Positions 1 through 64,000 of a DNA stretch of 64,000 nt are shown here, in pieces. The stretch is taken from positions 1-64,000 of the IMG/VR virus record IMGVR_UViG_3300022562_001644. One strand, written 5' to 3'. This stretch comes from a virus. The notes under the pieces are model-generated. The model made no database searches and had not been told where the DNA came from. It saw nothing but the letters and a program-made list of their open reading frames with translations. Made by a program: the position numbers and the translations under genes. The first letter of the stretch is position 1; each line of letters begins with the position of its first letter.

Positions 1-28
1 CCACCCCGCGCGGCAAAGGCGGTGAAGC

Positions 29-427
29 GTGACCACCCCACCCACGCCCGAGAAGCCCGTGGAGGAGCGGATCGCCATGGTGCTGGGCGACAAGTACACC
101 AACAGGGACCCGGATGTCCTTGCGCTGCTTCTCGAAGACGCGCAAACCGAACTGCAGAGGCTGCGGGCGGAGAATGACCTACTTAGTGATGCGCTGGCCG
201 CCAGGGGCCGCACCGCCAGGAACCGCACCGCCAGGAACCGCACCGACATGACCGTGGGCATGCTGCGGGCCCAGCTCGCGGAGGCTGTGGAAATAGGTAT
301 TAGGCTGTCGTGGCTGGGTGACCACGAGGACGGCTGCGAGTCATATCTGGAAGACGAGTGCACCTGTGGAATCCCTGGGGCTGTCGCCCGTCTCTCCGCC
401 CTGGCCAAGGAAAGCGGGGTGGGGTGA
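29..427 (+). CDS. hypothetical protein with coiled coil and Arg-rich repeat
   Basis: The function is not recognised. The 132-aa protein starts with GTG; an upstream stop at 23-25 excludes any extension. A central Leu/Glu/Arg-rich stretch suggests a coiled coil. It is followed by a short RTARN repeat encoded by tandem 15-bp DNA units, and by a C-terminal segment with Cys residues (CESYLEDECTC). The stop overlaps the next ATG in a TGATG junction, as in the rest of this small-gene operon. Confidence 0.6.
   Translation: MTTPPTPEKPVEERIAMVLGDKYTNRDPDVLALLLEDAQTELQRLRAENDLLSDALAARGRTARNRTARNRTDMTVGMLRAQLAEAVEIGIRLSWLGDHEDGCESYLEDECTCGIPGAVARLSALAKESGVG
208..246 (+). repeat. tandem 15-bp repeat inside the first gene
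   Basis: The unit CCGCACCGCCAGGAA occurs at 208-222 and 223-237, and a partial copy follows at 238-246. It encodes the RTARN peptide repeat. The copy number is low, so this is probably a simple slippage-type expansion. Confidence 0.8.
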
Positions 428-777
428 TGAGTGTATGCCAAGGATGTGGCGCGAATACCGATACCGAGTGCTTTCGGTGGTGCTACACCCACGACATTGA
501 CGACCTTCGCCAGCAACTCGCCGACCGCGACCGGGAGCTGGCTGAGGTGCGGGAATGGGCGAGAGGAACCACCGATGCGGAGAAGTACATCCGAGAGTGT
601 GGCAGGCGCTACCGGGACGAGGAGACACTGAAGCGCATGGCACTGGCCCGCATCGACCGGGCGCTGGCGATAGGACGAGACTGGTGCAATCAGGCAGCCG
701 GCCGCGGACTATTGCCGGTCATCGAGGACATGTGCGCTGCACTAGAAGGCAAGGAGGACGATGAAACCCCAACCTGA
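427..777 (+). CDS. hypothetical protein, Cys-pair N-terminus plus helical region
   Basis: The 116-aa protein begins MSVCQGCGANT. CxxC plus a later CFRWC forms a possible zinc-binding knuckle, and a charged helical segment rich in Arg/Glu follows. The ATG at 427 overlaps the preceding TGA; longer upstream starts in this frame read back into the first gene. The 3' end overlaps the SD and start of the next small gene at 761. Function unknown. Confidence 0.65.
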   Translation: MSVCQGCGANTDTECFRWCYTHDIDDLRQQLADRDRELAEVREWARGTTDAEKYIRECGRRYRDEETLKRMALARIDRALAIGRDWCNQAAGRGLLPVIEDMCAALEGKEDDETPT

Positions 778-910
778 CAAAGAAGGCATTGCAGTCGCTC
801 CATCTCAACACGCAGAGCGAATGCGCTGCAGCCCGGCCTGGCCGAAGAAAGGGGGCTGCAAATTCTGCTACGTCCCACCACCCATGTACTGGAGGATGCT
901 TAGGTCATGA
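761..910 (+). CDS. small hypothetical protein, 49 aa
   Basis: This ORF of 49 codons starts ATGAAACCCC directly after a strong SD (AAGGAGG, 751-757). It has Cys residues in SPAWPKKGGCKFCYV and could bind metal. The stop TGA overlaps the next ATG at 907 in an ATGA junction, which supports a translated operon member. Its role is unknown. Confidence 0.55.
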   Translation: MKPQPDKEGIAVAPSQHAERMRCSPAWPKKGGCKFCYVPPPMYWRMLRS

Positions 911-990
911 CCAAAGCAGAAGCCGGAGCTCTCATCGAGCTCGTCCTCATCGTCATCGCCTGCATTCTTTTCATGAGGTATTCAGAATGA
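907..990 (+). CDS. very small single-span membrane protein, 27 aa
   Basis: The ORF reads MTKAEAGALIELVLIVIACI and then seven more residues. The core is one hydrophobic helix of about 16 residues (LIELVLIVIACILF). GGAGG lies about 11 nt upstream, and both ends overlap neighbours by 4 nt (ATGA). It is likely an inner-membrane micropeptide of unknown role. Confidence 0.5.
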   Translation: MTKAEAGALIELVLIVIACILFMRYSE

Positions 991-1367
991 GACTTCCACT
1001 ATCCGTGAAACTCCTGTTGGCTGCCGTTGGGTGGGTCGACGAGAACCATAAGCTCGAGAAGCGTATTCGTGAGCTCGAGGACGAGCGTGAGACCTTGCGA
1101 GACAGGTTGCGGAGTGACTCCCTCTGTGGCGTCTGTGGAGGATTCCCCGACGACCACGTAAGTGGTCTCCCCTGTATCTGTGGAGGCACGGGCAAGCAGC
1201 GAGACGAGGCGCTCAATGCTCGGAAGATGGTCTTTGAGCTCGAGCGGAAGATTGATAAGGCTCTCACGGTTCTCGATGAAACGAGTCCGTGCTGGTGCGA
1301 CGAAGATGTCAGGGACTGTTGGGCCTGTAGGGTCCGTGGCGCCCTGTCCAGAAAGGTAACCCCATGA
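987..1367 (+). CDS. hypothetical protein, coiled coil and Cys-rich centre
   Basis: In this 126-aa protein a short hydrophobic N-terminus (LPLSVKLLLAAVG) is followed by a charged coiled coil (about residues 20-45). Next comes CGVCGGFPDD...CICGGTG, resembling a DnaJ-type zinc knuckle, then a second helical stretch and CWCDEDVRDCWAC. ATG 987 is chosen because it overlaps the preceding stop; the longer version reads through two small upstream genes. Zinc binding is inferred from the Cys pairs. Confidence 0.6.
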   Translation: MRLPLSVKLLLAAVGWVDENHKLEKRIRELEDERETLRDRLRSDSLCGVCGGFPDDHVSGLPCICGGTGKQRDEALNARKMVFELERKIDKALTVLDETSPCWCDEDVRDCWACRVRGALSRKVTP

Positions 1368-1993
1368 ACGAAACCAAATTCTCAAAGACGATTGAGCCAA
1401 AGGAGCTTGAGCTCTTTCACGCCTGTCGCCATGACTACAACCAGTGGGCGACCTTCGGTGGGAACACCTGGGAACACAGCCCAGGGCTGTCCTTGGTGCA
1501 AGCCATGCAGATTGAGCTCATGCGCTGGGAGCGAAACAACTTCGGCCTTCAGCCGCCGTGGACGGGCCTACTTGGAATCTTCGAAGAACTCGGCGAGCTC
1601 GACGAGGCAATAGACTTTGACGACCAGGTGGACGCCGTCGGCGATGTCTTGGTGTTCGCATCCAACCTGCTCGTAAAGTACCGGCTTGGCATTGCGCCCA
1701 TCATGGGCAACCTAAAGGATGCCCCTGAGCTAGATCCAATCTACATGCTTGAGAGCATGGGTTGGGCAAGCCACGTCATGCTGAAAAGCGAGCAGAAGAT
1801 TCGCGGCTACGATGACGTTGAGACCATTCGGCGGGACATCGCGGTGTCGGTCTACAGACTTCTTCGCTACCTCGTGGGGACCTGCGATGACATCGGCATC
1901 GACCTTCAGGGGACGTATCTCAAGATTGGGGCCAAGGTTCTAGGCCGAGACTGGAAGAGCAATCCCCACAACGCAGACAAGGTGGCTGGATGA
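1364..1993 (+). CDS. MazG-like NTP pyrophosphohydrolase
   Basis: This 209-aa all-alpha protein has the MazG/dUTPase-like metal-binding pattern: FEELGELDEA (Glu74, Glu75, Glu78) followed by DAVGD (Asp90, Asp94). Family members hydrolyse (d)NTPs to NMP and pyrophosphate. In phages they are thought to clear unwanted nucleotides or modulate alarmones. A C-terminal helical half extends beyond the core domain. SD AAAGG precedes the ATG, which overlaps the previous stop. Confidence 0.7.
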   Translation: MNETKFSKTIEPKELELFHACRHDYNQWATFGGNTWEHSPGLSLVQAMQIELMRWERNNFGLQPPWTGLLGIFEELGELDEAIDFDDQVDAVGDVLVFASNLLVKYRLGIAPIMGNLKDAPELDPIYMLESMGWASHVMLKSEQKIRGYDDVETIRRDIAVSVYRLLRYLVGTCDDIGIDLQGTYLKIGAKVLGRDWKSNPHNADKVAG

Positions 1994-2172
1994 TGGCGAA
2001 CAAATACTCGTACCTTCACATCGTCCAGGGCCGCTACGACTTTGGCTGGGAAGATCTTGCGGCCAGCGAAGACTTTCGTGAGGCACGCAAAGACCTTCGA
2101 GCGTATCGGGTCAATGCGCCGGAGATTGACTATCGAATGATTCAAAGGAGGGAGCTCAATGAACAAGCCTGA
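1990..2172 (+). CDS. small conserved-type phage protein, 60 aa
   Basis: The sequence pattern is YLHIVQGRYDFGWEDL...EARKDLRAYRVN...YRMIQRRE. It resembles a family of short phage/plasmid proteins of unknown function that end in a YR-I-RR motif. ATG 1990 or 1993 could be the start. It overlaps the MazG-like gene by 4 nt and the next gene by 14 nt. Confidence 0.6.
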   Translation: MMANKYSYLHIVQGRYDFGWEDLAASEDFREARKDLRAYRVNAPEIDYRMIQRRELNEQA

Positions 2173-2743
2173 CCTCACCAAGGCCACCATCCTAAACGAC
2201 AACTGCCAGGAGCACGGCTCGAACCTCTACGCCCTCGAGGAGGGAGGCATCTACTGCATCAACGGTCACATGGTCGGCCAGGGCTACGGCAAGGGCATTA
2301 AGTTTGATGCAGCGGACTACTACGACACCGACGATGGAAGAGAAGTGCTCAGCCACTCTTCTCTGGAGGATGCTCTTGAGTACGTGCTCGACAATGCCTG
2401 GGAGAAAGACCGGACCTGGGACGACGTCCTCGACGAGCTATGCCCCGTCACAGTCTTCGCGTTCAGAAGGAAGGAGCTCGACAAGGGAGTCGCAAGGCGT
2501 GTCGCAGAGGATGTTATTGAACGCTTCGAAATGGATTTCTGGTACGAGGAATACGGTGATTTCGATGGCAATCATCTTCCCTGGGAGGGCAAAAATAAAG
2601 CGGCCCTAATCGACGATATGACAGCCGTTCTGGAAAAGCACCTGGCCGACGTAAAACCTTGGCAGTGCGAAGTTGTGACAACAGCAGAGTTCACGAAGGA
2701 AGAGGTCCGTGAGCTCATGAAAGGGTATTTGGAGGAATCGTAA
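2159..2743 (+). CDS. hypothetical acidic protein, 194 aa
   Basis: No family is recognised. The protein is acidic and rich in Asp/Glu/Trp/Tyr, probably alpha-helical in its second half. An N-terminal CQEHGSNLYALEEGGIYCINGH has two Cys and two His that might coordinate zinc. SD AAAGGAGGGAG precedes ATG 2159. The gene is operonic with both neighbours. Confidence 0.6.
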   Translation: MNKPDLTKATILNDNCQEHGSNLYALEEGGIYCINGHMVGQGYGKGIKFDAADYYDTDDGREVLSHSSLEDALEYVLDNAWEKDRTWDDVLDELCPVTVFAFRRKELDKGVARRVAEDVIERFEMDFWYEEYGDFDGNHLPWEGKNKAALIDDMTAVLEKHLADVKPWQCEVVTTAEFTKEEVRELMKGYLEES

Positions 2744-3090
2744 TGCAAGACATGAGATACGAATCAGTTGAGTTCGAAGATGACTTCATGAAGTGTCCGA
2801 GCTGCAATGAAATTTACTTGCACCAGGACAAGGTTGAGGTTTGGCAGAGATTTGAGGAGGACGGCCCAGGGCGACACACAACCATTTCACATGGAGGTGA
2901 TGAGCTTCTGGATGTGATAGACCCAAGACCTCCCCACAGAAGAGACACCATCAGAATCCATTTCTACTGTGAGCACTGCCACGCCGGTGAGGATGCATGG
3001 GATGGCACGCCTCATGTTCTTGAGATCTACCAACACAAGGGTCATACCCTCGCCAACTGGTATGTGGATGGCGAAAGAAAGCAGCCATGA
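2743..3090 (+). CDS. zinc-ribbon-like hypothetical protein
   Basis: This 115-aa protein contains CPSCNEIY near residue 18 and CEHCHAGE near residue 75, two CxxC knuckles in zinc-ribbon spacing that enclose a beta-rich, charged region. The function is unknown. ATG 2743 follows GGAGG by about 6 nt. Confidence 0.6.
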   Translation: MQDMRYESVEFEDDFMKCPSCNEIYLHQDKVEVWQRFEEDGPGRHTTISHGGDELLDVIDPRPPHRRDTIRIHFYCEHCHAGEDAWDGTPHVLEIYQHKGHTLANWYVDGERKQP

Positions 3091-3455
3091 AAAACATCGA
3101 ACTAGCAGAGAAGATCAACGAATTCACACGCTCCATCGTGAGCGCCACGGCAAAGGGGGAGTTCCCCGAAGACTTTAGAGAGGACGTCCGGCAGCTAACG
3201 AACTCCATCATGTTAGCTCTTGACGGAAAGGATTTGGCGGACCTGGCGAATGTCCTGAACCTTCTTGAGACAACAAAGGCGTACCTCTCCATTGCTGCAA
3301 TATCAAAACCCAGCAGGGACAAGGAGGTGCTCGACTTTACGTGCCAGGAAGTGATCACAAACTGGATTGCAATCTTCCTCTACATGACAAGACTGAACCC
3401 AGACTTGGATATAGCTGCCATTCTAAAAGAAAGCGCTAGGAGGATGAGAAAATGA
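3087..3455 (+). CDS. hypothetical helical protein, 122 aa
   Basis: The protein is predominantly helical with no recognised domain. It overlaps both neighbours by 4 nt (ATGA), so translation is probably coupled. Confidence 0.55.
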   Translation: MKNIELAEKINEFTRSIVSATAKGEFPEDFREDVRQLTNSIMLALDGKDLADLANVLNLLETTKAYLSIAAISKPSRDKEVLDFTCQEVITNWIAIFLYMTRLNPDLDIAAILKESARRMRK

Positions 3456-3679
3456 ACGACGAAGAAGAATTCGATCACGACCTATGGGACTCGGTTGTCT
3501 GCAAAGCTCGCAAAGATGGCGAGTTTGTATTCAGCGTCGATGACATTCCGTGGGTAGAGAAAATGACGGGAGTAACCTCGCTGGGATCGAGGGAGTGGTT
3601 CACTGGAGTGACCCTCTACGGCATCCCGGTGCGGATTGAGGAGGAAGCGGATGGGCGGCAAACCCAGGGTGAAGCCTGA
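3452..3679 (+). CDS. small acidic hypothetical protein, 75 aa
   Basis: No family is recognised. The N-terminus is strongly acidic (MNDEEEFDHDLWDS). The sequence DGEFVFSVDDIPWVEKMTGV looks like a helix-capped fold but is not diagnostic. The gene overlaps the preceding stop by 4 nt. Confidence 0.5.
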   Translation: MNDEEEFDHDLWDSVVCKARKDGEFVFSVDDIPWVEKMTGVTSLGSREWFTGVTLYGIPVRIEEEADGRQTQGEA

Positions 3680-3890
3680 GCCTGGCCAACGAGACCAATG
3701 CTTCGCGGTCACCGCGGCCGGCGGGATTGGTATCAAGCTGGTCCTTGAGACGACGCCACCGAGGTCGAAGATTGAGGCGGCCAGGATCATCAAAGCCAGC
3801 TTCAAGCGGCTGGGCACTCCAGTCGAGCAGCGTACGCCAGGAGGCATTAAAGCCCTCCGGCTCGACGTCATCTACAAGGATGGGACCTGA
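3651..3890 (+). CDS. small basic hypothetical protein, 79 aa
   Basis: ATG 3651 is preferred over an earlier in-frame codon because GAGGAGGAAG lies just upstream. The protein is basic, with KIEAARIIKASFKRLG probably a helix and a beta-strand tail (ALRLDVIYKDG). Function unknown; it overlaps its neighbours. Confidence 0.5.
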   Translation: MGGKPRVKPEPGQRDQCFAVTAAGGIGIKLVLETTPPRSKIEAARIIKASFKRLGTPVEQRTPGGIKALRLDVIYKDGT

Positions 3891-4252
3891 TGAGTGAATT
3901 CAGTGTGGAGGAGTTCAGGAAGGCTGTGGAGGAGATCGACAGGATCGTCGCCAGAGATCCGCAGCTCATGTTCCGCAAGGACCGAGAAGCCGCAAGGCAG
4001 GAGGACATCAAGGAAAGGCGGGGGTTCCTGGTTCTTTCCCCCGAGCTTCAGATTGTCAAAGAGCTTGACCCGGAGGGCATGATCTTGGAGAAAGATGGCC
4101 AGGAGTACCGGGTCATTGTCGACCCGCGTCTAGTGGGCATGACGAGCAGTGCAACAGGGGAGCCGATTCATGGCTGGTGGGTGCCGCCGATTGCCATGGA
4201 CATCAAGCCGATGGGGCCATTCACCGTACTCGATGGAGATAGAAAAGATTGA
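3890..4252 (+). CDS. hypothetical protein, 120 aa
   Basis: An N-terminal charged helix is followed by beta-rich sequence (EYRVIVDPRLVGM...GWWVPPIAMDIKPMG). No family is recognised. The start overlaps the preceding TGA (TGATGA), and the stop overlaps the TTG start of the next ORF. Confidence 0.55.
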   Translation: MSEFSVEEFRKAVEEIDRIVARDPQLMFRKDREAARQEDIKERRGFLVLSPELQIVKELDPEGMILEKDGQEYRVIVDPRLVGMTSSATGEPIHGWWVPPIAMDIKPMGPFTVLDGDRKD

Positions 4253-4665
4253 AGTTCACGAAAGCCAGCAACAAGAAAGTAACGGGTCGGACTGTGATCA
4301 GCATGACGTCCCGATTCATCGACGCGACCTATGAGAGCCGGGGCAAGGATGAGTCCTGGGGCCGTTTTGGCGGCGGGTGGGATCTCGAGCTCGGGGTTCA
4401 AGTAGATAGGTCGAAGCGAAACATCATCATCAACCTCGTCACCTCGTCGGTGCGAATCAAGATCAAGGAGAGTCCCTTTGGCAAACGACAAGAGAATCGT
4501 CATCGAGGAGACCGACGAGTTCGACCCGTTCAGGGAGCGAACGATAGTGATTCTCAAAGGAGACGGCTCTTTGAGCATTTCCTACGAGTATCAAAGGGCG
4601 GGCGAGGATTTCTGGCGGACCTGGCAAAACCAAGGCGCGACCCTTGGTCCTACGGCCCTAACTAG
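4249..4665 (+). CDS. hypothetical protein with long 3' overlap
   Basis: This ORF starts at TTG (4249) about 10 nt after GGAG. The first ~75 residues look protein-like (GRFGGGWDLELGVQVDRS...IIINLV). From about 4478 it overlaps another ORF in a different phase, and its residues turn Arg-rich and low-quality there. The real C-terminus may be a long overlap, a +1 shift into the next frame, or an assembly indel near CCCTTTGG (4474-4481). Confidence 0.4.
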   Translation: MKFTKASNKKVTGRTVISMTSRFIDATYESRGKDESWGRFGGGWDLELGVQVDRSKRNIIINLVTSSVRIKIKESPFGKRQENRHRGDRRVRPVQGANDSDSQRRRLFEHFLRVSKGGRGFLADLAKPRRDPWSYGPN

Positions 4666-4741
4666 GCTCAAGGAGGCTCTGGAAGAGCATGCACCACGAC
4701 GACAAGGGCGCGAAGGAGCGAAATTCCAGCAAGGCGGTTGA
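4478..4741 (+). CDS. hypothetical protein, TTG start
   Basis: The sequence DKRIVIEETDEFDPFRERTIVILK followed by SYEYQRAGEDFWRTWQNQ is well-formed protein. TTG 4478 has AAGGAGAG about 6 nt upstream, so independent initiation is plausible. Fusion to the preceding ORF through a frameshift is an alternative. The final ~15 residues overlap the next gene. Confidence 0.45.
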   Translation: MANDKRIVIEETDEFDPFRERTIVILKGDGSLSISYEYQRAGEDFWRTWQNQGATLGPTALTRLKEALEEHAPRRQGREGAKFQQGG

Positions 4742-4985
4742 CCCCGCTGTCTCAGCCAGGAGGGGCTGGATTCACAAGCGCCAGGTCGAGCTCTATCTGG
4801 AGAGGAACGGGATCCATCCTGATGGTCTCGTAGACAACAAGAAGTGGCAGCCGTGCTATCGGCAGGCCGAGGAAGAATGGGAGAAGAAGAATGCGACATC
4901 TAGAGATGAGTCGCCCGGAGCTAATTCGGGAGGTCGAGCGTCTACAGGAGACGCTGTGGGCGCTTCAGGATGCCCCGTGGACTAA
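4689..4985 (+). CDS. hypothetical protein, 98 aa
   Basis: The charged N-terminal two-thirds (WIHKRQVELYLERNGIHPDG, EEEWEKKN) looks genuine. The last ~30 residues (Gly/Ser/Ala-rich) overlap the next gene in another phase and look like shadow sequence. Function unknown. Confidence 0.45.
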   Translation: MHHDDKGAKERNSSKAVDPAVSARRGWIHKRQVELYLERNGIHPDGLVDNKKWQPCYRQAEEEWEKKNATSRDESPGANSGGRASTGDAVGASGCPVD

Positions 4986-5163
4986 GGATGCTCCAGGGCT
5001 CAGGGCCTATGTGAGGGTCCACCTTCACAGCGGTCGGGTGCAGCTTGATCCGCAGCAGCGCCGAGAGCTCGAGCACCATCTTCGCGAGTGGAGCCTGCCA
5101 GAGCCGAAGAAGGCAACCCGCTTACAGCTCGGGCTCAAGGAGGCCTTGATCAATGGCGGATGA
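4891..5163 (+). CDS. hypothetical helical protein, 90 aa
   Basis: ATG 4891 has GGGAG 7 nt upstream; ATG 4906 is an alternative start. The protein is helical and charged, with RELIREVERLQETLWAL likely a coiled-coil start. No family is recognised. Confidence 0.5.
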   Translation: MRHLEMSRPELIREVERLQETLWALQDAPWTKDAPGLRAYVRVHLHSGRVQLDPQQRRELEHHLREWSLPEPKKATRLQLGLKEALINGG

Positions 5164-5749
5164 TAGAGACTGGGGAGAATGCACCTGTGGTGGAAAGATT
5201 GTACCCAAGGATGATCACTGGGCGATGTGCACGGAGTGCGGCGACGACAGCTTCCCACTGACCTACGATGCGGCCTATGGCGGAGGAGAGAATCTCGATC
5301 TCGAGCCGAATGCCGCCGAGAAGGCGCTCACAATCATTGCCGAGCTCTGCGGCATCAAGAACGGCTGGGACTTTCCAGGCCAGGTCGTGGGCTACGTCAG
5401 GCAGCTAAAGGAAACCGCGACTTCCGTCGAGGACCGCAACCAGCGTCTCCTGGCCGCCATCGCGGAGGCGATTGAGCGGACCGAGGACAATGGCCCTGGC
5501 GCCAAGAGCATCCTCCAGGCGGCGGTGAAGAGAGATCTTCCGTACGAGCCGGACAAGGGCCGAACGCACTACGAGGGTTGTTGGCGAAGCCGTGGCCACC
5601 ACAACTGCGCAGTGCGCTACATCGACGAGCTCGGCGCATCCATCAACAAGAGCCAGGCGGAGATTCAGCGCATTCGCAAACGACACGGACTCAAAGGCGG
5701 GGAACCGCTTCTGGGCCTCAACCTGCCAGAAGGAGACGAGGAGACCTGA
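5153..5749 (+). CDS. zinc-ribbon plus helical hypothetical protein, 198 aa
   Basis: The N-terminus reads CTCGGKIVPKDDHWAMCTEC, a two-knuckle zinc ribbon. A helical centre and a segment CWRSRGHHNCAVRYIDELG rich in Cys/His follow. The protein may bind nucleic acid or metal, but its function is unknown. The start overlaps the previous gene by 11 nt. Confidence 0.55.
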   Translation: MADDRDWGECTCGGKIVPKDDHWAMCTECGDDSFPLTYDAAYGGGENLDLEPNAAEKALTIIAELCGIKNGWDFPGQVVGYVRQLKETATSVEDRNQRLLAAIAEAIERTEDNGPGAKSILQAAVKRDLPYEPDKGRTHYEGCWRSRGHHNCAVRYIDELGASINKSQAEIQRIRKRHGLKGGEPLLGLNLPEGDEET

Positions 5750-5752
5750 GCT

Positions 5753-5760
5753 GGCATAAG
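5753..5760 (+). promoter_or_regulatory. GGCATAAG element, copy 1
   Basis: The exact octamer is preceded by CT, as in the 14.6 and 55.5 kb copies. It lies between the stop at 5749 and a GTG codon at 5767. It is one of five exact plus-strand copies, all at gene boundaries. The role is inferred to be a phage promoter or regulator site. Confidence 0.4.
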
Positions 5761-5766
5761 GCCTTT

Positions 5767-6018
5767 GTGAGGAAAGCACGCACGAAACAGAAGTCAGTGT
5801 TGTTTAGAGATCTCCCCAGGACCACGGCCTACGATGGACCGCCCAGAGAGACGGTGGGCACGGGGGGAATGCTTCAACACAAAGATTGCCCAAAGGGGTT
5901 TGCGAGCAGTTCGATTACGAGGGCTTGGGACCCAAAGAAGAGTGACTACTATGTCGAAGCGTTCTGCGCTTGCGGCGCAAAACAGAGAATCTATGACGGA
6001 GAACGAGGGAAAGTCTAA
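5767..6018 (+). CDS. small Cys-containing hypothetical protein
   Basis: The conserved-looking part is HKDCPKGFASS...DYYVEAFCACGAKQRIY, a Cys-pair knuckle. GTG 5767 (83 aa, 6 nt after CATAAG) or ATG 5869 (49 aa, after a run of G) could be the start. The frame upstream of 5749 is shadow of the previous gene. Confidence 0.45.
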   Translation: MRKARTKQKSVLFRDLPRTTAYDGPPRETVGTGGMLQHKDCPKGFASSSITRAWDPKKSDYYVEAFCACGAKQRIYDGERGKV

Positions 6019-6238
6019 GAGCATGCCGGAACCTTTGAAGCGGCAGGATTTAGACAACATCAGATGCATCGATCCGCTCTGCGATAGTGACCATCCGGTC
6101 TTTGTCCAGGCGAAGTGTCATTCTGGTGCAGGAGTATCCGCAGCCTACGACAAGCATGTAGGCTGCATGAACATTTACTGCGCGGTCTGCAATGACCTCG
6201 TGGTTCGCATTCAGGTCGAGGAGGCCACAATTCAATGA
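5993..6238 (+). CDS. zinc-ribbon-like hypothetical protein, 81 aa
   Basis: The protein contains CIDPLCDSDHPVFVQAKCH and later HVGCMNIYCAVC, several Cys/His pairs that suggest zinc coordination. ATG 5993 is chosen because upstream sequence in frame is Arg-rich shadow of the preceding gene. Function unknown. Confidence 0.5.
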   Translation: MTENEGKSKSMPEPLKRQDLDNIRCIDPLCDSDHPVFVQAKCHSGAGVSAAYDKHVGCMNIYCAVCNDLVVRIQVEEATIQ

Positions 6239-6474
6239 GCTATCGCTGTGAAAAATGTAACGAGGCGCAAGCCCCGGGTGAAAGACCGACGAAAGTTGTT
6301 ACCGAGATTCGGACCTATCACGAGACTCCTGGTTGGCAGATTGCCAAGGAGGTAAATGCCTGCGAGGGCTGTGCCGAGGGACTGATGAACGCAGGCCCAA
6401 GGGAGACGAAGATTGCGCCTCCTAAGGGCAGCTTCATGATGTCCGAGCGCCACCTGCCGGAGTTTCGGCCGTAG
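6235..6474 (+). CDS. zinc-ribbon-like hypothetical protein, 79 aa
   Basis: MSYRCEKCNEAQAPGERP followed by NACEGCAEGL gives two CxxC knuckles about 35 residues apart, a typical single zinc ribbon. It overlaps the preceding stop by 4 nt. It may be a nucleic-acid or protein adaptor; no specific function can be assigned. Confidence 0.6.
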   Translation: MSYRCEKCNEAQAPGERPTKVVTEIRTYHETPGWQIAKEVNACEGCAEGLMNAGPRETKIAPPKGSFMMSERHLPEFRP

Positions 6475-6477
6475 GCA

Positions 6478-6843
6478 ATGACTGACGGCAGCCCCAGAAT
6501 CATCCCGGTCACCGACGACAACATCGAGGACCACACGACACGATGGCACAAGCACCGTCTGAGAAAATCGTTCCTCAAGGCAAAGGACCGGCGCAAGAAC
6601 TTCGAGCAGGGGGAGATCGCGGGCTTTCTCTACTGCCTTGGATTGCTCGCAATCATTATTGCAGCAAGTGAGCGGTTCAACGACTATGAGCTGCAGTGGT
6701 GGCTGAGGTGCCTCTCTGCTATCGCAGGAGCGTCGGCCTTGGTCGGCAAGACATACATAAAGCGGCGCTTTTGGAAACAGACCGAAGACGCCGAGTACAA
6801 CCTAGAAGAAGACGAACATGACACTAACAGACAAGAACGGTAA
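6478..6843 (+). CDS. membrane protein with two transmembrane segments
   Basis: A 121-aa protein: a basic N-terminal region (RWHKHRLRKSFLKAKDRRK) precedes two hydrophobic spans, about 48-63 (GFLYCLGLLAIIIAAS) and 75-92 (WLRCLSAIAGASALVG), then an acidic tail. The positive-inside rule suggests both ends are cytoplasmic. Its role is unknown; there is no adjacent lysis gene to support a holin call. Confidence 0.55.
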   Translation: MTDGSPRIIPVTDDNIEDHTTRWHKHRLRKSFLKAKDRRKNFEQGEIAGFLYCLGLLAIIIAASERFNDYELQWWLRCLSAIAGASALVGKTYIKRRFWKQTEDAEYNLEEDEHDTNRQER

Positions 6844-7225
6844 GCCCCTCAACGGAGCAGAGCGCAAGCCACCCAAGAATGGCCAAAGCGGAGACAGCGT
6901 CGTCGACGTGCGAACCGTTCCGACTGGCACGCTCATTTACAACCTGGTCTTGACCGGGAGCAAGGAGCTCGGTGCCAGAGCGATGATTCAACAGCTCGAG
7001 ATGATGAAGGTGCAGCAGAAGATGGTGGCTGAGCCTCCTGAGCTGGCTGCGATGAGGGCCGAGCATGCAAACCTGGAGAATGCCAGGTACGTTATGGCTG
7101 CCGAGCTGAACGCCCGCTTCAAGGACTTTGATGCAGCCTTCGCAGCACGTCGCGGCATCGAGATGCATGAGCCCGGCGAGCTCGCATCGGAGCCCCCCAA
7201 GGAAAACTCTGGTGGCGAAGGCTAG
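6818..7225 (+). CDS. hypothetical protein, 135 aa
   Basis: A Lys/Gly-rich disordered N-terminus is followed by a helical region (MIQQLEMMKVQQKMV, ENARYVMAAELNARFKDFD) and an acidic tail. No family is recognised. It overlaps the preceding gene by 26 nt. Confidence 0.5.
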   Translation: MTLTDKNGKPLNGAERKPPKNGQSGDSVVDVRTVPTGTLIYNLVLTGSKELGARAMIQQLEMMKVQQKMVAEPPELAAMRAEHANLENARYVMAAELNARFKDFDAAFAARRGIEMHEPGELASEPPKENSGGEG

Positions 7226-7598
7226 CTGCGGCTGTCCGTCGTCCCCGGCTGGAGTCCTTCACACCTTCGAGTGCCAGATGAGCAAGCAGGGCCACGTTGG
7301 CTTTGCGTCGCCGGCGATGCGTGCTGCGGGGATCCCAATACACGAAATGCCGGACATGCCAATCGCAAGGAACTTGGGCTCAGACCTGGACCCATGGGAC
7401 AAGGGCATCCTGGTCAACCTGGTGATGATGGAGCTCAAGCTCACGCAGCTTCGCAGCGGAAAGGCAGGGAAGATTCCAAGCAACGAGCTGCTCCTCGAGC
7501 ACGTACGAGCAGTTCTTAACAGGTTCAGAATGAACTACAGCAGACCGCTTATGGCCGAGCTCGTCCAGCGAGTGGCAAAGGAGATTCACGGTGGGTAG
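7212..7598 (+). CDS. hypothetical helical protein, 128 aa
   Basis: GTG 7212 is favoured because AAGGA lies about 9 nt upstream. The longer frame overlaps the previous gene and reads as shadow. CGCPSSPAGVLHTFEC sits at the N-terminus; the C-terminal half is helical (LVNLVMMELKLTQLRSGK). Function unknown. Confidence 0.5.
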   Translation: MAKASCGCPSSPAGVLHTFECQMSKQGHVGFASPAMRAAGIPIHEMPDMPIARNLGSDLDPWDKGILVNLVMMELKLTQLRSGKAGKIPSNELLLEHVRAVLNRFRMNYSRPLMAELVQRVAKEIHGG

Positions 7599-7959
7599 AG
7601 AGAAGGTAGAGAAGGTCCTCGTAACCGGTTCACGCAAGTGGACCGACCCTGAACCCATCTTCCGGGTTCTTGACGAGCTCGACCCCGACATCGTCATTCA
7701 TGGAGGAGCGGATGGCGCGGACCTCATTTCTCACCAGTGGTGTAAGAAGAGGGGTCGAAGGGCGCTTGTCTTCTTCCCCGACTACAGCAAGAAGGATGGG
7801 CCATTGAGCCCCCCTCTTCGACGCAACCTGGACATGATCGACGAGAGACCAGACGTCGTGGCAGCATTCCCAATGCCAGACAGCCGTGGGACCTGGTTCA
7901 CGGTCAAGGAGTCGACGAAGGCCAACATCGAGGTCATCATCACCAAAGGAGAGTACTGA
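7591..7959 (+). CDS. SLOG-fold (DUF2493-like) protein
   Basis: The protein opens with VLVTGSRKWTD, continues with IVIHGGADGADLISHQW, and has RRNLDMI downstream. This is the signature order of the DUF2493/YspA branch of the SLOG (Smf/DprA-LOG) Rossmann-like superfamily, whose members bind nucleotides or nucleotide-derived ligands. At 122 aa it is a complete single domain. GTG start with AAAGGAG upstream. Its phage role is unknown. Confidence 0.75.
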   Translation: MGREKVEKVLVTGSRKWTDPEPIFRVLDELDPDIVIHGGADGADLISHQWCKKRGRRALVFFPDYSKKDGPLSPPLRRNLDMIDERPDVVAAFPMPDSRGTWFTVKESTKANIEVIITKGEY

Positions 7960-8057
7960 TGTGCATGTGCGGAGGAGTCGTTGAGGTTGGAGCCGTCGCA
8001 CTTGTGGCGGCTTTCTTTGTGAAGGTCTGGAGGAAGATGCGTGGACGAGTATCCTGA
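7959..8057 (+). CDS. very small membrane protein, 32 aa
   Basis: ATG 7959 overlaps the preceding TGA. The core GAVALVAAFFVKVW is hydrophobic and is followed by a basic tail (RKMRGR). AAAGGAG lies upstream. It resembles the micropeptides at 907 and 21841. No function can be assigned. Confidence 0.45.
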   Translation: MCMCGGVVEVGAVALVAAFFVKVWRKMRGRVS

Positions 8058-8238
8058 GTTGGAGGTTCCGCATTGCGTCATCAATTCGACGGTGCCGCCA
8101 GGACAGTTTGAGTGTCGGAATTGCGGGAAGACCTACTTGCCGGCGTTGCCCTGCTCGATTGACATGTACCTGGCAATGGCAAATTCGTTCATGAAATCGC
8201 ACAAGAACTGCGAACCAAAGGAGGTGACAGATGGCTGA
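8041..8238 (+). CDS. zinc-finger-like hypothetical protein, 65 aa
   Basis: The protein contains CRNCGKTYLPALPC and a C-terminal HKNC, fitting a C2H2- or C4-type knuckle. GTG start at 8041; the gene overlaps the micropeptide upstream and the next gene downstream. Confidence 0.5.
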   Translation: MDEYPELEVPHCVINSTVPPGQFECRNCGKTYLPALPCSIDMYLAMANSFMKSHKNCEPKEVTDG

Positions 8239-8644
8239 GCCCAAGCTGGTCATCTACCACGATGCTGTCGAACCTGGCCTCATCGTGAAGAGCTACATCG
8301 GCGGGGAGGAGATATGCAAAAGAACTATCTCTGATCTAGATATTCTCAAGTGCCAGAACCACAGAGACCTATCCGAGCTCATCTGCAACGTTGCCATGGA
8401 GGTTGCGGAGAAGTCTGGGATGAAATGGCAGGAGGTTGCAAACGCGATGGCCAGTGATGTACTTGAGTCTTGGAGGCCGAAGCCGACGCTCCGGGAACGC
8501 GTGAACGAAATCCTAGACGAGGAGTACAAGCCCAAAGGCTTCATGGACAACTTCTTTCACCAGCTTGGGAAGGCCATGGAGAGGAAGGCGGAGGTCGATG
8601 GCATCACCATACCCAAGGCAATCGTCGTCAAGGAAAAGCCATGA
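8231..8644 (+). CDS. hypothetical protein, 137 aa
   Basis: A beta-rich N-terminus (KLVIYHDAVEPGLIVKSYIGG) is followed by helices. The pattern is not diagnostic of any family known to me. AAAGGAGGTGAC precedes ATG 8231. Confidence 0.55.
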   Translation: MAEPKLVIYHDAVEPGLIVKSYIGGEEICKRTISDLDILKCQNHRDLSELICNVAMEVAEKSGMKWQEVANAMASDVLESWRPKPTLRERVNEILDEEYKPKGFMDNFFHQLGKAMERKAEVDGITIPKAIVVKEKP

Positions 8645-8668
8645 AATGCAGTTAACCAGGAGCGAACC

Positions 8669-8830
8669 ATGGACCCGAGAAAGCACCGACCTAAGACACC
8701 CGAGCAAGAAAGGCTCGACGGTGAACGCGGAATGGACCCTAACTATCATCGCGCGCGAGAGCGAAGCCCTGAGCAAGAGAGGCTCGACTGGGAAGAGGGT
8801 ATCCGCGACCAGGGGGATAGCGACCGATGA
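8669..8830 (+). CDS. small charged protein with internal duplication, 53 aa
   Basis: ATG 8669 has AGGAG 7 nt upstream and the stop overlaps the next ATG. The sequence contains the repeated phrase PEQERLDGERG / PEQERLDWEEG, an internal duplication spaced 25 residues apart. It is highly charged and probably helical or disordered; function unknown. Confidence 0.5.
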   Translation: MDPRKHRPKTPEQERLDGERGMDPNYHRARERSPEQERLDWEEGIRDQGDSDR

Positions 8831-9195
8831 AATGCAGCAAGAAGTCCTGTGAAAAGGACGCGGACGATGAGAAAGTTCTCTTCGATGAAGACGGAAAGTC
8901 TTACGCCACCTGCGACTCCCATGCGAACGAAGAGCTTTCGGGCGATGAGCTCAAGGATGGCGCGGAGCGGTACTGCCCGACGTGCCGCGGAGAAGGCTTC
9001 GTCGAGGTCGACAGAAGACATGCCTGCACCGTCCCCCTCGAGGATTGTTGCGGGGGTTGTTACGATTCCGAGCCGTGTCCCGACTGTGGGGAAGAGGAGC
9101 CAGAACCAGACTGGGACTCTATCCGGGAGGCTCGCGAAGAGGCTCGCATTGAAGAGGCTAACAATGCGGAAGTGGATTGGGAATCGCCCTATTAG
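8827..9195 (+). CDS. Cys-rich protein with DnaJ-like zinc knuckles
   Basis: A 122-aa protein with CPTCRGEGFVE and C-terminal CCGGCYDSEPCPDCGEE, resembling the CxxCxGxG knuckles of DnaJ zinc domains, plus an N-terminal CSKKSC. The tail is acidic and helical. No J-domain is present, so a chaperone role should not be assumed. Confidence 0.6.
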   Translation: MKCSKKSCEKDADDEKVLFDEDGKSYATCDSHANEELSGDELKDGAERYCPTCRGEGFVEVDRRHACTVPLEDCCGGCYDSEPCPDCGEEEPEPDWDSIREAREEARIEEANNAEVDWESPY

Positions 9196-9212
9196 GACTA
9201 ACGCCAAACCGT

Positions 9213-9218
9213 TAGACT
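9213..9218 (+). promoter_or_regulatory. leaderless -10 element TAGACT
   Basis: TAGACT ends 6 nt before ATG 9225, so transcription would begin at or next to the A of the ATG. The same geometry recurs upstream of 33592, 34002 and 56068 (6 nt) and 28196 (7 nt). The -35 region is poor here. Confidence 0.5.
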
Positions 9219-9224
9219 CGTCGG

Positions 9225-9671
9225 ATGATTATCTGGCTCACCGGCATTCCGGGCGTGGGGAAGATATTTATCGCACACGCCTTGCGCGACATGCTGAGAA
9301 ATGGCCGACCGGCTCAGGTCGTTAACGCCAGTGAAGTTCGATATTTCCATCACCCAGACACGGCCCCATCTGTTGAAGAGCAGGTGGCGACTGTTGCCTG
9401 GGTAGCTCATCTCTTGGCAAGCAATGACATCACGACCATTGTGTCGTGTGTGTCCCCGATCAAAGAGCAGCGCGATGCAATTCGGCATCGCTCGTTTGAT
9501 CACGGAATCCCATTCTATGAGGTCTGGGTAGATGCGGGAGGATCATCGAGGTACCTCAAGAGGAAATTTCAATACGAGCCGCCCGAGCTCCCAGATGCCA
9601 GGGCATTCATCACACAATTTGGCGGGTGGGAAACCATCGCTCGCCAAGTGCTATCGGAGTTGGACCTATAA
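9225..9671 (+). CDS. adenylylsulfate-kinase-like P-loop protein
   Basis: The N-terminus MIIWLTGIPGVGK matches the CysC-type Walker A, but the Ser/Thr after Lys is Ile (GKI), which weakens nucleotide binding in most P-loop kinases. VVNASEVR and TTIVSCVSPIKEQRDAIR occupy the positions of the acceptor-site and lid-preceding motifs of APS kinases. At 148 aa it is shorter than full CysC. There is no SD; the start follows a leaderless promoter. The substrate is unknown; a sugar, nucleotide or nucleic-acid end is possible. Confidence 0.6.
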   Translation: MIIWLTGIPGVGKIFIAHALRDMLRNGRPAQVVNASEVRYFHHPDTAPSVEEQVATVAWVAHLLASNDITTIVSCVSPIKEQRDAIRHRSFDHGIPFYEVWVDAGGSSRYLKRKFQYEPPELPDARAFITQFGGWETIARQVLSELDL

Positions 9672-9672
9672 G

Positions 9673-10377
9673 ATGAACGAACAAATAAACCTAAACACAG
9701 ATCTGCTGATAGAGGCAGACGGGGCTTCCCCCCTCCCTCTTTCGCCCGGAGGAGGATGCTTCAGCGGCGAGATGGAAGTGCACTTCTCGGGGATTGAGGA
9801 TGTTCTGGCTCGAGAGATCCAAAATGCTGGCGCCGTTTTCGGCGTTGTCGCATGGCTGACCAACGAAAGATTGCTGGATGAGCTGGCTGCCAAAGAGGTG
9901 GCATCAATCATCGTTCAAAAAGAAGACTTCCTGCGACCAGAATCCCTGGATAAGCATCCGACGAAAGAACGCCTTCGCTCTAAGTACGGAGCCGTAAAGG
10001 GTGGTTGGAGATTCGACAAACTACCCGCGCCGATCCATGGAATGAGCTGTGCGCTCGATGCCACGATAGAAGGGGTTCGATGTGCTGGCGTTTACGATGA
10101 TTACGTCCGAGTTCATCATAAGTTCGCAGTATTCGCTCGGCACATTCGTGGCGGAGGTGACTACGATCAATGCGACGCCTACGAGCCATACGCTGTTGCG
10201 ACGGGGTCATATAACTGGACTAACAATGCCAACAGGAGCAGGGAAAACCTTGTTCTCATACACAACCCCGATGTAGCAGAGTGCTACTTCAAGGAGTGGG
10301 CTCAAATCTGTGCCATCTCTGAGTCTCTGGACTGGGAGTGGGAATACATCGAACCCCAGTGGAGGATCGGTACTTGA
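9673..10377 (+). CDS. PLD-superfamily phosphodiesterase-like protein
   Basis: The 234-aa protein has VHHKFAVF followed by ATGSYNWTNNANRSRENLVLI, the HxK...GS-x-N order of phospholipase-D-like nucleases such as Nuc. Only one HxK is present, as in enzymes that dimerise to form the active site. The canonical Asp of HxKx4D is Ala. Longer starts read back into the kinase-like gene. It could act on nucleic-acid ends; its neighbours are a kinase-like and a HAD protein. Confidence 0.65.
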   Translation: MNEQINLNTDLLIEADGASPLPLSPGGGCFSGEMEVHFSGIEDVLAREIQNAGAVFGVVAWLTNERLLDELAAKEVASIIVQKEDFLRPESLDKHPTKERLRSKYGAVKGGWRFDKLPAPIHGMSCALDATIEGVRCAGVYDDYVRVHHKFAVFARHIRGGGDYDQCDAYEPYAVATGSYNWTNNANRSRENLVLIHNPDVAECYFKEWAQICAISESLDWEWEYIEPQWRIGT

Positions 10378-10934
10378 TTCCTCCAAGCGAAAACACCAAC
10401 CCCAACCAGGATCTATACGCCATGGGCTACAAGCGCACCCTTTGCATCGACTTTGATGGAGTCCTCCACTTCTACGGAGACGGCTGGAAAGGTCCGACCG
10501 AGATCTACGACATTCCCGTCCCCGGAGCCATCGAGTGGCTCAAGAGGCTTCTTGCCTTCATCGGGCCGAACAACGAGCAACCCTTCGAAGTTGCCATCTA
10601 CTCAAGCCGCTCCAAGCATGAGGGCGGGGTCGAAGCCATGAAGAGCTGGCTGCTCTACCACGGCCTGGGCGAGATCGCCCTGGAGTGCATCATCTTCCCG
10701 ACACAGAAGCCAGCGGCTTGGATTACCATCGACGACCGCTGCTTCCAATTCCGCGGCGTGTTCCCGTCTCCAGAGTATTTGCTTGGGTATGAGGCCTGGA
10801 ACAAGCGTCCGATTGCGGAGAGCATCGGGAACGATGTCCGAACCCTTCGGGAGATCGCCGACACCTACAAGCAGTTTCCTGAAATACAGGATCGCCTGGA
10901 GCGGATCGCCAACGAGCTCGAGGGTCAGCGCTGA
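10374..10934 (+). CDS. HAD-superfamily hydrolase
   Basis: TLCIDFDGVL is HAD motif I (nucleophile and general-acid Asp), AIYSSRS fits motif II, and WITIDDRC fits the Asp-containing motif IV. The family usually removes phosphate from small molecules or nucleic-acid 3' ends. TTG 10374 is chosen because GTGGAGG lies 8 nt upstream; ATG 10422 is the alternative. Confidence 0.7.
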   Translation: MIPPSENTNPNQDLYAMGYKRTLCIDFDGVLHFYGDGWKGPTEIYDIPVPGAIEWLKRLLAFIGPNNEQPFEVAIYSSRSKHEGGVEAMKSWLLYHGLGEIALECIIFPTQKPAAWITIDDRCFQFRGVFPSPEYLLGYEAWNKRPIAESIGNDVRTLREIADTYKQFPEIQDRLERIANELEGQR

Positions 10935-11632
10935 TGCACACCAGAGTTGAGACCACGGACAAGGGTCCAGTTCACATTGTTCTGCCCGATGACCATGACC
11001 CCAGGGAGGGCGTGATCATCTACCTGCATGGCTGGAACTTGGGCAAGAAAAAGGGCGACTGGTACGTCGACCAGGTCTGGGAGGAGTTCGGCCTGGAGCG
11101 CAAGCTCGAGCTCTCTGGCTCGAAGGCCGCTCTCGTGGCCATCGCCACCCAAGACGGCAAGGGACGACCGCGGTACTGGGAGAGCCTAGAAGAGCTGCTC
11201 GAGCTCGTGACCTGTCATCTGCCGCCTAGCTGGAGGACGGATTATTGGGTGCATGTGATTGGTCACAGCGGTGCCTGGGCGAATTCCGTTGCCTGGCTAG
11301 AAAGCGACCAGCTTAACCACCTCACGCTGCTGGATGCGATCTATGGAGGAGCGAATCACTTTCGTGACTGGTCGCTTCAGCCTGGGAGGTACCTAGATAT
11401 CGGCGTCAACCATGGATCTGGCACCCACAAGAAGGCGTGGCAGATCATCAAGGAGCACCCCTCCTATCATGTCTGGGGCGTCATGCCGGATCTGGATGCC
11501 AAGCTTGAGACATGTGGAATGGTCTACATGCCGATCAAGCTTGGACACATGGAGTGGGTGAACAAAGACGATCCGTTCGCATTGTTTGCGAAACGGTCGG
11601 CTGCGATTCGCTCGGGAATGGAGGGGAGATGA
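10934..11632 (+). CDS. alpha/beta-hydrolase-like protein
   Basis: The 232-aa protein has IIYLHGWN (oxyanion-hole strand), VIGHSGAW (GxSxG nucleophile elbow) and a late GHMEW that could supply the catalytic His. The fold is consistent with an esterase, lipase or peptidase. The substrate is unknown. The ATG overlaps the HAD stop, so it is co-translated with the phosphodiester/phosphate-processing genes upstream. Confidence 0.65.
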   Translation: MHTRVETTDKGPVHIVLPDDHDPREGVIIYLHGWNLGKKKGDWYVDQVWEEFGLERKLELSGSKAALVAIATQDGKGRPRYWESLEELLELVTCHLPPSWRTDYWVHVIGHSGAWANSVAWLESDQLNHLTLLDAIYGGANHFRDWSLQPGRYLDIGVNHGSGTHKKAWQIIKEHPSYHVWGVMPDLDAKLETCGMVYMPIKLGHMEWVNKDDPFALFAKRSAAIRSGMEGR

Positions 11633-11805
11633 GTAAACCTAGAAGAAAAGTACTGTGTCAAATTGGCCCCACGAAAGATCCTAAATGGATGGAGATTGGA
11701 ACAGCGTTCGAGAACAAGGACGGGTCGCTCAACATCTACTTGGATGCATTGCCGTCAGAGGGTCGGCTAAGGGTCGACAAGCTACAGGAAGGTGAGAAGG
11801 CGTGA
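11629..11805 (+). CDS. small conserved-type protein, 58 aa
   Basis: The core KWMEIGTAFENKDGSLNIYLDALP resembles short phage/plasmid proteins with a W-x-x-IGTA...KDGS pattern of unknown function. Probably a small beta barrel. It overlaps the hydrolase stop. Confidence 0.6.
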   Translation: MSKPRRKVLCQIGPTKDPKWMEIGTAFENKDGSLNIYLDALPSEGRLRVDKLQEGEKA

Positions 11806-12029
11806 GTGAACCTTCGATGATTCTGTGGTGCGTGTACTACAAGCCGAAGGATTGGCCACATGGGTACATTGCCCGCCGGCATGATATTTATCCTGGCGAA
11901 TCAAGGGCTACGGAAGAAGTCATAAAGGCTGATTCACTGGAGAGCCTTCGCAGACTACTACCAGAAGGTCTTGTCTGCATTGCACGTCACCCAGATGATG
12001 AGCCACAGATCGTGGAGGTTTGGCTTTGA
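11802..12029 (+). CDS. hypothetical protein, 75 aa
   Basis: A beta-rich start (MILWCVYYKPKDWPHGYIARR) precedes a helix and a LVCIARHPDDEPQIVEVWL strand pair. The pattern suggests a small alpha/beta protein; no family is assigned. GTG start overlapping the previous stop. Confidence 0.55.
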   Translation: MSEPSMILWCVYYKPKDWPHGYIARRHDIYPGESRATEEVIKADSLESLRRLLPEGLVCIARHPDDEPQIVEVWL

Positions 12030-12502
12030 GTGAGAAGGGACTGTTCGAACAACTAAACGACATACTTCCAAGCCGCATGTATGAAGTCCGTGTGCCACCC
12101 GAGAGGTACTCGGGCTTTCGTTTTGGGGATAAGGTTACAGGGCATGACGTTGTCCGGGATCCAGACGAAGCCATCAGGCTGCTGAATCGTGTTGAGCTAA
12201 AGAACCCACCGTTTCCAATTTCGTTTGATTGTCACGATGAGGATGGCTACATCGAGGTCAGGGTTACCTCGGAGCTAAAGGCTAGGGATACAGGTGAGTT
12301 CTGGCGTCAGGTTGCGTTCTTTTCAATTACGCTTCCGGCGCCAGCACCGTTCATTGTTTTCTCTCTTGAGAAGGCTTTGCGCTCGGTGTTTATGCATGAG
12401 TTTGAAGAGTGCTTCCACTTCGAGGGGAGGCGTGTTCATGAGCCTCACCCAGGAGGCTCTCCAATGATTCACGAATACGACAGAGCCGGCTATCGGCGGT
12501 AA
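12026..12502 (+). CDS. hypothetical protein, 158 aa
   Basis: TTG 12026 is chosen because GGAGG lies 7 nt upstream and it overlaps the preceding stop. Beta-rich with PPFPISFDCHDEDGYIEVRV and a C-terminal helix containing HEFEECFHFEG. No family is recognised. Confidence 0.5.
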   Translation: MSEKGLFEQLNDILPSRMYEVRVPPERYSGFRFGDKVTGHDVVRDPDEAIRLLNRVELKNPPFPISFDCHDEDGYIEVRVTSELKARDTGEFWRQVAFFSITLPAPAPFIVFSLEKALRSVFMHEFEECFHFEGRRVHEPHPGGSPMIHEYDRAGYRR

Positions 12503-12511
12503 GGAGAAGCG

Positions 12512-14572
12512 ATGGAGTTGAAGGTAATTGAGGGAGGGGCTCTGAGAGAACCCAGCGGTGACTACATCAAAGACACATTTGGCAATGGAGGGCATCTGGC
12601 AAAACTGATCTCTGGCTACGAGCCACGAGACGGCCAAATCAAGATGTCTCGGATGATCGACAAAGGCATCCGCGAAAACACACACATCATTGCAGAAGGG
12701 CCGACCGGAACGGGCAAGAGCCTGGCTTACTCGGTGCCGGCGTCCTATCACGCAGCCCACAGCGGCAAGCGGGTGTGCATTGTCACGGCGAATAAGAACC
12801 TGCAGCGACAAATCTACGAGAAGGACTTAAAGACCCTGAGCGATGCTGTCCCGTGGCGGTTCACCTATGCCGTTCGCAAGGGAATCAACAGCTACCTGTG
12901 CATGAGGGACTTCGACAACGAGAAGTATCGCGAGCTGCTTTCCGGGGGAGGCTTCTCTCTGGAAGAGGAGCAGCTCATCCGGGAAACGGCTGAGTGGGCA
13001 GAGAACACTCGGACGGGCGATTTCGAGGAAAGCCCTGGCCCTGGGTACAAGATCTGGGGGAGCTTCGCCACAACCCGGGAGGACTGCACAGGTCGCAAGT
13101 GTGGTTGGTTTCAGGAGTGCCACGTCAAGGCCGCCAAGGAGCGGGCAGACATGGCAGATATCATCGTCACGAACTATCACCTTCTCTTTGTTCACCTCAA
13201 GCTCGGTGAGGCCTCCAAGGTTCTCCCTGACTTTGACGTGGTCATTCTCGACGAGGCTCACAGGGCGGCAAAGACGGCACGAGATTTCTTCGGAGAGGAG
13301 GTGACATGGGGGTCGATCTATCGGTGCGTGACCAACATGCACATGGTGGAGCTCAGTGGCTACAAGGCTAAGGGCGCAAAGCTCAGAGAGGACATCCTGA
13401 ATGAATCTAGAAATCTCTGGACGGGACTTGCTGCTCGAGCCCGGGACAGGAAGGCCATCATCGATCCAGGTTCCCCCCTGAGGAGCCAGCGACTTGAGGA
13501 GCTACTCGAGCAGGCTGCGGACTACTACACCGAGGTAGCGAACAAGATGACCGGGCCGAGGGCTCATCACAGGGCCGAGGCGCATCGGACGGCCGTTGCG
13601 GATAACTATCTGAGCCTTGCGGACAAATGCAAGGAACGGAGGGAGGTCCTGTTTCAGTTCCGAGATGCAACGATGAAGGGGCTTGTCTTCTTCATCGAGG
13701 GTTCCGGCCAGGAGGAGAAGGGTAAGTGGGTCAAGCTCAAGTCGAAGGCGGTTGACGTTGGCGGCTACATGCACCACGCACTCTTCAAACGCTTCCCGAC
13801 GGTGGTGCAGACCTCGGCGACCCTTGCAATTCGCGGTGGTGGAAAGTCGAACTTCGAGTATGTCCGTCGAGAGATGGGCATGAATGGGATCGACAACATC
13901 GCCGAGATCACCGTGGACTCACCCTTCAACTGGGCCAAGCAGGGTCTCCTAGTCATCCCCAAGTCGATGCCGGAGTACAAGTACGGTGACGATTCCTGGG
14001 ACAAGGAGATCTGCAAGCACGTCGAGAAGGTGGTCAACCTGGTCGGTGGTCGGACGCTGGGACTGTTCACCAGCTTCCGGATGATGCGCATGGCGGCTGA
14101 GCATCTGAAGAAGACCACGGGATACAAGATCTACACCCAGGGCGACGCGACAAACCGCGAGCTCGCGGAGAAGTTCCAGGCTGAAGTCGGCTCTATTCTT
14201 CTCGGAACGGAGTCTTTCTCGGAGGGTGTGTCGATTGAGGGTGAGGCATGTAGCTGTGTGATTCTCGACAAGATTCCGTTCATCACCAAGAACGACCCGG
14301 TGATGTATGGCATCGAGAAGAGGCTAAAGGCGCAGCGGTCGAGGATGAGCTCGTTCGAGACCTACTCGTTGCCGGAGGCGATCATCAGCTTCAAGCAGAG
14401 GGTAGGCCGGCTCATTCGGACTGTGAACGATGTCGGTGTGGTGGTGGTCCTCGACAAGAGGCTTCACACCAAGCGGTATCGCCACCAGTTCATCAAGAGC
14501 GTGCCGTTCGACCGGGTCCACGACGACATTGCGGACATAAGGCCGTTCCTCAAGAGGGTCGGTGCGTTGTAG
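12512..14572 (+). CDS. DinG/XPD-type superfamily 2 helicase
   Basis: This 686-aa helicase has GPTGTGKS (Walker A, residues 63-70), VVILDEAH (DEAH, 247-250) and the late FKQRVGRLIR motif VI. Cysteines at about 130, 192, 197 and 203 lie between motifs I and II, where XPD/DinG enzymes bind a 4Fe-4S cluster. The family unwinds DNA 5' to 3', including R-loops and damaged or recombining DNA. The length agrees with DinG. It is probably part of phage replication or repair. Confidence 0.85.
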   Translation: MELKVIEGGALREPSGDYIKDTFGNGGHLAKLISGYEPRDGQIKMSRMIDKGIRENTHIIAEGPTGTGKSLAYSVPASYHAAHSGKRVCIVTANKNLQRQIYEKDLKTLSDAVPWRFTYAVRKGINSYLCMRDFDNEKYRELLSGGGFSLEEEQLIRETAEWAENTRTGDFEESPGPGYKIWGSFATTREDCTGRKCGWFQECHVKAAKERADMADIIVTNYHLLFVHLKLGEASKVLPDFDVVILDEAHRAAKTARDFFGEEVTWGSIYRCVTNMHMVELSGYKAKGAKLREDILNESRNLWTGLAARARDRKAIIDPGSPLRSQRLEELLEQAADYYTEVANKMTGPRAHHRAEAHRTAVADNYLSLADKCKERREVLFQFRDATMKGLVFFIEGSGQEEKGKWVKLKSKAVDVGGYMHHALFKRFPTVVQTSATLAIRGGGKSNFEYVRREMGMNGIDNIAEITVDSPFNWAKQGLLVIPKSMPEYKYGDDSWDKEICKHVEKVVNLVGGRTLGLFTSFRMMRMAAEHLKKTTGYKIYTQGDATNRELAEKFQAEVGSILLGTESFSEGVSIEGEACSCVILDKIPFITKNDPVMYGIEKRLKAQRSRMSSFETYSLPEAIISFKQRVGRLIRTVNDVGVVVVLDKRLHTKRYRHQFIKSVPFDRVHDDIADIRPFLKRVGAL

Positions 14573-14574
14573 CT

Positions 14575-14582
14575 GGCATAAG
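14575..14582 (+). promoter_or_regulatory. GGCATAAG element, copy 2
   Basis: An exact octamer preceded by CT, immediately after the helicase stop and 20 nt before an ATG with a strong SD (AAGGAG). It probably marks the start of a new transcription unit. Confidence 0.4.
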
Positions 14583-14602
14583 GGTCTTGAAAGGAGATCT
14601 GT

Positions 14603-14867
14603 ATGCCGTTTCACAATAGAAGATGGGCTCAACGATTCGACAGGCCCTGACGGGGCTCAGGAGTGGGCAGTCTGTCGTAAGAGCGATGGACAGCAGCTTG
14701 AGAGCATTACGGTGGGCTGGGCCACGCCGGAGGATGACAAAAAGAACATCCTTGAGGTCCAGAGGCAGTATCGCAACGGCGATGGAAGGCCTATGTGGAG
14801 TCGTGATTACACGCTTGGACCCAACGCCCTCGACCACCCTGAGGGAACCTGTCACCACTGCGCGTAG
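14603..14867 (+). CDS. small hypothetical protein requiring a +1 frameshift
   Basis: AAGGAG precedes ATG 14603, but that frame stops after 15 codons at CCC TGA. The +1 frame carries the plausible protein (IEDGLNDSTGPDGAQEWAV...HPEGTCHHCA), which has no start codon of its own near the SD. A +1 slip at TTT-C (codon 3) or at CCC-TGA joins them. Programmed recoding or a single-base error in the assembly are both possible. The C-terminal CHHC may bind metal. Confidence 0.4.
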
Positions 14868-14875
14868 GAGGCACA

Positions 14876-15160
14876 ATGGACCGATATCTCAAGTACGCCT
14901 GGGATCACAATATGGACGAAGCCTTCGCTGCCTGGCTTAGAAGTGTTGACGAATACTCGATCAGATTCTTCAACATCGATATGTTTGAACTTGACCAGTC
15001 GTGGGATCCAGTCGCTCACTACATCGAGGGCATGACACCGAGAGGGTTCGTCAGGTACATCATGGTTCCAACGCTGGTGAACGACTTCGGTTGTCACTTT
15101 GTATCGGAAATCGTCGCCGAGCGTGTTCTTTGGGGAAACTCAAGGGACATAAGCATCTAG
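14876..15160 (+). CDS. hypothetical protein, 94 aa
   Basis: The protein is rich in aromatic and acidic residues (AAWLRSVDEYSIRFFNIDMF, PRGFVRYIMVPTLVNDFG). GGAGG is spaced well before ATG 14876. No domain is recognised. It is the last gene before a terminator-like hairpin. Confidence 0.55.
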   Translation: MDRYLKYAWDHNMDEAFAAWLRSVDEYSIRFFNIDMFELDQSWDPVAHYIEGMTPRGFVRYIMVPTLVNDFGCHFVSEIVAERVLWGNSRDISI

Positions 15161-15166
15161 AGTTTT

Positions 15167-15247
15167 GAACCGTCGGAGCGCGTCATTGGGTCCTTGGCAA
15201 TCCTGCCTGGGGGTGGCTCCGTCATGGCTCCGGCGGTTCTTTTTTTT
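15167..15247 (+). terminator. long-loop intrinsic terminator / possible attenuator
   Basis: GAACCGTCGGAGC (15167-15179) pairs with GCTCCGGCGGTTC (15227-15239): 13 bp with one G-T wobble, followed by eight T. The 47-nt loop contains a second copy of GGCTCCG that could pair with the same 5' arm. The 99-nt space between genes at 15160 and 15260 is filled by this element and the next gene's SD. Confidence 0.65.
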
Positions 15248-15259
15248 GAGGAGATAGGG

Positions 15260-15454
15260 ATGATTGAGTTTGATGGAGTAGAGATATTCAGCGCGACCAA
15301 AGCGAATGACAGAGAGAGCCTCAGCGATGAAATCACTGGATGGATCGCAAAGCACAAGAACCTAGTCAAGGTCGTTGACCGTGACGTGAGGCAGAGCTCG
15401 GACAACGCGTTTCACTGTCTTACGATCATTCTCTACTATGTGAAGAGGAAGTAG
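15260..15454 (+). CDS. small conserved-type protein, 64 aa
   Basis: The sequence MIEFDGVEIFSATKANDRES...VVDRDVRQSSDNAFHCLTIILYY resembles a short alpha/beta family found on phages and plasmids with an SATKA...QSSD-x-x-FHCL pattern; function unknown. GAGGAG precedes ATG 15260. Longer in-frame versions read through the terminator. Confidence 0.55.
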   Translation: MIEFDGVEIFSATKANDRESLSDEITGWIAKHKNLVKVVDRDVRQSSDNAFHCLTIILYYVKRK

Positions 15455-15730
15455 ATGGCACAGAACAACTACAACGGGAAATGGAGTGACTGGATCTGGA
15501 AGGTTAGTAACGGCCGATGGATTGTCGCCGAGAATCGAGACGGCACCTACTTCACGAAGGTTACAGTGGACTCATGCGAGCTTGGGGAGATTAGGGGGCA
15601 CAATCCACTCGACCTAGTTGCAAAGGGAGCGCAGACATACGCAAACCCGAATGCGGCTATCAAGTCGCTCAAGCGGGTGTACAATCCAGAAGATGCCAGT
15701 CAAGCACGGACCGAAGAACGTCCCCGGTAA
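15455..15730 (+). CDS. hypothetical protein, 91 aa
   Basis: Its N-terminal Trp-rich beta segment (WSDWIWKVSNGRWIVAENRD) is followed by a helix (AAIKSLKRVYN) and a charged tail. It starts one base after the preceding stop. No family is recognised. Confidence 0.5.
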   Translation: MAQNNYNGKWSDWIWKVSNGRWIVAENRDGTYFTKVTVDSCELGEIRGHNPLDLVAKGAQTYANPNAAIKSLKRVYNPEDASQARTEERPR

Positions 15731-15851
15731 GGTCACGGTGGACGATACGTGTCAGCAGCCTGGCTGTGACAGGAAGGCCATGCGCGGGAAATTTTTGTGC
15801 AGCGATCATGAGCCGACTGATCAAATAAAGCGGGTTGCAGACGAGGCTTGA
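15693..15851 (+). CDS. small zinc-finger-like protein, 52 aa
   Basis: The motif CQQPGCDRKAMRGKFLCSDH is a compact C-x4-C...C-x2-H knuckle. ATG 15693 is chosen because the upstream frame is shadow of the previous gene. Possibly nucleic-acid binding. Confidence 0.5.
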   Translation: MPVKHGPKNVPGKVTVDDTCQQPGCDRKAMRGKFLCSDHEPTDQIKRVADEA

Positions 15852-15885
15852 CGAATGCGCGGCAAGAGAGAAGAATGCCACCGCA

Positions 15886-16221
15886 ATGACGATGCCAGTT
15901 CGATTCCAGGTCCTGGAGGTTCTCGGGGCTCAACCTGAGCCGATGTCAGCTCTTGAGCTTGCTCTTATGCTGGACATCGATGTCGTCGAGGTTCAGGGTG
16001 AGCTCGATGCCTTGTTTGTAGGCAGCCAGGTTGAGCGGAGCACTGGTGACGTAGTCTTCTACCGGCTACCGGAGAGAACAGATGAGCGAACCATTCAGCT
16101 ATCCATACCAGATCCCATCGCTGAGGGCTCAAGCCTTGCGAGTCGTGGATGGGGACACCGCGGACCTATTCGTGGACACGGGCTTCCGGGGGTACCACTG
16201 CTTTCGATTCAGATTCCTTGA
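15886..16221 (+). CDS. winged-helix-like regulator candidate
   Basis: VRFQVLEVLGAQPEPMSALELALMLDI followed by VQGELDALFVGSQVER...GDVVFYRLPER fits the helix-turn-helix plus beta-wing order of MarR/LexA-like winged helices. The ORF remains open for 140 nt into the nuclease gene; that tail looks like shadow sequence, so the native C-terminus is uncertain. The start is also uncertain (ATG 15886 or 15892). Confidence 0.45.
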   Translation: MTMPVRFQVLEVLGAQPEPMSALELALMLDIDVVEVQGELDALFVGSQVERSTGDVVFYRLPERTDERTIQLSIPDPIAEGSSLASRGWGHRGPIRGHGLPGVPLLSIQIP

Positions 16222-16489
16222 TATCGATACACCGGAGCTCAACAGTCGCAACGAAGAAGAGCGTGAGAAAGCCAAGGAAGCAAAGGAGCTGGTACAAGAT
16301 CTGCTCGACTGCTTCGAACGAACTACCGTGGTTGACCTCGCTCACTGGCCGCTCCGAATCGAGACGGCGGAGGACCCGGACAACTTCGGTCGGTGGCTTG
16401 CTCGAATATTCTTCACGGATGACGGTGTGGAACGAGGGGTCAATGCTGAGTTGCTGAGCGCTGGGCTGGCGGAGCCGTACAAGCCTTAG
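16082..16489 (+). CDS. staphylococcal-nuclease-like (SNase/TNase) protein
   Basis: ALRVVDGDTADLFVDTGF, FRFLDIDTPEL, FGRWLARIFF and NAELLSAGLAEPYK reproduce the thermonuclease order, with DGDT and DIDTPE providing calcium ligands and the Arg in FGRWLA a catalytic candidate. Family enzymes cut DNA and RNA. The 135-aa length is that of one OB-fold SNase domain. No signal peptide is visible, so it is likely intracellular. Confidence 0.8.
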   Translation: MSEPFSYPYQIPSLRAQALRVVDGDTADLFVDTGFRGYHCFRFRFLDIDTPELNSRNEEEREKAKEAKELVQDLLDCFERTTVVDLAHWPLRIETAEDPDNFGRWLARIFFTDDGVERGVNAELLSAGLAEPYKP

Positions 16490-17013
16490 AGTCCGCAAAG
16501 CGGATCGTTCTCTGGGCAGTGCATCTCAACCCGTTGCTGCTGATACATCTGCGCCTTGTCTAGCTTTTGCGGGACAGGGCGCAGTTTGTTTTCAGAAGAC
16601 TTTGCTTTCGGCTCAGGCGGCCTGGGCATGGCTGACGCAGTCATCCTCTCCGGCTTAGCGGATGGCTGCTCATCGGCGCCCTCTTCACCCTCATCTTCGT
16701 CTTCAGGCTCTACCGATGCCAGGTAGCGACCCTCGTCTCGCATGGCCTCGAGGTAGGTTTCAAGAACAAGGATTCTGTCCTCGCTTTCCCTGAGGAGCTC
16801 TTGAAGCTGGGCGACAGCCGGTGCAAGGGTTTCGTAGCCAGCCTCAGATTTCCTCTCAGCCTGGGACGCGCGATCTCTGATGTCGTAGTACGTCACGGCG
16901 ATGACTGATATTGCACCGCATACGGGGCCTACAATCTTAAGAACCTTGAGGGTGGTTTGAAGCCAGTGCGGCAACTTGTCGATACGCTCTCCCATTCGTC
17001 GATGGTAAGGCAT
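16486..17013 (-). CDS. membrane-anchored coiled-coil protein
   Basis: A 175-aa protein on the strand opposite to its neighbours. One transmembrane helix (about residues 25-43, LKIVGPVCGAISVIAVTYY) is followed by a coiled coil, an acidic stretch (EPEDEDEGEEG) and a Pro/Lys-rich tail ending HCPENDPLCGL. The layout resembles an i-spanin-type lysis protein, but no partner lipoprotein or holin is adjacent. No clear SD. It converges 4 nt into the SNase-like gene. Confidence 0.5.
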   Translation of the reverse strand: MPYHRRMGERIDKLPHWLQTTLKVLKIVGPVCGAISVIAVTYYDIRDRASQAERKSEAGYETLAPAVAQLQELLRESEDRILVLETYLEAMRDEGRYLASVEPEDEDEGEEGADEQPSAKPERMTASAMPRPPEPKAKSSENKLRPVPQKLDKAQMYQQQRVEMHCPENDPLCGL

Positions 17014-17098
17014 CGTGAGGGGTTTGAAATAGAATAAGAAGCATTTGAAATCAAAAAGAAAACAAGGACCAAGAAGGAAAACACAGGGTCAGACTCAA

Positions 17099-17890
17099 AT
17101 GAACTACGCAGAAATAGAGAAGGTTCTCAAAGAGAACGGACAAAACTCGACCATCGAACAGCTTCGGGCCGCGGTAGGGGAGGAGGCAAATGAGCTTAGC
17201 CAGGGCATGAAGAACAAGCTCGACGAGGCAACGGCCGTGGAGCAGGCAAGGGAGTTTTACGCTGAGGACATAACTCGCTGGATGTCGGACAACCTAGAGC
17301 CTGACCCAGAGCTGCTAATCGGGATGAGGGCGCGTTACGCTAAGTCCTGGGCCTTTGCTCAGATCATCAACAACCTGCTGGGAGCCGACGAGGAGGAGCT
17401 CGAGGTGCCGTCGGTGAACGCGGACACCCTGGTTCGGCTGTGCCTGTCCAACGCTGAGATGGGCAGCAAGCTGGTGGAGCTGATTGACTCTCTTCAGCAA
17501 GCGGCACACGCAAACCAGCTGGCGAACGCGGTAGGCATGGCCAACACTGTACTTAATCAGGCCAATGCCCCGAAGCTGGCTCCTGGCGGAAAGCGCAAGC
17601 TGGCCATCTGGGAGCGTGTGGAGTGCCTGGTGGAGGAGCTCCAAGAGCTTCGAGATCGTCCAGGAGCCATCGAGGAGAAGCGCATCTACGACATCCTTTC
17701 GGCGGTCATCAAGACCGGTGCGGCGAATCTTATCTGGATGGCCCAGACGACCCACCAGAGCTATCACACCGAGGATGGTGACTCAGAATCCTGGCGCGAG
17801 TGCAGCAAGGGTGTCTGCGGCTCGATGGAGCACATGCTCGGCCAACTCGGCTTCACGAAAGACATGAAGGAAAGGGTTCGTATTCCATGA
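17099..17890 (+). CDS. hypothetical helical protein, 263 aa
   Basis: Helical throughout, with EKVLKENGQNSTIEQLRAAV at the N-terminus and a Cys-containing C-terminus (WRECSKGVCGSMEHML). ATG 17099 and an upstream TTG at 17045 are both possible starts; neither has a strong SD. The promoter region shared with the divergent gene contains a TAGAAT hexamer (17030-17035). Function unknown. Confidence 0.55.
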   Translation: MNYAEIEKVLKENGQNSTIEQLRAAVGEEANELSQGMKNKLDEATAVEQAREFYAEDITRWMSDNLEPDPELLIGMRARYAKSWAFAQIINNLLGADEEELEVPSVNADTLVRLCLSNAEMGSKLVELIDSLQQAAHANQLANAVGMANTVLNQANAPKLAPGGKRKLAIWERVECLVEELQELRDRPGAIEEKRIYDILSAVIKTGAANLIWMAQTTHQSYHTEDGDSESWRECSKGVCGSMEHMLGQLGFTKDMKERVRIP

Positions 17891-18300
17891 GCTGCACAAG
17901 GCCCCACCAGACGGGGATGGAGAAACAGTGGGAGGAGTGGGTTCTTGCGACGCTGAATTTTCTCCACCGCCAAGACATCCCCTTCTATAAGACGGATGGA
18001 CAGGGAGCGAGGGTAGGCGGAAAAGACCTTGAGATTCCGAAGAGGCTTCGACTGTTAGAGGAAAGGATTGCGTCGGACCAGAGGGTAGCGATGCGGAGAG
18101 CGCAAGACCTGATCAATGAGAGAGCCGACCATCGGTCGACGAAGGACAAGCTAGCCGAGGCCCACCTGATGCTAGGCCGCGTATTCCTTACCTGGATGCA
18201 CGGTAACGATGGAATGGAAAGTGCTGCCGTGATGGAAGATCTCGAACTGTACGTCGAGAAACACCTTCCGCACTTAGTGGAGGAGGAAGCCGATGCCTGA
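17887..18300 (+). CDS. hypothetical helical protein, 137 aa
   Basis: The protein is charged and helical (WEEWVLATLNFLHRQDIPF, KRLRLLEERIASDQRVAMRR). ATG 17887 overlaps the preceding TGA. No domain is recognised; the C-terminal acidic helix overlaps the next start. Confidence 0.5.
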   Translation: MSCTRPHQTGMEKQWEEWVLATLNFLHRQDIPFYKTDGQGARVGGKDLEIPKRLRLLEERIASDQRVAMRRAQDLINERADHRSTKDKLAEAHLMLGRVFLTWMHGNDGMESAAVMEDLELYVEKHLPHLVEEEADA

Positions 18301-18808
18301 TGAATCACCTAACTTCTGTCCGCGCTGTGGGATTCCGTTTGCCTTCGACACCGAGCATCCGACTCCGCAGCATTGCATTGATGCTCTTCGGCTCAGCCTG
18401 AAGCGGCAGACTGAAGCGGCGGAAGGACTCGCCTTCGAGGTGTCGACGCGCATCTTTGCGGTGCTCGAGGGCCTTGCGAATGATCCGAGCGTGGCTGGCA
18501 TCGAGTACTCGATGTTCAACGGTCACACCGGGGAGCGCGTTCTCCTGAACAAGGGTCAGGTAAGCGGCGTCATGACGGCCATCTTCCGCGAGTATCAGAA
18601 GCAAGGGGATTGGTCCCCGATGCGTGACTTGAAGGAGAATAATAGAAGCACTCGGAAGACGGCCTACGATCTTCTGAGAATGCTCACTCTGATTGTTGAT
18701 GGCAATACCGGGAAAACGAAGCTTCAGTCTGAGCACCTAGCCATGGCAGACAGCGTAATCGAGCAAGCTATTGAGCTTGGGGTAAATCGATACGATCAGG
18801 ATTCCTGA
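18293..18808 (+). CDS. zinc-ribbon-headed hypothetical protein, 171 aa
   Basis: The N-terminal FCPRCGIPFAF...PQHCIDAL supplies a CxxC plus a Cys/His that may complete a zinc site. The remainder is helical with AVLEGLANDPSVAGIEYSMF. SD AGGAGG upstream. The 3' end overlaps the convergent metallopeptidase-like gene by 41 bp. Confidence 0.5.
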   Translation: MPDESPNFCPRCGIPFAFDTEHPTPQHCIDALRLSLKRQTEAAEGLAFEVSTRIFAVLEGLANDPSVAGIEYSMFNGHTGERVLLNKGQVSGVMTAIFREYQKQGDWSPMRDLKENNRSTRKTAYDLLRMLTLIVDGNTGKTKLQSEHLAMADSVIEQAIELGVNRYDQDS

Positions 18809-19352
18809 TCTCGCCGGCATTGATCTTGCGCATGGTGTCCATAGCCCATGCGTAAGCCGCCTTCTTTCTCCACATCCACAGGTACGTCGAGGTGCCGAAT
18901 GTCTTGGCCAGCCAAGTTGCCAGGCGCTCCATCTCCTGGTCGGCGAAGTCGCCGTTGAGCTCGTGGAGCACCAGTAGAGTCTCGGTGTATCCCTCACGCT
19001 CGAACTTAGCTCGGAAGGTCAAGATGACGGGCAGAACGAGCATGTAGCAGAGCGCCATGAGGAGATGGTTGAGGGGCCAGGCCCATCGACCCAGCGGCCA
19101 GCAGTGGAACTGGTCGATGTGCTTCCTCTCGTGGCGGAGTGTCTTGTACTTCTGGTCGGGTGTTTTCTCGTCCCAGGTTTCGCCGACGTACATTGTAGAG
19201 AAAATGGTTGTTGTGAAGGTCCGGTAACTGTTCCCGGTGACCTTTTTGAGGATCCTGAACGGCAGTCGTAGCCAGGACTTGTCGCGCTCCTTCAGGGTGA
19301 AGCGTGGGTACTCGTCGCGAGTCTTCTTGAGTAGCAGTTCGTATCGGTTCAT
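18768..19352 (-). CDS. HExxH zincin-like membrane-associated protein
   Basis: A 194-aa protein with LRHERKHIDQFH (HExxH) and, after a hydrophobic stretch (LLMALCYMLVLPVIL), FEREGYTETL, whose Glu could be the third zinc ligand of a gluzincin. The arrangement resembles M48-like phage proteins of unknown substrate. ATG 19352 follows GGGAGG; longer frames lack support. It stands alone on the minus strand within plus-strand early genes. Confidence 0.6.
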   Translation of the reverse strand: MNRYELLLKKTRDEYPRFTLKERDKSWLRLPFRILKKVTGNSYRTFTTTIFSTMYVGETWDEKTPDQKYKTLRHERKHIDQFHCWPLGRWAWPLNHLLMALCYMLVLPVILTFRAKFEREGYTETLLVLHELNGDFADQEMERLATWLAKTFGTSTYLWMWRKKAAYAWAMDTMRKINAGEIRNPDRIDLPQAQ

Positions 19353-19401
19353 CGGTTCCTCCCTGTGGATGATGGCACAAGGGGTTTGACGGAGGGTTAT
19401 T

Positions 19402-19761
19402 GTGTTTGACGAAAACGAAAAAAGCATGTCAGCCAAGCAAGCTGAGAAGATGAGGAGGGATTCCACGCTATTCGAGATTGCTCACGAAAAGGCCGTCAGG
19501 GGCTGCATAGGGTGGCTGGCGAGATACTTCATGATTCGCCATTATCGAGACAGGGCTATTCGATCTCGGGGCGACACCGTACTTTACTTGCAGGGACTCC
19601 TCGAGAGGTGTCATGCGATGGTCGAGAGAAAGCTCGATTCAGCGTATGCAATGGCACGAGCGATGGATGGATGTCAGATGGCCGCCCGGATCTACGAAGA
19701 GGAGGTCGACGAATACGGCTGGGCCGTATCAGAAGGGGGTTCGCATGACAACGGGCATTGA
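19402..19761 (+). CDS. hypothetical helical protein, 119 aa
   Basis: GTG 19402 has GGAGGG 5 nt upstream. The protein is helical and charged, with CIGWLARYFMIRHYRDR and LERCHAMVERKLDSAYAMAR. No family is recognised. It is divergent from the zincin-like gene with a 49-nt gap. Confidence 0.5.
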   Translation: MFDENEKSMSAKQAEKMRRDSTLFEIAHEKAVRGCIGWLARYFMIRHYRDRAIRSRGDTVLYLQGLLERCHAMVERKLDSAYAMARAMDGCQMAARIYEEEVDEYGWAVSEGGSHDNGH

Positions 19762-20656
19762 GTGGACAGATGAGGTTTGGAATCCAGTAAGGGGATGTTC
19801 CATCGTTAGCGAAGGTTGTCGAAATTGCTACGCGATGAAATTCGCAGGCAGATTCAGCAACCCAGGCATGCCCTATGAGGGGCTTATCAGATGGACGCCA
19901 ACCGGAGCGAAATGGAATGGTACTGTGCGGCTGGTCGAGGAAAAGCTCCAGGAGCCATACAAGTGGAGGACGCCTCGGCGCGTATTCGTGAACTCGATGA
20001 GCGATTTGTTTCACGAAGAGATTCCAGATCAGTACATCGCCGACGTCTTTGCTGTGATGGGGGAATGTGAAAAACACACCTTCCAGGTTCTCACGAAGCG
20101 GGCCGACAGAATGGAGGAGTGGTTTAATAGCTGGTTTGCCGGTGAGACGGCGAGCTATCTCGAGGATCATGACTTTGAGTGGCCACCTCCAAATGTTTGG
20201 ATTGGCGTGAGCTGCGAAAATCAGCAGGCCGTCATGGATAGAGTTCCACCCCTGCTTGCTTCTCCCGCTGCTGTCAAGTTCATTTCCGCGGAACCTCTCA
20301 TTGGAGAGATTGACCTGATGTCTGTAGAGTGCCCGCTCTATCGCAGCAAATTTGCTGACGGACGATGTTCCCTGTGCGGAAACGGCCAAAGTGTCATCGA
20401 GGGAACATGCATCGATGGATATTTCAATGCGTTAGAGGAGGGTATCGACTGGGTGATTGTTGGGTGCGAAACTGGCAATCGCTCATCGGTCAGGGAGATG
20501 GATGAGAGCTGGGTAAGGCTTCTGAGAGACCAGTGTGTTGCGAACGGTACTGCGTTCTTCTACAAACAGGCCCTCAGTGGACAAGGGAAGAAGATTTCCC
20601 TACCCGCACTAGACGGACAGCAATGGAAAGAATATCCGAATGAGCCAAGAAGATGA
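19745..20656 (+). CDS. phage Gp37/Gp68 family (DUF5131) radical-SAM-like protein
   Basis: The 303-aa protein opens IEWTDEVWNPVRGCSIVSEGCRNCYA, with Cys18, Cys25 and Cys28 in the conserved C-x6-C-x2-C of the Gp37/Gp68 family, related to radical-SAM proteins that bind 4Fe-4S. VFVNSMSDLFHE, FQVLTKRADRM, WIGVSCENQ, FISAEPLIG and VIVGCETG are further family hallmarks. The substrate is unknown. ATG 19745 is chosen because the upstream frame is shadow. Confidence 0.85.
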   Translation: MTTGIEWTDEVWNPVRGCSIVSEGCRNCYAMKFAGRFSNPGMPYEGLIRWTPTGAKWNGTVRLVEEKLQEPYKWRTPRRVFVNSMSDLFHEEIPDQYIADVFAVMGECEKHTFQVLTKRADRMEEWFNSWFAGETASYLEDHDFEWPPPNVWIGVSCENQQAVMDRVPPLLASPAAVKFISAEPLIGEIDLMSVECPLYRSKFADGRCSLCGNGQSVIEGTCIDGYFNALEEGIDWVIVGCETGNRSSVREMDESWVRLLRDQCVANGTAFFYKQALSGQGKKISLPALDGQQWKEYPNEPRR

Positions 20657-21083
20657 TGACTACACCGCTCCGTTTTACAGCGAGACAACAGCCGAGGTTT
20701 ATCGGAAAGGCCAGCTTCTTGCGGACAAGAAGTACGACATCAAGTGTCGTGTTGAGGAGTTCTTGAATGAACTACGGGAGATCTATCCAGAAGATGAAAG
20801 ACTGATTCACTGGGAGCTCTACGGCAAGGCGCAGTCCTTGTTGTCAGAGATGGAGAGGAAGAAGCGTGAAGAGCGAGAAGGGAAGGAGCAAAATGGACGT
20901 CCCGGTTGGACTGATCGTGGAATCGAGGGAAGTGGTCGCGGAGTACGAGGAGGCGGTAACGGAGTACATCAAGGCGTGCGAGCTGACGCTGGAGCAGAAG
21001 AAGGTGGTGGATCACGCGAACAGGAAGATGGCGGCGATGAAGCTGCCGCTGCACGGGAACAATCTCGAGCGGTGGGACAGTGA
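20640..21083 (+). CDS. hypothetical protein with long 3' overlap
   Basis: The first ~85 residues (RVEEFLNELREIYPEDERLIHWELYG, EMERKKREERE) look genuine and helical. The last ~60 residues, Gly/Ala/Arg-rich, overlap the next gene in another phase and look like shadow. Function unknown. Confidence 0.45.
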   Translation: MSQEDDDYTAPFYSETTAEVYRKGQLLADKKYDIKCRVEEFLNELREIYPEDERLIHWELYGKAQSLLSEMERKKREEREGKEQNGRPGWTDRGIEGSGRGVRGGGNGVHQGVRADAGAEEGGGSREQEDGGDEAAAAREQSRAVGQ

Positions 21084-21237
21084 GGCGGCTGAAGAGTTCT
21101 CCTGTCAGCTGGACCTGCTAGCGTCCGCACACAAGGAACAGGCCGAGCGAATTCACAGCCAGGTGAGGGCGCTCCGCCGGATGAATAGGGCTATTGCACT
21201 GGTAACAAAGGAGGCGAAACCAGATGAGAACCGTTGA
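20893..21237 (+). CDS. hypothetical helical protein, 114 aa
   Basis: ATG 20893 is preceded by AAGGAG at 5-nt spacing. A helical coiled-coil-type protein (VVAEYEEAVTEYIKACELTLEQKK; QVRALRRMNRAIALVTKE). No family is recognised. It overlaps the thymidylate kinase start by 14 nt. Confidence 0.55.
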   Translation: MDVPVGLIVESREVVAEYEEAVTEYIKACELTLEQKKVVDHANRKMAAMKLPLHGNNLERWDSEAAEEFSCQLDLLASAHKEQAERIHSQVRALRRMNRAIALVTKEAKPDENR

Positions 21238-21844
21238 GCATCCACCCGGTAAATACATCTGCATTGAGGGAGGGGATGGCACCGGTAAATCGACGCTATG
21301 CGCCGAGCTGGTACGACGCCTGGGCGAGAAGGCTATGCCGATTCGTTTTCCTTCGGATGGGATTGTTGGGTCGGTGATTCGCAAAGCGCTCATGGGGGAG
21401 ATCGAGCTGGACAGCAAGGCGTTCCTCTACCTGTTCGGGGCCGACGGCCTTCAGGAGGAAGGGCGAATCAGGGAGGCTCTTGAGTTCGAGGGTCGCCATG
21501 TCATCTGCGACAGGCACCCGACGCTGTCTGGGAGAGCCTTCCAGCCAGAGCACCATCCCAAGGCGCACATCGAGGCGGTCTACGACTCGGCCACAGCGGA
21601 CGGGGTATCAAACCCCGACTTCCTGTTTGTCCTCGACGTTCCGGTGGGGGAGGCTATCCGGAGAATCGGAGAACGGAAGAAGTATGCCGACGTGGTCTTC
21701 GAGAAGCTCGATCCTGCACACATCTACAAGCTCAAGTGTCGGTACCTGGAGATCGCAGAGGGCTTTGGAGGGGTTGTCCTCGATGCCACTGAGACCACCG
21801 AGGAGCTCGCCAACATCATCATGGAGAAGGCAGGGCTTCAATGA
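21224..21844 (+). CDS. tmk: thymidylate kinase
   Basis: The 206-aa protein has CIEGGDGTGKST (P-loop), RFPSDG in the dTMP-binding region, VICDRH (DRx Asp-Arg pair) and a LID-like stretch (RIGERKKYADVVFEK). Length and motif order match bacterial and viral Tmk, which phosphorylates dTMP to dTDP. It likely boosts dTTP supply for replication. AAAGGAGG precedes ATG 21224. Confidence 0.85.
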   Translation: MRTVEHPPGKYICIEGGDGTGKSTLCAELVRRLGEKAMPIRFPSDGIVGSVIRKALMGEIELDSKAFLYLFGADGLQEEGRIREALEFEGRHVICDRHPTLSGRAFQPEHHPKAHIEAVYDSATADGVSNPDFLFVLDVPVGEAIRRIGERKKYADVVFEKLDPAHIYKLKCRYLEIAEGFGGVVLDATETTEELANIIMEKAGLQ

Positions 21845-21969
21845 TCGAGATCTGCAGCAAGCGCCGAACCATCGAGCGCCGGCGGTGGCCGTTGACCAGA
21901 ACTGGCAATATCGCGCTCGCCGGTCTAGCCGCAGTCGCCATGGCAGTCACCGCCCTCCTGTTCCGTTGA
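21841..21969 (+). CDS. small membrane protein, 42 aa
   Basis: An Arg-rich N-terminus (SKRRTIERRRWPLTR) is followed by one hydrophobic helix (NIALAGLAAVAMAVTALLF). ATG 21841 overlaps the tmk stop. A single-span, N-inside protein; role unknown. Confidence 0.5.
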   Translation: MIEICSKRRTIERRRWPLTRTGNIALAGLAAVAMAVTALLFR

Positions 21970-21994
21970 CACGATGATGCGATGGTGATAGGCA
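21966..21994 (+). promoter_or_regulatory. candidate promoter TTGACA-17-TAGGCA
   Basis: TTGACA (21966-21971) is a perfect -35. Seventeen nt later TAGGCA (21989-21994) is a weak -10 that ends 4 nt before ATG 21999. It shares the leaderless layout of other promoters here, but the -10 match is poor. Confidence 0.35.
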
Positions 21995-21998
21995 TCAA

Positions 21999-22193
21999 AT
22001 GATGGCGGGTAACAAAAGATCAGATGATCAAAGCGAGCCGACGAGAAATTTGCACATCAGCGTCCCGGAGAGTTTCCACAGGCGGGTGAAGCTAATGTGC
22101 GCTTTCACTGACAAAACGCTCAAGGACTATTCCATCGAGGCCATCGAGGAAAGGGTCAAGCGTGACGAAGCGGAGCTGAAGAAGTCTAGATGA
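21999..22193 (+). CDS. ribbon-helix-helix DNA-binding protein
   Basis: A 64-aa protein. NLHISVPESFHRRVKLMCAF then TLKDYSIEAIEERV gives the beta strand plus two helices of Arc/MetJ-type repressors; a basic, disordered N-terminal arm precedes them. Likely a dimeric transcription regulator. ATG 21999 or 22002 can serve as start. Confidence 0.7.
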   Translation: MMAGNKRSDDQSEPTRNLHISVPESFHRRVKLMCAFTDKTLKDYSIEAIEERVKRDEAELKKSR

Positions 22194-22705
22194 GGTGCGT
22201 TCGATGTGACTCAGAAAGACTCTTCCAGTTCGAGGCTGCCGCGGCACCACGCGAGCGACCTGGTCCGGAAGAGCTCCCGTCGGTCTGCCGGTCTTGCGGG
22301 CTAATATCGGTTGGCGGAAAGGAGCTAAGACTGCCTGCCGAGATCGAGCAGGCCGCTAAGACGTTAGCCGAGGCGGCCCAAGAGGCGGCGAGTAATGGGC
22401 GGTCTGAGATGGAGGCCATGGATCCCACGGCTGCCATCGAGGGCTACATGTCGAAATTCTATCAGCGAGCCTATCTGGATGGGTTCGTTAGGTGCCTGGC
22501 TTTTTTCAGGCACAATGCGAAGGAGGGGCGAATCAGAAGAATGCGTGAGCTGTGGGGGGAGGGGAAGCCAGTTGGAGGATCCACGTCATCTGACGGCATG
22601 CTGAGTGGGATGATGTGGCCCATGGAGGCGTATACTGAGTTTGAGCAATTGCTTCACCTCAGTGTCGCGCCAGGAGAATCTGATGTCCCGAGTACTTCGA
22701 ACTAG
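22190..22705 (+). CDS. zinc-ribbon-headed hypothetical protein, 171 aa
   Basis: MRCVRCDSERLFQFE...SVCRSCGLISVGGKEL is a clear two-knuckle zinc ribbon at residues 3-45, followed by a long helical region. Function unknown. The ATG overlaps the RHH gene's stop. Confidence 0.55.
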   Translation: MRCVRCDSERLFQFEAAAAPRERPGPEELPSVCRSCGLISVGGKELRLPAEIEQAAKTLAEAAQEAASNGRSEMEAMDPTAAIEGYMSKFYQRAYLDGFVRCLAFFRHNAKEGRIRRMRELWGEGKPVGGSTSSDGMLSGMMWPMEAYTEFEQLLHLSVAPGESDVPSTSN

Positions 22706-22889
22706 CATACGACCAGGACGAAGCGTCCCTCATACATGCAGAGATAGGCGTGGCAAGAGAGTAACAAGAAACGGAATCGCAGGCCGGCATTGTCGAGAAT
22801 GCGACACCTACATCGTTTACGTTTGGGATAACACGCCCAAGCCTAAGCCGAAGACCAAACGAAGAATCAGGAGAAAACGAAATGGCTAG
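22683..22889 (+). CDS. small basic Cys/His protein, 68 aa
   Basis: Contains HTCRDRRGKRVTRN...HCRECDTYIVYVW and a strongly basic tail (KPKPKTKRRIRRKRNG). A zinc knuckle plus Lys/Arg tail suggests nucleic-acid binding. AGGAG precedes ATG 22683. Confidence 0.55.
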   Translation: MSRVLRTSIRPGRSVPHTCRDRRGKRVTRNGIAGRHCRECDTYIVYVWDNTPKPKPKTKRRIRRKRNG

Positions 22890-23220
22890 AAAAATTGTGA
22901 CCATGGTCATCTGCGATCGCTGTAGCAAAGAGTACGAGGAGTCGGGTGAGCCCAGGGATTCGGATGGCAAGCCTCTGCTTTACTTGGAGCAGAAGGGTCA
23001 TCCGCCAACCAAGCTGGAAGACCTCTGCCCCCGCTGCGACGGCCGTGTAGCAAGTCTTTGCGAGCAGATTCGGTTGGACAAGGATGACGACAAGGGGTCT
23101 GATTCTGGCGCCAAGAAGGACAAGAAGCCTGAGGCGAAGAAGGAAAAGAAAGACAAGAAGGGTGGCGAAAAGAAAGAGCCGCCGACCGACAACAATGGCT
23201 CAGATGACGAGCCTCTCTAG
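22882..23220 (+). CDS. zinc-ribbon protein with Lys/Glu-rich tail
   Basis: VICDRCSKEYEESGE...LCPRCDGRV is a zinc ribbon (CxxC x2). From about residue 66 the sequence is a low-complexity KKDKKPEAKKEKKDKKGG-type stretch ending in acidic residues. The tail's Lys clusters contrast with the Asp-rich protein encoded next. Function unknown. Confidence 0.6.
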   Translation: MARKIVTMVICDRCSKEYEESGEPRDSDGKPLLYLEQKGHPPTKLEDLCPRCDGRVASLCEQIRLDKDDDKGSDSGAKKDKKPEAKKEKKDKKGGEKKEPPTDNNGSDDEPL

Positions 23221-23229
23221 GAGACAAAG

Positions 23230-23505
23230 ATGAGCATGGATGACCTGATTCAAGGGCCCGGAGACGAGGATGAGGACGAGCTTGATGAGGACGAGCTCGA
23301 GGACGAAGACTCCGACGACGAAGACTCCGACGACGAGAATGACTACGACGACGACGCTGACTACGACGATGACAGCGATGACGACGACGATTCGGATGAC
23401 ACTGACTACGATGACGACACCGACGACATGCCGGACTATGACATGAGCGGCGATGGCGACTACTACGAGCCAGGCGATGTAGGCGGAGATCTTGGCGAAG
23501 ACTGA
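23230..23505 (+). CDS. extremely acidic Asp-rich protein, 91 aa
   Basis: More than half of the residues are Asp or Glu (for example DDDADYDDDSDDDDDSDD), with interspersed Tyr and Ser and almost no basic residues. Such composition is seen in DNA-mimic inhibitors and histone-like buffers, but no fold can be inferred. SD AGGAG sits before ATG 23230. The following 124 nt contain a strong terminator. Confidence 0.6.
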   Translation: MSMDDLIQGPGDEDEDELDEDELEDEDSDDEDSDDENDYDDDADYDDDSDDDDDSDDTDYDDDTDDMPDYDMSGDGDYYEPGDVGGDLGED

Positions 23506-23565
23506 TTCTTAATGCCGTTGATGGGCATGCAAGAAAGGTAGGCAGATCCGACGAGATCTCCACCG

Positions 23566-23595
23566 GAGGGGCGCAAAAGTCGCCCCTCTTTTTTT
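23566..23595 (+). terminator. intrinsic terminator
   Basis: GAGGGGCG (23566-23573) and CGCCCCTC (23581-23588) form an 8-bp GC-rich stem with a 7-nt loop, followed by seven T. It ends the operon whose last gene is the Asp-rich protein. Confidence 0.9.
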
Positions 23596-23629
23596 AGCCT
23601 GTTGACATTCACACGGGGTATGAGCGAGT

Positions 23630-23929
23630 ATGAGCGGCGTGAAGATTGACAACGAAACTGGAGCCGATCTCTCCAAGGAGGAGAGGAAGGTCATCTCAGA
23701 TCAGTGGAAAGAAATTGAGGCATGCGGTGTAGATATCAGCAGTGCCGAGGTTCGCGGTGGAGGAGCGCCTCCAAGATTCCACATCACCTTTCGCAAGGGG
23801 GAGCCGTCTGCCAGGGCCAGAGCTCACCTAGAGGAAAAGCGCTATGACGTTGGGCAGAACCTGGGCGAGAAGAACCTTTCGTTCTATGTCACAAGGCGCG
23901 TGGAGCAGGGCAAGGGATGGTCAGTATGA
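23630..23929 (+). CDS. hypothetical protein, 99 aa
   Basis: Alpha/beta-looking sequence (EERKVISDQWKEIEACGVDIS; RFHITFRKGEPSARARAHLEEKRYDVG). A TTGACA hexamer at 23602 lies upstream, but no convincing -10 is spaced at 17 nt. The start has no SD. No family is recognised. Confidence 0.5.
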   Translation: MSGVKIDNETGADLSKEERKVISDQWKEIEACGVDISSAEVRGGGAPPRFHITFRKGEPSARARAHLEEKRYDVGQNLGEKNLSFYVTRRVEQGKGWSV

Positions 23930-24747
23930 ACAGGTCTAAGCTCGAGAAGGCCATCGCCTACAACCAAAAGCAGTTTGACTTGGGTGAGCTGACGATGGAG
24001 CAAATCACGAAAATGACGCTTCACTGGCAGGATACTCACGAGCTCGAGGCAGACGGGATGGCTGGCAAGATCACCCTCTCAAGCATCGATGCTGTCTTAG
24101 CTCCCGAAGCGCCTCCGATGGTTTTGGGGCCGGACGGCAACCTGGCCGTTGCTGGCAAGCTCAGCCATTGGGATGGCCCAGAGGAGCGGCAGCCGAGCAA
24201 TCGACGGGAGCTCTACGCAATGCTTGGCTCGCCTGGCCAGGCCGGCCACCCAGACAAGGAGTGGGAGCGGCAGAACATCATCAGCTGTCACCAGACACTC
24301 GGCAACAGGCTTCCTGGAGTTCCAGCCAAGTGGTGGGTTCAGGTCCACAAGAGGGTCGAGCCATATCTCCGAGAGGCACTTCGCCGAGTCCAGGTCGTGG
24401 CACCCGACTTCGAGATCGAGCGGATAGGCAGCCACAACTTCCGACACATCCGCCACGATCCGAATCGTCCGCTGTCCGTCCACTCGTGGGGGGCAGCGAT
24501 TGACCTCAATCCGCATGAGAACCGTGGAGTGAGCTTCAAGAGCGGAGAGGCCCCGAAGGCCTGGAGCCCGGAGTACATGAAGATTTGGCCGAACGGGGTA
24601 ACCCCGGAGGTCGTTGAAGCCTTCAGGAGCTGCGGCTTTGCCTGGGGCTCAGACTGGGACGAGGACGGCGAGACCCACGATCACACCTTCCTCGACCCCA
24701 TGCACTTCGAGTGGATTGCTCGAGATGGAAATGCGATTGAGGTATGA
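23926..24747 (+). CDS. endolysin, M15-type peptidase with peptidoglycan-binding segment
   Basis: A 273-aa protein. The N-terminal WQDTHELEADGMAGKITLSSI resembles a peptidoglycan-binding repeat (DGxxGxxT). The catalytic domain has SVHSWGAAIDLNP (zinc-ligand His and Asp) and DPMHFEW (final His), the VanY/M15 peptidase pattern. Such enzymes cleave L-Ala-D-Glu or D-Ala-D-Ala bonds. No signal peptide is seen, so a holin-type release is expected. The ATG overlaps the preceding TGA. Confidence 0.8.
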   Translation: MNRSKLEKAIAYNQKQFDLGELTMEQITKMTLHWQDTHELEADGMAGKITLSSIDAVLAPEAPPMVLGPDGNLAVAGKLSHWDGPEERQPSNRRELYAMLGSPGQAGHPDKEWERQNIISCHQTLGNRLPGVPAKWWVQVHKRVEPYLREALRRVQVVAPDFEIERIGSHNFRHIRHDPNRPLSVHSWGAAIDLNPHENRGVSFKSGEAPKAWSPEYMKIWPNGVTPEVVEAFRSCGFAWGSDWDEDGETHDHTFLDPMHFEWIARDGNAIEV

Positions 24748-24926
24748 CCAGAAATCGCGCATCCATAGAGGGCGGCTATGTTCGCAAGACGGTTAGCTTG
24801 CCTGCTGATCTCGTAAAACGAAGTGAGCTGTTGCTCGAGCAAGATCCGGAGACGAGCATGTCTGTTCTCGTCACCAGGGCGCTCGAGGCCCACATCTCCA
24901 AGCAGGAAAAGAAGAGGAATCGATAG
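24744..24926 (+). CDS. ribbon-helix-helix-like protein, 60 aa
   Basis: GGYVRKTVSLPADLVKRSELLL and MSVLVTRALEAHISKQE match the strand-helix-helix order of CopG/Arc proteins, with a basic C-terminal tail. Likely a small transcription regulator. It overlaps the endolysin stop by 4 nt. Confidence 0.65.
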   Translation: MTRNRASIEGGYVRKTVSLPADLVKRSELLLEQDPETSMSVLVTRALEAHISKQEKKRNR

Positions 24927-25304
24927 ATGCCCTTGTACGATTTTGAATGCCCGCATGGGCACCGCTTTGAGCGGATGTGCCCGATTTCGGCCAGGCACGA
25001 TGATGTGCCATGCGAAGGCACCGTCCCCCAGCTTCTATCCGATGATGATGTGGCCAAGGCCGACGCCGGAGAGCTCGAGGGGGCTCGCATGGCAAACATC
25101 GGGGCTGAGGGTGAGCAGGAGGTCTGGGTAAAAGATGTCCCCTGCGCGCTCAAGGCAAGGCTATTGGTAGGAACACACAGCAACCCATCGGCCCTCTTGG
25201 ACCATGGACATGCATCAAACAGGGACGCAGCGCGAGAAGGGCGCTACGACCCACTAAATCCCAACCGCCGATTCATGGCGAAAGGAAGAGAGTGGAGAAA
25301 ATGA
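24927..25304 (+). CDS. FmdB-like zinc-ribbon protein
   Basis: MPLYDFECPHGHRFERMCP is the N-terminal signature of the FmdB/CxxC-SSSS-type regulatory zinc ribbon, here with Cys/His variation and a later PCEG. The rest (125 aa in total) is longer than usual and has no recognised domain. Role unknown; possibly protein-protein or nucleic-acid contact. Confidence 0.65.
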   Translation: MPLYDFECPHGHRFERMCPISARHDDVPCEGTVPQLLSDDDVAKADAGELEGARMANIGAEGEQEVWVKDVPCALKARLLVGTHSNPSALLDHGHASNRDAAREGRYDPLNPNRRFMAKGREWRK

Positions 25305-25480
25305 AAAAGCCATTGTTTCAGTTTCCAGAGCCGCGTGCAGCGGTGCGAGAAGGAGAAGCCTTTCTTCAGTTCACTAGCAAAGGGGAGGTGATCGGCGAAA
25401 TCAATTTCAGTCGAATCATGAAGCAGTGCTGGGAGAACATCAAAAAGCCAAGGGAAGAGGGTCTGGAGGTGGCTCGATGA
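25301..25480 (+). CDS. small hypothetical protein, 59 aa
   Basis: ATG 25301 follows GTGGAGAAA and overlaps the previous stop. The sequence has a beta-type central segment (EAFLQFTSKGEVIGEINFS). No family is recognised. Confidence 0.5.
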   Translation: MKKPLFQFPEPRAAVREGEAFLQFTSKGEVIGEINFSRIMKQCWENIKKPREEGLEVAR

Positions 25481-25944
25481 AGTGTCCGGTGTGCGATTCG
25501 GTGATGCGCAAAGCAGACCTCCCGAAGAAGTACAACATCCTCTATTGCGAAAGTTGCGGAGAGCTCGGCCAGGTGGTTGACGGAGCAGTGGCTCCACGAG
25601 GGACCTTGCTTGAGCGCGCCGCCTTGGGCGATGACCGAGTTCATGCAGCAATTTCCAAACCCCACGTCAGTGACGTAGCTTCGTTTATCGAGATCTTCGA
25701 GAACGCGACTCGGATGTGGCAGATGGATTTGGCTGCAGCGTCAGGGGGGTTGCGTACAATCCTCGCCCAAATTGAGAACCGCGTTGACTTCGCTATCAAC
25801 AAATTCACTGGCCTTGACATGGCCTCAGATGAGGCGGCGGACGCCCTTCGGATGCTGAGGGAGGCTCGGGAATTGGTGTCAACCCTGCCTAGTCGAAGCC
25901 GCGGGGTCCAGGAGGGAACCGATGGAGAAGTACGCAGTCAATGA
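25477..25944 (+). CDS. zinc-ribbon-headed hypothetical protein, 155 aa
   Basis: MKCPVCDSVMRKADLP...ILYCESCGELGQVV is a textbook zinc ribbon at residues 3-38. A long helical segment follows (MLREARELVS at the end). Function unknown. The ATG overlaps the preceding TGA. Confidence 0.55.
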   Translation: MKCPVCDSVMRKADLPKKYNILYCESCGELGQVVDGAVAPRGTLLERAALGDDRVHAAISKPHVSDVASFIEIFENATRMWQMDLAAASGGLRTILAQIENRVDFAINKFTGLDMASDEAADALRMLREARELVSTLPSRSRGVQEGTDGEVRSQ

Positions 25945-26095
25945 CGTGAGAGAGCTTCAGGAGAAGGAGCTCAAGCAAGTTCGCTCGAGACTGGAAGAGC
26001 TTCGCGGGAGTCTAGAAAAGACCGCCGCGGAGACCCAAGAGGTTGAGCGCCTGGAGGCCCGAGAGGCCGAGATCGCGCTCGAGCTCCAGGACTGA
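25922..26095 (+). CDS. small coiled-coil protein, 57 aa
   Basis: AGGAGGG lies 6-7 nt before ATG 25922. Nearly the whole protein is a charged heptad-like helix (RELQEKELKQVRSRLEELRG; QEVERLEAREAEIALELQD). It may be a dimerisation or scaffold peptide; function unknown. Confidence 0.5.
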   Translation: MEKYAVNDVRELQEKELKQVRSRLEELRGSLEKTAAETQEVERLEAREAEIALELQD

Positions 26096-26113
26096 AAGCA
26101 GTCAAATTAGCAG

Positions 26114-26121
26114 GGCATAAG
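26114..26121 (+). promoter_or_regulatory. GGCATAAG element, copy 3
   Basis: Located in the 100-nt gap between the coiled-coil gene and the Bet/RecT-like gene. No strong -35/-10 pair was found in this gap, so the octamer is the best candidate control site for the recombination genes. Confidence 0.4.
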
Positions 26122-26195
26122 TTCTGTAAGGCCAAAGGTACGCAATGGTGCACACCTGGCTGAATACATACATAGGACAAGGGGAGTGATTCGCA

Positions 26196-27029
26196 ATGAG
26201 CGATAAATCACTGACTAAGACATCTCAGAACAGCGAGTCGCTGCAACACCACAACCAGGGAAACTACGGGTTCAGTCCAGAACAAGTCGCGCTCATCAAG
26301 AAGACGATCTGCCCCGGGTCAACGGACGACGAACTCAATCTGTTTGTGACTACGGCCAGGCGCCTCGGTCTCGATCCGTTTGCTCGGCAAATCTTTGCTG
26401 TCAAGCGATGGACCAAGGACGGAGAAGTCATGTCCATCCAGGTTTCCATTGATGGCTACCGCCTGGCCGCCGAGAGGACGGGAAAGTACGAGGGCCAATC
26501 TGGTCCATATTGGTGCGGAGAGGATGGGGAATGGAAGGACGTTTGGCTCAGCAATAAGCCCCCCGTGGCCGCCAAGGTTGGCGTCTACAAGAAGGGAACG
26601 CGAGAACCCACCTTCGCTGTTGCCAGGTTTGATAGCTACGCCCAGCGGAAGAAGGATGGAAGCCTCACAGCAATGTGGAGCAAGATGCCCGACCTCATGA
26701 TTGCTAAGTGCGCGGAGGCCCTGGCGCTCCGTAAGAGCTTTCCGGCCGACCTGTCAGGGGTTTACACGCAAGAGGAGATGGCTGGCCAGAACCTCGAGGT
26801 TGCCACCGATGCTCAAATTGTTGAGCCTGGCAGCGTCGAGGAAAAGCTCATGCAGCGTCTTAACGATCCAAAGACGCAAGAGTTGTTTGCTGCCATCGCC
26901 GAGTACGAGCCAGTCACTGACCAGAAGAAGATGAGTACGCTCAAGAAGTACCGCTCAGACGAGAAGCTGTGGGAGGTACTCGCGAAAAAAGTTTCCAAGC
27001 TGAAGGAACAGGAGGCTGCTAGCGAATGA
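26196..27029 (+). CDS. bet: Bet/RecT-type single-strand annealing protein
   Basis: The 277-aa protein has [41 protein letters not shown] and [12 protein letters not shown], the hallmark segments of the Red-beta/Bet family. These proteins anneal complementary single strands and normally act with a 5'-3' exonuclease, encoded immediately downstream. GGGGAG lies about 9 nt before ATG 26196. Confidence 0.85.
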
Positions 27030-28174
27030 AGAAGCTAGTCGTTCTTGGCAAAACACTAGACGTAAAACTCTCACATTCGTTCATCCAGAACGCGGCCTGC
27101 CCCTTCTACCTGAAGTGCAACTACGTCGACAAGTTGCAGGAGAAGTACATCCGGGTCGCCGCTGAACGGGGAAAGGCAATTCACGAGGCGCTAGCAACAC
27201 TTCTTCAGGGATGCGTCGACAAAGGAATTCAGCCAAGCGATTTGCACGACACGCTGATTAGAGAGGTCGTCCAGAACCACACCCCATCTCACATCATGAG
27301 TGAGGTGGGGTTGATTCTTTCCTGGGCAATGATGTGGAGGGATAAGTTCAAACTGCCGGCCCATGTCGAGGGCATCGAGGAGAAGATTGGTCTCGACGAC
27401 GAGTATGACGAGTGCGAGTTCGCAACAGCTTCCTATCGAGGAATACTTGACCTCTGGCAGCTGAAGGATGGTCACGCGCTTATTACGGACTGGAAGTCGC
27501 AGAACCACATCATGAGCCAGACCGAGCTTGATCAGCATGAACAGATGACGTTCTATTGCTGGCTTCTCTGGAAGCTCTACCCCGATGACATTGAGAAGTT
27601 CACCTGTCGTATCTGGTACCTTCGGTACAACTTCTTCATGGATACGGTGAGGACTGAGCAGGATCTCATCGAATTTGAGAACGCTCTCATCATTAAGGAA
27701 AGGAAGATCACCGAGATCACGAGCTGGGACCCAATTCCCGGAAAGCACTGCGGATACTGCGACTACATTCTGCATTGCCCTATCGCGAAAGATCTCAGCC
27801 CAGAGAACCAAGCCATCATCACCCAGGAGCAGGCGATCATCGCAGCTCAGAAGCTTACGGTTATAGAGGCTCTCAAGGGCGAGCTAACCAACAATCTGAA
27901 GGAATACGTGAAGGCAAACGACGAGGTCATGATCGGAGACAACTGGGTCTATGGCTACAGCCACAGTCAGTCGGACAAGTGGAGCGCAGAAAAGTTGGCT
28001 CCAATTCTAAAGAAGCATGGCCATGACGTGTCCGAGCTGGCCAACGCAGACACCAAAAAGGTCAAAAAGCTGCTCAAACAGGCCACCAAGGAGAATCCAG
28101 CCCTGGCCGCCGATATCGAAAAAATTCGAGAAGAGAAGCACACGACCAAATTCCAGGGCTACCAGCGGAAGTAG
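27026..28174 (+). CDS. PD-(D/E)XK exonuclease with Cys cluster (Cas4/RecB-like)
   Basis: A 382-aa protein with RGKAIHEAL (residues 48-56), RGILDLWQL (138-146) and ITDWKSQ (153-159), the GxxxH-D-DxK order of RecB-family nucleases. Cys25, Cys242, Cys245 and Cys251 fit an Fe-S cluster as in Cas4 and AddB. It overlaps bet by 4 nt, so it is probably the exonuclease that creates single-stranded ends for annealing. Confidence 0.85.
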
Positions 28175-28182
28175 TCTCGATG

Positions 28183-28188
28183 TAGACT
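28183..28188 (+). promoter_or_regulatory. leaderless -10 element TAGACT
   Basis: TAGACT ends 7 nt before ATG 28196, placing transcription start at the start codon. No SD is present. The -35 region is weak. Confidence 0.45.
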
Positions 28189-28195
28189 CTGCAGC

Positions 28196-28657
28196 ATGAC
28201 AACTCGTCGCCAACTGTTCGGGGCCAACCAAAAGTCATCGGGTGAAGACATCATTCCGGCGACCGTCAAGTTCCGCATTGACAAGAAAAAGGGCCGCATC
28301 AAACCACTCAGCTCTGAAGAGAAGATGCTTTGCGCATTGCGCAAGGTTCTCGCTTCAATGTCGGATGCCAATGATCATGGATGCCGGTACTACATTGATC
28401 GGCAAAAAGTCCAGCTCACAAAGCGTCCAGCAAGCTCGAGCGATGATGGGTCCAAAAGGTCCTATAGCGCTGCAGGTCGATGTCGGCTCGGGGTTTGTCA
28501 CCCAGAGGGTCATAAGAGCTCGATGTTCGTCGAGTTCAAGATCAGCTTCAAGGACATCGTCGACGAGCGTGGCTTGCCCGACGTCGCTTTCTTTGACCCG
28601 ACAACGATTGACGAGCTCCCTCGGAACAGCCCGCTGATTCCGACGGTGCTCCGATAG
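28196..28657 (+). CDS. hypothetical basic protein, 153 aa
   Basis: A basic, Lys-rich N-terminal half (KFRIDKKKGRIKPLSSEEKM) and Cys/His residues (GRCRLGVCHPEGH). The C-terminal half is beta-like (FVEFKISFKDIVDERGLP). Start lacks SD and follows a leaderless -10. Function unknown; its location between recombination and clamp genes suggests a DNA-related role. Confidence 0.5.
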   Translation: MTTRRQLFGANQKSSGEDIIPATVKFRIDKKKGRIKPLSSEEKMLCALRKVLASMSDANDHGCRYYIDRQKVQLTKRPASSSDDGSKRSYSAAGRCRLGVCHPEGHKSSMFVEFKISFKDIVDERGLPDVAFFDPTTIDELPRNSPLIPTVLR

Positions 28658-28659
28658 GT

Positions 28660-28777
28660 TGAGCACATACTGGAGGCACTCTCATAGGCCGACAGGCCTG
28701 GATCTCCTTTGCCATAAGCATGGGCCGGACACCCATGCAAAGGGGCTTTCAGTACCGGCGACAGGGCCGGGTGCTCA
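28660..28777 (+). ncRNA. structured 118-nt element, four-way junction
   Basis: TGAGCAC (28660-28666) pairs perfectly with GTGCTCA (28771-28777). Inside are three hairpins: AGGCC/GGCCT, an interrupted CCTTT + GCATGGG / CCCATGC + AAAGG arm, and CCGGC/GCCGG. The arrangement is cloverleaf-like but lacks tRNA T-loop and anticodon features. A strong terminator follows within 4 nt. It could be a small RNA, a processed 3' end, or a DNA cruciform such as an origin element. Confidence 0.45.
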
Positions 28778-28780
28778 TGT

Positions 28781-28818
28781 GAAACCTCCTCTGCCTGTCT
28801 CGAGGAGGTTTCTTTTTT
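28781..28818 (+). terminator. intrinsic terminator
   Basis: GAAACCTCCTC (28781-28791) and GAGGAGGTTTC (28802-28812) form a perfect 11-bp stem with a 10-nt loop, followed by a run of T. It separates the recombination operon and structured element from the clamp gene. Confidence 0.92.
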
Positions 28819-28819
28819 A

Positions 28820-28827
28820 GGCATAAG
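28820..28827 (+). promoter_or_regulatory. GGCATAAG element, copy 4
   Basis: Directly after the terminator T-tract and 24 nt upstream of ATG 28852. Because the terminator blocks readthrough, some promoter must lie here; no TTGACA/TATAAT pair was seen. Confidence 0.45.
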
Positions 28828-28851
28828 ACATGTACACGCAAGGAGGTGTAC

Positions 28852-30243
28852 ATGTCCAAAAAAATTGCCCTTGTGAAGATGCCTGATAAGGCTCTCCAGA
28901 AGACAAGGCAAGAGAAATTCGCTCGCAGTGAGAAACCATTCATGATGGTTCGTGGCGAGACCATGTCTGAAGAAGACATGCATTTCGAGAGAGCCCTGGA
29001 GAGAAGAGGGCGGAGTCCGATTGATGTTCTGAAAGAGTCATCTCGGATACAGCCACCGCTTGGTAAGGGAGCGATGGTAAACCTTGAGACAGCGTTGAGC
29101 TTCCTGTCTGCGTTCGATGAAATCGTTCCGTCAGGCTCAATCAACCCAGCCCTGGCTAGCATCAAGGTTTGGTTCAACCCGGAGGAGGACTGCAAGCTTT
29201 TCATGGAGGGCGGAAGTCACTGTGTGTGGGCGATTGCAGCGATTGATGCTGATCCAAAGACAGAAAAAATCTTCACAACCCTGGTTCCGGTAAGGCGGGC
29301 GAGGAATGTGCTTAGGGCGACAAGTCAGGCACAGAGGAGTGTCATGGTTGCCGTAGACGAGGACGGCGTCTGCCTTGGTTCTCACTCCATTCCGTTCGGT
29401 GGGAAGATTGCAGATTTTCCCGTTCAGCCAGTAATGCTGGAGCCAATCGCCAGGGCGGTGATGCCGTCATTCTATTATCGCGATGTAGCATCTAGAGTTG
29501 TTCCAGCGAGGGGACTGAACAGGCTTGAGGGCCTTGGGTCCGACAAGATCCTCCTGGACTTCGAGTTCTGCGATGTAGACGGAGCCTCGTCCGTGGTCTG
29601 TGTCGCAGTGGCAATGGATGGAGACCGAATCCATATGTTCCAGATGCCCAGGATGGTGATTGACCCAGAGGCAACGAGAATGCCTCCTGCGGTTCACGTA
29701 GATGCGAGTTTCTTCCGGTATCTGACGATGGTGGCAAGCGGAGACTGGACAGCTGTCGAGCTCGGGGATGAACAGGTCATCGTGAAGGGGAAGGACTTTC
29801 TGGTCATTGCTAAGGCGGTCGCCGAGAAGAAGCACTCCCCTACGAGAATTGGTGAGTGGCGAAAGATAAACGTTTCCCATGAGGGAAGCTGGCTGGTCGA
29901 GTCCGAGGGTCTCAGGGCGATGCTCGGAATGATGCCGGGCAAGTCCATTCGCATGAAATTCGATTGCATGTACGACTCGATATCGGTCTCCGGCGTAGAT
30001 AACGAGGGAACTAGGTGCAAGCGATCGATGTCGGCACAGAGGCGTGGAGGAGCGTCCTATGTAGACGTTGAGGTGAATAAGAAATACATGCTCGAGGCGA
30101 TAGATGGGTGCTCTACCAATCTTGTCCGCCTGAGCTTTGACCACGACATGGAAGAACAGCCGTCCGCCCCAATCGTGGTGCGAGGCGAAGACGAACTATT
30201 CAAGGCAATCATCATGCCTATTTCAGGAGATACCGATGCATAG
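28852..30243 (+). CDS. DNA polymerase sliding-clamp (DnaN-like) protein
   Basis: A 463-aa protein. Its C-terminus VVRGEDELFKAIIMPI resembles the conserved end of beta clamps (xxxVVMPM), and MLEAIDGCSTNLVRLSFD fits the third clamp domain. The N-terminal ~80 residues are an extension relative to typical 370-aa DnaN. ATG 28852 has AAGGAGG upstream; an in-frame GTG at 28846 is less likely. It probably tethers a replicative polymerase encoded outside the window. Confidence 0.7.
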   Translation: MSKKIALVKMPDKALQKTRQEKFARSEKPFMMVRGETMSEEDMHFERALERRGRSPIDVLKESSRIQPPLGKGAMVNLETALSFLSAFDEIVPSGSINPALASIKVWFNPEEDCKLFMEGGSHCVWAIAAIDADPKTEKIFTTLVPVRRARNVLRATSQAQRSVMVAVDEDGVCLGSHSIPFGGKIADFPVQPVMLEPIARAVMPSFYYRDVASRVVPARGLNRLEGLGSDKILLDFEFCDVDGASSVVCVAVAMDGDRIHMFQMPRMVIDPEATRMPPAVHVDASFFRYLTMVASGDWTAVELGDEQVIVKGKDFLVIAKAVAEKKHSPTRIGEWRKINVSHEGSWLVESEGLRAMLGMMPGKSIRMKFDCMYDSISVSGVDNEGTRCKRSMSAQRRGGASYVDVEVNKKYMLEAIDGCSTNLVRLSFDHDMEEQPSAPIVVRGEDELFKAIIMPISGDTDA

Positions 30244-30892
30244 ATGCGGACCAAACTGCGGCGTATTAAAACGCCTTCGAAAGATTGCCCTACTCAGGGC
30301 GAATCCGGTATCGGATGAAATCATTCCTGTTAAGTCATGGTGCCGCGTTTGCGGTGTTCCAGTATTGCTTGAGGTGATGAACAGTTACGACATGGCCGTC
30401 CGACACTTCTACGCCCTGGACGACACGCCGATGGTTCACAAGGCAATCCACGCTGAAACCTCTGGCTGGGGAGTTCATTGGCGACTGGACGATGTCTTGG
30501 CGACGGTATTTCCCCACCAGCATCCGATTGATGAGCTCTATTGGCCGATGCCGCCCTGGTGGATTGAGAACTACGGAGAGCCGCAATCCGAGGATCAGGG
30601 GATACTTATCCTCAGCCAATCGCAGATTGACAACTACGAGGAGGAGCACATGGACCTTGAGCTCCATCTGCTCTCTCGGTACCTCCGCGACAATCCCAGG
30701 GATGCAGCTCAGCTCGAGGGCGAGTACGGTGAGGTCTGGAGCGCGGAGGACGTTGGTGAGGACTTTGAGATACTGGGCTTCAAGAGCCCATTTGCCATAG
30801 CCAAATGCAGGAAGACGGGGCAGCGAGGGAGCCTGGTCTTTCAGAACAATCCAAGGTTCTACTTTGGCTGGGATCCAGAGAGGGTCATATGA
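30236..30892 (+). CDS. hypothetical protein with N-terminal Cys pairs, 218 aa
   Basis: MHRCGPNCGVLKRLRK and WCRVCGVPVLLEV form a Cys-knuckle N-terminal region. The middle is Trp-rich (YWPMPPWWIENYGEP) and the C-terminal part mixed alpha/beta. No family is recognised. AGGAG precedes ATG 30236, which overlaps the clamp gene's stop region. Confidence 0.55.
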   Translation: MHRCGPNCGVLKRLRKIALLRANPVSDEIIPVKSWCRVCGVPVLLEVMNSYDMAVRHFYALDDTPMVHKAIHAETSGWGVHWRLDDVLATVFPHQHPIDELYWPMPPWWIENYGEPQSEDQGILILSQSQIDNYEEEHMDLELHLLSRYLRDNPRDAAQLEGEYGEVWSAEDVGEDFEILGFKSPFAIAKCRKTGQRGSLVFQNNPRFYFGWDPERVI

Positions 30893-31083
30893 ACTCCTGT
30901 GTGTTTTGCAAGAAGCCAATTGAGCCAGGAACGCCCGCCACGTCCGTTGTTGGTGGCCAATTCCCCAGGGAAGACCCCGATTTCTTCATGGTGGATGAGA
31001 CGGTTCTGGCCGAGAGCTACTCGCATCTTCCCTGCCTGATAGGAGCTGTTTCAAGAGGAGGGGAATCCGGGAACAGATCGTGA
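30889..31083 (+). CDS. small Cys-pair protein, 64 aa
   Basis: MNSCVFCKKPIEPGT and SYSHLPCLIG give a CxxC...HxxC zinc-finger-like arrangement. The ATG overlaps the preceding TGA. Function unknown. Confidence 0.5.
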   Translation: MNSCVFCKKPIEPGTPATSVVGGQFPREDPDFFMVDETVLAESYSHLPCLIGAVSRGGESGNRS

Positions 31084-31089
31084 TAGAGT
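31081..31089 (+). promoter_or_regulatory. extended -10 element TGATAGAGT
   Basis: TGaTAGAGT fits an extended -10 (TGn + TAGAGT) and belongs to the same TAGAnT class as the leaderless promoters, but it lies about 27 nt before GTG 31117. No good -35 is visible. Confidence 0.35.
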
Positions 31090-31116
31090 CTTTGAACAAA
31101 GGACATTGCAGTCGCC

Positions 31117-31572
31117 GTGCGGGTCAAGAAGGAACTCAACACACACCACGTCAGTCGCATCAAGGGGGAGACGAGCCGAGAGCTCGCCGACCGATGTCCA
31201 GATCGACTGGTTGTGTTTCCTTCTTCTCCGTGCACCAACGTCGGTTGCAAATACGCGATCAAAGAACCCGGCTATATGAATTGTACGTTTGTCGCGGCAG
31301 AGGCTGGAGAGCATACGCTCGAGGCCATCGGCGACATGATGGGCATCACCAGAGAAGGTGTCCGCCTTATCGAGAGGCGCGCTCTCATAAAGATCCGGGC
31401 TCAGCTATCGCAGGATAAGCTCGATGAAACGGACCGGACCACCCAGCGTCAACCATGTTTTGCTTCAGGGGGAGATAACGTCTACCCCATCAGTGAAGTC
31501 AATAAGCTCTCGCACCCAGGTGACATCATTCCAGCTCTCAATGACAGAGAGCTGGGTGAATGCGGAGGGTGA
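31117..31572 (+). CDS. sigma-70 region-4-like helix-turn-helix protein
   Basis: HTLEAIGDMMGITREGVRLIERRALIKIR (about residues 66-94) matches the sigma-70 region 4.2 pattern (TLxEIGxxxGVTRERVRQIE). Upstream, CPDR...SSPCTNVGCKYA...NC is a Cys cluster. No region 2 is present, so it may be a sigma-like co-regulator. From 31424 the ORF overlaps the SSB-like gene in another phase and that tail is doubtful. GTG start, weak SD. Confidence 0.6.
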   Translation: MRVKKELNTHHVSRIKGETSRELADRCPDRLVVFPSSPCTNVGCKYAIKEPGYMNCTFVAAEAGEHTLEAIGDMMGITREGVRLIERRALIKIRAQLSQDKLDETDRTTQRQPCFASGGDNVYPISEVNKLSHPGDIIPALNDRELGECGG

Positions 31573-31834
31573 ATACCGAGAACGCAAAAACCGAGTCATC
31601 GTAGAGGTGGTCGGGAAAGACTCTGCTCGAGTGGCAGAGCAGGCGAAGCTTGGTTCATGGGTTACCCTGGAAGGTTACTTCCGCTCTGAGCTCTTCAAGG
31701 GCCAGGAGTTGACGAAAGTGCGTACTCTCTCTGTTGATATTTGGGAGAGAGATAGTGACAAAGAGAGAGAAGCTTCAGGCTCGGTATCAGAAAGAGCTCG
31801 ACAGAATGGAAAGAGAGCGCTTGCCCGGCGCTAA
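31424..31834 (+). CDS. single-stranded-DNA-binding (SSB/OB-fold) protein
   Basis: NHVLLQGEITSTPSVK...VTSFQLSM...NRVIVEVVGKDSARVAEQAKLGSWVTLEGYFRS follows the strand order of SSB/PriB OB folds. Length (136 aa) fits. Native C-terminus uncertain because the last ~26 residues overlap the next gene. Expected to coat single strands during replication and recombination. Confidence 0.7.
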   Translation: MKRTGPPSVNHVLLQGEITSTPSVKSISSRTQVTSFQLSMTESWVNAEGEYRERKNRVIVEVVGKDSARVAEQAKLGSWVTLEGYFRSELFKGQELTKVRTLSVDIWERDSDKEREASGSVSERARQNGKRALARR

Positions 31835-32339
31835 GGAGGAACTCGAGCGAGGCGCGGGAGAAAAAGGAAAATGGATGCGCTCCCAGAAAGAGAAGATCGA
31901 GCGCGCCATAAGGGATGAGGATGAGATCTTGTTTGAGCGAGCTCTCGGGGGCTGGCTGAAGGGCTGGGGGACGGTCAATACTGAGATCGCCGAGAATTAT
32001 CGCAAGACCGTAGAGCCCGAGATGTGGGAGCTCCGTTACGTTCGATGGATGAACATCAGGTTCATGAAGCTCGAGTGCGACATGGGAACTTTTTACATCG
32101 TCCCCAGGACTCCGAATCGCAGGCCAAAGACTGACCACTGGTTCACCGTAGACGAGATGCTAGACATTCTCGCTGCTCCCGGTGTAGTGGCGTCATCCAA
32201 GGCGTTCGGTGCACTGCCCAGTCGCCCGGACTCTACATCCAGGCCTGGGTCTGACGAGCGCCACCTTGTGGTCAACTTTGCCGACAGTAACAAGCCTGCC
32301 GTTTACTACGACTATAGGGGGAGGCCTAGCGATGGCTGA
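31755..32339 (+). CDS. hypothetical protein, 194 aa
   Basis: GTG 31755 has GGAGAG upstream. A highly charged helical N-terminal half (QARYQKELDRMERERLPGAK) precedes an alpha/beta C-terminal region (FTVDEMLDILAAPGVV). No family is recognised; it lies between SSB-like and nuclease genes. Confidence 0.55.
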   Translation: MTKREKLQARYQKELDRMERERLPGAKEELERGAGEKGKWMRSQKEKIERAIRDEDEILFERALGGWLKGWGTVNTEIAENYRKTVEPEMWELRYVRWMNIRFMKLECDMGTFYIVPRTPNRRPKTDHWFTVDEMLDILAAPGVVASSKAFGALPSRPDSTSRPGSDERHLVVNFADSNKPAVYYDYRGRPSDG

Positions 32340-32829
32340 AAAGGGTTTTGTCGATGCACTCATCAAGACAGTGAAAGATTTCGAGAATGCTGTAGCGGTT
32401 CGCCCATCCGACAACTACACGATGGGAATACCGGATGTGCTTGGCTGGATTCCGGTGAACTCTCCCAGTCCCGTGGTCTGGGCCGTGGCCATAGAGGCCA
32501 AGGAGGTTAACCCTCTGATGGAAGACCCGTTCCACAAGGGGCGCCGAACGGGTCGGATGCTGAAGCACGAGTTCACAGGCCCCCAGGTATCGATGTTGCG
32601 GAAGATGAAGCAGGCTGGGGTCGACGCCTTCGGTCTTGTCAGAGCCTCCAGTGATACTGCCTTCCGAATCGAGCCGGAAGATATCCCCACCAAGACAGGA
32701 AATTTCACGCACGAAGAGCTCGTGAAATTCGGCACCGTGGTCCGGCGAGAAAAAGGCATCTGGAAATTCTGGGAGACAGACAATGATCAAGTACCTGGTT
32801 CAAGACATCGAGACGATCCCCGAGAGTGA
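32332..32829 (+). CDS. PD-(D/E)XK nuclease (resolvase/VRR-NUC-like)
   Basis: A 165-aa protein with TMGIPDVLGWIP, AVAIEAKEV and PQVSMLRKMKQAGVDAFGLVR. This is the G-x-PD ... ExK ... Q...L...G pattern of VRR-NUC and archaeal-resolvase-type nucleases. The catalytic residues Asp, Glu and Lys are all present. Its role may be Holliday-junction or flap cleavage in replication. ATG 32332 overlaps the previous stop. Confidence 0.65.
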   Translation: MAEKGFVDALIKTVKDFENAVAVRPSDNYTMGIPDVLGWIPVNSPSPVVWAVAIEAKEVNPLMEDPFHKGRRTGRMLKHEFTGPQVSMLRKMKQAGVDAFGLVRASSDTAFRIEPEDIPTKTGNFTHEELVKFGTVVRREKGIWKFWETDNDQVPGSRHRDDPRE

Positions 32830-33577
32830 GATCGTAGACATGTGGACGCCCACCGATGCGGACAAGGAGCGCTACCCCGACAGGGCACCCTTCCCGCCAA
32901 TCTGGTGTCACAAGGTCATCTGTATCGGAATGCTCGCCTTGGACAAAGATTTCAAGGCCACGAAGGGTGGTTGTGCCGCCGGCGGACTGAGCGGTGGCAA
33001 ATCCGAGAAGGAGATGATCGAGCGCTGGAGCTACGCGGCATCAGGCAAGATGTGGGAGCAACCGCGAGCTCTTCGCATGGTGGATTACAACGGCCGGGGT
33101 TTCGATGTCCCCGTGCTTCAGACTCGAGCTTTCCGGTATGGAATTCAACTGCCCTGGTACTTCGGAAGGCTGCCGGACAACAAGGGAACTATCTCGACGT
33201 GGTCCAAGGAATACCGAGACCGCTACGGCGGGCATCATCTTGACATCCAGGAGCTCTGGACCAACAAGGGCTCATTCCGTTATCCGCACCTGGCCAACCT
33301 GGCATGCCTTATGGGCCTGCCTGGAAAGGTCGGGATCGACGGCAGCAAGGTTCACGAGGCCTACCTGAAGGGGCAGCGCGAGGAAATCGACATCTACTGC
33401 ATGCAGGACGTCTATCAGACGGCTTTCATCTTCCAGCGGTTCCAGTACATGTCGGGGCGACTGGCTCTCGAGGGTTACCGCGAGGCGGCCACAAGTGTCC
33501 TTGATATCATCGCAAAAGAGGAGGTCCACTCTGATTTCCTTGGGCAAATCGACAAGGCTGCCGTTCTGCTCGAGTAG
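32783..33577 (+). CDS. DnaQ-fold 3'-5' exonuclease (PolB-type proofreading-like)
   Basis: The 264-aa protein has LVQDIETIPE (ExoI, DxE), VDYNGRGFDVPVLQTRA (ExoII, NxxxFD) and YCMQDVYQTAFIF (ExoIII-type, D), plus HLDIQELW and ANLACLMGLPGK. This is the predicted exonuclease family related to the polymerase B proofreading domain. It may supply proofreading or end-trimming. It overlaps the previous gene by 47 nt. Confidence 0.8.
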   Translation: MIKYLVQDIETIPESEIVDMWTPTDADKERYPDRAPFPPIWCHKVICIGMLALDKDFKATKGGCAAGGLSGGKSEKEMIERWSYAASGKMWEQPRALRMVDYNGRGFDVPVLQTRAFRYGIQLPWYFGRLPDNKGTISTWSKEYRDRYGGHHLDIQELWTNKGSFRYPHLANLACLMGLPGKVGIDGSKVHEAYLKGQREEIDIYCMQDVYQTAFIFQRFQYMSGRLALEGYREAATSVLDIIAKEEVHSDFLGQIDKAAVLLE

Positions 33578-33579
33578 TG

Positions 33580-33585
33580 TAGAAT
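33580..33585 (+). promoter_or_regulatory. leaderless -10 element TAGAAT
   Basis: TAGAAT overlaps the end of the exonuclease operon and ends 6 nt (CGGGCC) before ATG 33592. There is no SD in the gap. The -35 region is weak. Confidence 0.5.
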
Positions 33586-33591
33586 CGGGCC

Positions 33592-33945
33592 ATGCCCACG
33601 CTGAAGATTGACGGAACGCTGTCCTTCCCCATTGGGTCCGAGTCGAATCTTTCGAGTCGCACGTTTTCCGCACAACTCTTCTACGATGAGCGAAGCTTGG
33701 ATGACGTGTCGATTCCTGGTGCTGTAGTTGACCAGGATCTCATGAGTCTTATCGCGGATGCGAAGGCCTGTTACATCGAGGTCGTGTCGGGCGAGGGAGA
33801 GCTAAAAATCAATGGCTCAGCTCCAACCTTGCCGATCTCGGTGGATGGTGGTTTCTGGGTCTGGTTCAATCCCAACGGAGGATTGACCGCCCTCTCCATC
33901 ACCACGGCCGCAGCCGCAAAGCTGCGCGTCTACATGTTCACTTGA
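33592..33945 (+). CDS. beta-rich hypothetical protein, 117 aa
   Basis: The protein is beta-rich with few charges (GTLSFPIGSESNLSSRTFSAQ; GGFWVWFNPNGGLTALSITT; LRVYMFT). It resembles small virion-associated jelly-roll or decoration proteins, but no family can be assigned. It is the first gene of a leaderless unit near the early/late boundary. Confidence 0.5.
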   Translation: MPTLKIDGTLSFPIGSESNLSSRTFSAQLFYDERSLDDVSIPGAVVDQDLMSLIADAKACYIEVVSGEGELKINGSAPTLPISVDGGFWVWFNPNGGLTALSITTAAAAKLRVYMFT

Positions 33946-33966
33946 TCAAAACGTCTTTTTTTAGCA

Positions 33967-33995
33967 TTGACGCTTTGATGTCCCTTTCGTAGGTT
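33967..33995 (+). promoter_or_regulatory. promoter TTGACG-17-TAGGTT, leaderless
   Basis: TTGACG (33967-33972), a 17-nt spacer and TAGGTT (33990-33995) form a housekeeping-type promoter that ends 6 nt (TGGGCC) before ATG 34002. It is the best of the leaderless set, with both hexamers. A T-run (33955-33962) just upstream may terminate the previous unit. Confidence 0.65.
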
Positions 33996-34001
33996 TGGGC
34001 C

Positions 34002-34514
34002 ATGCCATCACGCTTATTTGACGCTCGAGTAAAGCTAATGAGCCAGGAGGAGGCTCGAGCGTCCCGCGAGGAAGCGAAGAAGAGAGCCCAGGAGGCGGAT
34101 GACGCCATCAAGGAGCTTGAGGAGACGGACGCCGCCAGCGTCAAGCTTAGAGAGACCCTGGCCGCGGCACAGGCTGTGGCGCCGATCGTCTACAAGGAGT
34201 ACCGCCGGCCTGGCTCGAAGTGGATGATCGAGCACTCCCAGGTAGGCCAAGACTACATCTTCCAGGTCCACACCCTGAAGCCGCCGAAAATCGAGGTCCA
34301 GGGAGTACTTGGGCTGATGATCAGCGCAATGGACGTGATCTTCCCAAGATCGTTGGATATTCGCTATGTTCCGCCGAGCCCGCGGTACAAGCTTCAATTT
34401 TACACAATCAGGGTAGAGAAGGTGGTGGGACTGCCTGGATGGTCAACGGCCATCGAGCGGGCACTGGCCTCCCTGTCAGTCATGGACGCCTGGCCTCGCC
34501 AGGAGCGCGGCTAG
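34002..34514 (+). CDS. hypothetical protein with coiled coil, 170 aa
   Basis: The first ~55 residues are a charged helix (QEEARASREEAKKRAQEADD...). The rest is alpha/beta (IVYKEYRRPGSKWMIEHSQVGQDYIFQVHT). No family is recognised. It is the last plus-strand gene of the left half and its stop overlaps the convergent minus-strand gene by 4 nt. Confidence 0.55.
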   Translation: MPSRLFDARVKLMSQEEARASREEAKKRAQEADDAIKELEETDAASVKLRETLAAAQAVAPIVYKEYRRPGSKWMIEHSQVGQDYIFQVHTLKPPKIEVQGVLGLMISAMDVIFPRSLDIRYVPPSPRYKLQFYTIRVEKVVGLPGWSTAIERALASLSVMDAWPRQERG

Positions 34515-34807
34515 CCCCGTCCACGTCGCGACATGCGACCGATGGTCTTGAGCCCCAGGGCGGCCAGGAGACCGCCGAGAGCGCCCTTCTTGAGAGCTCC
34601 CACGGCAGTCTCCTGGGGTCCGTCGTATGGGTTGGGGGAGAAGCCGGCCTTGACGCTGTCGATGGCATGGCCCCCGAGTCCTGCCAAAGCGCCGCCGACC
34701 CCGAGTCGTTCATACAGGCGGTCCGGCCCAATCCGGATTTTCGCCTGCTTAGCGAAGCCCCCCGGCCTGAGCCGGAGGAGTTCGTCGGTGAACGACTGTA
34801 GGTTCAT
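34511..34807 (-). CDS. small tagged virion-module protein, 98 aa
   Basis: The N-terminus MNLQSFTDELLRLRPGGFAK carries a divergent form of the GFxDELxKxA tag. The rest is Gly/Ala-rich with two hydrophobic stretches (GVGGALAGLGGHA; GALGGLLAALGLK) and an Arg-rich end. It follows the putative tail-tube gene. Function unknown; perhaps an internal virion protein. Confidence 0.5.
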   Translation of the reverse strand: MNLQSFTDELLRLRPGGFAKQAKIRIGPDRLYERLGVGGALAGLGGHAIDSVKAGFSPNPYDGPQETAVGALKKGALGGLLAALGLKTIGRMSRRGRG

Positions 34808-34813
34808 TGAGGT

Positions 34814-35584
34814 CTACTGGTTGGCGAACAGCGGCTGGCCAGCGCCGGTGAGCTGCATACGGATCGGGCGAACCTGATCGAACTGAAGACTCACGCCCTC
34901 CATGAGGAGGACAGAGCCAGAGCTGATGGACAGCTGGTGGCCCTGGATGTAGCACTCCTCGAGATAGACGGCACCGAGAGTCATGTCGAGCTGGTTGCGG
35001 AAGTAGATGCAGATACCAGTGGGCTGATTGAAGATATCCGACGCCAGGTTCATCCAGAGATCGTCATAGCCTGGATTGAACCGAACCCTGTGGAGCTCTT
35101 GCTGAAGCTGAGGAAGATTCAGCAGAGTCTTGTTGGGGTTGGGAATATCGACGCCGCCGACATTGACCGTGTCATCGCTTTCGTTCAGGAAGTTGAACTT
35201 GTCGGAAGCGGTCTGTTTGTAGTGGGCGTACAACACCTTCAGAAGGGATGGACCGTGGTAGAGGACTCGACCCAGGGTGATCGAACCAATGGTTCGGCCG
35301 GGGATGAAGTACGAGCGGCTGGAGCCAATCTCGAAGATTCGCTGAAGCTGCTTCGACTGGCTCAGGCCTACGTTCTCTAGAACTCCGATGGGGAATACCT
35401 GGTCCCCTTCGTCGTCGGTCAGGGCGTCATCGCCATTGCCGATGTCACTAAGCCGAGGAGGCCCGGCGGCGATGAGCGTTGTCTCTGCCGAGACAAATTC
35501 ACCGCCGAGGAGCTCCTCTTGGACGTGGTGGTTGTGGAAGTCCCAGTTGTTGAAGGACGTGGTTGCTGCTGGACGAAGAGGCAT
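34814..35584 (-). CDS. probable tail tube / virion structural protein
   Basis: A 256-aa protein encoded directly downstream of the sheath, the usual place of the tail tube. The sequence is beta-rich with few Cys (SYFIPGRTIGSITLGRVLYHG; GICIYFRNQLDMTLGAVYLEECYIQG), as in tube proteins. No family signature is diagnostic, so the call rests mainly on position. SD AAGGAG precedes ATG 35584. Confidence 0.5.
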   Translation of the reverse strand: MPLRPAATTSFNNWDFHNHHVQEELLGGEFVSAETTLIAAGPPRLSDIGNGDDALTDDEGDQVFPIGVLENVGLSQSKQLQRIFEIGSSRSYFIPGRTIGSITLGRVLYHGPSLLKVLYAHYKQTASDKFNFLNESDDTVNVGGVDIPNPNKTLLNLPQLQQELHRVRFNPGYDDLWMNLASDIFNQPTGICIYFRNQLDMTLGAVYLEECYIQGHQLSISSGSVLLMEGVSLQFDQVRPIRMQLTGAGQPLFANQ

Positions 35585-35603
35585 TGTTTCTCCTTACCTG
35601 GGA

Positions 35604-38438
35604 CTAGACGAGAAGGGTCAGCTTGATGTTGTTGAGTGGAATCGGAATGGAGATGTCGATGTCGATCTCCACCGTATCCGGCGCGATATCGGACTCCTCG
35701 ATCCTGGTCAGAGAGCCGCCGCGGAGCGGAGCTCCGATTCGAGCAACTCGTTGATCTAGCAGGAAAGTGATGCCGCTCTGCCCCCTGGTCTTGAGTAGGT
35801 CCAACAGACCGTCGGTGATGTTGTAAATACCCAGGAACGGGCGATAGAGGCGACGGAAGAATCGCGCGATGAGGTCGACGTTCTTCGTGACCGAGAACTC
35901 CTGGAAGTAGATCGTGGTCAGGTCGGTGGTCAACTGGTGGCGAACAATGAGAGCAGCGTCCGGCACTGGCTGAACGAAGATCATGTTGCCGCCGCCGGCG
36001 ATAGTGTCGAGCTGGACGTCGCTGAAGATGTCATCCGAGTTCTCGCGACCAACGAATCCAGTCAGGGCAAGATTGGTGAAGCCCTGCTGGCTCGGCAGTC
36101 CGGCGGTTAGGCCAGAGAGAACCGGTGCAGCAAAGTACCCTGGGATGAGAGTTGCTTCGCCGTTGACCGACACGGCAAGCCTGTCCGGCCAGGTGTGAAC
36201 GACACGGCGGCTTCCAAAGGAGCTCGCGTATCCGGCCAGGAAGTCCGCTTGCTCATTGAGCGAGAGGTCTTTCGTGATGCGGTACTCTACATCGGTAAGG
36301 GTGCCACCGAATCCAGCGGTCGGATCGGAGTCGAGGGTGATCTGAGACTCAGAGTCAATCGATGCAATCGGATGACGAGTGCCAGTAATGAAGGCATCCT
36401 CGGTCGCATTTGGCGTGACCGACACGACATCGAGAGTCGTTAAGGTCGGAGTGGTGAGACCGTTGAATTCCTCGGTGACCGGGACAGTGCTGTTGTCTGT
36501 CCGAACGACCGTAGAGGAGAGAACAGCCTCGATGATGTGATCGGCGTTGTTGGCGCCGTTGGTAGCACCAGCAACACGCAGCTTCCGACCGATGTCGTCA
36601 TCAGTGAAGATCGCGCCGAGGATAGTCCACTGCCGGCTCGGTCCGTCGACGGAGTCGGAGACAGCATCGCGAGCAGGCTCACGATTGATGTCGTACAGGG
36701 TCGCCGCATGGCCGGCAAATGTTTCGTCAGCCCCGGGAACCTCGATGGTGGTGATGGTCGTAGAGCTGAGGACGTTTCCTACGGTGAAGACGCCGTCATT
36801 GAGCCCACCGACAGTTCCGGTGATGTACAGCAGGCGACCGATATCAGCCGGCGTGAACGCGCCATTGGTGAAGGTCCAGGTCTTGGTGGCCTGGACAACA
36901 TTGTCGACACCGTCATCGGTGGTGATGGCTCGAGCCAGGTCAACAATCCAGGCACGGGTGCCTGCGGCCATGAGCTCGGCGCCGCCCGGCGGAGTCGGGG
37001 TCACACCGACCTTCGCAGTGCTCACGATGGAGGCAATTGCGTAGGCGATATCATTGGCCGGGCTGGTCGCACCGCGGACCAGGATGGTTCTCCCGACGTC
37101 TGCGGCAACGAACTCGCCGTTGGTGATCTGGATTTCATCCGGGCCAGCGGTGAAGTAGTCTCGCTCGTCCGGAGTTACCGAACGCTGGACACCTTCAACA
37201 GCGGTGTACGAAATGATTTCCAGCAAGGAGCCAACAGTCACGTCATCGGTGATGAAGCTTCCGTTGTCTGGGTCGCGGAACTGAGTGTTTTCGGTTCCGG
37301 CGATTCCATTGCCGACGCCGGAGGATGTCTCGGTGCCAATCCCGCTGGGCGGGACAAGAACTTCGACTGTGCGAATCTTTCGGTTGAAGAAGCAGACCCT
37401 TTCCCTGCCGACGGTTGATACAGACATGCCTTCGACATGAGCCTTGGCGAGCTGGTGAACGGCAGTGTTGTGGGTCATTACGGCAATGCCGTAGACGTCC
37501 TTGTTCTCAAGGAACTCCAGGGCGTCCTGCCAAGCCTGCTCTTCATTCGAGAGAAACCCTCCCCCCAGGCCAGTAAAGCTAACCTCGGTGGTGGTGTTCT
37601 GCAGGGCGAGGTTTACGCCGTAAGCGCCGACGTTCGAGGGAACAATGTTGCCAATCCCGAAGACGGCCTCAAGAGAGTCTAGGTCGGTGAATACCGTAAG
37701 GTCTCCGGCTAAGTCAGGTCGGAGAGCTCTCCAGGAGAGCAGAACGGTTCCCTCAACGACAGGAAGAGGGGTCGCATCGTTGCTTTGAAGGCCGGGGAGG
37801 ACGTCGACGCTGGTGGCGGTCTTGGTGATGCCGTTGGCAGCAAAGTCTTCTTCTGAGTACTCTTCTTCCGCTCGGTACTCAAGGACTCGGTACTCGACGT
37901 TGGTTAGGGGAAGAGCACTCTTCCACTCGGCAGCGAGAACAAGGGTGTTGTCATCGGTCTTCCTGATAACAAGCTTACGCCCCTGGTCGGCTGGATCTAT
38001 GCCAACTGCATCGATGATGTCGACGTAGAAGACGGGGGCACCCTCTGCGTCAGGATCGAACGATGAAAAGGCGCCAGCCGTGGCATCGGTGAAAAGATTT
38101 GGAGTGTCGAGGACTCCAGTAATCTTGCTGGCCGATGGCAGCGGGGGTTCTTTTACGAGGTAGACGTCCTGGAGCTTGAAGCCAACGCCCTTGTGGGCAC
38201 TAGCCTCGGCTTCATCATCGGGAGCATCGCCGAGGTCAACAATTGCACCCACCTCGAGCCCGACATAGGGATACGAGGTGATGGAAAGGTTGTCCTCAGA
38301 GTAGACACCGGCGTTGACGTCGTCTTCGATTTGGTAAGCCGGTCCGGCTACCAATGCGGGAAGAGACGGAAGCGCAAGTGCGGCGGCGGCTTGCTGGAAC
38401 TCTTGGATTACTTCAACTGCAGGTCGGCGATATGCCAT
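35604..38438 (-). CDS. contractile tail sheath protein with inserted repeats
   Basis: The C-terminal ~220 residues have sheath features: DLSLNEQADFLAGYASSFG, PGYFAAPVLSGLTA and NVDLIARFFRRLYRPFLGI. At 944 aa it is far longer than typical sheaths (400-700 aa). The middle (about 390-705) contains three clear F-x3-D-[IV]-GR-x-[IL] repeats (at ~443, ~530 and ~611). These may project from the sheath surface. GGAGGATCG precedes ATG 38438. Confidence 0.75.
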   Translation of the reverse strand: MAYRRPAVEVIQEFQQAAAALALPSLPALVAGPAYQIEDDVNAGVYSEDNLSITSYPYVGLEVGAIVDLGDAPDDEAEASAHKGVGFKLQDVYLVKEPPLPSASKITGVLDTPNLFTDATAGAFSSFDPDAEGAPVFYVDIIDAVGIDPADQGRKLVIRKTDDNTLVLAAEWKSALPLTNVEYRVLEYRAEEEYSEEDFAANGITKTATSVDVLPGLQSNDATPLPVVEGTVLLSWRALRPDLAGDLTVFTDLDSLEAVFGIGNIVPSNVGAYGVNLALQNTTTEVSFTGLGGGFLSNEEQAWQDALEFLENKDVYGIAVMTHNTAVHQLAKAHVEGMSVSTVGRERVCFFNRKIRTVEVLVPPSGIGTETSSGVGNGIAGTENTQFRDPDNGSFITDDVTVGSLLEIISYTAVEGVQRSVTPDERDYFTAGPDEIQITNGEFVAADVGRTILVRGATSPANDIAYAIASIVSTAKVGVTPTPPGGAELMAAGTRAWIVDLARAITTDDGVDNVVQATKTWTFTNGAFTPADIGRLLYITGTVGGLNDGVFTVGNVLSSTTITTIEVPGADETFAGHAATLYDINREPARDAVSDSVDGPSRQWTILGAIFTDDDIGRKLRVAGATNGANNADHIIEAVLSSTVVRTDNSTVPVTEEFNGLTTPTLTTLDVVSVTPNATEDAFITGTRHPIASIDSESQITLDSDPTAGFGGTLTDVEYRITKDLSLNEQADFLAGYASSFGSRRVVHTWPDRLAVSVNGEATLIPGYFAAPVLSGLTAGLPSQQGFTNLALTGFVGRENSDDIFSDVQLDTIAGGGNMIFVQPVPDAALIVRHQLTTDLTTIYFQEFSVTKNVDLIARFFRRLYRPFLGIYNITDGLLDLLKTRGQSGITFLLDQRVARIGAPLRGGSLTRIEESDIAPDTVEIDIDISIPIPLNNIKLTLLV

Positions 38439-38460
38439 CTAACGATCCTCCTGATGCACG

Positions 38461-39147
38461 CTAGTGTGTGCCACTCCCGCTTGTCCGTACAACAATGTCT
38501 TGCAGCTTCTTGGAGTTATTCGGCCTCACGCTGTATCTCCGCTGCACCATGGCCTGAATGGCGATGGGAACAACAGACATTTCTGGGCGTGAGTCGCTTT
38601 TTACGAGGGCTTCTTCCCCCATGTTCGTGGCCTCGACTTTGAAAAAGCCTAGATGATTCGGGACCATGATACCGCGTCTTGCGATTTTCCGCAGGACGTC
38701 TCGTAGCACCTGGAATCCCTCAAAAAGGTAGCCAGCAATGTCCTCGGCCTCGACGCCCTGGCGAGAGAAGCAAGAGAGAACTACAGACCCTCGAATGAGG
38801 TCGGTGTGAGTCCTGGTGTCGGTTCGCATGTCGATGGACTGGAGCTGTCGAAAACCGCTTGTACGCATCCACGCGAGGGGACCCCGATTGGCCACGATGG
38901 CCGGCTTGGAGCCAACCTGGTCGAGGTTGAATGCGTACTTATCCACAATCATTATCTGGGTTTTCTCCTGGTCTGGATCCCAGCAGATTCCCATCGGGTT
39001 GTTCTCGAGGAACATGAGCTGAGCAATTTCAAGGGCGTATGACTTGATGACCTGGTGCGCGCGCACGTACCGCCGCTGATCGTCATGGACGCTGCGGGCG
39101 TTGTCCTGAGAGACCTCAGGGGGAAGTACTGGTTGGTCGTCGCTCAT
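38461..39147 (-). CDS. putative tail terminator / head-tail joining protein
   Basis: A 228-aa protein located just upstream of the sheath, where tail-completion proteins usually lie. The alpha/beta sequence includes MRTDTRTHTDLIRGSVVLSC and QVLRDVLRKIARRGIMVPN. No family match is certain; the call is from position. It overlaps the previous gene by 4 nt. Confidence 0.4.
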   Translation of the reverse strand: MSDDQPVLPPEVSQDNARSVHDDQRRYVRAHQVIKSYALEIAQLMFLENNPMGICWDPDQEKTQIMIVDKYAFNLDQVGSKPAIVANRGPLAWMRTSGFRQLQSIDMRTDTRTHTDLIRGSVVLSCFSRQGVEAEDIAGYLFEGFQVLRDVLRKIARRGIMVPNHLGFFKVEATNMGEEALVKSDSRPEMSVVPIAIQAMVQRRYSVRPNNSKKLQDIVVRTSGSGTH

Positions 39148-39665
39148 GTAGTCGGGTTCTCATCTTCGACTTCCTTCAAAGCCTCTTCGAAGGCGTCGCC
39201 CAGTCTATTCCTAACCGTGTTGGTTACGGTGTTTTTCATGGATTCGACGGAAGCCTTTTCTGACTGCTCACGGAAGATGTTCTCGAGCTCGATGCGACGG
39301 AATACGAGGTCCGATCGGCCATCTGACCGAGACCTGATTTCGGGGACTCCAGTGCTGGCCTCGAACAAAGACTCTACCGATACGGCATCGACCCCCTCAG
39401 ACTTGTCATGTTGAGCCATCTTCGAGGTGGCCCCAAGAATTTCGCTGGCATTGTCGGAGGTAATAACGAAGCGATTCCCTTCCGTCTTAACCTTGACTGC
39501 TGCACCGGGAGCTCTGTTGAGCCCTGGATCTGCCTGAGTGTTCAGATCTCTCTCAATGTTCTTGCCGATCTTGTCGTTCACCCTCTGCAAAACGTCTTCG
39601 TAATTATCGAAGGCCGTCGACTTTCTCAGGTCGAATCTGAACCAGTTGTTGAAGTTCGTGCTCAT
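39144..39665 (-). CDS. putative tail-completion/neck protein, 173 aa
   Basis: Charged, mostly helical protein with FRFDLRKSTAFDNYEDVL at the start and a strongly acidic C-terminus (EEALKEVEDENPTT). It lies between neck-type genes and the sheath. The start overlaps the upstream tagged gene's end by 4 nt. Function inferred only from gene order. Confidence 0.4.
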   Translation of the reverse strand: MSTNFNNWFRFDLRKSTAFDNYEDVLQRVNDKIGKNIERDLNTQADPGLNRAPGAAVKVKTEGNRFVITSDNASEILGATSKMAQHDKSEGVDAVSVESLFEASTGVPEIRSRSDGRSDLVFRRIELENIFREQSEKASVESMKNTVTNTVRNRLGDAFEEALKEVEDENPTT

Positions 39666-39910
39666 GAGAGGCTGGAAAAGTTCGTCAGGTGATTGGGGGT
39701 GGTCAGCGGAGTTGGTGCCACATTGTATTGAGCGGTGGCGGTTAACTGCGGCTGGCCAGACTTGAGTCCAGTCCTTGCGCCTGATCCCTGTGTTGCATCC
39801 ATCACGGACTGGATCGCAGACGCGAGGTCATATCCGGCCGGTCGCTCATGCTGAGGGTAAGCTGCTATCTTGATGAGCTCGTCGGCAAATCCGCGCATGA
39901 AGTGATTCAT
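39662..39910 (-). CDS. small tagged virion-module protein, 82 aa
   Basis: MNHFMRGFADELIKIAAYPQ is a canonical N-terminal form of the tag. The remaining ~60 residues are Thr/Pro/Gln-rich and probably disordered. TGATG overlap with the preceding neck gene; GAGAGG upstream. Without the tag nothing is recognisable, so it may be a packaged peptide or assembly factor. Confidence 0.55.
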   Translation of the reverse strand: MNHFMRGFADELIKIAAYPQHERPAGYDLASAIQSVMDATQGSGARTGLKSGQPQLTATAQYNVAPTPLTTPNHLTNFSSLS

Positions 39911-40785
39911 CAGAAAAGCCTCTCGTCCTTAATCTTCTCCCATTCTCGCACGATTTCACGCAGCTCTGCGTCGTCAATCTTCTGGACGAGTCTTGTGTAC
40001 TCAACCTGGTCGCGACCAATGCCATTGAGGCGGCAAATGTGCTGAATGGTTGTGCCCATGGGCTGAATTGTGCGAACCGATGCGATTCGCCAAAGCGTGG
40101 CAGGCATGACCTCGTAGATGAGGTCCCCGGGTTTGACCTGAGGGTATGCGGAGAACCAGCAGTCTTTTTCTTTAGACTGGAGCTCGCCGAAGTCGGCTAT
40201 CTGAACCAGCTTCTCGTCGGGGTTGTAGTCGACGAAGAATGGAATCGGATCGAAGTATGGCCGCTGTCGCCCGGTGTTTAAGCACAGCGTGCAATCTGAG
40301 CGGTCCGATCTTCCAGTTGTCGGGTTGTAGCAGACGCACCTGGCCGACGAGATCGTCCGCTCGACGAAGGCAAACGATGGCTTGCCCTGGAGATACTGGA
40401 GGACGAAGTCGTGGCGACGGATGATCTCAAGCTCGTGGGGCCTGGGGCTCGTCTCCCATGTACGAATCTCGGACAGGATGTCGCCGTTGGCCGTGGTTGC
40501 CCGAATTCGGTAGTAATACCTGCGCCACCAGTTGATAAGGTTCGCCGTGATGTCGACGTACTCATAGGATAGAACACCGCCCTGTCCAGCGATGCCGGTT
40601 TCGAGAACATCTATTTCATCGTCATCCGAGAAGCTCGGGGACTGAGATCGTTCGACGGCGAACTCAACTGTGTCGAGACCGCTGTGCTGGGTGACGAGAT
40701 CCCATGAGACCAATATCCTCGCATTCCCGCTCGGCGGCGACTCGGGCTGAGCGATGATTATGTCGAGCCGTTTGAAAGCGAGCAT
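39910..40785 (-). CDS. putative neck/head-tail connector with Cys knuckle
   Basis: A 291-aa protein. The N-terminal ~110 residues look like a fibronectin-III-type beta sandwich (ILVSWDLVTQHSGLDTVEFAVERS; WWRRYYYRIRATTANGD). Then CVCYNPTTGR...DCTLCLNTG is a four-Cys site as in neck proteins of some phages. The position between capsid and sheath genes fits a connector role. Exact role uncertain. Confidence 0.45.
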   Translation of the reverse strand: MLAFKRLDIIIAQPESPPSGNARILVSWDLVTQHSGLDTVEFAVERSQSPSFSDDDEIDVLETGIAGQGGVLSYEYVDITANLINWWRRYYYRIRATTANGDILSEIRTWETSPRPHELEIIRRHDFVLQYLQGKPSFAFVERTISSARCVCYNPTTGRSDRSDCTLCLNTGRQRPYFDPIPFFVDYNPDEKLVQIADFGELQSKEKDCWFSAYPQVKPGDLIYEVMPATLWRIASVRTIQPMGTTIQHICRLNGIGRDQVEYTRLVQKIDDAELREIVREWEKIKDERLF

Positions 40786-40789
40786 CGAC

Positions 40790-41266
40790 CTACCAGAAGT
40801 AATTGAGGATGGAGTATTCGGAGATCACGCCGCTGGCGAGCGAGCTGTTGATGTTCGCCGAGATCTTGAAGTTTTGCTTCTTCCGCTCGTACTCAGCCAC
40901 GAACTGCGCAATCCAGCTCTGGTAAAGCTGGGTCTTGTCGAAGATACGGACGGAAACACCGCCGGAGCTATATGCGAGCTCATTCCTCGATTGCAGAATG
41001 CCCTTGCTTCGGAGCACCTGGATAGTGGCTCCATATATCAGCAGGTACAGAGAGGGAAAGGTAGCAAGACCACTGGCACCCAGGAGGGGCGCCGTGATGT
41101 TGTAGTCGTCGATGGCCAAGTCGATTGCTAGATCGAGGTCCGTGTCCGTCGACTCTTCCCGTCGAATCAGCCGGTTGAGCTCGGGGGTATCATTGAGAAA
41201 GAGGCGAAGGAGCTTCCTTACTCGTTCGCGCTCGTTCTCTTCTGCGGTACCGGTTGTGGTTGCCAC
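40790..41266 (-). CDS. putative head-tail adaptor, 158 aa
   Basis: A helical protein with RVRKLLRLFLNDTPELNRL, an acidic helix (DTDLDLAIDLAIDDYN) and a beta tail (GVSVRIFDKTQLYQ). GTG 41266 follows GGAGG by 7 nt. Its place after the capsid and before the connector suggests an adaptor, but no family is identified. Confidence 0.4.
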   Translation of the reverse strand: MATTTGTAEENERERVRKLLRLFLNDTPELNRLIRREESTDTDLDLAIDLAIDDYNITAPLLGASGLATFPSLYLLIYGATIQVLRSKGILQSRNELAYSSGGVSVRIFDKTQLYQSWIAQFVAEYERKKQNFKISANINSSLASGVISEYSILNYFW

Positions 41267-41294
41267 TGACTAGCCTCCCGGCGGGTGCCGGCGA

Positions 41295-41756
41295 CTAGCC
41301 TTCCCCGCGCCTGTTACGACGCTTTTTCTTCGAGCTCGAGTCATCCTCGGAACTCGAATCAGCATCGTCGGCGGAGGAAGACTCATCGCTGTCCGTTTCC
41401 TCCGCGGACGCAGCCTCGGCCTCAGCCAAGGCTTTTGCCTCGGCCTCAGCCTTCGCTTTCGCCAAAATCTCAGCCTTGGCTTTTTCCTTGGCTTCAGCCT
41501 CGGCCTTGGCCTTGGCGGCCCCGTCGTCCGAAGCCTGCTTAGCAGGCTCGGACTCGGGGAAGATCGGAGTAGGAGCGAACGAGCCCTCCTCGAGCTTCAG
41601 GACACCGGCGTCAACCAGAACCATGGTTCCCTTGTCCAGTCTGTTGACCGGACACTTGTCCCCTGGTTTCAGAAGTTTTCCGGCCTCAGTCAAGAAGACG
41701 TTTCGAGCACCCTTCTTGGATGAGGCGGAAATGTTTGTGACCCTGTACTTGAGCAT
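41295..41756 (-). CDS. putative head-associated protein with Ala/Lys/Glu repeat tail
   Basis: The first ~65 residues form a small beta-type domain (YRVTNISASSKKGARNVFLTE). The rest is a low-complexity helix of A-K-A-E-type repeats followed by Ser/Asp-rich and Lys/Arg-rich segments (KKKRRNRRGEG). It lies immediately after the capsid gene. The long charged helix may extend from the head surface; role unknown. Confidence 0.5.
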   Translation of the reverse strand: MLKYRVTNISASSKKGARNVFLTEAGKLLKPGDKCPVNRLDKGTMVLVDAGVLKLEEGSFAPTPIFPESEPAKQASDDGAAKAKAEAEAKEKAKAEILAKAKAEAEAKALAEAEAASAEETDSDESSSADDADSSSEDDSSSKKKRRNRRGEG

Positions 41757-41807
41757 GGCTTACGTTACGCTCCGTCCGGTACTTGCGTCAAGTGACGTGA
41801 TGATCTC

Positions 41808-42701
41808 TTAGATCAGGGTCATCTTGGCGGCGGCACGGAGGTTTCCGTAGCCCATACCGACGTATTCCCAGGTCTGCCAGGAGACCATGTCAGCACGCTT
41901 CTCGATGTAGAACTTGGTGTCGTTCAGAATGTAGAAGTTGCCGAGGTATTTGGGGTCGGTGAAGATGTACAACGTTCCCGGGGGCACGATCGACGACTTG
42001 ATCGTGACGACCAGCTTGTGGCCGAGGATGGTGTTGTACTTGTAGCCGTTGACCAGGATCTCCGAGGCCAGCGGCGAGCCGATGACGGCCGACTCCTGGG
42101 TCATGAAGTCGTCCCAGTCCGCCTTGTGCATCAGGATGGTGCCAACGGCGAGCTCGTCGGTGTCGAGGGCCTTGAACAGTTTCACCAGGTTCTCGGAGGT
42201 GGCCGGGCCGGCAACCGCCGGGGCAACGTCCTTGCCGTTCGCGGCGATGACCGCGTCGGTGAACTCGATGAACTTTCCGTCCTCGATCTTCTGGATGTCC
42301 TTGACCGAGTTCTCCTCGATGACCTTGGTCACCGGGAAGTCGTAGGCCAGGAGCTCGGCTTCGTTCTTCTTGAACTTTTCCGATTCGATCTTGAAGAACG
42401 GAATCTCGTAGCGGTCGCCCTCGATGTACCGCTCGAACGCCTTGCCTCGGAAGTTCACCGCGGCCGCCGAGCTCTGGGGCTCGATGTCGACGATCTTCAC
42501 GAGGGTGTCGTGATTGACCGAACGCTGGCAGTCCGCCTTGGTGACGTATTCCGGGGGAAGAATCGAACGGGTGAACGAGACTTCGCGCAGGCGCTCGCGC
42601 ACGAAAGCGCCACCCGCCTGAGCGGCCTTCTCGAGACCGTCGTTGGTGTCCAACCTGGAAATGAACAGGTTGTTAAAGGTTGCGGCATCAATCTGATCCA
42701 T
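41808..42701 (-). CDS. major capsid protein (HK97-like)
   Basis: A 297-aa protein. The order matches phage coat proteins: an N-terminal arm (NDGLEKAAQAGGAFVRERLRE), VKIVDIEPQSSAAAV, a central P-domain-like helix, LMHKADWDDFM and a C-terminal GNFYILNDTKFYIEKRADM...YVGMGYGNLRA. It lies downstream of a decoration-like gene, as usual. SD AGGAG precedes ATG 42701. Confidence 0.75.
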   Translation of the reverse strand: MDQIDAATFNNLFISRLDTNDGLEKAAQAGGAFVRERLREVSFTRSILPPEYVTKADCQRSVNHDTLVKIVDIEPQSSAAAVNFRGKAFERYIEGDRYEIPFFKIESEKFKKNEAELLAYDFPVTKVIEENSVKDIQKIEDGKFIEFTDAVIAANGKDVAPAVAGPATSENLVKLFKALDTDELAVGTILMHKADWDDFMTQESAVIGSPLASEILVNGYKYNTILGHKLVVTIKSSIVPPGTLYIFTDPKYLGNFYILNDTKFYIEKRADMVSWQTWEYVGMGYGNLRAAAKMTLI

Positions 42702-42748
42702 GACTTTCTCCTATAGTCCTTGCTGGGTTGCCTTTGACTCAGCCGGGA

Positions 42749-43255
42749 CTATGCCGGCGACTCGTAGTGAAGGACGCCGTTCGCGACTTCAAGAACCCGG
42801 CCAACGGCCGCTTGAAGCTGCGCAACAGTGACAGCGCCGGGGTCGACGGCATCGAGCATGCCCTTGCCGCCCTGGAAGGTGGCTACGAGCAGGTTGCCGG
42901 GGGCGAGGAAACCGGAGGCCGCATTGTACAGCTTGGTTTTCGCCTGGTAGGTGCCGGACAGAAGGTCGACGGTGCCAGTGGCAAGCGCGTCGGCCTGGCC
43001 GTTGCAGGAATCATCCTGACGGTAGCGGGTCCACGACGCTTTCGCGCCGAGGGCCGGAGCAGCGAGGGTATCGCCAGCGTCCAGCTTGGCAGCCTGGGTT
43101 TCTCCGCCGGCGGAGACAGGCTTCAGCCATTCACCAACATCGATCTCGGCAGCCGGATCGTTGATGGTCATGGGGTGACGAATGAGCTCGTCCATTCCTT
43201 TGACGAGTTCGAATTCGCGGGTAGTGCGAACATCTTTGGGTACGGGAAATGCCAT
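42749..43255 (-). CDS. putative head decoration protein
   Basis: A 168-aa protein located just upstream of the capsid gene. The sequence is low in charge and Gly/Ala-rich with beta character (LLSGTYQAKTKLYNAASGFLAPGNLL), resembling head-stabilising proteins. The N-terminal REFELVKGMDELIRHP is helical. AAGGAGG precedes ATG 43255. Assigned by position and composition. Confidence 0.5.
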   Translation of the reverse strand: MAFPVPKDVRTTREFELVKGMDELIRHPMTINDPAAEIDVGEWLKPVSAGGETQAAKLDAGDTLAAPALGAKASWTRYRQDDSCNGQADALATGTVDLLSGTYQAKTKLYNAASGFLAPGNLLVATFQGGKGMLDAVDPGAVTVAQLQAAVGRVLEVANGVLHYESPA

Positions 43256-43276
43256 AGTTGACCTCCTTCAGGATCG

Positions 43277-44059
43277 TTATTCTTCCGCCAGCCTATGGAA
43301 GAAGGCTGCCGTGGCATCTTGGGGAACGCCTCCAGAAGAGGCAACTTTGCCGAAATCGGGCATGTCGACGTCGAGATTCAGAGCTTCTTCGACGACACGA
43401 AGATCTTTCTCCATAAGAGAAGCGATCTTTTCCTCGAACTCAGCGAAATTTTCAAACGGGGCAACCTTGCCTCGTTCCACCATGCTGAAAGCGAGCTTCA
43501 CTGCATCATTGCGTCGCTGGACATGGTCGAGCATGTCGGCCGCCTGCTTCAGCAGAACGTCTTTATCTTCCACTCGCTGTTCGTTGTCGTTTGCCATTTT
43601 CTCTCCGCCTGTCTTGTCTAGTTTCTCCGCAACGTACATTGTTGCCGCCAGCGGCGATACTACCTTGACTGCCTTCGAGATTGGGGCCGTTGCACTGTGA
43701 GTCTCATGTTCGATGAGTGCCCGATGCTTTGCCATTCCCATGGTACGCCGGGTGGGTAATACGTCAACTTGGCGAAACATTTTCTTTGTGCCGAGCTCGC
43801 GCTCGAGCATCCGCCCCAGTTTCTCGTCGATGTTTTTGATGGGACGGTGGTACTTGTCGTACAAAGCACGATTGACGCGCTCCTTACCCTTGAGCTTTCG
43901 GGCACCTGCGAGGAGCGGCCATAGGAAAAGAGAGCCAGACCCCTCGTCCTTCATAGCCTGACGGCGTCCCTCTCGAACGATCTTACTCGTGCTCGGGCTA
44001 TCCTTTGTGATGCGTCGAGCCAGGTCGCGCACCGTAGCCATTGCGCGACGGCGAGGCAT
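43277..44059 (-). CDS. putative prohead core/scaffold protein with nested start
   Basis: A 260-aa basic N-terminal half (MPRRRAMATVRDLARRITKD...) and an acidic helical C-terminal half (LLKQAADMLDHVQRRNDAVKLAF; EEKIASLMEKDLRVVEEALN). ATG 43597 (residue 155) is in frame and has GGAGAG upstream, so a 106-aa C-terminal product is likely also made. Such a long/short pair next to the capsid gene recalls scaffold arrangements. Function inferred. Confidence 0.5.
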   Translation of the reverse strand: MPRRRAMATVRDLARRITKDSPSTSKIVREGRRQAMKDEGSGSLFLWPLLAGARKLKGKERVNRALYDKYHRPIKNIDEKLGRMLERELGTKKMFRQVDVLPTRRTMGMAKHRALIEHETHSATAPISKAVKVVSPLAATMYVAEKLDKTGGEKMANDNEQRVEDKDVLLKQAADMLDHVQRRNDAVKLAFSMVERGKVAPFENFAEFEEKIASLMEKDLRVVEEALNLDVDMPDFGKVASSGGVPQDATAAFFHRLAEE

Positions 44060-44062
44060 AAC

Positions 44063-44935
44063 CTAGCCGGTGATGATTACGGGACCGCGACCAGACTTCT
44101 GCTTGTCGCCGCCGCCAGAAAGCGCCCTGTGACCCATATATCCCGCGCCAGCGTAGAGAGCAGGTTTCTTCATGGCATTGAGCTGCTTGCTGGTGAGACC
44201 AACCTCAGACCCACCAATCGTTCCGCTGACGGCGTAGTTCTTGGTGGCTTTCTCGCCAGCCTGAGCTGCCTGCATGGGGACAGACTTTTTCAGGTCATCG
44301 AACCCTGGAACCTTTTTGAAGCTCGTGTTTGGCATCGAGGTAAGAAGATTCAGTGATGAATCGTCGCCGAGATTCCGCCTCATCCTGGATAGGATAGCCA
44401 TTTTCTCTGCTTCACTGGCACCCTCGGCCCTTCTAAGAACATCCTGCCACTCGCGAATGTTCTTGCTGCTGTAGGCCTGAGCCTTCTCAAGCTTTTGGCC
44501 GGCTCGACCGAACCTTTTGGTCGCTACAAATTCTCGGGCCCGACGGCCCACTCGCCCGAAGACAGCCTGTTTCTCGAGAAACTCAGCAACCTCATGCGGG
44601 CTATGGCCAGCGTCAAGGGCAGCTTTGATGAAAGCTGCTTCCTTGGAGCCAAACTGCGCGGCCACCTTCACCGACCCTGGAGAGGAGTCTTCGATTTCTC
44701 GAAGCTCGGACAGAGTCCGGCCAATGATGGCGACCGCAGCAGTTTTCTCGACCAGTTCCTGCTGGTTCGACGAAACGACCTCTTCGGGGGTCGCCTCTGC
44801 AGCACGACGACACCGCTCGGCCAGTTTCTGAAGATCAGGTCCCTGGCTTTTTGCGGCGGCTTGTTTTTTCAAGCTGCCACCGGAGAGCTCGCTGACTCCG
44901 GTGACATCAAGAAGTTGATCGAGTGTGTAGCCCAT
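44063..44935 (-). CDS. putative internal/core virion protein, 290 aa
   Basis: Helical and basic, with KKQAAAKSQG near the N-terminus, SKEAAFIKAALDAGHSPHEV and EFLEKQA in the middle and a Gly-rich end (YAGAGYMGHRALSGGG). It shares K-x-A helical themes with the tagged proteins but lacks the full GFxDELxKxA motif. AGGGGA precedes ATG 44935. Function unknown. Confidence 0.45.
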   Translation of the reverse strand: MGYTLDQLLDVTGVSELSGGSLKKQAAAKSQGPDLQKLAERCRRAAEATPEEVVSSNQQELVEKTAAVAIIGRTLSELREIEDSSPGSVKVAAQFGSKEAAFIKAALDAGHSPHEVAEFLEKQAVFGRVGRRAREFVATKRFGRAGQKLEKAQAYSSKNIREWQDVLRRAEGASEAEKMAILSRMRRNLGDDSSLNLLTSMPNTSFKKVPGFDDLKKSVPMQAAQAGEKATKNYAVSGTIGGSEVGLTSKQLNAMKKPALYAGAGYMGHRALSGGGDKQKSGRGPVIITG

Positions 44936-44977
44936 CTACATTTCCCCTGTGGGATGAGGTTTACCCTCGGTAATCCC

Positions 44978-45430
44978 CTAGCCGGGGTAGTGCTTAGAGA
45001 TCAGGTGAGAGACGTAAGAAGGGTCTTCGGCCATGCGCTCGAGGATTGCAGCCTTGATGGAGGCCTTCTTCTCGGACTCTTCGCCGCCCTTGTCTTCCTC
45101 GCCTTCACTCTTGGCTTTAGTTTCCTCGTCCTTTTTCTCGGACTCGGAAGACTTCTCGCCTCGAGCTTTCGCCATGAGGGCGGCGACGGCTTTCTCTTTC
45201 TCGCCTTCGCTCGCCTCAGGCATTTCCTCTTCCATCGCCTCTTTGACCAGATCGGCCATGACGTGATGGGCGAGAACTCGACCAATGTGGTCGTAGTCCT
45301 GTGCTTGCTTGATCAGCTCAGCGTCGACATTCGAGAAGTCGGCTCCGTACTGAGCGGAAGCCTGCGCCTGGGCTTCTTTGACGTGGTCTTGCTCATTGAG
45401 CGCCACGAACACTTCTTTGAGTGAGTTCAT
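44978..45430 (-). CDS. tagged acidic protein, paralogue 3 (150 aa)
   Basis: NSLKEVFVALNEQDHVKEA at the N-terminus, then LIKQAQDYDHIGRVLAHHV and MADLVKEA, a divergent version of the long tag block shared with the genes at 45481 and 48787. The rest is strongly charged (Glu/Lys/Ser-rich), like scaffold proteins. The second ATG (45430) fits the SD spacing better than the first (45433). Confidence 0.5.
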   Translation of the reverse strand: MNSLKEVFVALNEQDHVKEAQAQASAQYGADFSNVDAELIKQAQDYDHIGRVLAHHVMADLVKEAMEEEMPEASEGEKEKAVAALMAKARGEKSSESEKKDEETKAKSEGEEDKGGEESEKKASIKAAILERMAEDPSYVSHLISKHYPG

Positions 45431-45480
45431 CATCTTCTCCGGGGTTCAGTTGGAAATAACGGTCGGGGAAAACCCCAGGC

Positions 45481-46197
45481 TTACGCCTGGAGATCTCGAA
45501 CCGTGGCGAACCCGGCCGGCGAACCGCTGCCCAGGCTGGTCGCCATGGACTCGGGGTCATCGCTGGTGCCCTGGCCGGCAGAGATGGTTTTGTTCGGCTT
45601 CAGCGAGTCTTTGTAGACTTGCTTCGGCGCCATGCCGGCGGTTTCGATCTTGCCGTCGTGGGCTTCGTTGCCAGCGAAGTTGGTTTCGACAGTCGGCAGA
45701 CCGCGATCACCAAGAGCCGGGGTCGACGCCGCAGACGGCGATTCGGTCATCTGGTTCTCGTTGACATCGGTGTCCATGTTGCCGGCGAGCTTCTGGAACT
45801 CATCGAAGAAGCCGCGAGCCATGATGCGGCCAGCAGCGTCATACTCCGATGCGATCTTGATGATGTCCGGAGTCTCCTCCTGAACGTACTCATCGGCCTC
45901 GGCGTCGGCCAGAGCCTCAGCCATCTTGGCAAAGTCGACGTCTTCTTCGCCGTAGTACTCTTCGCCGTAAGCTTGCGGGATGGCGGCGGCTTCTTTGACC
46001 ACGCCATCGTGCTGATTGATTGCCATGTAGATGTCTTGCAGTGAGTGCATTTGTTCCCCTCCAGAGGCGAGCTTGGTTGTGCCGACACCATCGTCGGCAA
46101 AGTTACTATCCGAGACGAATTCGCCTCCGGAATCAAAGGTTTCATCGGCGGCCGCAGCCGAACCGAACTTCTCCATCAACTCATTGAGAGTGGCCAT
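45481..46197 (-). CDS. tagged protein, paralogue 2, with nested in-frame start
   Basis: A 238-aa protein: an N-terminal 49 residues, then MHSLQDIYMAINQHDGVVKE and later IIKIASEYDAAGRIMARGF with FDEFQKLAG. ATG 46050 (the MHSL Met) is in frame and has GGAGGGGAACAA upstream, a stronger site than that of ATG 46197. The C-terminal third is Ser/Gly-rich. Both forms may be made. It overlaps the protease-like gene by 17 nt. Likely a head-assembly or internal protein. Confidence 0.55.
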   Translation of the reverse strand: MATLNELMEKFGSAAAADETFDSGGEFVSDSNFADDGVGTTKLASGGEQMHSLQDIYMAINQHDGVVKEAAAIPQAYGEEYYGEEDVDFAKMAEALADAEADEYVQEETPDIIKIASEYDAAGRIMARGFFDEFQKLAGNMDTDVNENQMTESPSAASTPALGDRGLPTVETNFAGNEAHDGKIETAGMAPKQVYKDSLKPNKTISAGQGTSDDPESMATSLGSGSPAGFATVRDLQA

Positions 46198-48133
46198 GAG
46201 TGGTTCCTTTCTTTTTCTGCGCGAGCCGCTTGATTGCTTTGAAAATGGCTGCGTCGATGGCTGCGCCAGCCAGTACAGCCGGCATGAGCTTTGAGGATGA
46301 TCCCACCGCATACAGCGCCATGTCTCCCATTGCGCTGCTGTGCTTCGTGAGGTTTTTCATCCCTTTCATCACCTGAGGTGCCAAGGCAAACGAGGCGAGT
46401 CCGGCAATATCTGGACGCATCGCTACGAAGCGATCGAATGCGTTCAGTTTTGCTCCCTGTCTCCATCGTTTTTGTTGGACGCCTGAGTAAATGTAAGCGA
46501 GGGGAATGAGGCCAATACGGGCCAATGGGTTCACCCCTGCAGTCTTGGAATGATGGTAGGCGGATGATTTCTTACCGTCAAGCCCGCGTCCTGTGCCGTT
46601 AGGACTTAATGGCATGGGCCTGTCTTGGGCGTCAAAGCCAACTGTAGCCCCGATTCCAGCACCGATTAGAATCGGAAGCAGCCACGGGTGCTTCGCCAGA
46701 GCCTTGATTGGGGCCGGTCCTTTGGTCACAAGCCCCGGGAAAGCCCTGCGGAAAACCAAGAATCCACCGGCCAGAGCCATGCTTGCTGGAAGCATTCCTC
46801 TCGTGCCCGACGAGGCCCGCAACCCCTCTTCGGTCATCGGATACCACTGGTTGCCCCTATCGTATCCGTCGAAGTCAGCTTTCTTCTCCATGTCTTGGAG
46901 GCGCCCGAGAAGAATTTCTGGGTAGCAGGACCGGTCAGCGACATAGGGTCGAAGCATCATCGCCACCTTTTCGCTGACGTCATCTTCCCCAAGCTGCGCA
47001 AATTCACTTGACCAGGATGGTGGCGTCGAGCTCGGTCTGGTCTCATCGAAAACCAGGCGATTCCGCTCGAGCTGGTCGGCGAGCTTCACATGCCCCTGCT
47101 TGATTAGGATGATTCGCTGGAATTCCTGCGGTCGAAGATCGATACCAAGAGCGGCGATAGTGCCAAGAATTTTCCGCAGAGGGAATCCGTTGGACAGTCG
47201 GTCGAGAAGTTCGGGCGGCAGCGGTCGCTCCATCCCTTTGACCGTGCCAGCGTCCTCCATAAAGGAGTTCAGCTTGGCCTTGTCCTCGGGGGTGGCCCCT
47301 TCAATGTTCGCCGCCGGCTGCGAAGGAACATCTTTCTCGATCTCGGCCCGCTTGTCCTGGGCGGCCCGCTTATCTTCTGCAGACAGCTTGGAGTAGAAGA
47401 CTTCCCCGAGTTCCGCTGACGGACGCACCTCATATGGGCGCTGAGTGTAAGCCACCTTCTTGAGGACATGGCTAGCCTTCTCGGCGCCAATGGTGACGAA
47501 GCTGATGTCGAAAAACTTCGGAAGCCTGTTGTAGGCAAAGACCCTGCGACCATCCTGCAAGATCTTGTTCATTTGGTAGCGCAGATGCGTGCAGTACTCA
47601 CCACGGTTCCGTGCGCGGTTTTTACAGATGGAGCATTCGTCCCACGGGACCTTGCAGCCCATCGAGACATCCCAGTAGTGGTTCTTTGCCAGGTCGCCAA
47701 GAATATCCTGACACTTCATGTCGTCGACGATGACGATGAGAAGAACCCGGTGCATGTTGGGGTCGTAGGCAGATAGCTTGACCTTCTCCCCGTATGCGCG
47801 CGCTGGGTCTTTGTTGACATGGTGCTTGTACGGGTAGGCGTAATGCATGAACGTCTCGTACCCGTAGTCGGCACCTTTGTGGCGGAGGGCTTCTTCGGGG
47901 AAGTAGTCTCCGTTGACGTTCGATCCGTAGTACTCGCCAGCCCCCATCGCATCGATGAGGAGCTGCGTCTTCCCGGGGATGGGCTTGGCCGACCGGATGT
48001 AGTTTTCCATCTCCGGTGGCAGCGGACGAGCCATCTTGATATGGCCGATGGTCTTGTTGACGTCGGCCTCGATGGGAAAGATGTGGGGTCCGGTAGCGTT
48101 GTCGTACCCCGCAAATGTGACAAGCTTGTACAT
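46181..48133 (-). CDS. prohead-protease-like protein with long C-terminal extension
   Basis: A 650-aa protein. The first ~240 residues show the order of phage head-maturation proteases: YGSNVNGDYFPEEAL, YPYKHHVNKDPARAYG (candidate catalytic His), VLLIVIVDD, DVSMGCKV (candidate Ser) and FFDISFVTIGAEKA. A Cys/His insertion (CSICKNRARNRGEYCTH) lies after the Ser. The C-terminal half has Gly/Ala-rich hydrophobic spans. The TAATG start overlaps the upstream tagged gene. If correct, it would process core and tagged proteins. Confidence 0.55.
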   Translation of the reverse strand: MYKLVTFAGYDNATGPHIFPIEADVNKTIGHIKMARPLPPEMENYIRSAKPIPGKTQLLIDAMGAGEYYGSNVNGDYFPEEALRHKGADYGYETFMHYAYPYKHHVNKDPARAYGEKVKLSAYDPNMHRVLLIVIVDDMKCQDILGDLAKNHYWDVSMGCKVPWDECSICKNRARNRGEYCTHLRYQMNKILQDGRRVFAYNRLPKFFDISFVTIGAEKASHVLKKVAYTQRPYEVRPSAELGEVFYSKLSAEDKRAAQDKRAEIEKDVPSQPAANIEGATPEDKAKLNSFMEDAGTVKGMERPLPPELLDRLSNGFPLRKILGTIAALGIDLRPQEFQRIILIKQGHVKLADQLERNRLVFDETRPSSTPPSWSSEFAQLGEDDVSEKVAMMLRPYVADRSCYPEILLGRLQDMEKKADFDGYDRGNQWYPMTEEGLRASSGTRGMLPASMALAGGFLVFRRAFPGLVTKGPAPIKALAKHPWLLPILIGAGIGATVGFDAQDRPMPLSPNGTGRGLDGKKSSAYHHSKTAGVNPLARIGLIPLAYIYSGVQQKRWRQGAKLNAFDRFVAMRPDIAGLASFALAPQVMKGMKNLTKHSSAMGDMALYAVGSSSKLMPAVLAGAAIDAAIFKAIKRLAQKKKGTTHGHSQ

Positions 48134-48774
48134 TAGGTTGGCGGCTTAAAGGTCGTATTGCTGAGCGCGTTGCGTATCCTTGGAGCCGGCACAGGAGCAC
48201 TGGCTACACTTCTCTGCGCTTGAGGCTGGAAGCTGGGGGTGAAGGACCCTTTTGGAGTGCCAGATGGGTTTAGCGCCCTCATAACGCCTCCGGCGAGCTG
48301 CTTTGCTTTGCCTACCTGCTTGCTGCCCTCAGCCTTCTGGTAGGCGTCCCAGCTCTTCTTCTTCTCAAGCCTGACCGCTCTTTCCTGATTCGTCTCCCAG
48401 GCCGGCCTATCGTACTTGGCCGCCGCGCCGCCCTTGCCCCTGTTACCAGAACCGCGCTGTTTGGACGCAGCCGGTGCTGATTCGGGCGATGAGTCGAACT
48501 TGATTCCAGGGGCTGGCCGATACTGCGCTGGTTGTTCGGTGGGCCTGTAGGCACCAGGGCTAACCCTCGAAACATTGACCGCCGGCTTCCCAAGAGGGCC
48601 AACCTCTGCCGGCTTTGGAGCCGGAGGGGATTTGGGCGCACCGCCCCCTGCCGGCTTTGAGGCCGGAGGGGGCTTGGGCTGGCTCGCCCGAAACGTACTT
48701 TGCTGCTCAAGTGGGGCCTGTGCGACCCCAAGCTTGAGCAGTTCAGTAGCGAATCCGTGCAGGAAGTGGTTCAC
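48133..48774 (-). CDS. tagged Pro-rich protein, 213 aa
   Basis: MNHFLHGFATELLKLGVAQ is the N-terminal tag (Gly replaces Ala at the end). The rest is Pro/Ala/Lys/Gln-rich and disordered, with no recognisable domain. It sits directly upstream of the protease-like gene. It could be a core/scaffold component removed during maturation; speculative. Confidence 0.5.
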   Translation of the reverse strand: MNHFLHGFATELLKLGVAQAPLEQQSTFRASQPKPPPASKPAGGGAPKSPPAPKPAEVGPLGKPAVNVSRVSPGAYRPTEQPAQYRPAPGIKFDSSPESAPAASKQRGSGNRGKGGAAAKYDRPAWETNQERAVRLEKKKSWDAYQKAEGSKQVGKAKQLAGGVMRALNPSGTPKGSFTPSFQPQAQRSVASAPVPAPRIRNALSNTTFKPPT

Positions 48775-48786
48775 GGTCAGTCAGTC

Positions 48787-49212
48787 TCAGCCCCGCTTCG
48801 GCACAGTGCCAGTTGCTCGAGAGTGAGTAACCGATTGCGAAGCTCCAAGGTCATTTTGGGGCTTCGGGGTAGAAGCCTTCCTGGATCCAGGCATACTAGA
48901 ATAGCCAGTGTTCGATGACTTGGTGTTCCCACCAGTCATTTTCGACATTGGCCAGTTTGCCTTAGTCTGCGATGGACCTCCAGACAACTTCTGGCCGGCT
49001 ACACTGTACTCGTTGTTCTTGTTAAGTTGAACGACGCCGCCCGTGAGATTCGGCGCAGCAAGCTTGCTGAGCTCATCGGCGAAACCGCGAGCCATGATGC
49101 GACCGGCGGCATCTTCTTCTTCGGCTTGCTTCCACATTTCAGCCGCTTGCTTTTCGAGCTCCTCGTCCAAGGGGACGATTTGCTGGTTGTACAGATCTGT
49201 AAGACTATCCAT
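48787..49212 (-). CDS. tagged protein, paralogue 1 (141 aa)
   Basis: MDSLTDLYNQQIVPLDEELE, then MWKQAEEEDAAGRIMARGFA and DELSKLAAP: the long tag block of about 24 residues shared with the gene at 45481. The remainder is Ser/Thr/Gly-rich and disordered. AAGGAG precedes ATG 49212. Probably an internal head or assembly protein. Confidence 0.55.
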   Translation of the reverse strand: MDSLTDLYNQQIVPLDEELEKQAAEMWKQAEEEDAAGRIMARGFADELSKLAAPNLTGGVVQLNKNNEYSVAGQKLSGGPSQTKANWPMSKMTGGNTKSSNTGYSSMPGSRKASTPKPQNDLGASQSVTHSRATGTVPKRG

Positions 49213-49238
49213 TTTCCTGCTCCTTGGTTATTGCGGGC

Positions 49239-50324
49239 TTAATCCCCGGCGACCAGTTTCTTAAGCCCGCCGAACGTTCTTCCGGCGAGACTGGGTTGTG
49301 GTTTGCGTCCAACTTTGGCCAAACGGCCAAGACCTTTCATGCCCGCGCGTCCGAGAAGGAAGGCGCCGAGACCCACGGCGAGTTTGCTCTTGGATGCATC
49401 CTCAAGCAACTTTCCACCCCTATCCACAATCTCACGACCACCTTCTTCGCCCGTTCTCACGATGTTGCGTCCGAGCTCCTCGAGGGAGACAGCAGACTTT
49501 TCCATCCCTCGGTTGTACGAGGTCCCAAGGAATCGCTGCGGCGCCGCAGGGGCGGAAGCATGCTTGCCCATCTGATGACCCGAGCCCTTGCCCATACGCA
49601 TGCGACCGCCTTCGACCAGGCCGTGACCCGTGCCGGTGTAGGCCGGTCCCTTGGCAGTGGTGCTGTGGAAGCGTTCGCCGCCAGCCTCGAGGGCCTCGGG
49701 TTGCTCGTATGATGGGCGATGGAATCCGGTCGGCAGACCGTCGCTCTCCATCACGTCAATGTCGCTTGGAGTGGCAGCCGCGGACTTCTCTTCACTGTCT
49801 TCACCCTCTTCACCCTCTTCGGCCTTGCGTTCTTTGCCGCCGGCGGCATTGGCAAGGAGGTCTTGGAGACGATCCGTGTCGTTCTCCTTCTTCTCGGACT
49901 CCTTGCTTTTCACGCCCTCGCCAGAGCCGTACATGCCGCCACCCTTGCTGCCGGGCTGAATCATGACGTTCCGGCCCACCGACTGACCGCTCAGCATGCC
50001 ATCATTGGGAGGCGAGACATTCATTCCTCCGCCGGCCGGAGTACTCGCTGCTTGCGCGCTCTTCTCGTGGAAGTTTGCGTCATCCCGGCCTGGCATGTCA
50101 CGAAAGAACCGACCAGCCTGAGGACGAGCCATCTTCTCGAAGAACAAGCCTTCGGATGCTTTCTTTTCTCGCATGGGGGGTAGGTTCTTTCTCTTGGGGT
50201 TTACCTGAGGGTTCTTCTTCTCGGGAAGATTTTTGAAGCTCTTCGTCTCGTCAGCCCACTCTTTGGCCTTACTGGGATTGGTGGCGAACATCCACCTTTG
50301 CTGGGCTTTGGACTTGAAGGGCAT
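49239..50324 (-). CDS. virion-module protein with N-terminal MPFKSKAQ domain
   Basis: A 361-aa protein. MPFKSKAQQRWMFATNPSKAKEWADET resembles a short phage domain (DUF3008-like) that starts MPFKSKAQ. SEGLFFEKMARPQ recalls the tag's K-x-A end. The middle is Gly/Ser/Glu-rich; the C-terminus has a Gly/Ala hydrophobic helix (LAVGLGAFLLGRAGMKGLG) and a basic end. GGGGAAG precedes the ATG. Function unknown; fits the tagged-cargo theme. Confidence 0.45.
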   Translation of the reverse strand: MPFKSKAQQRWMFATNPSKAKEWADETKSFKNLPEKKNPQVNPKRKNLPPMREKKASEGLFFEKMARPQAGRFFRDMPGRDDANFHEKSAQAASTPAGGGMNVSPPNDGMLSGQSVGRNVMIQPGSKGGGMYGSGEGVKSKESEKKENDTDRLQDLLANAAGGKERKAEEGEEGEDSEEKSAAATPSDIDVMESDGLPTGFHRPSYEQPEALEAGGERFHSTTAKGPAYTGTGHGLVEGGRMRMGKGSGHQMGKHASAPAAPQRFLGTSYNRGMEKSAVSLEELGRNIVRTGEEGGREIVDRGGKLLEDASKSKLAVGLGAFLLGRAGMKGLGRLAKVGRKPQPSLAGRTFGGLKKLVAGD

Positions 50325-51158
50325 TTACTTCCCCGATGCGGCCTGTCGGCGATGCTGCATGAGAGCTCGATGGTAAGCAAGAACACCTTCGCGGCGACCG
50401 ATCATGCGAGCCTGCTGGGCCACGTCCATGACATCTTTGCTGCCGCTCTCGTAGCCGGACTTTCTGCCTCTGCGCCGACCGACCTCAGCGCCAGCGGCTC
50501 CGGTTGCGCCAGCCACGAGAAGGCCTTTGCCAACACTCATCTTGCCTGGAGTTCGACCTTGGGCAGCTCGACGCCCGACCATTTGAGCAAGGCGGCCCAT
50601 CGATGGGCGAGCCATCTTGACCAGTTCGTCACCGAAGCCACTAATAAAATTCATCGCTACTTTCTCCCTTTGAGCTCGATCGAGAAGATCCTGCATGAAC
50701 TGCGCCTTGCGTGGAACCACTTCTTTGGTTTTTTCGTTGTGAATGAAGAACTCAGAGAAGGTGTCGCAGAAATCTTCCTCTGGGCTTGTTTTCGCATAAT
50801 CGTCGACAAATCCATCGCCCTTTGTTGACTCAGACCATTCTAAAACAAGGGAAGGGTCGTGTTTGAGGATGGCGTGAGCGAGCTCATGATAGACAGATCG
50901 GCGAAACTGTTCAGGATCAATCTTCCCGTCATGATACACGCCCTTGTCGAATACAACAATTGCGCCGAGCTTCGGCTCGTACTTTGAATGCCCCGGAGCC
51001 TCGGGGGGTGCATTTATGAGGACCGGCCGCCTGATGATGCTTTTGATATGGGGGTTTTGCTCGAGCCATGCCGACGGCAATGGTTTGAGCATCGCCAAGA
51101 GATGGCGAGCCTCCTGGGGCGACCATTTGCCCTCGAGCTCGACGCCGCGAATTCTCAT
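50325..51158 (-). CDS. HExxH metallopeptidase-like protein with internal tag
   Basis: A 277-aa protein. Residues 1-165 are zincin-like: VYHELAHAILKH (HExxH, 91-95) and SPEEDFCDTFSEFF, whose Glu residues could be the third ligand. At residue 169 the sequence becomes MNFISGFGDELVKMARPSMG, a perfect tag, followed by a Gly/Ala helix (GLLVAGATGAAGAEVG) and a basic region. ATG 50654 (Met169) has GGGAG 9 nt upstream, so a separate 109-aa tagged product is likely. The ATG overlaps the preceding TGA. Confidence 0.55.
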   Translation of the reverse strand: MRIRGVELEGKWSPQEARHLLAMLKPLPSAWLEQNPHIKSIIRRPVLINAPPEAPGHSKYEPKLGAIVVFDKGVYHDGKIDPEQFRRSVYHELAHAILKHDPSLVLEWSESTKGDGFVDDYAKTSPEEDFCDTFSEFFIHNEKTKEVVPRKAQFMQDLLDRAQREKVAMNFISGFGDELVKMARPSMGRLAQMVGRRAAQGRTPGKMSVGKGLLVAGATGAAGAEVGRRRGRKSGYESGSKDVMDVAQQARMIGRREGVLAYHRALMQHRRQAASGK

Positions 51159-52765
51159 AGGACACGCGCGAGGTCCGAATACATCTTGGCAAGCACGCCG
51201 CCAGAAAGAGCAGCGCCAGCTGCGACCAGTCCAGCAAAGCGAAGAGGATGGCGCTCACGCCACTCGTCGTTGGTGCGGCTGTGAACCAGAGCAAGACCTT
51301 CGTCTGAGCCCGATTGAGTTCTGCGAACGTCCGCTGGGTCCATCCGCTTCCGAACCTCCTTGCCGCTTTCTGTACCGTAAAGATACAGACCGGCGAGGGT
51401 CGCAGGCACGGCAGAGATCATCGCGCCCTGGATAAATGTTGGATCGGTGCCAACTTCTTTGGCGGCCTGAGTGACCCGGTGCAGAACCTCGCGGTTGTTG
51501 ATCATGTCCTTGGACTGCTGGGCGATTTGCTTCCCAAGGAAGGCTGCGTCTCTCCCCGCCGATCTGATGCCTCGAGCGGCTTGCCCGATGAGATCTACTG
51601 GATTCATAGACCTAGCAAGGTCAGAGATGGCACCGCTGGTTTTCTCCAGGTCTTGCAGCTTCTGGGCAATCAAGTCTTCGGTCTCACCCTTCTCCTCCCT
51701 TGCCTCCCGCATGTACTTGCGAGCAAGCGAGAGCCCAACGATCGTAGGGATGGCACCGAGAACGTAGGTTCCCCACCCTGCACCAAGACGCTTGAGGGAT
51801 TTCAGCGCAGCCGCACGCCCTTCTGTCTCCTTGATGTGCTGAAGTGCGAGGACCGACGCCTTAGCCTCCGGGTAGAGAGTCGTTGCAGCAATCGTGGCCC
51901 CGGCAATCTCCGGGGCATGCCTTTGCATGAACTCAATGGCCTTGTCGTCGATGGTTCCCGGGAGAAGCTCTTTGATTCGATCACCGGCAATGAGCGCGGT
52001 GGGCAGAGCAATCTGCGCACTTCTGCGAAGCAATGGCTCCAGGTTTGCGCGAACCTTGCCAATCCGACCCTTGGTATAGTCGGCTGCGTGGCCGAGTTCG
52101 TGTAGCGCGAGCTCCTTGCTGACATCGGGGAGGTAGACGCGCTTTGTTGCGAGCTCGTATCGAGGACCAAGCATCCAGTTGAGTGGTCCCTGCTTTAGGT
52201 TTGTGGTGACACCCTTTTGAGCCAGGTTGTGCTTGTCGATGAATGAGTCGACGGTGTCCGTGATCTTGCTAACGGTACCCAGCACATTTATCCGCTTCTC
52301 CCCCAGAGGATGTTTCCAGGTGTGCTTGTACTCTGGGTTTTCTGCGAAGCGAGCGAAGGCTTCGTCGGTCTCCTTCAATACAGCCTCCGGAATGCCAGGT
52401 ATCCGAGCCTTCACATCAAAGAGACCAAGCAAGCGAGCTTTCGGATCCTTCGCACCGTAGTTGAGATCACCCAGCCGTTTCAGATCGGACGCCTGGGTCT
52501 GCCTGATGATTGTTGCGAACGGAGACTCCTTATCACCCTTCATCATTGCGTTGCGGAGGGCCACGTTGCCAAGGAAGCTGGCGACCCCGCCAACGGTGGA
52601 GCCGCCGACGGCGAGTATTCCTGCCATGGCTCGTTCCCCTGGATCAATACTTTGTGGATCCGGGTCGCGAGTGAAAGGCTTCTGCTCAATATCTTGAGCG
52701 GTATCTACCGCAGACTCTGTCGCGGTCTTCTCGTTCAAGAAGAATGTAAGGGGATCCCTGCTCAC
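51155..52765 (-). CDS. large HExxH-containing membrane-associated virion-module protein
   Basis: A 536-aa protein. LALHELGHAADYTKG has HExxH at residues 222-226, and LYPEAKAS (about Glu300) could be the third zinc ligand. Hydrophobic Gly/Ala-rich stretches lie at about 46-70, 285-298, 330-350 and near the C-terminus. The start is GTG with AGGGGA upstream. It may be an internal virion protein acting on the host envelope or a maturation enzyme; the evidence is only motif and context. Confidence 0.5.
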   Translation of the reverse strand: MSRDPLTFFLNEKTATESAVDTAQDIEQKPFTRDPDPQSIDPGERAMAGILAVGGSTVGGVASFLGNVALRNAMMKGDKESPFATIIRQTQASDLKRLGDLNYGAKDPKARLLGLFDVKARIPGIPEAVLKETDEAFARFAENPEYKHTWKHPLGEKRINVLGTVSKITDTVDSFIDKHNLAQKGVTTNLKQGPLNWMLGPRYELATKRVYLPDVSKELALHELGHAADYTKGRIGKVRANLEPLLRRSAQIALPTALIAGDRIKELLPGTIDDKAIEFMQRHAPEIAGATIAATTLYPEAKASVLALQHIKETEGRAAALKSLKRLGAGWGTYVLGAIPTIVGLSLARKYMREAREEKGETEDLIAQKLQDLEKTSGAISDLARSMNPVDLIGQAARGIRSAGRDAAFLGKQIAQQSKDMINNREVLHRVTQAAKEVGTDPTFIQGAMISAVPATLAGLYLYGTESGKEVRKRMDPADVRRTQSGSDEGLALVHSRTNDEWRERHPLRFAGLVAAGAALSGGVLAKMYSDLARVL

Positions 52766-52774
52766 GGGGTTCCC

Positions 52775-53467
52775 CTACATCATGAGAGCTTTGGCCGCAA
52801 ATTCGCCAGCCTTGAGCGGAGCCATTTTCATGGGACCCCGATCTTCCCTCGCTTCATCAATCCTGCTTTGGGTCTCAGCGAGGTTCTTGATGTCGGCCGG
52901 CTGAATTTGGCCAAGCTGGGCGGTGGACGTCACCCAGGTTCCGGCCACGGTTGGATCGGCTGCAAGGGATGGGGCATACCTCGCGAGGACGCCGAAGTGA
53001 CGGCGGACGCGACCTGGATCGTCCTCCTCGAGCTCCTTCAGAACCGGATGCTCTTTGAACATCTGTTTGTAGGACATGTCGATCTCAGTCTTGAGCTTTT
53101 TGTCTCGGCTGTGACGCATAAGCCCGCCGATGCCAGCGGTGGCTCCAGCCGTCATGCCAGCCAGCGCCATCATCTTGCCAAGATTGGCTGCGACATCAGA
53201 CCAGCCAGCGGTCTCTGGCGGATCGCCCTTGATCGGAGGAGGTGGAGTCCTTCCACCAACCTTGAGCTTTTCAAAGAACCCACCAAGCCCACCGGAGGGC
53301 TCTTTTCTCGGAAGGCCTCGCATCGACTGAAACAGTCGGCTTGCGTATTTCCCCATCTCTTTTTTGATGAGGCGTTCACGTTGCTGGAGGACTTCGGCGG
53401 CAGCCTCCTTGGACATAAGGCCACGGCGTTGACACTCAGCGATCATTTGCAGCGATGACTTGGGCAT
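52775..53467 (-). CDS. putative internal virion protein, 230 aa
   Basis: Basic, helical N-terminus (AECQRRGLMSKEAAAEVLQQRE), Pro/Gly-rich middle (GGRTPPPPIKGDPPE) and a Gly/Ala/Met-rich hydrophobic helix (MMALAGMTAGATAGIGGLM) followed by basic residues. This resembles the second half of the tagged proteins. GGAG precedes ATG 53467. No family is recognised. Confidence 0.45.
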   Translation of the reverse strand: MPKSSLQMIAECQRRGLMSKEAAAEVLQQRERLIKKEMGKYASRLFQSMRGLPRKEPSGGLGGFFEKLKVGGRTPPPPIKGDPPETAGWSDVAANLGKMMALAGMTAGATAGIGGLMRHSRDKKLKTEIDMSYKQMFKEHPVLKELEEDDPGRVRRHFGVLARYAPSLAADPTVAGTWVTSTAQLGQIQPADIKNLAETQSRIDEAREDRGPMKMAPLKAGEFAAKALMM

Positions 53468-53469
53468 GA

Positions 53470-53805
53470 CTATCTCCGAAAGGCCTCTTCTTTGTATTTA
53501 CCATGGATGCGCTCGAGCTCGCGCTCAGTCGGCTTGTTCTTCATAAGCCGATTGAAATTCGTTGTCGCCGCTGGACTGACGTAGGCCTGCCTGGCTATCG
53601 GGTCGTATCCGGCATGAAGGTAGCTCTCAGCCTGCTCGCCGGATCTTCCACGCTTGTATCCCTGCCTTGCCGCAAGGGCTGTTCCGCCGACGGTCATCCC
53701 CAACCCGAGGGAATGAAGGGGGTGTTTTACAGCAAGGCCCAGAAGCTTTTTTGCAATAGCTGTCTTGACGAGCTCGTCACCAAACCCTGCAAGAAAATGG
53801 TTCAT
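53470..53805 (-). CDS. small tagged virion-module protein, 111 aa
   Basis: MNHFLAGFGDELVKTAIAKK is the N-terminal tag. A hydrophobic Gly/Leu stretch (LHSLGLGMTVGGTALAARQ) and a basic C-terminal half follow. ATGA overlap with the preceding gene. Probably internal; its function is unknown. Confidence 0.55.
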   Translation of the reverse strand: MNHFLAGFGDELVKTAIAKKLLGLAVKHPLHSLGLGMTVGGTALAARQGYKRGRSGEQAESYLHAGYDPIARQAYVSPAATTNFNRLMKNKPTERELERIHGKYKEEAFRR

Positions 53806-54752
53806 GACAGCTCGCGGAGCCTCTGGTGGTAAACCTTCACCTCGTCATCGATACGCAGAAGGTTGTGGAGACCGTTCTTGATCTCGCCGGTCTTGCGCTG
53901 AACGGTATCCAACGAGATGAGGACGGGGTGAGCACCATTGATGACGGTGACGTTCCCCATGTCATCACTGATGTAGTCCTCCGGGGCCTTTGAGATCGCC
54001 ATCTTTTCCAGTCTAAGACGGGCGCTTCCGTGAACCTCCTTGAGGAGGCGTTCCTCGAAACGTGGAAGATATTCTTCGGCGACCTTGTGCAATCCAGACC
54101 CCGACGCAGCTTCGTAAATCTGCCTGAAGGTGGCACCACCGAGAACAGCTTGTTTCACAGTGGCATAGGCACTCTTCTCAAGCGATTCAAGCTCCATGCC
54201 TTTGTAAAGAACCTTGTCCTCGGCGTCCTGGCGTTCGGCGGCCTTTTTCTGGAGGATGATGATGATGCGCTTCTTTTCACCGTCCTCGTGAAGACCATTG
54301 TGCACGGCGGCGGGATCTGCGCCCATCATTGAGATGGTCGACGGGCCGGACAGGGGGATACCCTTCGGCGGACCAGCGTAGTCGGAGTCTGACATCGGAG
54401 GACAGCTGACCATCGGACTCTCTGGATCGTCGGAGTCAAGCGGCTTCTTTCCGACAACCTGAACAACGGTCTTGGCATCTGCCAGAGGGAATGCAATGGA
54501 CTCCTTCTGGGCGGTCTTTGACCAAAGAGCTCGATGAGTGGCAATGTTGGCCATCTCACAGATGCGCTCGATCTGGTTTGCGTTCAGATCGTTTTCTTCG
54601 GCGATCTTCTGAATCGTGGAGTTGAGCGGAACTCGTTCTTCGAGATATCGCTTGGCTGCAGTTTTGGCCAGAAGCTCGAGGCGATCGGCCGCAACCTTGA
54701 TATGTCGACTGCTCGGTTCGGAAAGCAGGTAGTTAAAGTGGCTCATGGACAT
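53802..54752 (-). CDS. putative prohead core or structural protein, 316 aa
   Basis: The first minus-strand gene downstream of the divergent promoter region. Helical and acidic with many Lys-Ala helices (RLELLAKTAAKRYLEER; IIIILQKKAAERQDAEDK). A central Pro/Ser-rich loop separates two halves. No portal signature could be identified. Its role is inferred from its position among morphogenesis genes. GAGG precedes ATG 54752. Confidence 0.45.
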   Translation of the reverse strand: MSMSHFNYLLSEPSSRHIKVAADRLELLAKTAAKRYLEERVPLNSTIQKIAEENDLNANQIERICEMANIATHRALWSKTAQKESIAFPLADAKTVVQVVGKKPLDSDDPESPMVSCPPMSDSDYAGPPKGIPLSGPSTISMMGADPAAVHNGLHEDGEKKRIIIILQKKAAERQDAEDKVLYKGMELESLEKSAYATVKQAVLGGATFRQIYEAASGSGLHKVAEEYLPRFEERLLKEVHGSARLRLEKMAISKAPEDYISDDMGNVTVINGAHPVLISLDTVQRKTGEIKNGLHNLLRIDDEVKVYHQRLRELS

Positions 54753-54841
54753 CCAGGATCCTCGCTTCTTGGTTCTACTCGAAGGTATAAGGATAGAGTA
54801 TCAGGGTCAAGAAAGCGGAAATACAGTCAAAGGAGAAGCAA
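54753..54841. promoter_or_regulatory. divergent intergenic promoter region
   Basis: The 89-nt gap separates divergent genes. On the plus strand GGTATAAGGATAGAGT (54784-54799) contains TAGAGT and a TATAAG hexamer. On the minus strand GAGTAGAAC gives a -10-like TAGAAC about 28 nt before ATG 54752. Both directions probably initiate here; the exact hexamers are uncertain. Confidence 0.4.
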
Positions 54842-55513
54842 ATGAAATTTTGTCCTCATTGTGGAGGAGACCTCACATCATACATGGCAGCCGAGCAAGG
54901 CAACTCGGCTGTCCTGAGGCCCCCAAACCGTGAGAAGTACGACCAGGACAAGACCTGGCGTCAGCTCATCATGGATGCCGAGGCCCTCAAGGGGTCACCC
55001 CCCACCCCCATGGAGCTCGTCGGCAAAGCGGTCGACAGGGTTCGAGGGGCATTTTCGGGCACGAAGGAGGGTGACTCCGTTGGCACGATTGTTCATATCG
55101 CGACAGATCGCAATATCCAGCCCCAGGGCGGAGTCCTGCATCGAGCGACCCTCCTGGAGGGGAGAGTGCAAGACGACATCAGCAAGATGGAGCGGATGGG
55201 CTATGCCGTTCAGGACGGGAAGGTGGTGGTCGTCAACGATATCCCGGTTGGACGCGGTTACGTCGCAATCAATTACTGGGGAGGGGAAAAGCAGTATCGC
55301 CGCTGGCACATGTCGAAACCGGTCACCATAAACCCATCGAGGAACGGCAACCCCTTCTTCATGGACGAGAACATGATCGCATTCGGAGTATCGTGGAAAG
55401 ACCCAAGCAAGATGGAGGAGGCGCTTCTCGAGCTCTGCGAGATCCTGGCCGAGGGCGTTCATAAAGAGCGGACCATCGGCATACCGCTAGCCATGGAGCT
55501 TGTCTGGCAATAG
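54842..55513 (+). CDS. zinc-ribbon-headed hypothetical protein, 223 aa
   Basis: MKFCPHCGGDLTSYM is an N-terminal CxxC knuckle. The rest is alpha/beta (GTIVHIATDRNIQPQGG; GYVAINYWGGEKQYRRWHM; AFGVSW). AAAGGAG precedes ATG 54842. It is the first gene of a plus-strand island inside the late region. Function unknown. Confidence 0.5.
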   Translation: MKFCPHCGGDLTSYMAAEQGNSAVLRPPNREKYDQDKTWRQLIMDAEALKGSPPTPMELVGKAVDRVRGAFSGTKEGDSVGTIVHIATDRNIQPQGGVLHRATLLEGRVQDDISKMERMGYAVQDGKVVVVNDIPVGRGYVAINYWGGEKQYRRWHMSKPVTINPSRNGNPFFMDENMIAFGVSWKDPSKMEEALLELCEILAEGVHKERTIGIPLAMELVWQ

Positions 55514-55522
55514 TCGGTTCCT

Positions 55523-55530
55523 GGCATAAG
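55523..55530 (+). promoter_or_regulatory. GGCATAAG element, copy 5
   Basis: An exact copy, preceded by CT like copies 1 and 2, 22 nt before ATG 55553. It lies in the 39-nt gap after the zinc-ribbon gene and is followed by GAAAGGAG. Confidence 0.4.
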
Positions 55531-55552
55531 AAGGATGAAAGGAGAACTTCTT

Positions 55553-56002
55553 ATGTCCATAGGAACAATGAGAGAGCAATTCGCTGAAGCGTTTGACCGC
55601 CTAATGCATTGCCGGATCGTTCTCGAGAACCTCAAGAAAACAGCCGAAGATTGCCTGGAGCCAGCTCAGCCAATTCTCAAGCTCATCCATCTTGGTCGCC
55701 TGAAGGCTGACGGAGAGACCATGCGAGACATCGAAATCGGTGTGAAGCGGGTTGAATCCGACAAGCGGAATGCAATCAAGTGCATGGATGATGCCGAGAA
55801 GAAAGCTGATTCCTGCTCCAGCATCATCAGCCGGCTTGAGCTCTACTCGAGAACGCCAACCAGCAATGAAGAAATACGAAGGTGGGAGGACAAGTTTCAG
55901 GAAGAACTCTGGTTTCTGAATGCCTCGATAGAGGAAGTTCAAGCGCTACGTGCGCAAATCGAAGGGAGTGCAGCTTCCCTAGACAAATCGCTGCCCCTGT
56001 GA
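55553..56002 (+). CDS. coiled-coil hypothetical protein, 149 aa
   Basis: ATG 55553 has AAGGAGA 8 nt upstream. The protein is almost entirely helical and charged (IGVKRVESDKRNAIKCMDDAEKKAD; WEDKFQEELWFLNASIEEVQALR). No family is recognised. A terminator follows immediately. Confidence 0.5.
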   Translation: MSIGTMREQFAEAFDRLMHCRIVLENLKKTAEDCLEPAQPILKLIHLGRLKADGETMRDIEIGVKRVESDKRNAIKCMDDAEKKADSCSSIISRLELYSRTPTSNEEIRRWEDKFQEELWFLNASIEEVQALRAQIEGSAASLDKSLPL

Positions 56003-56007
56003 GCCAC

Positions 56008-56045
56008 AGCGGGGGGCCTCACGGTCCCCCGTTGCGGTTTTTTTT
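56008..56045 (+). terminator. intrinsic terminator
   Basis: AGCGGGGGGCC (56008-56018) pairs with GGTCCCCCGTT (56023-56033) in an 11-bp stem with two G-T wobbles and a TCAC loop. GCGG and eight T follow. It separates the coiled-coil gene from the tagged gene, which has its own promoter. Confidence 0.88.
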
Positions 56046-56055
56046 AGCTATCGGG

Positions 56056-56061
56056 TAGACT
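56056..56061 (+). promoter_or_regulatory. leaderless -10 element TAGACT
   Basis: TAGACT ends 6 nt (GTGGGC) before ATG 56068. TTGCGG lies 18 nt upstream, within the terminator tail, as a partial -35. There is no SD. This gives the only plus-strand tagged gene its own transcript. Confidence 0.5.
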
Positions 56062-56067
56062 GTGGGC

Positions 56068-56577
56068 ATGGATAACGTCCTCGAGGGGTTTGCCGATGAG
56101 CTTGTAAAGCTCGCTGGGAAGCGGAGTTCGTCGGCGGGCGCGGAGGACGAAGACCTTCTCGCTCTCTACCAAAGGGTGAAGAGCAGAAGTGACAAGGGCC
56201 TAAATGATAGCACTCTGAAAAAAATCAGAGGTAAGGGACGTCAAGTCAGTCGCGATTACCTGGCGTCCACCCTGATTGGCTCTGTCGCAACCCCAGTTGC
56301 CCTCCTTGGAAGCAAGCGGATCTCGAGAGCCTTGCACAACCGAGAAGTCCTCAAGGCCATGCAGGGTGTGAAGGGGAGGCGTCGAAAAGCCCTGGCTGGA
56401 TACCTAGAGAGCGGCCCTATGCTTGGGAAGACGAAGGTTCCTGGGATGATGAAGGGCAAGAAGCCCATGATGACCCACGCCGAGCTAGCCGGTCACTCAA
56501 TTCGCGGTGGAGCGATGGGTTCCATCATCCAGATGCTGCGAGACCGGTTCTCTGGCTCAGCTGGCATCGGCGAGTAG
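56068..56577 (+). CDS. tagged basic protein, plus strand, 169 aa
   Basis: MDNVLEGFADELVKLAGKRS is a perfect N-terminal tag. A basic region, a hydrophobic stretch (YLASTLIGSVATPVALLG) and another basic, Gly-rich half follow (VKGRRRKALAGYLE; GMMKGKKPMM). A GTG at 56062 is also in frame but lies in the promoter-start gap. The only tagged gene on this strand. Likely a packaged internal protein; function unknown. Confidence 0.55.
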   Translation: MDNVLEGFADELVKLAGKRSSSAGAEDEDLLALYQRVKSRSDKGLNDSTLKKIRGKGRQVSRDYLASTLIGSVATPVALLGSKRISRALHNREVLKAMQGVKGRRRKALAGYLESGPMLGKTKVPGMMKGKKPMMTHAELAGHSIRGGAMGSIIQMLRDRFSGSAGIGE

Positions 56578-56685
56578 CTACCACCACTGGCCTACGAATA
56601 GGCCCAGTGTGAAGAACAGCGTAGAGAACACAAGCAGCCTCCAGTTCCTGCCAAGCCTCGTCAGGCCCTCCTGGGGAGTCTTCAT
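56578..56685 (-). CDS. tiny membrane protein, 35 aa
   Basis: MKTPQEGLTRLGRNWRLLVF followed by a hydrophobic span to FVGQWW. ATG 56685 overlaps the preceding TGA by 4 nt. Its end resembles that of its neighbour (LGLFVGQW vs LGVLMGHW), suggesting duplication. Possibly holin-like or a morphogenesis micropeptide; unproven. Confidence 0.5.
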   Translation of the reverse strand: MKTPQEGLTRLGRNWRLLVFSTLFFTLGLFVGQWW

Positions 56686-56882
56686 GCCGGGCTCCAGTGC
56701 CCCATGAGTACACCCAGGGCGAAGGCTGTGACGAAGTACACCCAGCGCCTCTGGGTGAACCAGGAGCGCAACACGGACGAGTAGGTGTTGTTCGCAACCC
56801 TGTCGACGGCTAGATAGATGTCGATTGCGATCAGTATGAAGATGACGCAGAGGACGAATATCTTTGTTGCTGTCGGGCTCAT
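56682..56882 (-). CDS. small membrane protein with two spans, 66 aa
   Basis: Two hydrophobic segments (IFVLCVIFILIAIDIYLAV; WVYFVTAFALGVLMGHW) separated by a short polar loop. Two spans and small size fit holin-type architecture, but there is no adjacent lysis gene. It overlaps the upstream structural gene by 4 nt. Confidence 0.5.
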   Translation of the reverse strand: MSPTATKIFVLCVIFILIAIDIYLAVDRVANNTYSSVLRSWFTQRRWVYFVTAFALGVLMGHWSPA

Positions 56883-57994
56883 TCGTCTTCACTCAGGCAG
56901 TAGAAGGCCGCGGTGACGTACGAGCCGCCAAAAGCCGTTCCGTGCTCCAGATAGATGCGGACCTCCATGCCGGCCGCGCTGGACAACGGAAGAGCTGCTG
57001 CATAGTTCCATGGGAACACCGTGACCGGCTGGCTGGCCCCTCTCCAGTTGGATCCGATGGATGGAATCGTTGGGTAGGCTCCGTTGCTTTCGTCGATGAA
57101 CTGAGGAAGTGACTTGTAGACAGTCTTCCTGATCGGGATCAGGGTCCCTGACGGGTAGGGGCCAGGTGGGTCGGCGGTGTCCAAGAGCTGTGGGGCAAAC
57201 ACATCAACATAGCCATAGGTTTCAAACATGACCGTGTCATTCAGCTCCACGTCGGCAGAGAACTGGACTTCAGCGGCGTTGATGAGCAGACGCTTCCCTG
57301 CGTCTGGCTTGAGCAAAAAAGTGCTTCCGCTTTCGTACCAGTAGCTCGCGCGAACGCTGGCGCCAGGATCGATGACTGGACTGAAGGTGATCTTTCCAGT
57401 GGCATAGTTCAGAGTGTAATCGCCCACGCCTGTATGCGGATCGTTCTCCGTCTTGGAGGTCCACCCTCCACCCTCATCGATCTCCACCAGTACACTGTGA
57501 GTGGCCTCGAAGCCCTCCTCCTCCCAAAGCTTTCCATGTCTCACATCGATGATGTTTTGATGCGGCATGTCGTAGCTGGTCCCTGCGACATCCGCTGCAC
57601 AGGCCTGCTCCGTAGCCTGCACTGAGTCATGAATCCACGTTGTCGGATCATTCCAGCGGTGAGATATCTTGGTCGTGCGAGAACCCTCTGTCGGCCATGG
57701 AGAAACCTTGAGAACCTTATCGGAGGTATACCGGGGACCAAAGTTCTCGCCGAACTGTGACTGGATAACGAACGCCAGGGCATCATCTTCGTCGACCGCC
57801 AGAGCGGCGCCAGGAAAAGATGATAGCCAATCAGCGTGGTCTGCTCCCCACACAACAGCCTTCACAGGAGTCTCTGCCGTTCCCGAGTAGGCGATGATTC
57901 GATCAGACTTGTTCCCCTGGGTGTACCAAGAAGGCCACATCGCAGAAGTGACAAGCGACTTCCATGTTGCGTATGGGATGTTCAGAACTCTCAT
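56879..57994 (-). CDS. putative beta-rich virion protein (fibre/adhesin-like), 371 aa
   Basis: Largely beta-rich (WTSKTENDPHTGVGDYTLNY; TGKITFSPVIDPGASVRASYWY; AALPLSSAAGMEVRIYLEHG) with many Gly/Asp/Tyr, as in tail-fibre or decoration proteins. The ending SYVTAAFYCLSEDE resembles the VTYLTATFYGTFE end of the next gene, suggesting a related C-terminal domain. It is co-directional with the terminase-side genes. Function inferred from composition. Confidence 0.45.
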   Translation of the reverse strand: MRVLNIPYATWKSLVTSAMWPSWYTQGNKSDRIIAYSGTAETPVKAVVWGADHADWLSSFPGAALAVDEDDALAFVIQSQFGENFGPRYTSDKVLKVSPWPTEGSRTTKISHRWNDPTTWIHDSVQATEQACAADVAGTSYDMPHQNIIDVRHGKLWEEEGFEATHSVLVEIDEGGGWTSKTENDPHTGVGDYTLNYATGKITFSPVIDPGASVRASYWYESGSTFLLKPDAGKRLLINAAEVQFSADVELNDTVMFETYGYVDVFAPQLLDTADPPGPYPSGTLIPIRKTVYKSLPQFIDESNGAYPTIPSIGSNWRGASQPVTVFPWNYAAALPLSSAAGMEVRIYLEHGTAFGGSYVTAAFYCLSEDE

Positions 57995-58728
57995 TATTCG
58001 AATGTCCCGTAGAAAGTTGCCGTCAGGTAGGTGACTCCGAGGGCTCCTAGACCAAGGTTATCTCTGATGGTCACCCGAACCTCATCAGAGGTCCCACCTT
58101 TGAGCAACGTTCTTCCGCCGAACTGGAATGCTGCCGCCAAAACTTGGTTTGCAGCGTTCCTGTCAACAAAAGGAGTACCACCGATCAGTCGAAGCCATCC
58201 TTCGTTAAGAAAGATTTCCGCGAGAGTAGTCGTCGACCCATTGTTGATGGTCGCATCAAACAAGATGCCGTTGGTTAGTCCGCTGCCTTTTCCGAAAGAA
58301 GAACCGTCGAACGATATTGTTCCGAGGACAGAAAATACGAATCTGATCTCGGAAACGAGGATGTCATTTACCGGGTCGGCAGGAAAGCTGAACACGACCG
58401 GTGTGACAGATCCGTTGACGATCATGTCGTGGGAGCCAGCCGGAGTCCCGTCGTCGGTCAAAAATTGTTGAACAATTAGATCTGGATCTGGCGTGGCCGG
58501 AACGACAGATATGGTTGCACCAGGCTTTATGTCTGCTTCGACCTGGAGTCTCTTGTGAGTGGCGTTGACTGGGTCCTGTATGGTTGTGACCTTGACCTCG
58601 GCTCCAGTCCCAGCCTGCTGCCCGACCAGCGTAGACCTGGTCTCGAGTCGTCGTATCGAGTTGTCGAGAACGACCGCCACAGCGTTGCCGGCTGCGTCAT
58701 AGAGAATGGATACGGGTGAGTCGCTCAT
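57994..58728 (-). CDS. putative virion beta-protein, 244 aa
   Basis: The N-terminus (SPVSILYDAAGNAVAVVLDNSIRRLET) resembles that of other phage structural proteins. The rest is beta-rich with NGSTTTLAEIFLNEGWLRLIGG and ends VTYLTATFYGTFE. It overlaps its neighbours by 1-4 nt. Probably a fibre or surface protein. Confidence 0.45.
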   Translation of the reverse strand: MSDSPVSILYDAAGNAVAVVLDNSIRRLETRSTLVGQQAGTGAEVKVTTIQDPVNATHKRLQVEADIKPGATISVVPATPDPDLIVQQFLTDDGTPAGSHDMIVNGSVTPVVFSFPADPVNDILVSEIRFVFSVLGTISFDGSSFGKGSGLTNGILFDATINNGSTTTLAEIFLNEGWLRLIGGTPFVDRNAANQVLAAAFQFGGRTLLKGGTSDEVRVTIRDNLGLGALGVTYLTATFYGTFE

Positions 58729-59198
58729 ACGATGGTTCTTGTTCGATCAGTCTCGAATGGGCCGCTGTAGGAAATGGTATCCGTCACGGTGACTAGAACG
58801 GTTGTGCCATCGGTATCGTACATTTTCCACTGGATCGTAGTTGGAAATGCCGTCGTATAGGTGATGGTCTTCTCGACAATCTTCTGGGCTTTACCGTTGT
58901 CGGTGTACCAGATGATGGATGTTGGGAATGGGTTGGCCGTTGGGAGAACTTCCTTGTAGGCCCCGGTGGCGAACCCTTCGGCAGGTCCGTTGTCGATGAA
59001 GTGAATCAGCGACCGCACGGGGTCGTGAATCTTCTTGTGGAGTAGGGCCTCCACACCGGACGAGAATCTGTAGCGGATGCTGTCGCCGAGTCGGCGCATT
59101 GCCCCTTGGACTATGGGGTCCCCGTCGACCGTGCGGTCCTCGAGCTGGAGCTCCTCTTCGACTGCCGGTCCCGGCGTTCTGTCTGGGGTGAGTCCCAT
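58725..59198 (-). CDS. putative virion protein, 157 aa
   Basis: MGLTPDRTPGPAVEEELQLE is an opening seen in phage structural genes. The C-terminal half is beta-rich (TITYTTAFPTTIQWKMYDTDGTTVLVTVTDTI). Helical segment FSSGVEALLHKKIHDPVRSLIHF in the middle. Position among terminase-side structural genes; role unknown. Confidence 0.45.
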   Translation of the reverse strand: MGLTPDRTPGPAVEEELQLEDRTVDGDPIVQGAMRRLGDSIRYRFSSGVEALLHKKIHDPVRSLIHFIDNGPAEGFATGAYKEVLPTANPFPTSIIWYTDNGKAQKIVEKTITYTTAFPTTIQWKMYDTDGTTVLVTVTDTISYSGPFETDRTRTIV

Positions 59199-59207
59199 GG
59201 CCCCAGT

Positions 59208-59705
59208 CTAACCCTTGCCAGGGCTCGCAGAAGATCTCTTTGACTTCTTTCGCAAAGGCTTCTTGTGGCTAACCTTTGGTTTCGCAGCCTTGCTTCGCGC
59301 CTGCTCAGCAAGCCCGTCACGCTTCTTTGCGAACGCGCGATGCGCTTCCGCCTGCTTCATGAAGTCGTCGGCCATGGTCTTTGCATGGTCAGATTGCCCC
59401 TCCACCAGGAGTTGTTGTCTCTGCTGATTTTTTGCATTCCTATCGCATTCAGCAGCAAGTCTCCTGATGAGCTTCTTCATTTCTCTGAGAAGGAGCTCGG
59501 CCTTTTCACCGCGAATCTCTGTACTGGCAGAGATCTCTTCCTCGACCGTTGCCGCATGGTTGAGTATCTGATCGGTCATCAGCCTGAAGGCATCGTAAGC
59601 ACCTTTGTGCTCGATGGATTCGCGGTACTTCTTGAGGGCGATGGCCTTTTGCTTCTCCGCCTGGTCCTCAAGCACTGAAACGAGGGCTTCTGTCTTTTCG
59701 CTCAT
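59208..59705 (-). CDS. coiled-coil protein with basic tail, 165 aa
   Basis: MSEKTEALVSVLEDQAEKQK... is a long charged helix, ending in a Lys/Arg-rich tail (KVSHKKPLRKKSKRSSASPG). ATG 59705 has AGGA upstream; the longer version includes the terminator. A basic-tailed coiled coil could be DNA-binding or an assembly chaperone. Unknown. Confidence 0.5.
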   Translation of the reverse strand: MSEKTEALVSVLEDQAEKQKAIALKKYRESIEHKGAYDAFRLMTDQILNHAATVEEEISASTEIRGEKAELLLREMKKLIRRLAAECDRNAKNQQRQQLLVEGQSDHAKTMADDFMKQAEAHRAFAKKRDGLAEQARSKAAKPKVSHKKPLRKKSKRSSASPGKG

Positions 59706-59723
59706 GTTTTTTGTTCCTGGTGT

Positions 59724-59757
59724 AAAAAAAACCGGGGACGCCACTGGACGCCCCCGG
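59724..59757 (-). terminator. intrinsic terminator (minus strand)
   Basis: On the minus strand, CCGGGGGCG and CGTCCCCGG form a 9-bp stem with one G-T wobble and an 8-nt loop, followed by eight T. It ends the 539-aa structural gene's transcript. Confidence 0.88.
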
Positions 59758-59777
59758 TGGTTTATAGGGACAAGCTA

Positions 59778-61397
59778 CTACGGGATCTCAAGCCAGTCCA
59801 CGATGTAGATGACGTCTCCAACCTTGATCTTCTTCTCGAACTTGAGCTGGCCGTTGGCCAGCGAAGTGCCTGGGTAGACGTCCTTGTCGTTTGCGCCAGT
59901 CGTGGAGGTGTCTTGCACCTGAATAGCGCCGTTCAGGTAGATATCAAGCTTTGTGCTGGAAAGGCCGAAGTCGTGGCCCGAAAGGTTGCCCAAATCTGTG
60001 TCGAGGTTGTTGTCGTTGGATGGGCCAGATACGTCGACGTCAGCGTTTGCATCTACCGTGCAGACGGCATACACGATCCGCCTGGTGGTTGAAGCCTTCG
60101 CCTCAATGAGCATCTGAATAAGAGACTTTTCTCCACCATAGATGGTCTCAAGGTTGCTCCACTCAAGTGTGGTCTCCGATAGCTTCAGGCCAAGAGTGGC
60201 CCAGGTGGAGCCTGTTCGGTTTCCGTCGTCGAGGTAGAGCTCGCCGGCGCCAAGCATGGTGAGGTCTGCGCCGCCACCGGAGGCTACGGTCAGCACACCG
60301 CCTGCGTCGATCTGGTTTGGTGTGACACCAACGTTAATCGTGGTCGCAATAGATCCAGTGTCAAACGATGCCCCATTGAGGAAATCGTTTACGGATGCGT
60401 TGTTATCAAAGATATCAACGTCCGCCCCGAATTCGATCTCACTGGTCCCCCCAGCACTTCCCTCGATGATGCGGAACAACGAGGCTTCAAGATTGTCGCG
60501 AATCGTCCACTCGACACCGGCGGCTTCCAGGTCAAGGAAGGAACTTGTGAGCACATCGACAGGAGTGGTGCCCTGGTTTCCGTAGCCAGCCTGTCGCGTA
60601 ACCAGTGCAGTTCCCGGAACATCGACAATCGCACCGGTCAGGAAGTCATACTCGTTGAGGTCCTGCTGTCTGACTCGCTCCCTGGTGCAGTAGTTGATAG
60701 TCCTGTTTTCGACGTCGGCGAATGGGACTGCTTCGAGGTCATCCCCGGTTGCGTTGACGCGAACAAATGAGATCTGAACCCTGGTCGTTGTCGTATCCGT
60801 GATGGTGGCGCCATCCGTTAGACCAGACTCTCCTTGCAGCAATCCATAGACCTTGCGGTTATCTGACAGAATGTCATCGCGCGTATTCCCATCCACGATT
60901 TGCATCAGATTGAGCGGGCTGATTGCGTTTGCCCCAGGAATTTCAGACAGGGCGTGAGTCCCGAAGGTTCCGCCATGGGCTGCGACTACAGTGCCGAGCG
61001 TGGTCACGCCTCCAACGGCTGCAGTTGTGTTGGTTGGAAGCTCGCCAGTTCCGAGGATTACAAAGTTGTTTCCTGCGCCAACAGTGACATCCACGAAGCT
61101 GCAGACGTCACGAAGGACGCGCTTCTTCTCAAGAGCATGGAGGGCCGCGTTGAGATCGTTGACGCCCCGCTGGCTACCCGTTTCGAGGGCCGATGGTGTA
61201 GCCAGATCCCCAAACCAGTTGCTTCCCCTGTTGTCCAAGAGCGTGTGGATCTGGGATCGCAGGCTGTTCAGATCGTCCAGCAGGGACACCGGGTTCGTTT
61301 CAAAATTCGCCTCAGACGGAGCAATGCTATCGTTGTAGAGGGAGACGGGAAACGTTCGTCGGATCTGTGTTTCTTGGTCGAGTAGTGAGATTGCCAT
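59778..61397 (-). CDS. putative fibre/baseplate structural protein, 539 aa
   Basis: An N-terminal helical section (SLLDDLNSLRSQIHTLLDN) is followed by a long beta-rich, Thr/Gly/Asp-rich body. The last ~115 residues (RRIVYAVCTVDANADVDVSGPS ... DVYPGTSLANGQLKFEKKIKVGD) match the C-terminal ~90 residues of the next gene. This domain may be an attachment or receptor module. AAGGG precedes ATG 61397. Confidence 0.5.
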   Translation of the reverse strand: MAISLLDQETQIRRTFPVSLYNDSIAPSEANFETNPVSLLDDLNSLRSQIHTLLDNRGSNWFGDLATPSALETGSQRGVNDLNAALHALEKKRVLRDVCSFVDVTVGAGNNFVILGTGELPTNTTAAVGGVTTLGTVVAAHGGTFGTHALSEIPGANAISPLNLMQIVDGNTRDDILSDNRKVYGLLQGESGLTDGATITDTTTTRVQISFVRVNATGDDLEAVPFADVENRTINYCTRERVRQQDLNEYDFLTGAIVDVPGTALVTRQAGYGNQGTTPVDVLTSSFLDLEAAGVEWTIRDNLEASLFRIIEGSAGGTSEIEFGADVDIFDNNASVNDFLNGASFDTGSIATTINVGVTPNQIDAGGVLTVASGGGADLTMLGAGELYLDDGNRTGSTWATLGLKLSETTLEWSNLETIYGGEKSLIQMLIEAKASTTRRIVYAVCTVDANADVDVSGPSNDNNLDTDLGNLSGHDFGLSSTKLDIYLNGAIQVQDTSTTGANDKDVYPGTSLANGQLKFEKKIKVGDVIYIVDWLEIP

Positions 61398-61426
61398 GAG
61401 TGCCCTTGCCTATCGCGTTGCGGAAA

Positions 61427-61435
61427 ATTCTATCA
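61427..61435 (-). promoter_or_regulatory. extended -10 element TGATAGAAT (minus strand)
   Basis: On the minus strand TGATAGAAT fits an extended -10 about 30 nt upstream of ATG 61397. It lies in the 54-nt gap between structural genes. No clear -35. Confidence 0.4.
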
Positions 61436-61451
61436 CGCAGACTTTTTCAGA

Positions 61452-61823
61452 TCATTCGTCCCAGTCGATGAGCGTAATGATGTCGCCAACCTTGAGTTTC
61501 TTGCTGAATTTCAACTGGCCATTGATGAGGCTTGTCCCCGGATAGACGTCGCCAGAGCCTGGTCCAAACACTGCGACTTGCCTGGCTCCGTTCAAGAGAA
61601 TGTCGTAAGCGGTTACAAAGGATGCTCCTGCAAGACTGCCTAGGTCGGCATCCAGGTTGTTGTCCCCCGAAGGACCCGACACGTTCGTATCGGCAGGAAT
61701 TTGAGACGTCACGGTTGCATAGACAATTCTACGATCCAGCGGAGACGGTCCACCACCAGGTGGTGTGCCGCCGCCGCCGGTATCGCACAGCGAGCAAGAT
61801 GCTTTGCCGTTACGAAAAGCCAT
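61452..61823 (-). CDS. small structural protein sharing C-terminal domain, 123 aa
   Basis: The N-terminus has ASCSLCDTGGGGTPPGGGP, a Cys pair and Gly/Pro linker. Residues ~31-123 (RRIVYATVTSQIPADTNVSGPS ... DVYPGTSLINGQLKFSKKLK) are a clear paralogue of the C-terminus of the 539-aa protein. TAATG overlap with the upstream gene. Probably a fibre-tip or adaptor module. Confidence 0.5.
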   Translation of the reverse strand: MAFRNGKASCSLCDTGGGGTPPGGGPSPLDRRIVYATVTSQIPADTNVSGPSGDNNLDADLGSLAGASFVTAYDILLNGARQVAVFGPGSGDVYPGTSLINGQLKFSKKLKVGDIITLIDWDE

Positions 61824-62218
61824 TAGACAGGTGATTGCAGGTGAACCCTGCAGATAAGCTTTGCTGAAGCGCCTGCAGTCCTGACTACCAGCGACTGCTT
61901 GGCTGTGATAATGAATGAGTCTGCGAGAGTTGTCAGGAAATCTGTCTCGTCCGTCCCGCAGAGAATGAGGAGCTCGTCCCCATCCTTGTCCCGCTTGTGG
62001 ACCGTCCAGGCCGTCTGGCCGCCGAGCTTGAGCTCGATGCTGCGGACCCAAAGGGGCTGGTCGCAGTCATAGGGGTCGAAGTCGAATAGGCCTCCCGCCG
62101 GCCCTGGGGGCCATTCCTCGATGTTGTTGGCCCGGGTAAGACTCCCCGCCGGAATCGTGCCATCGAAGTCATTTCCAGCCGCGACAGTCTGCTGGAATGT
62201 GCGAATTCCGAGACCCAT
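61823..62218 (-). CDS. putative virion protein, 131 aa
   Basis: Beta-rich (WVRSIELKLGGQTAWTVHKRDKDGDELLILCG; SFIITAKQSLVVRTAGASAKL), suggesting a small structural jelly-roll. It lies between the terminase and the fibre-like genes. No family is recognised. Confidence 0.45.
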   Translation of the reverse strand: MGLGIRTFQQTVAAGNDFDGTIPAGSLTRANNIEEWPPGPAGGLFDFDPYDCDQPLWVRSIELKLGGQTAWTVHKRDKDGDELLILCGTDETDFLTTLADSFIITAKQSLVVRTAGASAKLICRVHLQSPV

Positions 62219-62221
62219 CGA

Positions 62222-63991
62222 CTAGAACTTCCCAATACTGATGTCTGCAGCGAGCTTGCAGTAGGCCAAGCTGTGCAGGGCATCGTCTGGTTGATCGATG
62301 GGGTGGTCGTACATCATCGTCCTGGTGCGCTCATTGTACTCCACGTACTCGGCCAAAATGTCCTTGGCAAATGGCTCGAATGTTTCCCATTCGGGGAACA
62401 GGAAATTCTGCTGCTTGATGCTCTGGAAAAGGTTGGACAGGACCGCGTTCCTGTTGATGATGAACTTGAAGGCGTCGGGATCCCACCGCTTTCTTTCTCC
62501 CAGCGAGGTCGAGTAGGCAAACTGCATGACTCCCTGGCGACCTCGAGCCTTAAACAGGCGGCTGTTCATTCCCCAACCATGCCCCCAGTCGGCGCCAATG
62601 ACTTCGACATTCCAGTGACCGCAGATATGAAGAACGTCAGGGACGATGAATTCAGGGTCGATCTCCTTCCCGACATATCGTTTCATCAGGAAGGGCCAAA
62701 AAAGATCTGAGTTCAGGTAGCAGCCAAGCGTAAGCACGGTCCAGGAGGCAAATTTTTTCTTACCTCCAGCGACCTCACCTTCCTCACGCCCCTCACCCCA
62801 GTCGATGCCGGCGAAGAAACGGAAGTTCATTGTGCTATCTCGGGTATGAATGAACTTGCTGCTATCTCTTCCGGTGATTTTCTTGATTGGATAGCAGCAC
62901 TGCTGGACATCCATCTTGGTAACTGGGGCAGATGCTGTGTCGTAGGAAAATCCAAGGATCTCGTTTTGAAACTTCCCGTCCGGCCATTTTTCGTAAGGGA
63001 GAACAATCTCAGCTCGCCATGCCTCCTCCGACTGCTTCCACGGCACCATGAGCTGAGAGATGTGATAGCCGACGTAGTGCTCTCCCGGCGCAAGTGTTAC
63101 CCATTGGCCGTCCATGGGATTGATTCGCTTGTCACAGTTCGCGCAAACTAAACCGTTCTTCCCAATGTTCTCCGGTCCAAGCAGGTTCCAAAAGCGCGGC
63201 TTCTTGCAGTCACATGGAACAAGCCATTCGTTCTGCGTTGACCACTGCCAGTACTCCTCAAGAGTATTGGCGAAGGTCAGGGGCGTCCCGCAGATGAACT
63301 CCATACCCTCCACGCCAGCCGAGAGGCGGGATGCCGAGAGAGACTGCGAGATGACCTTGATATTGTCCTTGAGGAGATCCTGGGCCTCGTCGAAGAATAC
63401 GCGGCTGGCCGGAATGCCTCGAGCTCGAGCAGCAGTGAGAAAGGCGTAGCGCAGGAACATGTACGACCCATTCAAGATCGTTTTCTCGAAGACCTGGTCC
63501 GTTATCCCCTTTCCGATGAACGCACGCTTGACGAACGGAGAATCGTACAGGGTAGGGCGCAGTTTCTCGTTGGAATACTGTCTGGTCTGGAGTGCTGACG
63601 GAGAAACATAGAGGCTTCTCCAGTGCGGTCGAATCAGGGACTCGGTTACCTGCAGATTGCACACGGTCGTCGACTTAGCGACCTGGCGAGAGCACTTAAG
63701 GACTAGCCGCGGGTCTTCGTCGTTGTAGACCGGCAACATAAAGGCATGATTGTCTAGTCTGAGGGGTCTCCCAAGGTGATGAAGACAAGCCTGGGCAATG
63801 TCGCTTTTTCGACCCTTGAATCCGGGACGATCCGTGTCCGTGGTGATCTCAATAAGGCGAGGCTTCCAGTCGTAGAGTTCTTCATTCCAGTTGATGTCGG
63901 GAACAAGGTTTGGAAGTTCACCAGACTTGCCGGTGAAATCAAATGGGTCGCTGTCGAGCTCGTCAGGCTCATGTGCCAGTTCCTCCATCAT
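62222..63991 (-). CDS. terminase large subunit (GpA-like TerL)
   Basis: The 589-aa protein has CSRQVAKSTT (Walker-A-like, residues 100-109), VFFDEAQD (Walker B, 198-205), a zinc ribbon CDCKKP...CANC (Cys260/262/283/286) and GIDWGEG (nuclease motif, ~395-401), with GADWGHGWG downstream. It packages DNA into the prohead and cuts it. The zinc ribbon is typical of the GpA-like branch. The ATG is 9 nt from the window's right edge, so upstream context is not visible. Confidence 0.9.
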   Translation of the reverse strand: MMEELAHEPDELDSDPFDFTGKSGELPNLVPDINWNEELYDWKPRLIEITTDTDRPGFKGRKSDIAQACLHHLGRPLRLDNHAFMLPVYNDEDPRLVLKCSRQVAKSTTVCNLQVTESLIRPHWRSLYVSPSALQTRQYSNEKLRPTLYDSPFVKRAFIGKGITDQVFEKTILNGSYMFLRYAFLTAARARGIPASRVFFDEAQDLLKDNIKVISQSLSASRLSAGVEGMEFICGTPLTFANTLEEYWQWSTQNEWLVPCDCKKPRFWNLLGPENIGKNGLVCANCDKRINPMDGQWVTLAPGEHYVGYHISQLMVPWKQSEEAWRAEIVLPYEKWPDGKFQNEILGFSYDTASAPVTKMDVQQCCYPIKKITGRDSSKFIHTRDSTMNFRFFAGIDWGEGREEGEVAGGKKKFASWTVLTLGCYLNSDLFWPFLMKRYVGKEIDPEFIVPDVLHICGHWNVEVIGADWGHGWGMNSRLFKARGRQGVMQFAYSTSLGERKRWDPDAFKFIINRNAVLSNLFQSIKQQNFLFPEWETFEPFAKDILAEYVEYNERTRTMMYDHPIDQPDDALHSLAYCKLAADISIGKF

Positions 63992-64000
63992 CCATCCCCC

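Follow-up and report, generated by a model that had tools for sequence, protein, structure and literature searches.

The Gene Run and Its Setting

The window analysed here, i.e., the whole stretch of DNA under study, comprises bases 1-64,000 of the 91,958-base virus record IMGVR_UViG_3300022562_001644. Judged by its sequence, the phage lineage is isolated: a near DNA search with bases 1-25,000 against a phage collection gave no near match, and the large terminase has a best identity of ~27% among the phages listed. The features discussed below are collected in Table 1.

Table 1. Genes and other features of the locus
Feature	Coordinates	Strand	Description
Candidate leaderless start	9202..9224	+	TAGACT box ending 6 nt before the ATG at 9225; no Shine-Dalgarno sequence
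Kinase-like P-loop protein	9225..9671	+	148 aa, short APS-kinase-like form; Walker A GKI (Ile14); NASEVR replacing NADxVR
PLD-fold protein	9673..10377	+	234 aa; split motif H148-x-K150(x)27 G178-S-x-N181, E191; Ala155 at the Asp position
HAD-type hydrolase	10422..10934	+	170 aa; DFDG, SSR, K and DD motifs by eye
Alpha/beta-hydrolase-like protein	10934..11632	+	232 aa; Ser112, Asp134, His205
DNA helicase	12512..14572	+	phrog_2488 (2.8e-57); belongs to the closely spaced same-strand run

The original prediction placed four enzymes side by side at this locus (kinase-like, PLD-like, HAD and hydrolase) and treated them as one unit. The four ORFs are real and intact, lie on one strand with gaps of 1, 44 and -1 nt, and the enzyme classes hold. 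Adjacency and common orientation were thus borne out, but the genes form no conserved set (see below), and the closely spaced same-strand run extends past position 11632 and through the helicase gene, so that a "unit" of four genes is arbitrary. Third-position GC of the ORFs is, in order, 0.60, 0.56, 0.77 and 0.72, a mild sign of mixed origin. A single-sequence scan of viral contigs confirmed no relatives of the helicase.

Just upstream of the kinase-like gene, positions 7591-7959 encode a SLOG-family (YAcAr) protein (Pfam, 1.8e-11). A Pfam search of 60 ORFs from positions 1-34,500 also revealed DUF5131, a PolB-type exonuclease, RecT, thymidylate kinase, a PD-(D/E)XK nuclease, SNase and a sigma-70 region 4 protein.

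The run had further been predicted to start from a leaderless promoter. Boxes of the TANNNT type are found 4-9 nt before the start of 8 of the 97 called genes, compared with 2.2% of 3791 control ATG/GTG codons (binomial, 0.0014), the gene starts in this count being mechanical calls; among genes without a Shine-Dalgarno sequence, 6/44 have the box, and in two of the eight a Shine-Dalgarno sequence is present as well. The eight genes start at 9225, 17045, 28196, 31734, 33592, 34002, 41756 (minus strand) and 59198 (minus strand); TAGACT occurs among their boxes three times and TAGAAT twice. The enrichment, suggesting leaderless promoters across the phage, agrees with the box and the lack of a Shine-Dalgarno sequence at 9225, but a sigma-70 consensus scan of positions 7200-12600 found no promoter. 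We regard the leaderless start at 9225 as a plausible candidate.

A PLD Family with a Split, Asp-Less Motif

The PLD-like protein matches the PLDc_2 profile (9.1e-7; 29.2 bits, cut-off 27), and its AlphaFold2 model (pLDDT 83) adopts the PLD fold; together with the HxK and GSxN motifs, this places it in the PLD superfamily. The top fold matches are tied: Nuc (1byr, Z 15.8), NucT (6ehi, 15.7), FAM83B (15.6) and phospholipase D 7e0m (15.4). Zucchini (13.3), SauUSI (12.7), NgoAVII (10.6) and BfiI (10.2) score lower. Since Nuc and NucT tie with FAM83B and a phospholipase D, the fold alone is no proof of a nuclease, and the tie counts against that reading. FAM83B is described in a passage of PMC5714352 as lacking the catalytic His, which the window PLD family keeps. 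The PLD signature given in the same passage, HxK(x)4D(x)6GSxN, has 11 residues between HxK and GSxN; the window protein departs from it in both the Asp and the spacing.

A single-sequence scan located relatives at 7 viral loci; an alignment search brought the viral total to 21 and added 26 bacterial loci, which are scattered over several phyla. The motif was tallied in 48 sequences (the 47 loci plus the window; the proteins of L002 and L003 are the same and both were counted), one of which, L052, has no readable motif. In the 47 readable copies, the position of the Asp in HxKx4D is occupied by C (22), A (12), G (7), S (2), L (2), T (1) or V (1), and never by D. The substitution of this Asp by Ala had been predicted correctly, but it is not unusual: its absence throughout makes it a trait of the family, and we reject the view that the active site is damaged.

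The distance from HxK to GSxN in the family is 17 to 73 residues, mostly 23-35. At the lower extreme, L043 (17 residues), GSxN is probably mis-assigned; the upper value comes from L026, and the open frame of L037 ends before GSxN. The spacing from GS to Glu is 13 residues in 45 of 46 sequences. In an alignment of 40 sequences, His148, Lys150, Gly178, Ser179, Asn181 and Glu191 are invariant, as are, among other columns, A60-W61, T63, Q82, E84 and W221. The family thus resembles the single-domain PLD nucleases Nuc and NucT in fold, HxK, GSxN and Glu, and differs from them in the missing Asp, in a motif spacing of mostly 23-35 residues where those enzymes have 11, and in conserved AW-T and Q-E motifs and a Trp (W221) of its own.

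A similar arrangement is described for AgaP, a PLD nuclease of haloarchaeal Argonaute systems: according to passages of PMC11442185, about 50 residues separate its HxK from GSxN, and a mutant changed in the acidic residue that occupies the Asp position stays toxic. Going by those passages, both proteins have the split motif and AgaP can do without this acidic residue, whereas the halves of the motif are ~27 residues apart in the window protein and ~49 in AgaP. The setting here is one of phage replication, with no Argonaute partner among the neighbours read at the PLD loci.

In phages, tblastn with the PLD-like protein returned one weak record (24.5% identity, 8e-5). In the phylum to which the L052 genome belongs, a search of 282 genomes with the family profile gave 8 matches at E 1e-5 (1 strong, 7 weak). 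Titles and abstract openings in the literature matches listed contained nothing on this PLD family or on a phage APS pseudokinase.

Genomic Neighbourhood of the PLD Family

Clustering of the neighbours at the 47 PLD loci revealed no companion family in more than four loci. Many of the neighbours picked at viral loci are primases, helicases, exonucleases, Sak4 or methyltransferases. A PHROGs scan covered the viral loci other than L007 and L008, the bacterial loci lying outside it, and 18 of the 21 viral loci were counted, without L003 (a duplicate) and the two contig-end loci L007 and L008. The largest gene within two positions of the PLD gene falls into the DNA, RNA and nucleotide metabolism class at 13 of these 18 loci, compared with 3 of 18 (L024, L025 and L026) for the largest gene five to seven positions off (Fisher p 0.002, or 0.011 when two related loci are dropped); since the near results were already known when the rule was chosen and near genes are larger, the association is only suggestive. 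Methyltransferases, which PHROGs classes as "other", did not score as members of the class, and two of the far genes (L014, L018) are of this kind. The near exceptions are L006, L013, L021, L022 and L024; at L021 and L024, a further gene close to the PLD gene is RuvC-like or a thymidylate synthase gene. Viral PLD copies mostly adjoin replication and DNA-metabolism genes, at the suggestive level just stated.

Bacterial PLD genes have varied surroundings, which counts against a role in replication. By eye, intron/transposase, relaxase, recombinase or restriction specificity genes neighbour the PLD gene at L030, L035, L040, L046 and L048. The bacterial copies may ride on mobile elements.

A Kinase-Like Protein Lacking Two Motif Residues

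The kinase-like protein matches Pfam APS_kinase (1.8e-14, 54.5 bits) and, by sequence, the APS kinase (CysC) structure 2yvu (E 3.5e-15), so that a shared P-loop fold is predicted from sequence; it reaches 50.1 bits in the apsK equivalog search, against a cut-off of 138.7. In a comparison with eight APS kinases, three features are missing from it: the Ser/Thr of Walker A, the DGD motif and the KGLY...FTG segment. The Walker A reads GIPGVGKI, confirming the predicted GKI in place of GK[ST]; the kinase active site is indeed unusual, and the change is larger than first noted because NAD has also become NAS.

Relatives were not confirmed in a single-sequence scan of viral contigs with this protein, and tblastn in phages gave nothing useful. 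A first viral-contig scan retrieved 38 relatives, all with GK[ST]; three of these (L097, L101 and L114) are of a short form without the KGLY...FTG segment, L097 and L101 looking identical. A second scan, whose patterns accepted any residue after GK and either NAD or NAS, retrieved at least 71 relatives. Among the short-form matches listed (n = 75), GK[ST] is present in all (GKT in 71, GKS in 4), the motif Asp is kept in 74 and the KGLY...FTG segment is missing from 74, so that its absence is a feature of the family; NGD occurs in three, DAD in two, and no motif was recognised in one. Compared with these matches, GKI and NASEVR were both seen in the window protein only. A DNA pattern search specific for GKI gave two matches, each within an unrelated long ORF.

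The window protein shares the short form and the NAxxVR motif with the short phage APS-kinase-like proteins (L097, L114, L118-L189), and differs from them in GKI and NAS, where the others have GK[ST] and the motif Asp. Descent from these proteins is the best explanation of the sequence relation and of the missing segment. The Walker A Ser/Thr binds Mg. With this residue and the motif Asp both missing, the protein is best seen as a probable pseudokinase or nucleotide-binding protein, i.e., catalytically dead or repurposed. The Ile codon of GKI is ATA, one base from a Thr codon, and both changes come from one sequence; a recent mutation or a sequencing error is therefore possible.

Two of five phage records annotate proteins of the short family as "kinase". 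In L100 (3884-4957) and L114 (3983-4774), an APS-kinase-like domain is followed by what looks by eye like a nucleotidyltransferase domain (GRFQPPHLGH and GRWQPWHAGH, respectively). In L097, a sulfotransferase-like gene (2681-3922, by eye) directly precedes the short kinase-like gene and could supply a PAPS-like role.

The HAD and Alpha/Beta-Hydrolase Proteins

HAD motifs I-IV are DxD, S/T, K and D/DD. All four are present by eye in the HAD protein and look intact, in keeping with the HAD superfamily, and it seems able to act. The only Pfam match is HAD_SAK_2, below the cut-off (E 0.029), and a PDB sequence search gave one match (E 0.8). Matches were found in nine phage records, with identities of up to 43%; one of these proteins, from Gordonia phage Nithya, is annotated as a polynucleotide kinase. 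Compared with phage HAD proteins of phrog_23773 and phrog_1238, the motifs are alike by eye, with no notable difference.

The hydrolase carries a GHSGA motif and, in order, a Ser-Asp-His triad, assigned by motif, whose three residues are invariant in an alignment with six relatives (seven sequences); this protein, too, looks able to act. Its structure model has a pLDDT of 36.6. Family-profile searches (PADLOC, Pfam and PHROGs among them) returned no family match, a PDB sequence search and tblastn in phages and in plasmids gave nothing useful, a single-sequence scan of viral contigs confirmed no relatives, and a search of six genomes found none. Of 282 genomes from the phylum to which the L052 genome belongs (contig titled Myxococcaceae), 12 gave a match to the hydrolase, two of these matches being weak (~2.5e-4), one with internal stops; none was found in 299 genomes that share their phylum with a Phenylobacterium genome. 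This distribution may hint at the phage host, no more.

No Conserved Co-Occurrence of the Four Genes

The four proteins had been proposed to make up a joint end-processing or small-molecule modification set, with conserved synteny as the check. Synteny was assessed, as far as the isolation of the lineage allowed, by tblastn on 188 fetched loci, and no conserved synteny was observed among them. None of the 51 PLD-matching loci among them also matches the kinase, HAD or hydrolase protein, so the conserved co-occurrence of parts expected of an end-healing set is lacking. A search of the 92-kb record for three ligase or 2H phosphoesterase families (PF09414, PF13563, PF01068) found none of them. 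Within the 188 loci, a single kind of linkage joins two of the four genes, namely a fusion in two viral contigs, L085 (4001-4882) and L087 (1-891), in which a related HAD (~35% identical) follows a full APS kinase; these are the only 2 of 116 kinase-matching loci that also match the HAD protein. Many of the 188 loci span 8-16 kb, so linkage over a longer distance could exist. A conserved four-gene operon is rejected on the co-occurrence and neighbour-family counts.

Discussion

Our preferred reading, held with moderate confidence, is a patchwork of independent cargo: a Nuc/NucT-like PLD protein, a probable pseudokinase or nucleotide-binding protein, and a HAD protein and a hydrolase that are both predicted to be active. 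It is supported by the absence of a recurrent neighbour family, the lack of co-occurrence and the differing third-position GC; the kinase-HAD fusions speak for some coupling and count against it. That the four genes form the set proposed originally, enzyme-like proteins though they are and encoded side by side, we consider very improbable, given the co-occurrence result, the absence of the three ligase or 2H phosphoesterase families searched for and the degenerate kinase, and a four-gene pathway is not supported. A functional pair of kinase and HAD, serving the metabolism of nucleotides, nucleic-acid ends or sulfate and leaving the PLD protein and the hydrolase as bystanders, would account for the fusions and for the annotation in phage Nithya. 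We think it unlikely: the fusions contain full-length APS kinases rather than short ones, joint matches are rare, and in the window the PLD gene separates the two genes and the kinase is without two of its motif residues.

The PLD family might instead be a defence or counter-defence nuclease of phages and mobile elements, like AgaP and the restriction PLD enzymes. Its scatter over bacterial phyla, the mobile-element and restriction genes seen by eye near several bacterial copies, and the presence of SauUSI, NgoAVII and BfiI among the fold matches fit this alternative. Yet PADLOC gave no match up to E 0.1, so membership in its defence systems is not supported; a conserved partner is absent, and viral copies mostly adjoin replication genes. 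A defence role is, in our estimate, rather doubtful.

Within the patchwork, the PLD-like protein is a probable nuclease of a widespread family, judging from its motifs and modelled fold. It would act like Nuc and NucT, as a homodimer: His148 would attack the phosphodiester and thereby form a phospho-histidine intermediate, Lys150, Asn181 and Glu191 would complete a metal-independent active site, and the substrate would be nucleic acid made in phage replication or recombination. A bolder and quite improbable proposal sees in the PLD protein the type of a widespread nuclease family, split in its motif and devoid of the Asp, with a role in phage DNA replication or recombination, and in the neighbouring pseudokinase a regulator of a HAD phosphatase like those that other viruses fuse to APS kinases.

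Of the leads from this locus, the PLD family with its split, Asp-less motif and its place next to phage replication genes is the most useful. If our reading is right, HxK...GSxN can be split and devoid of its Asp across a whole family, the kinase-like protein is a phage pseudoenzyme, and a nuclease family that includes members from several bacterial phyla would be tied to phage replication.
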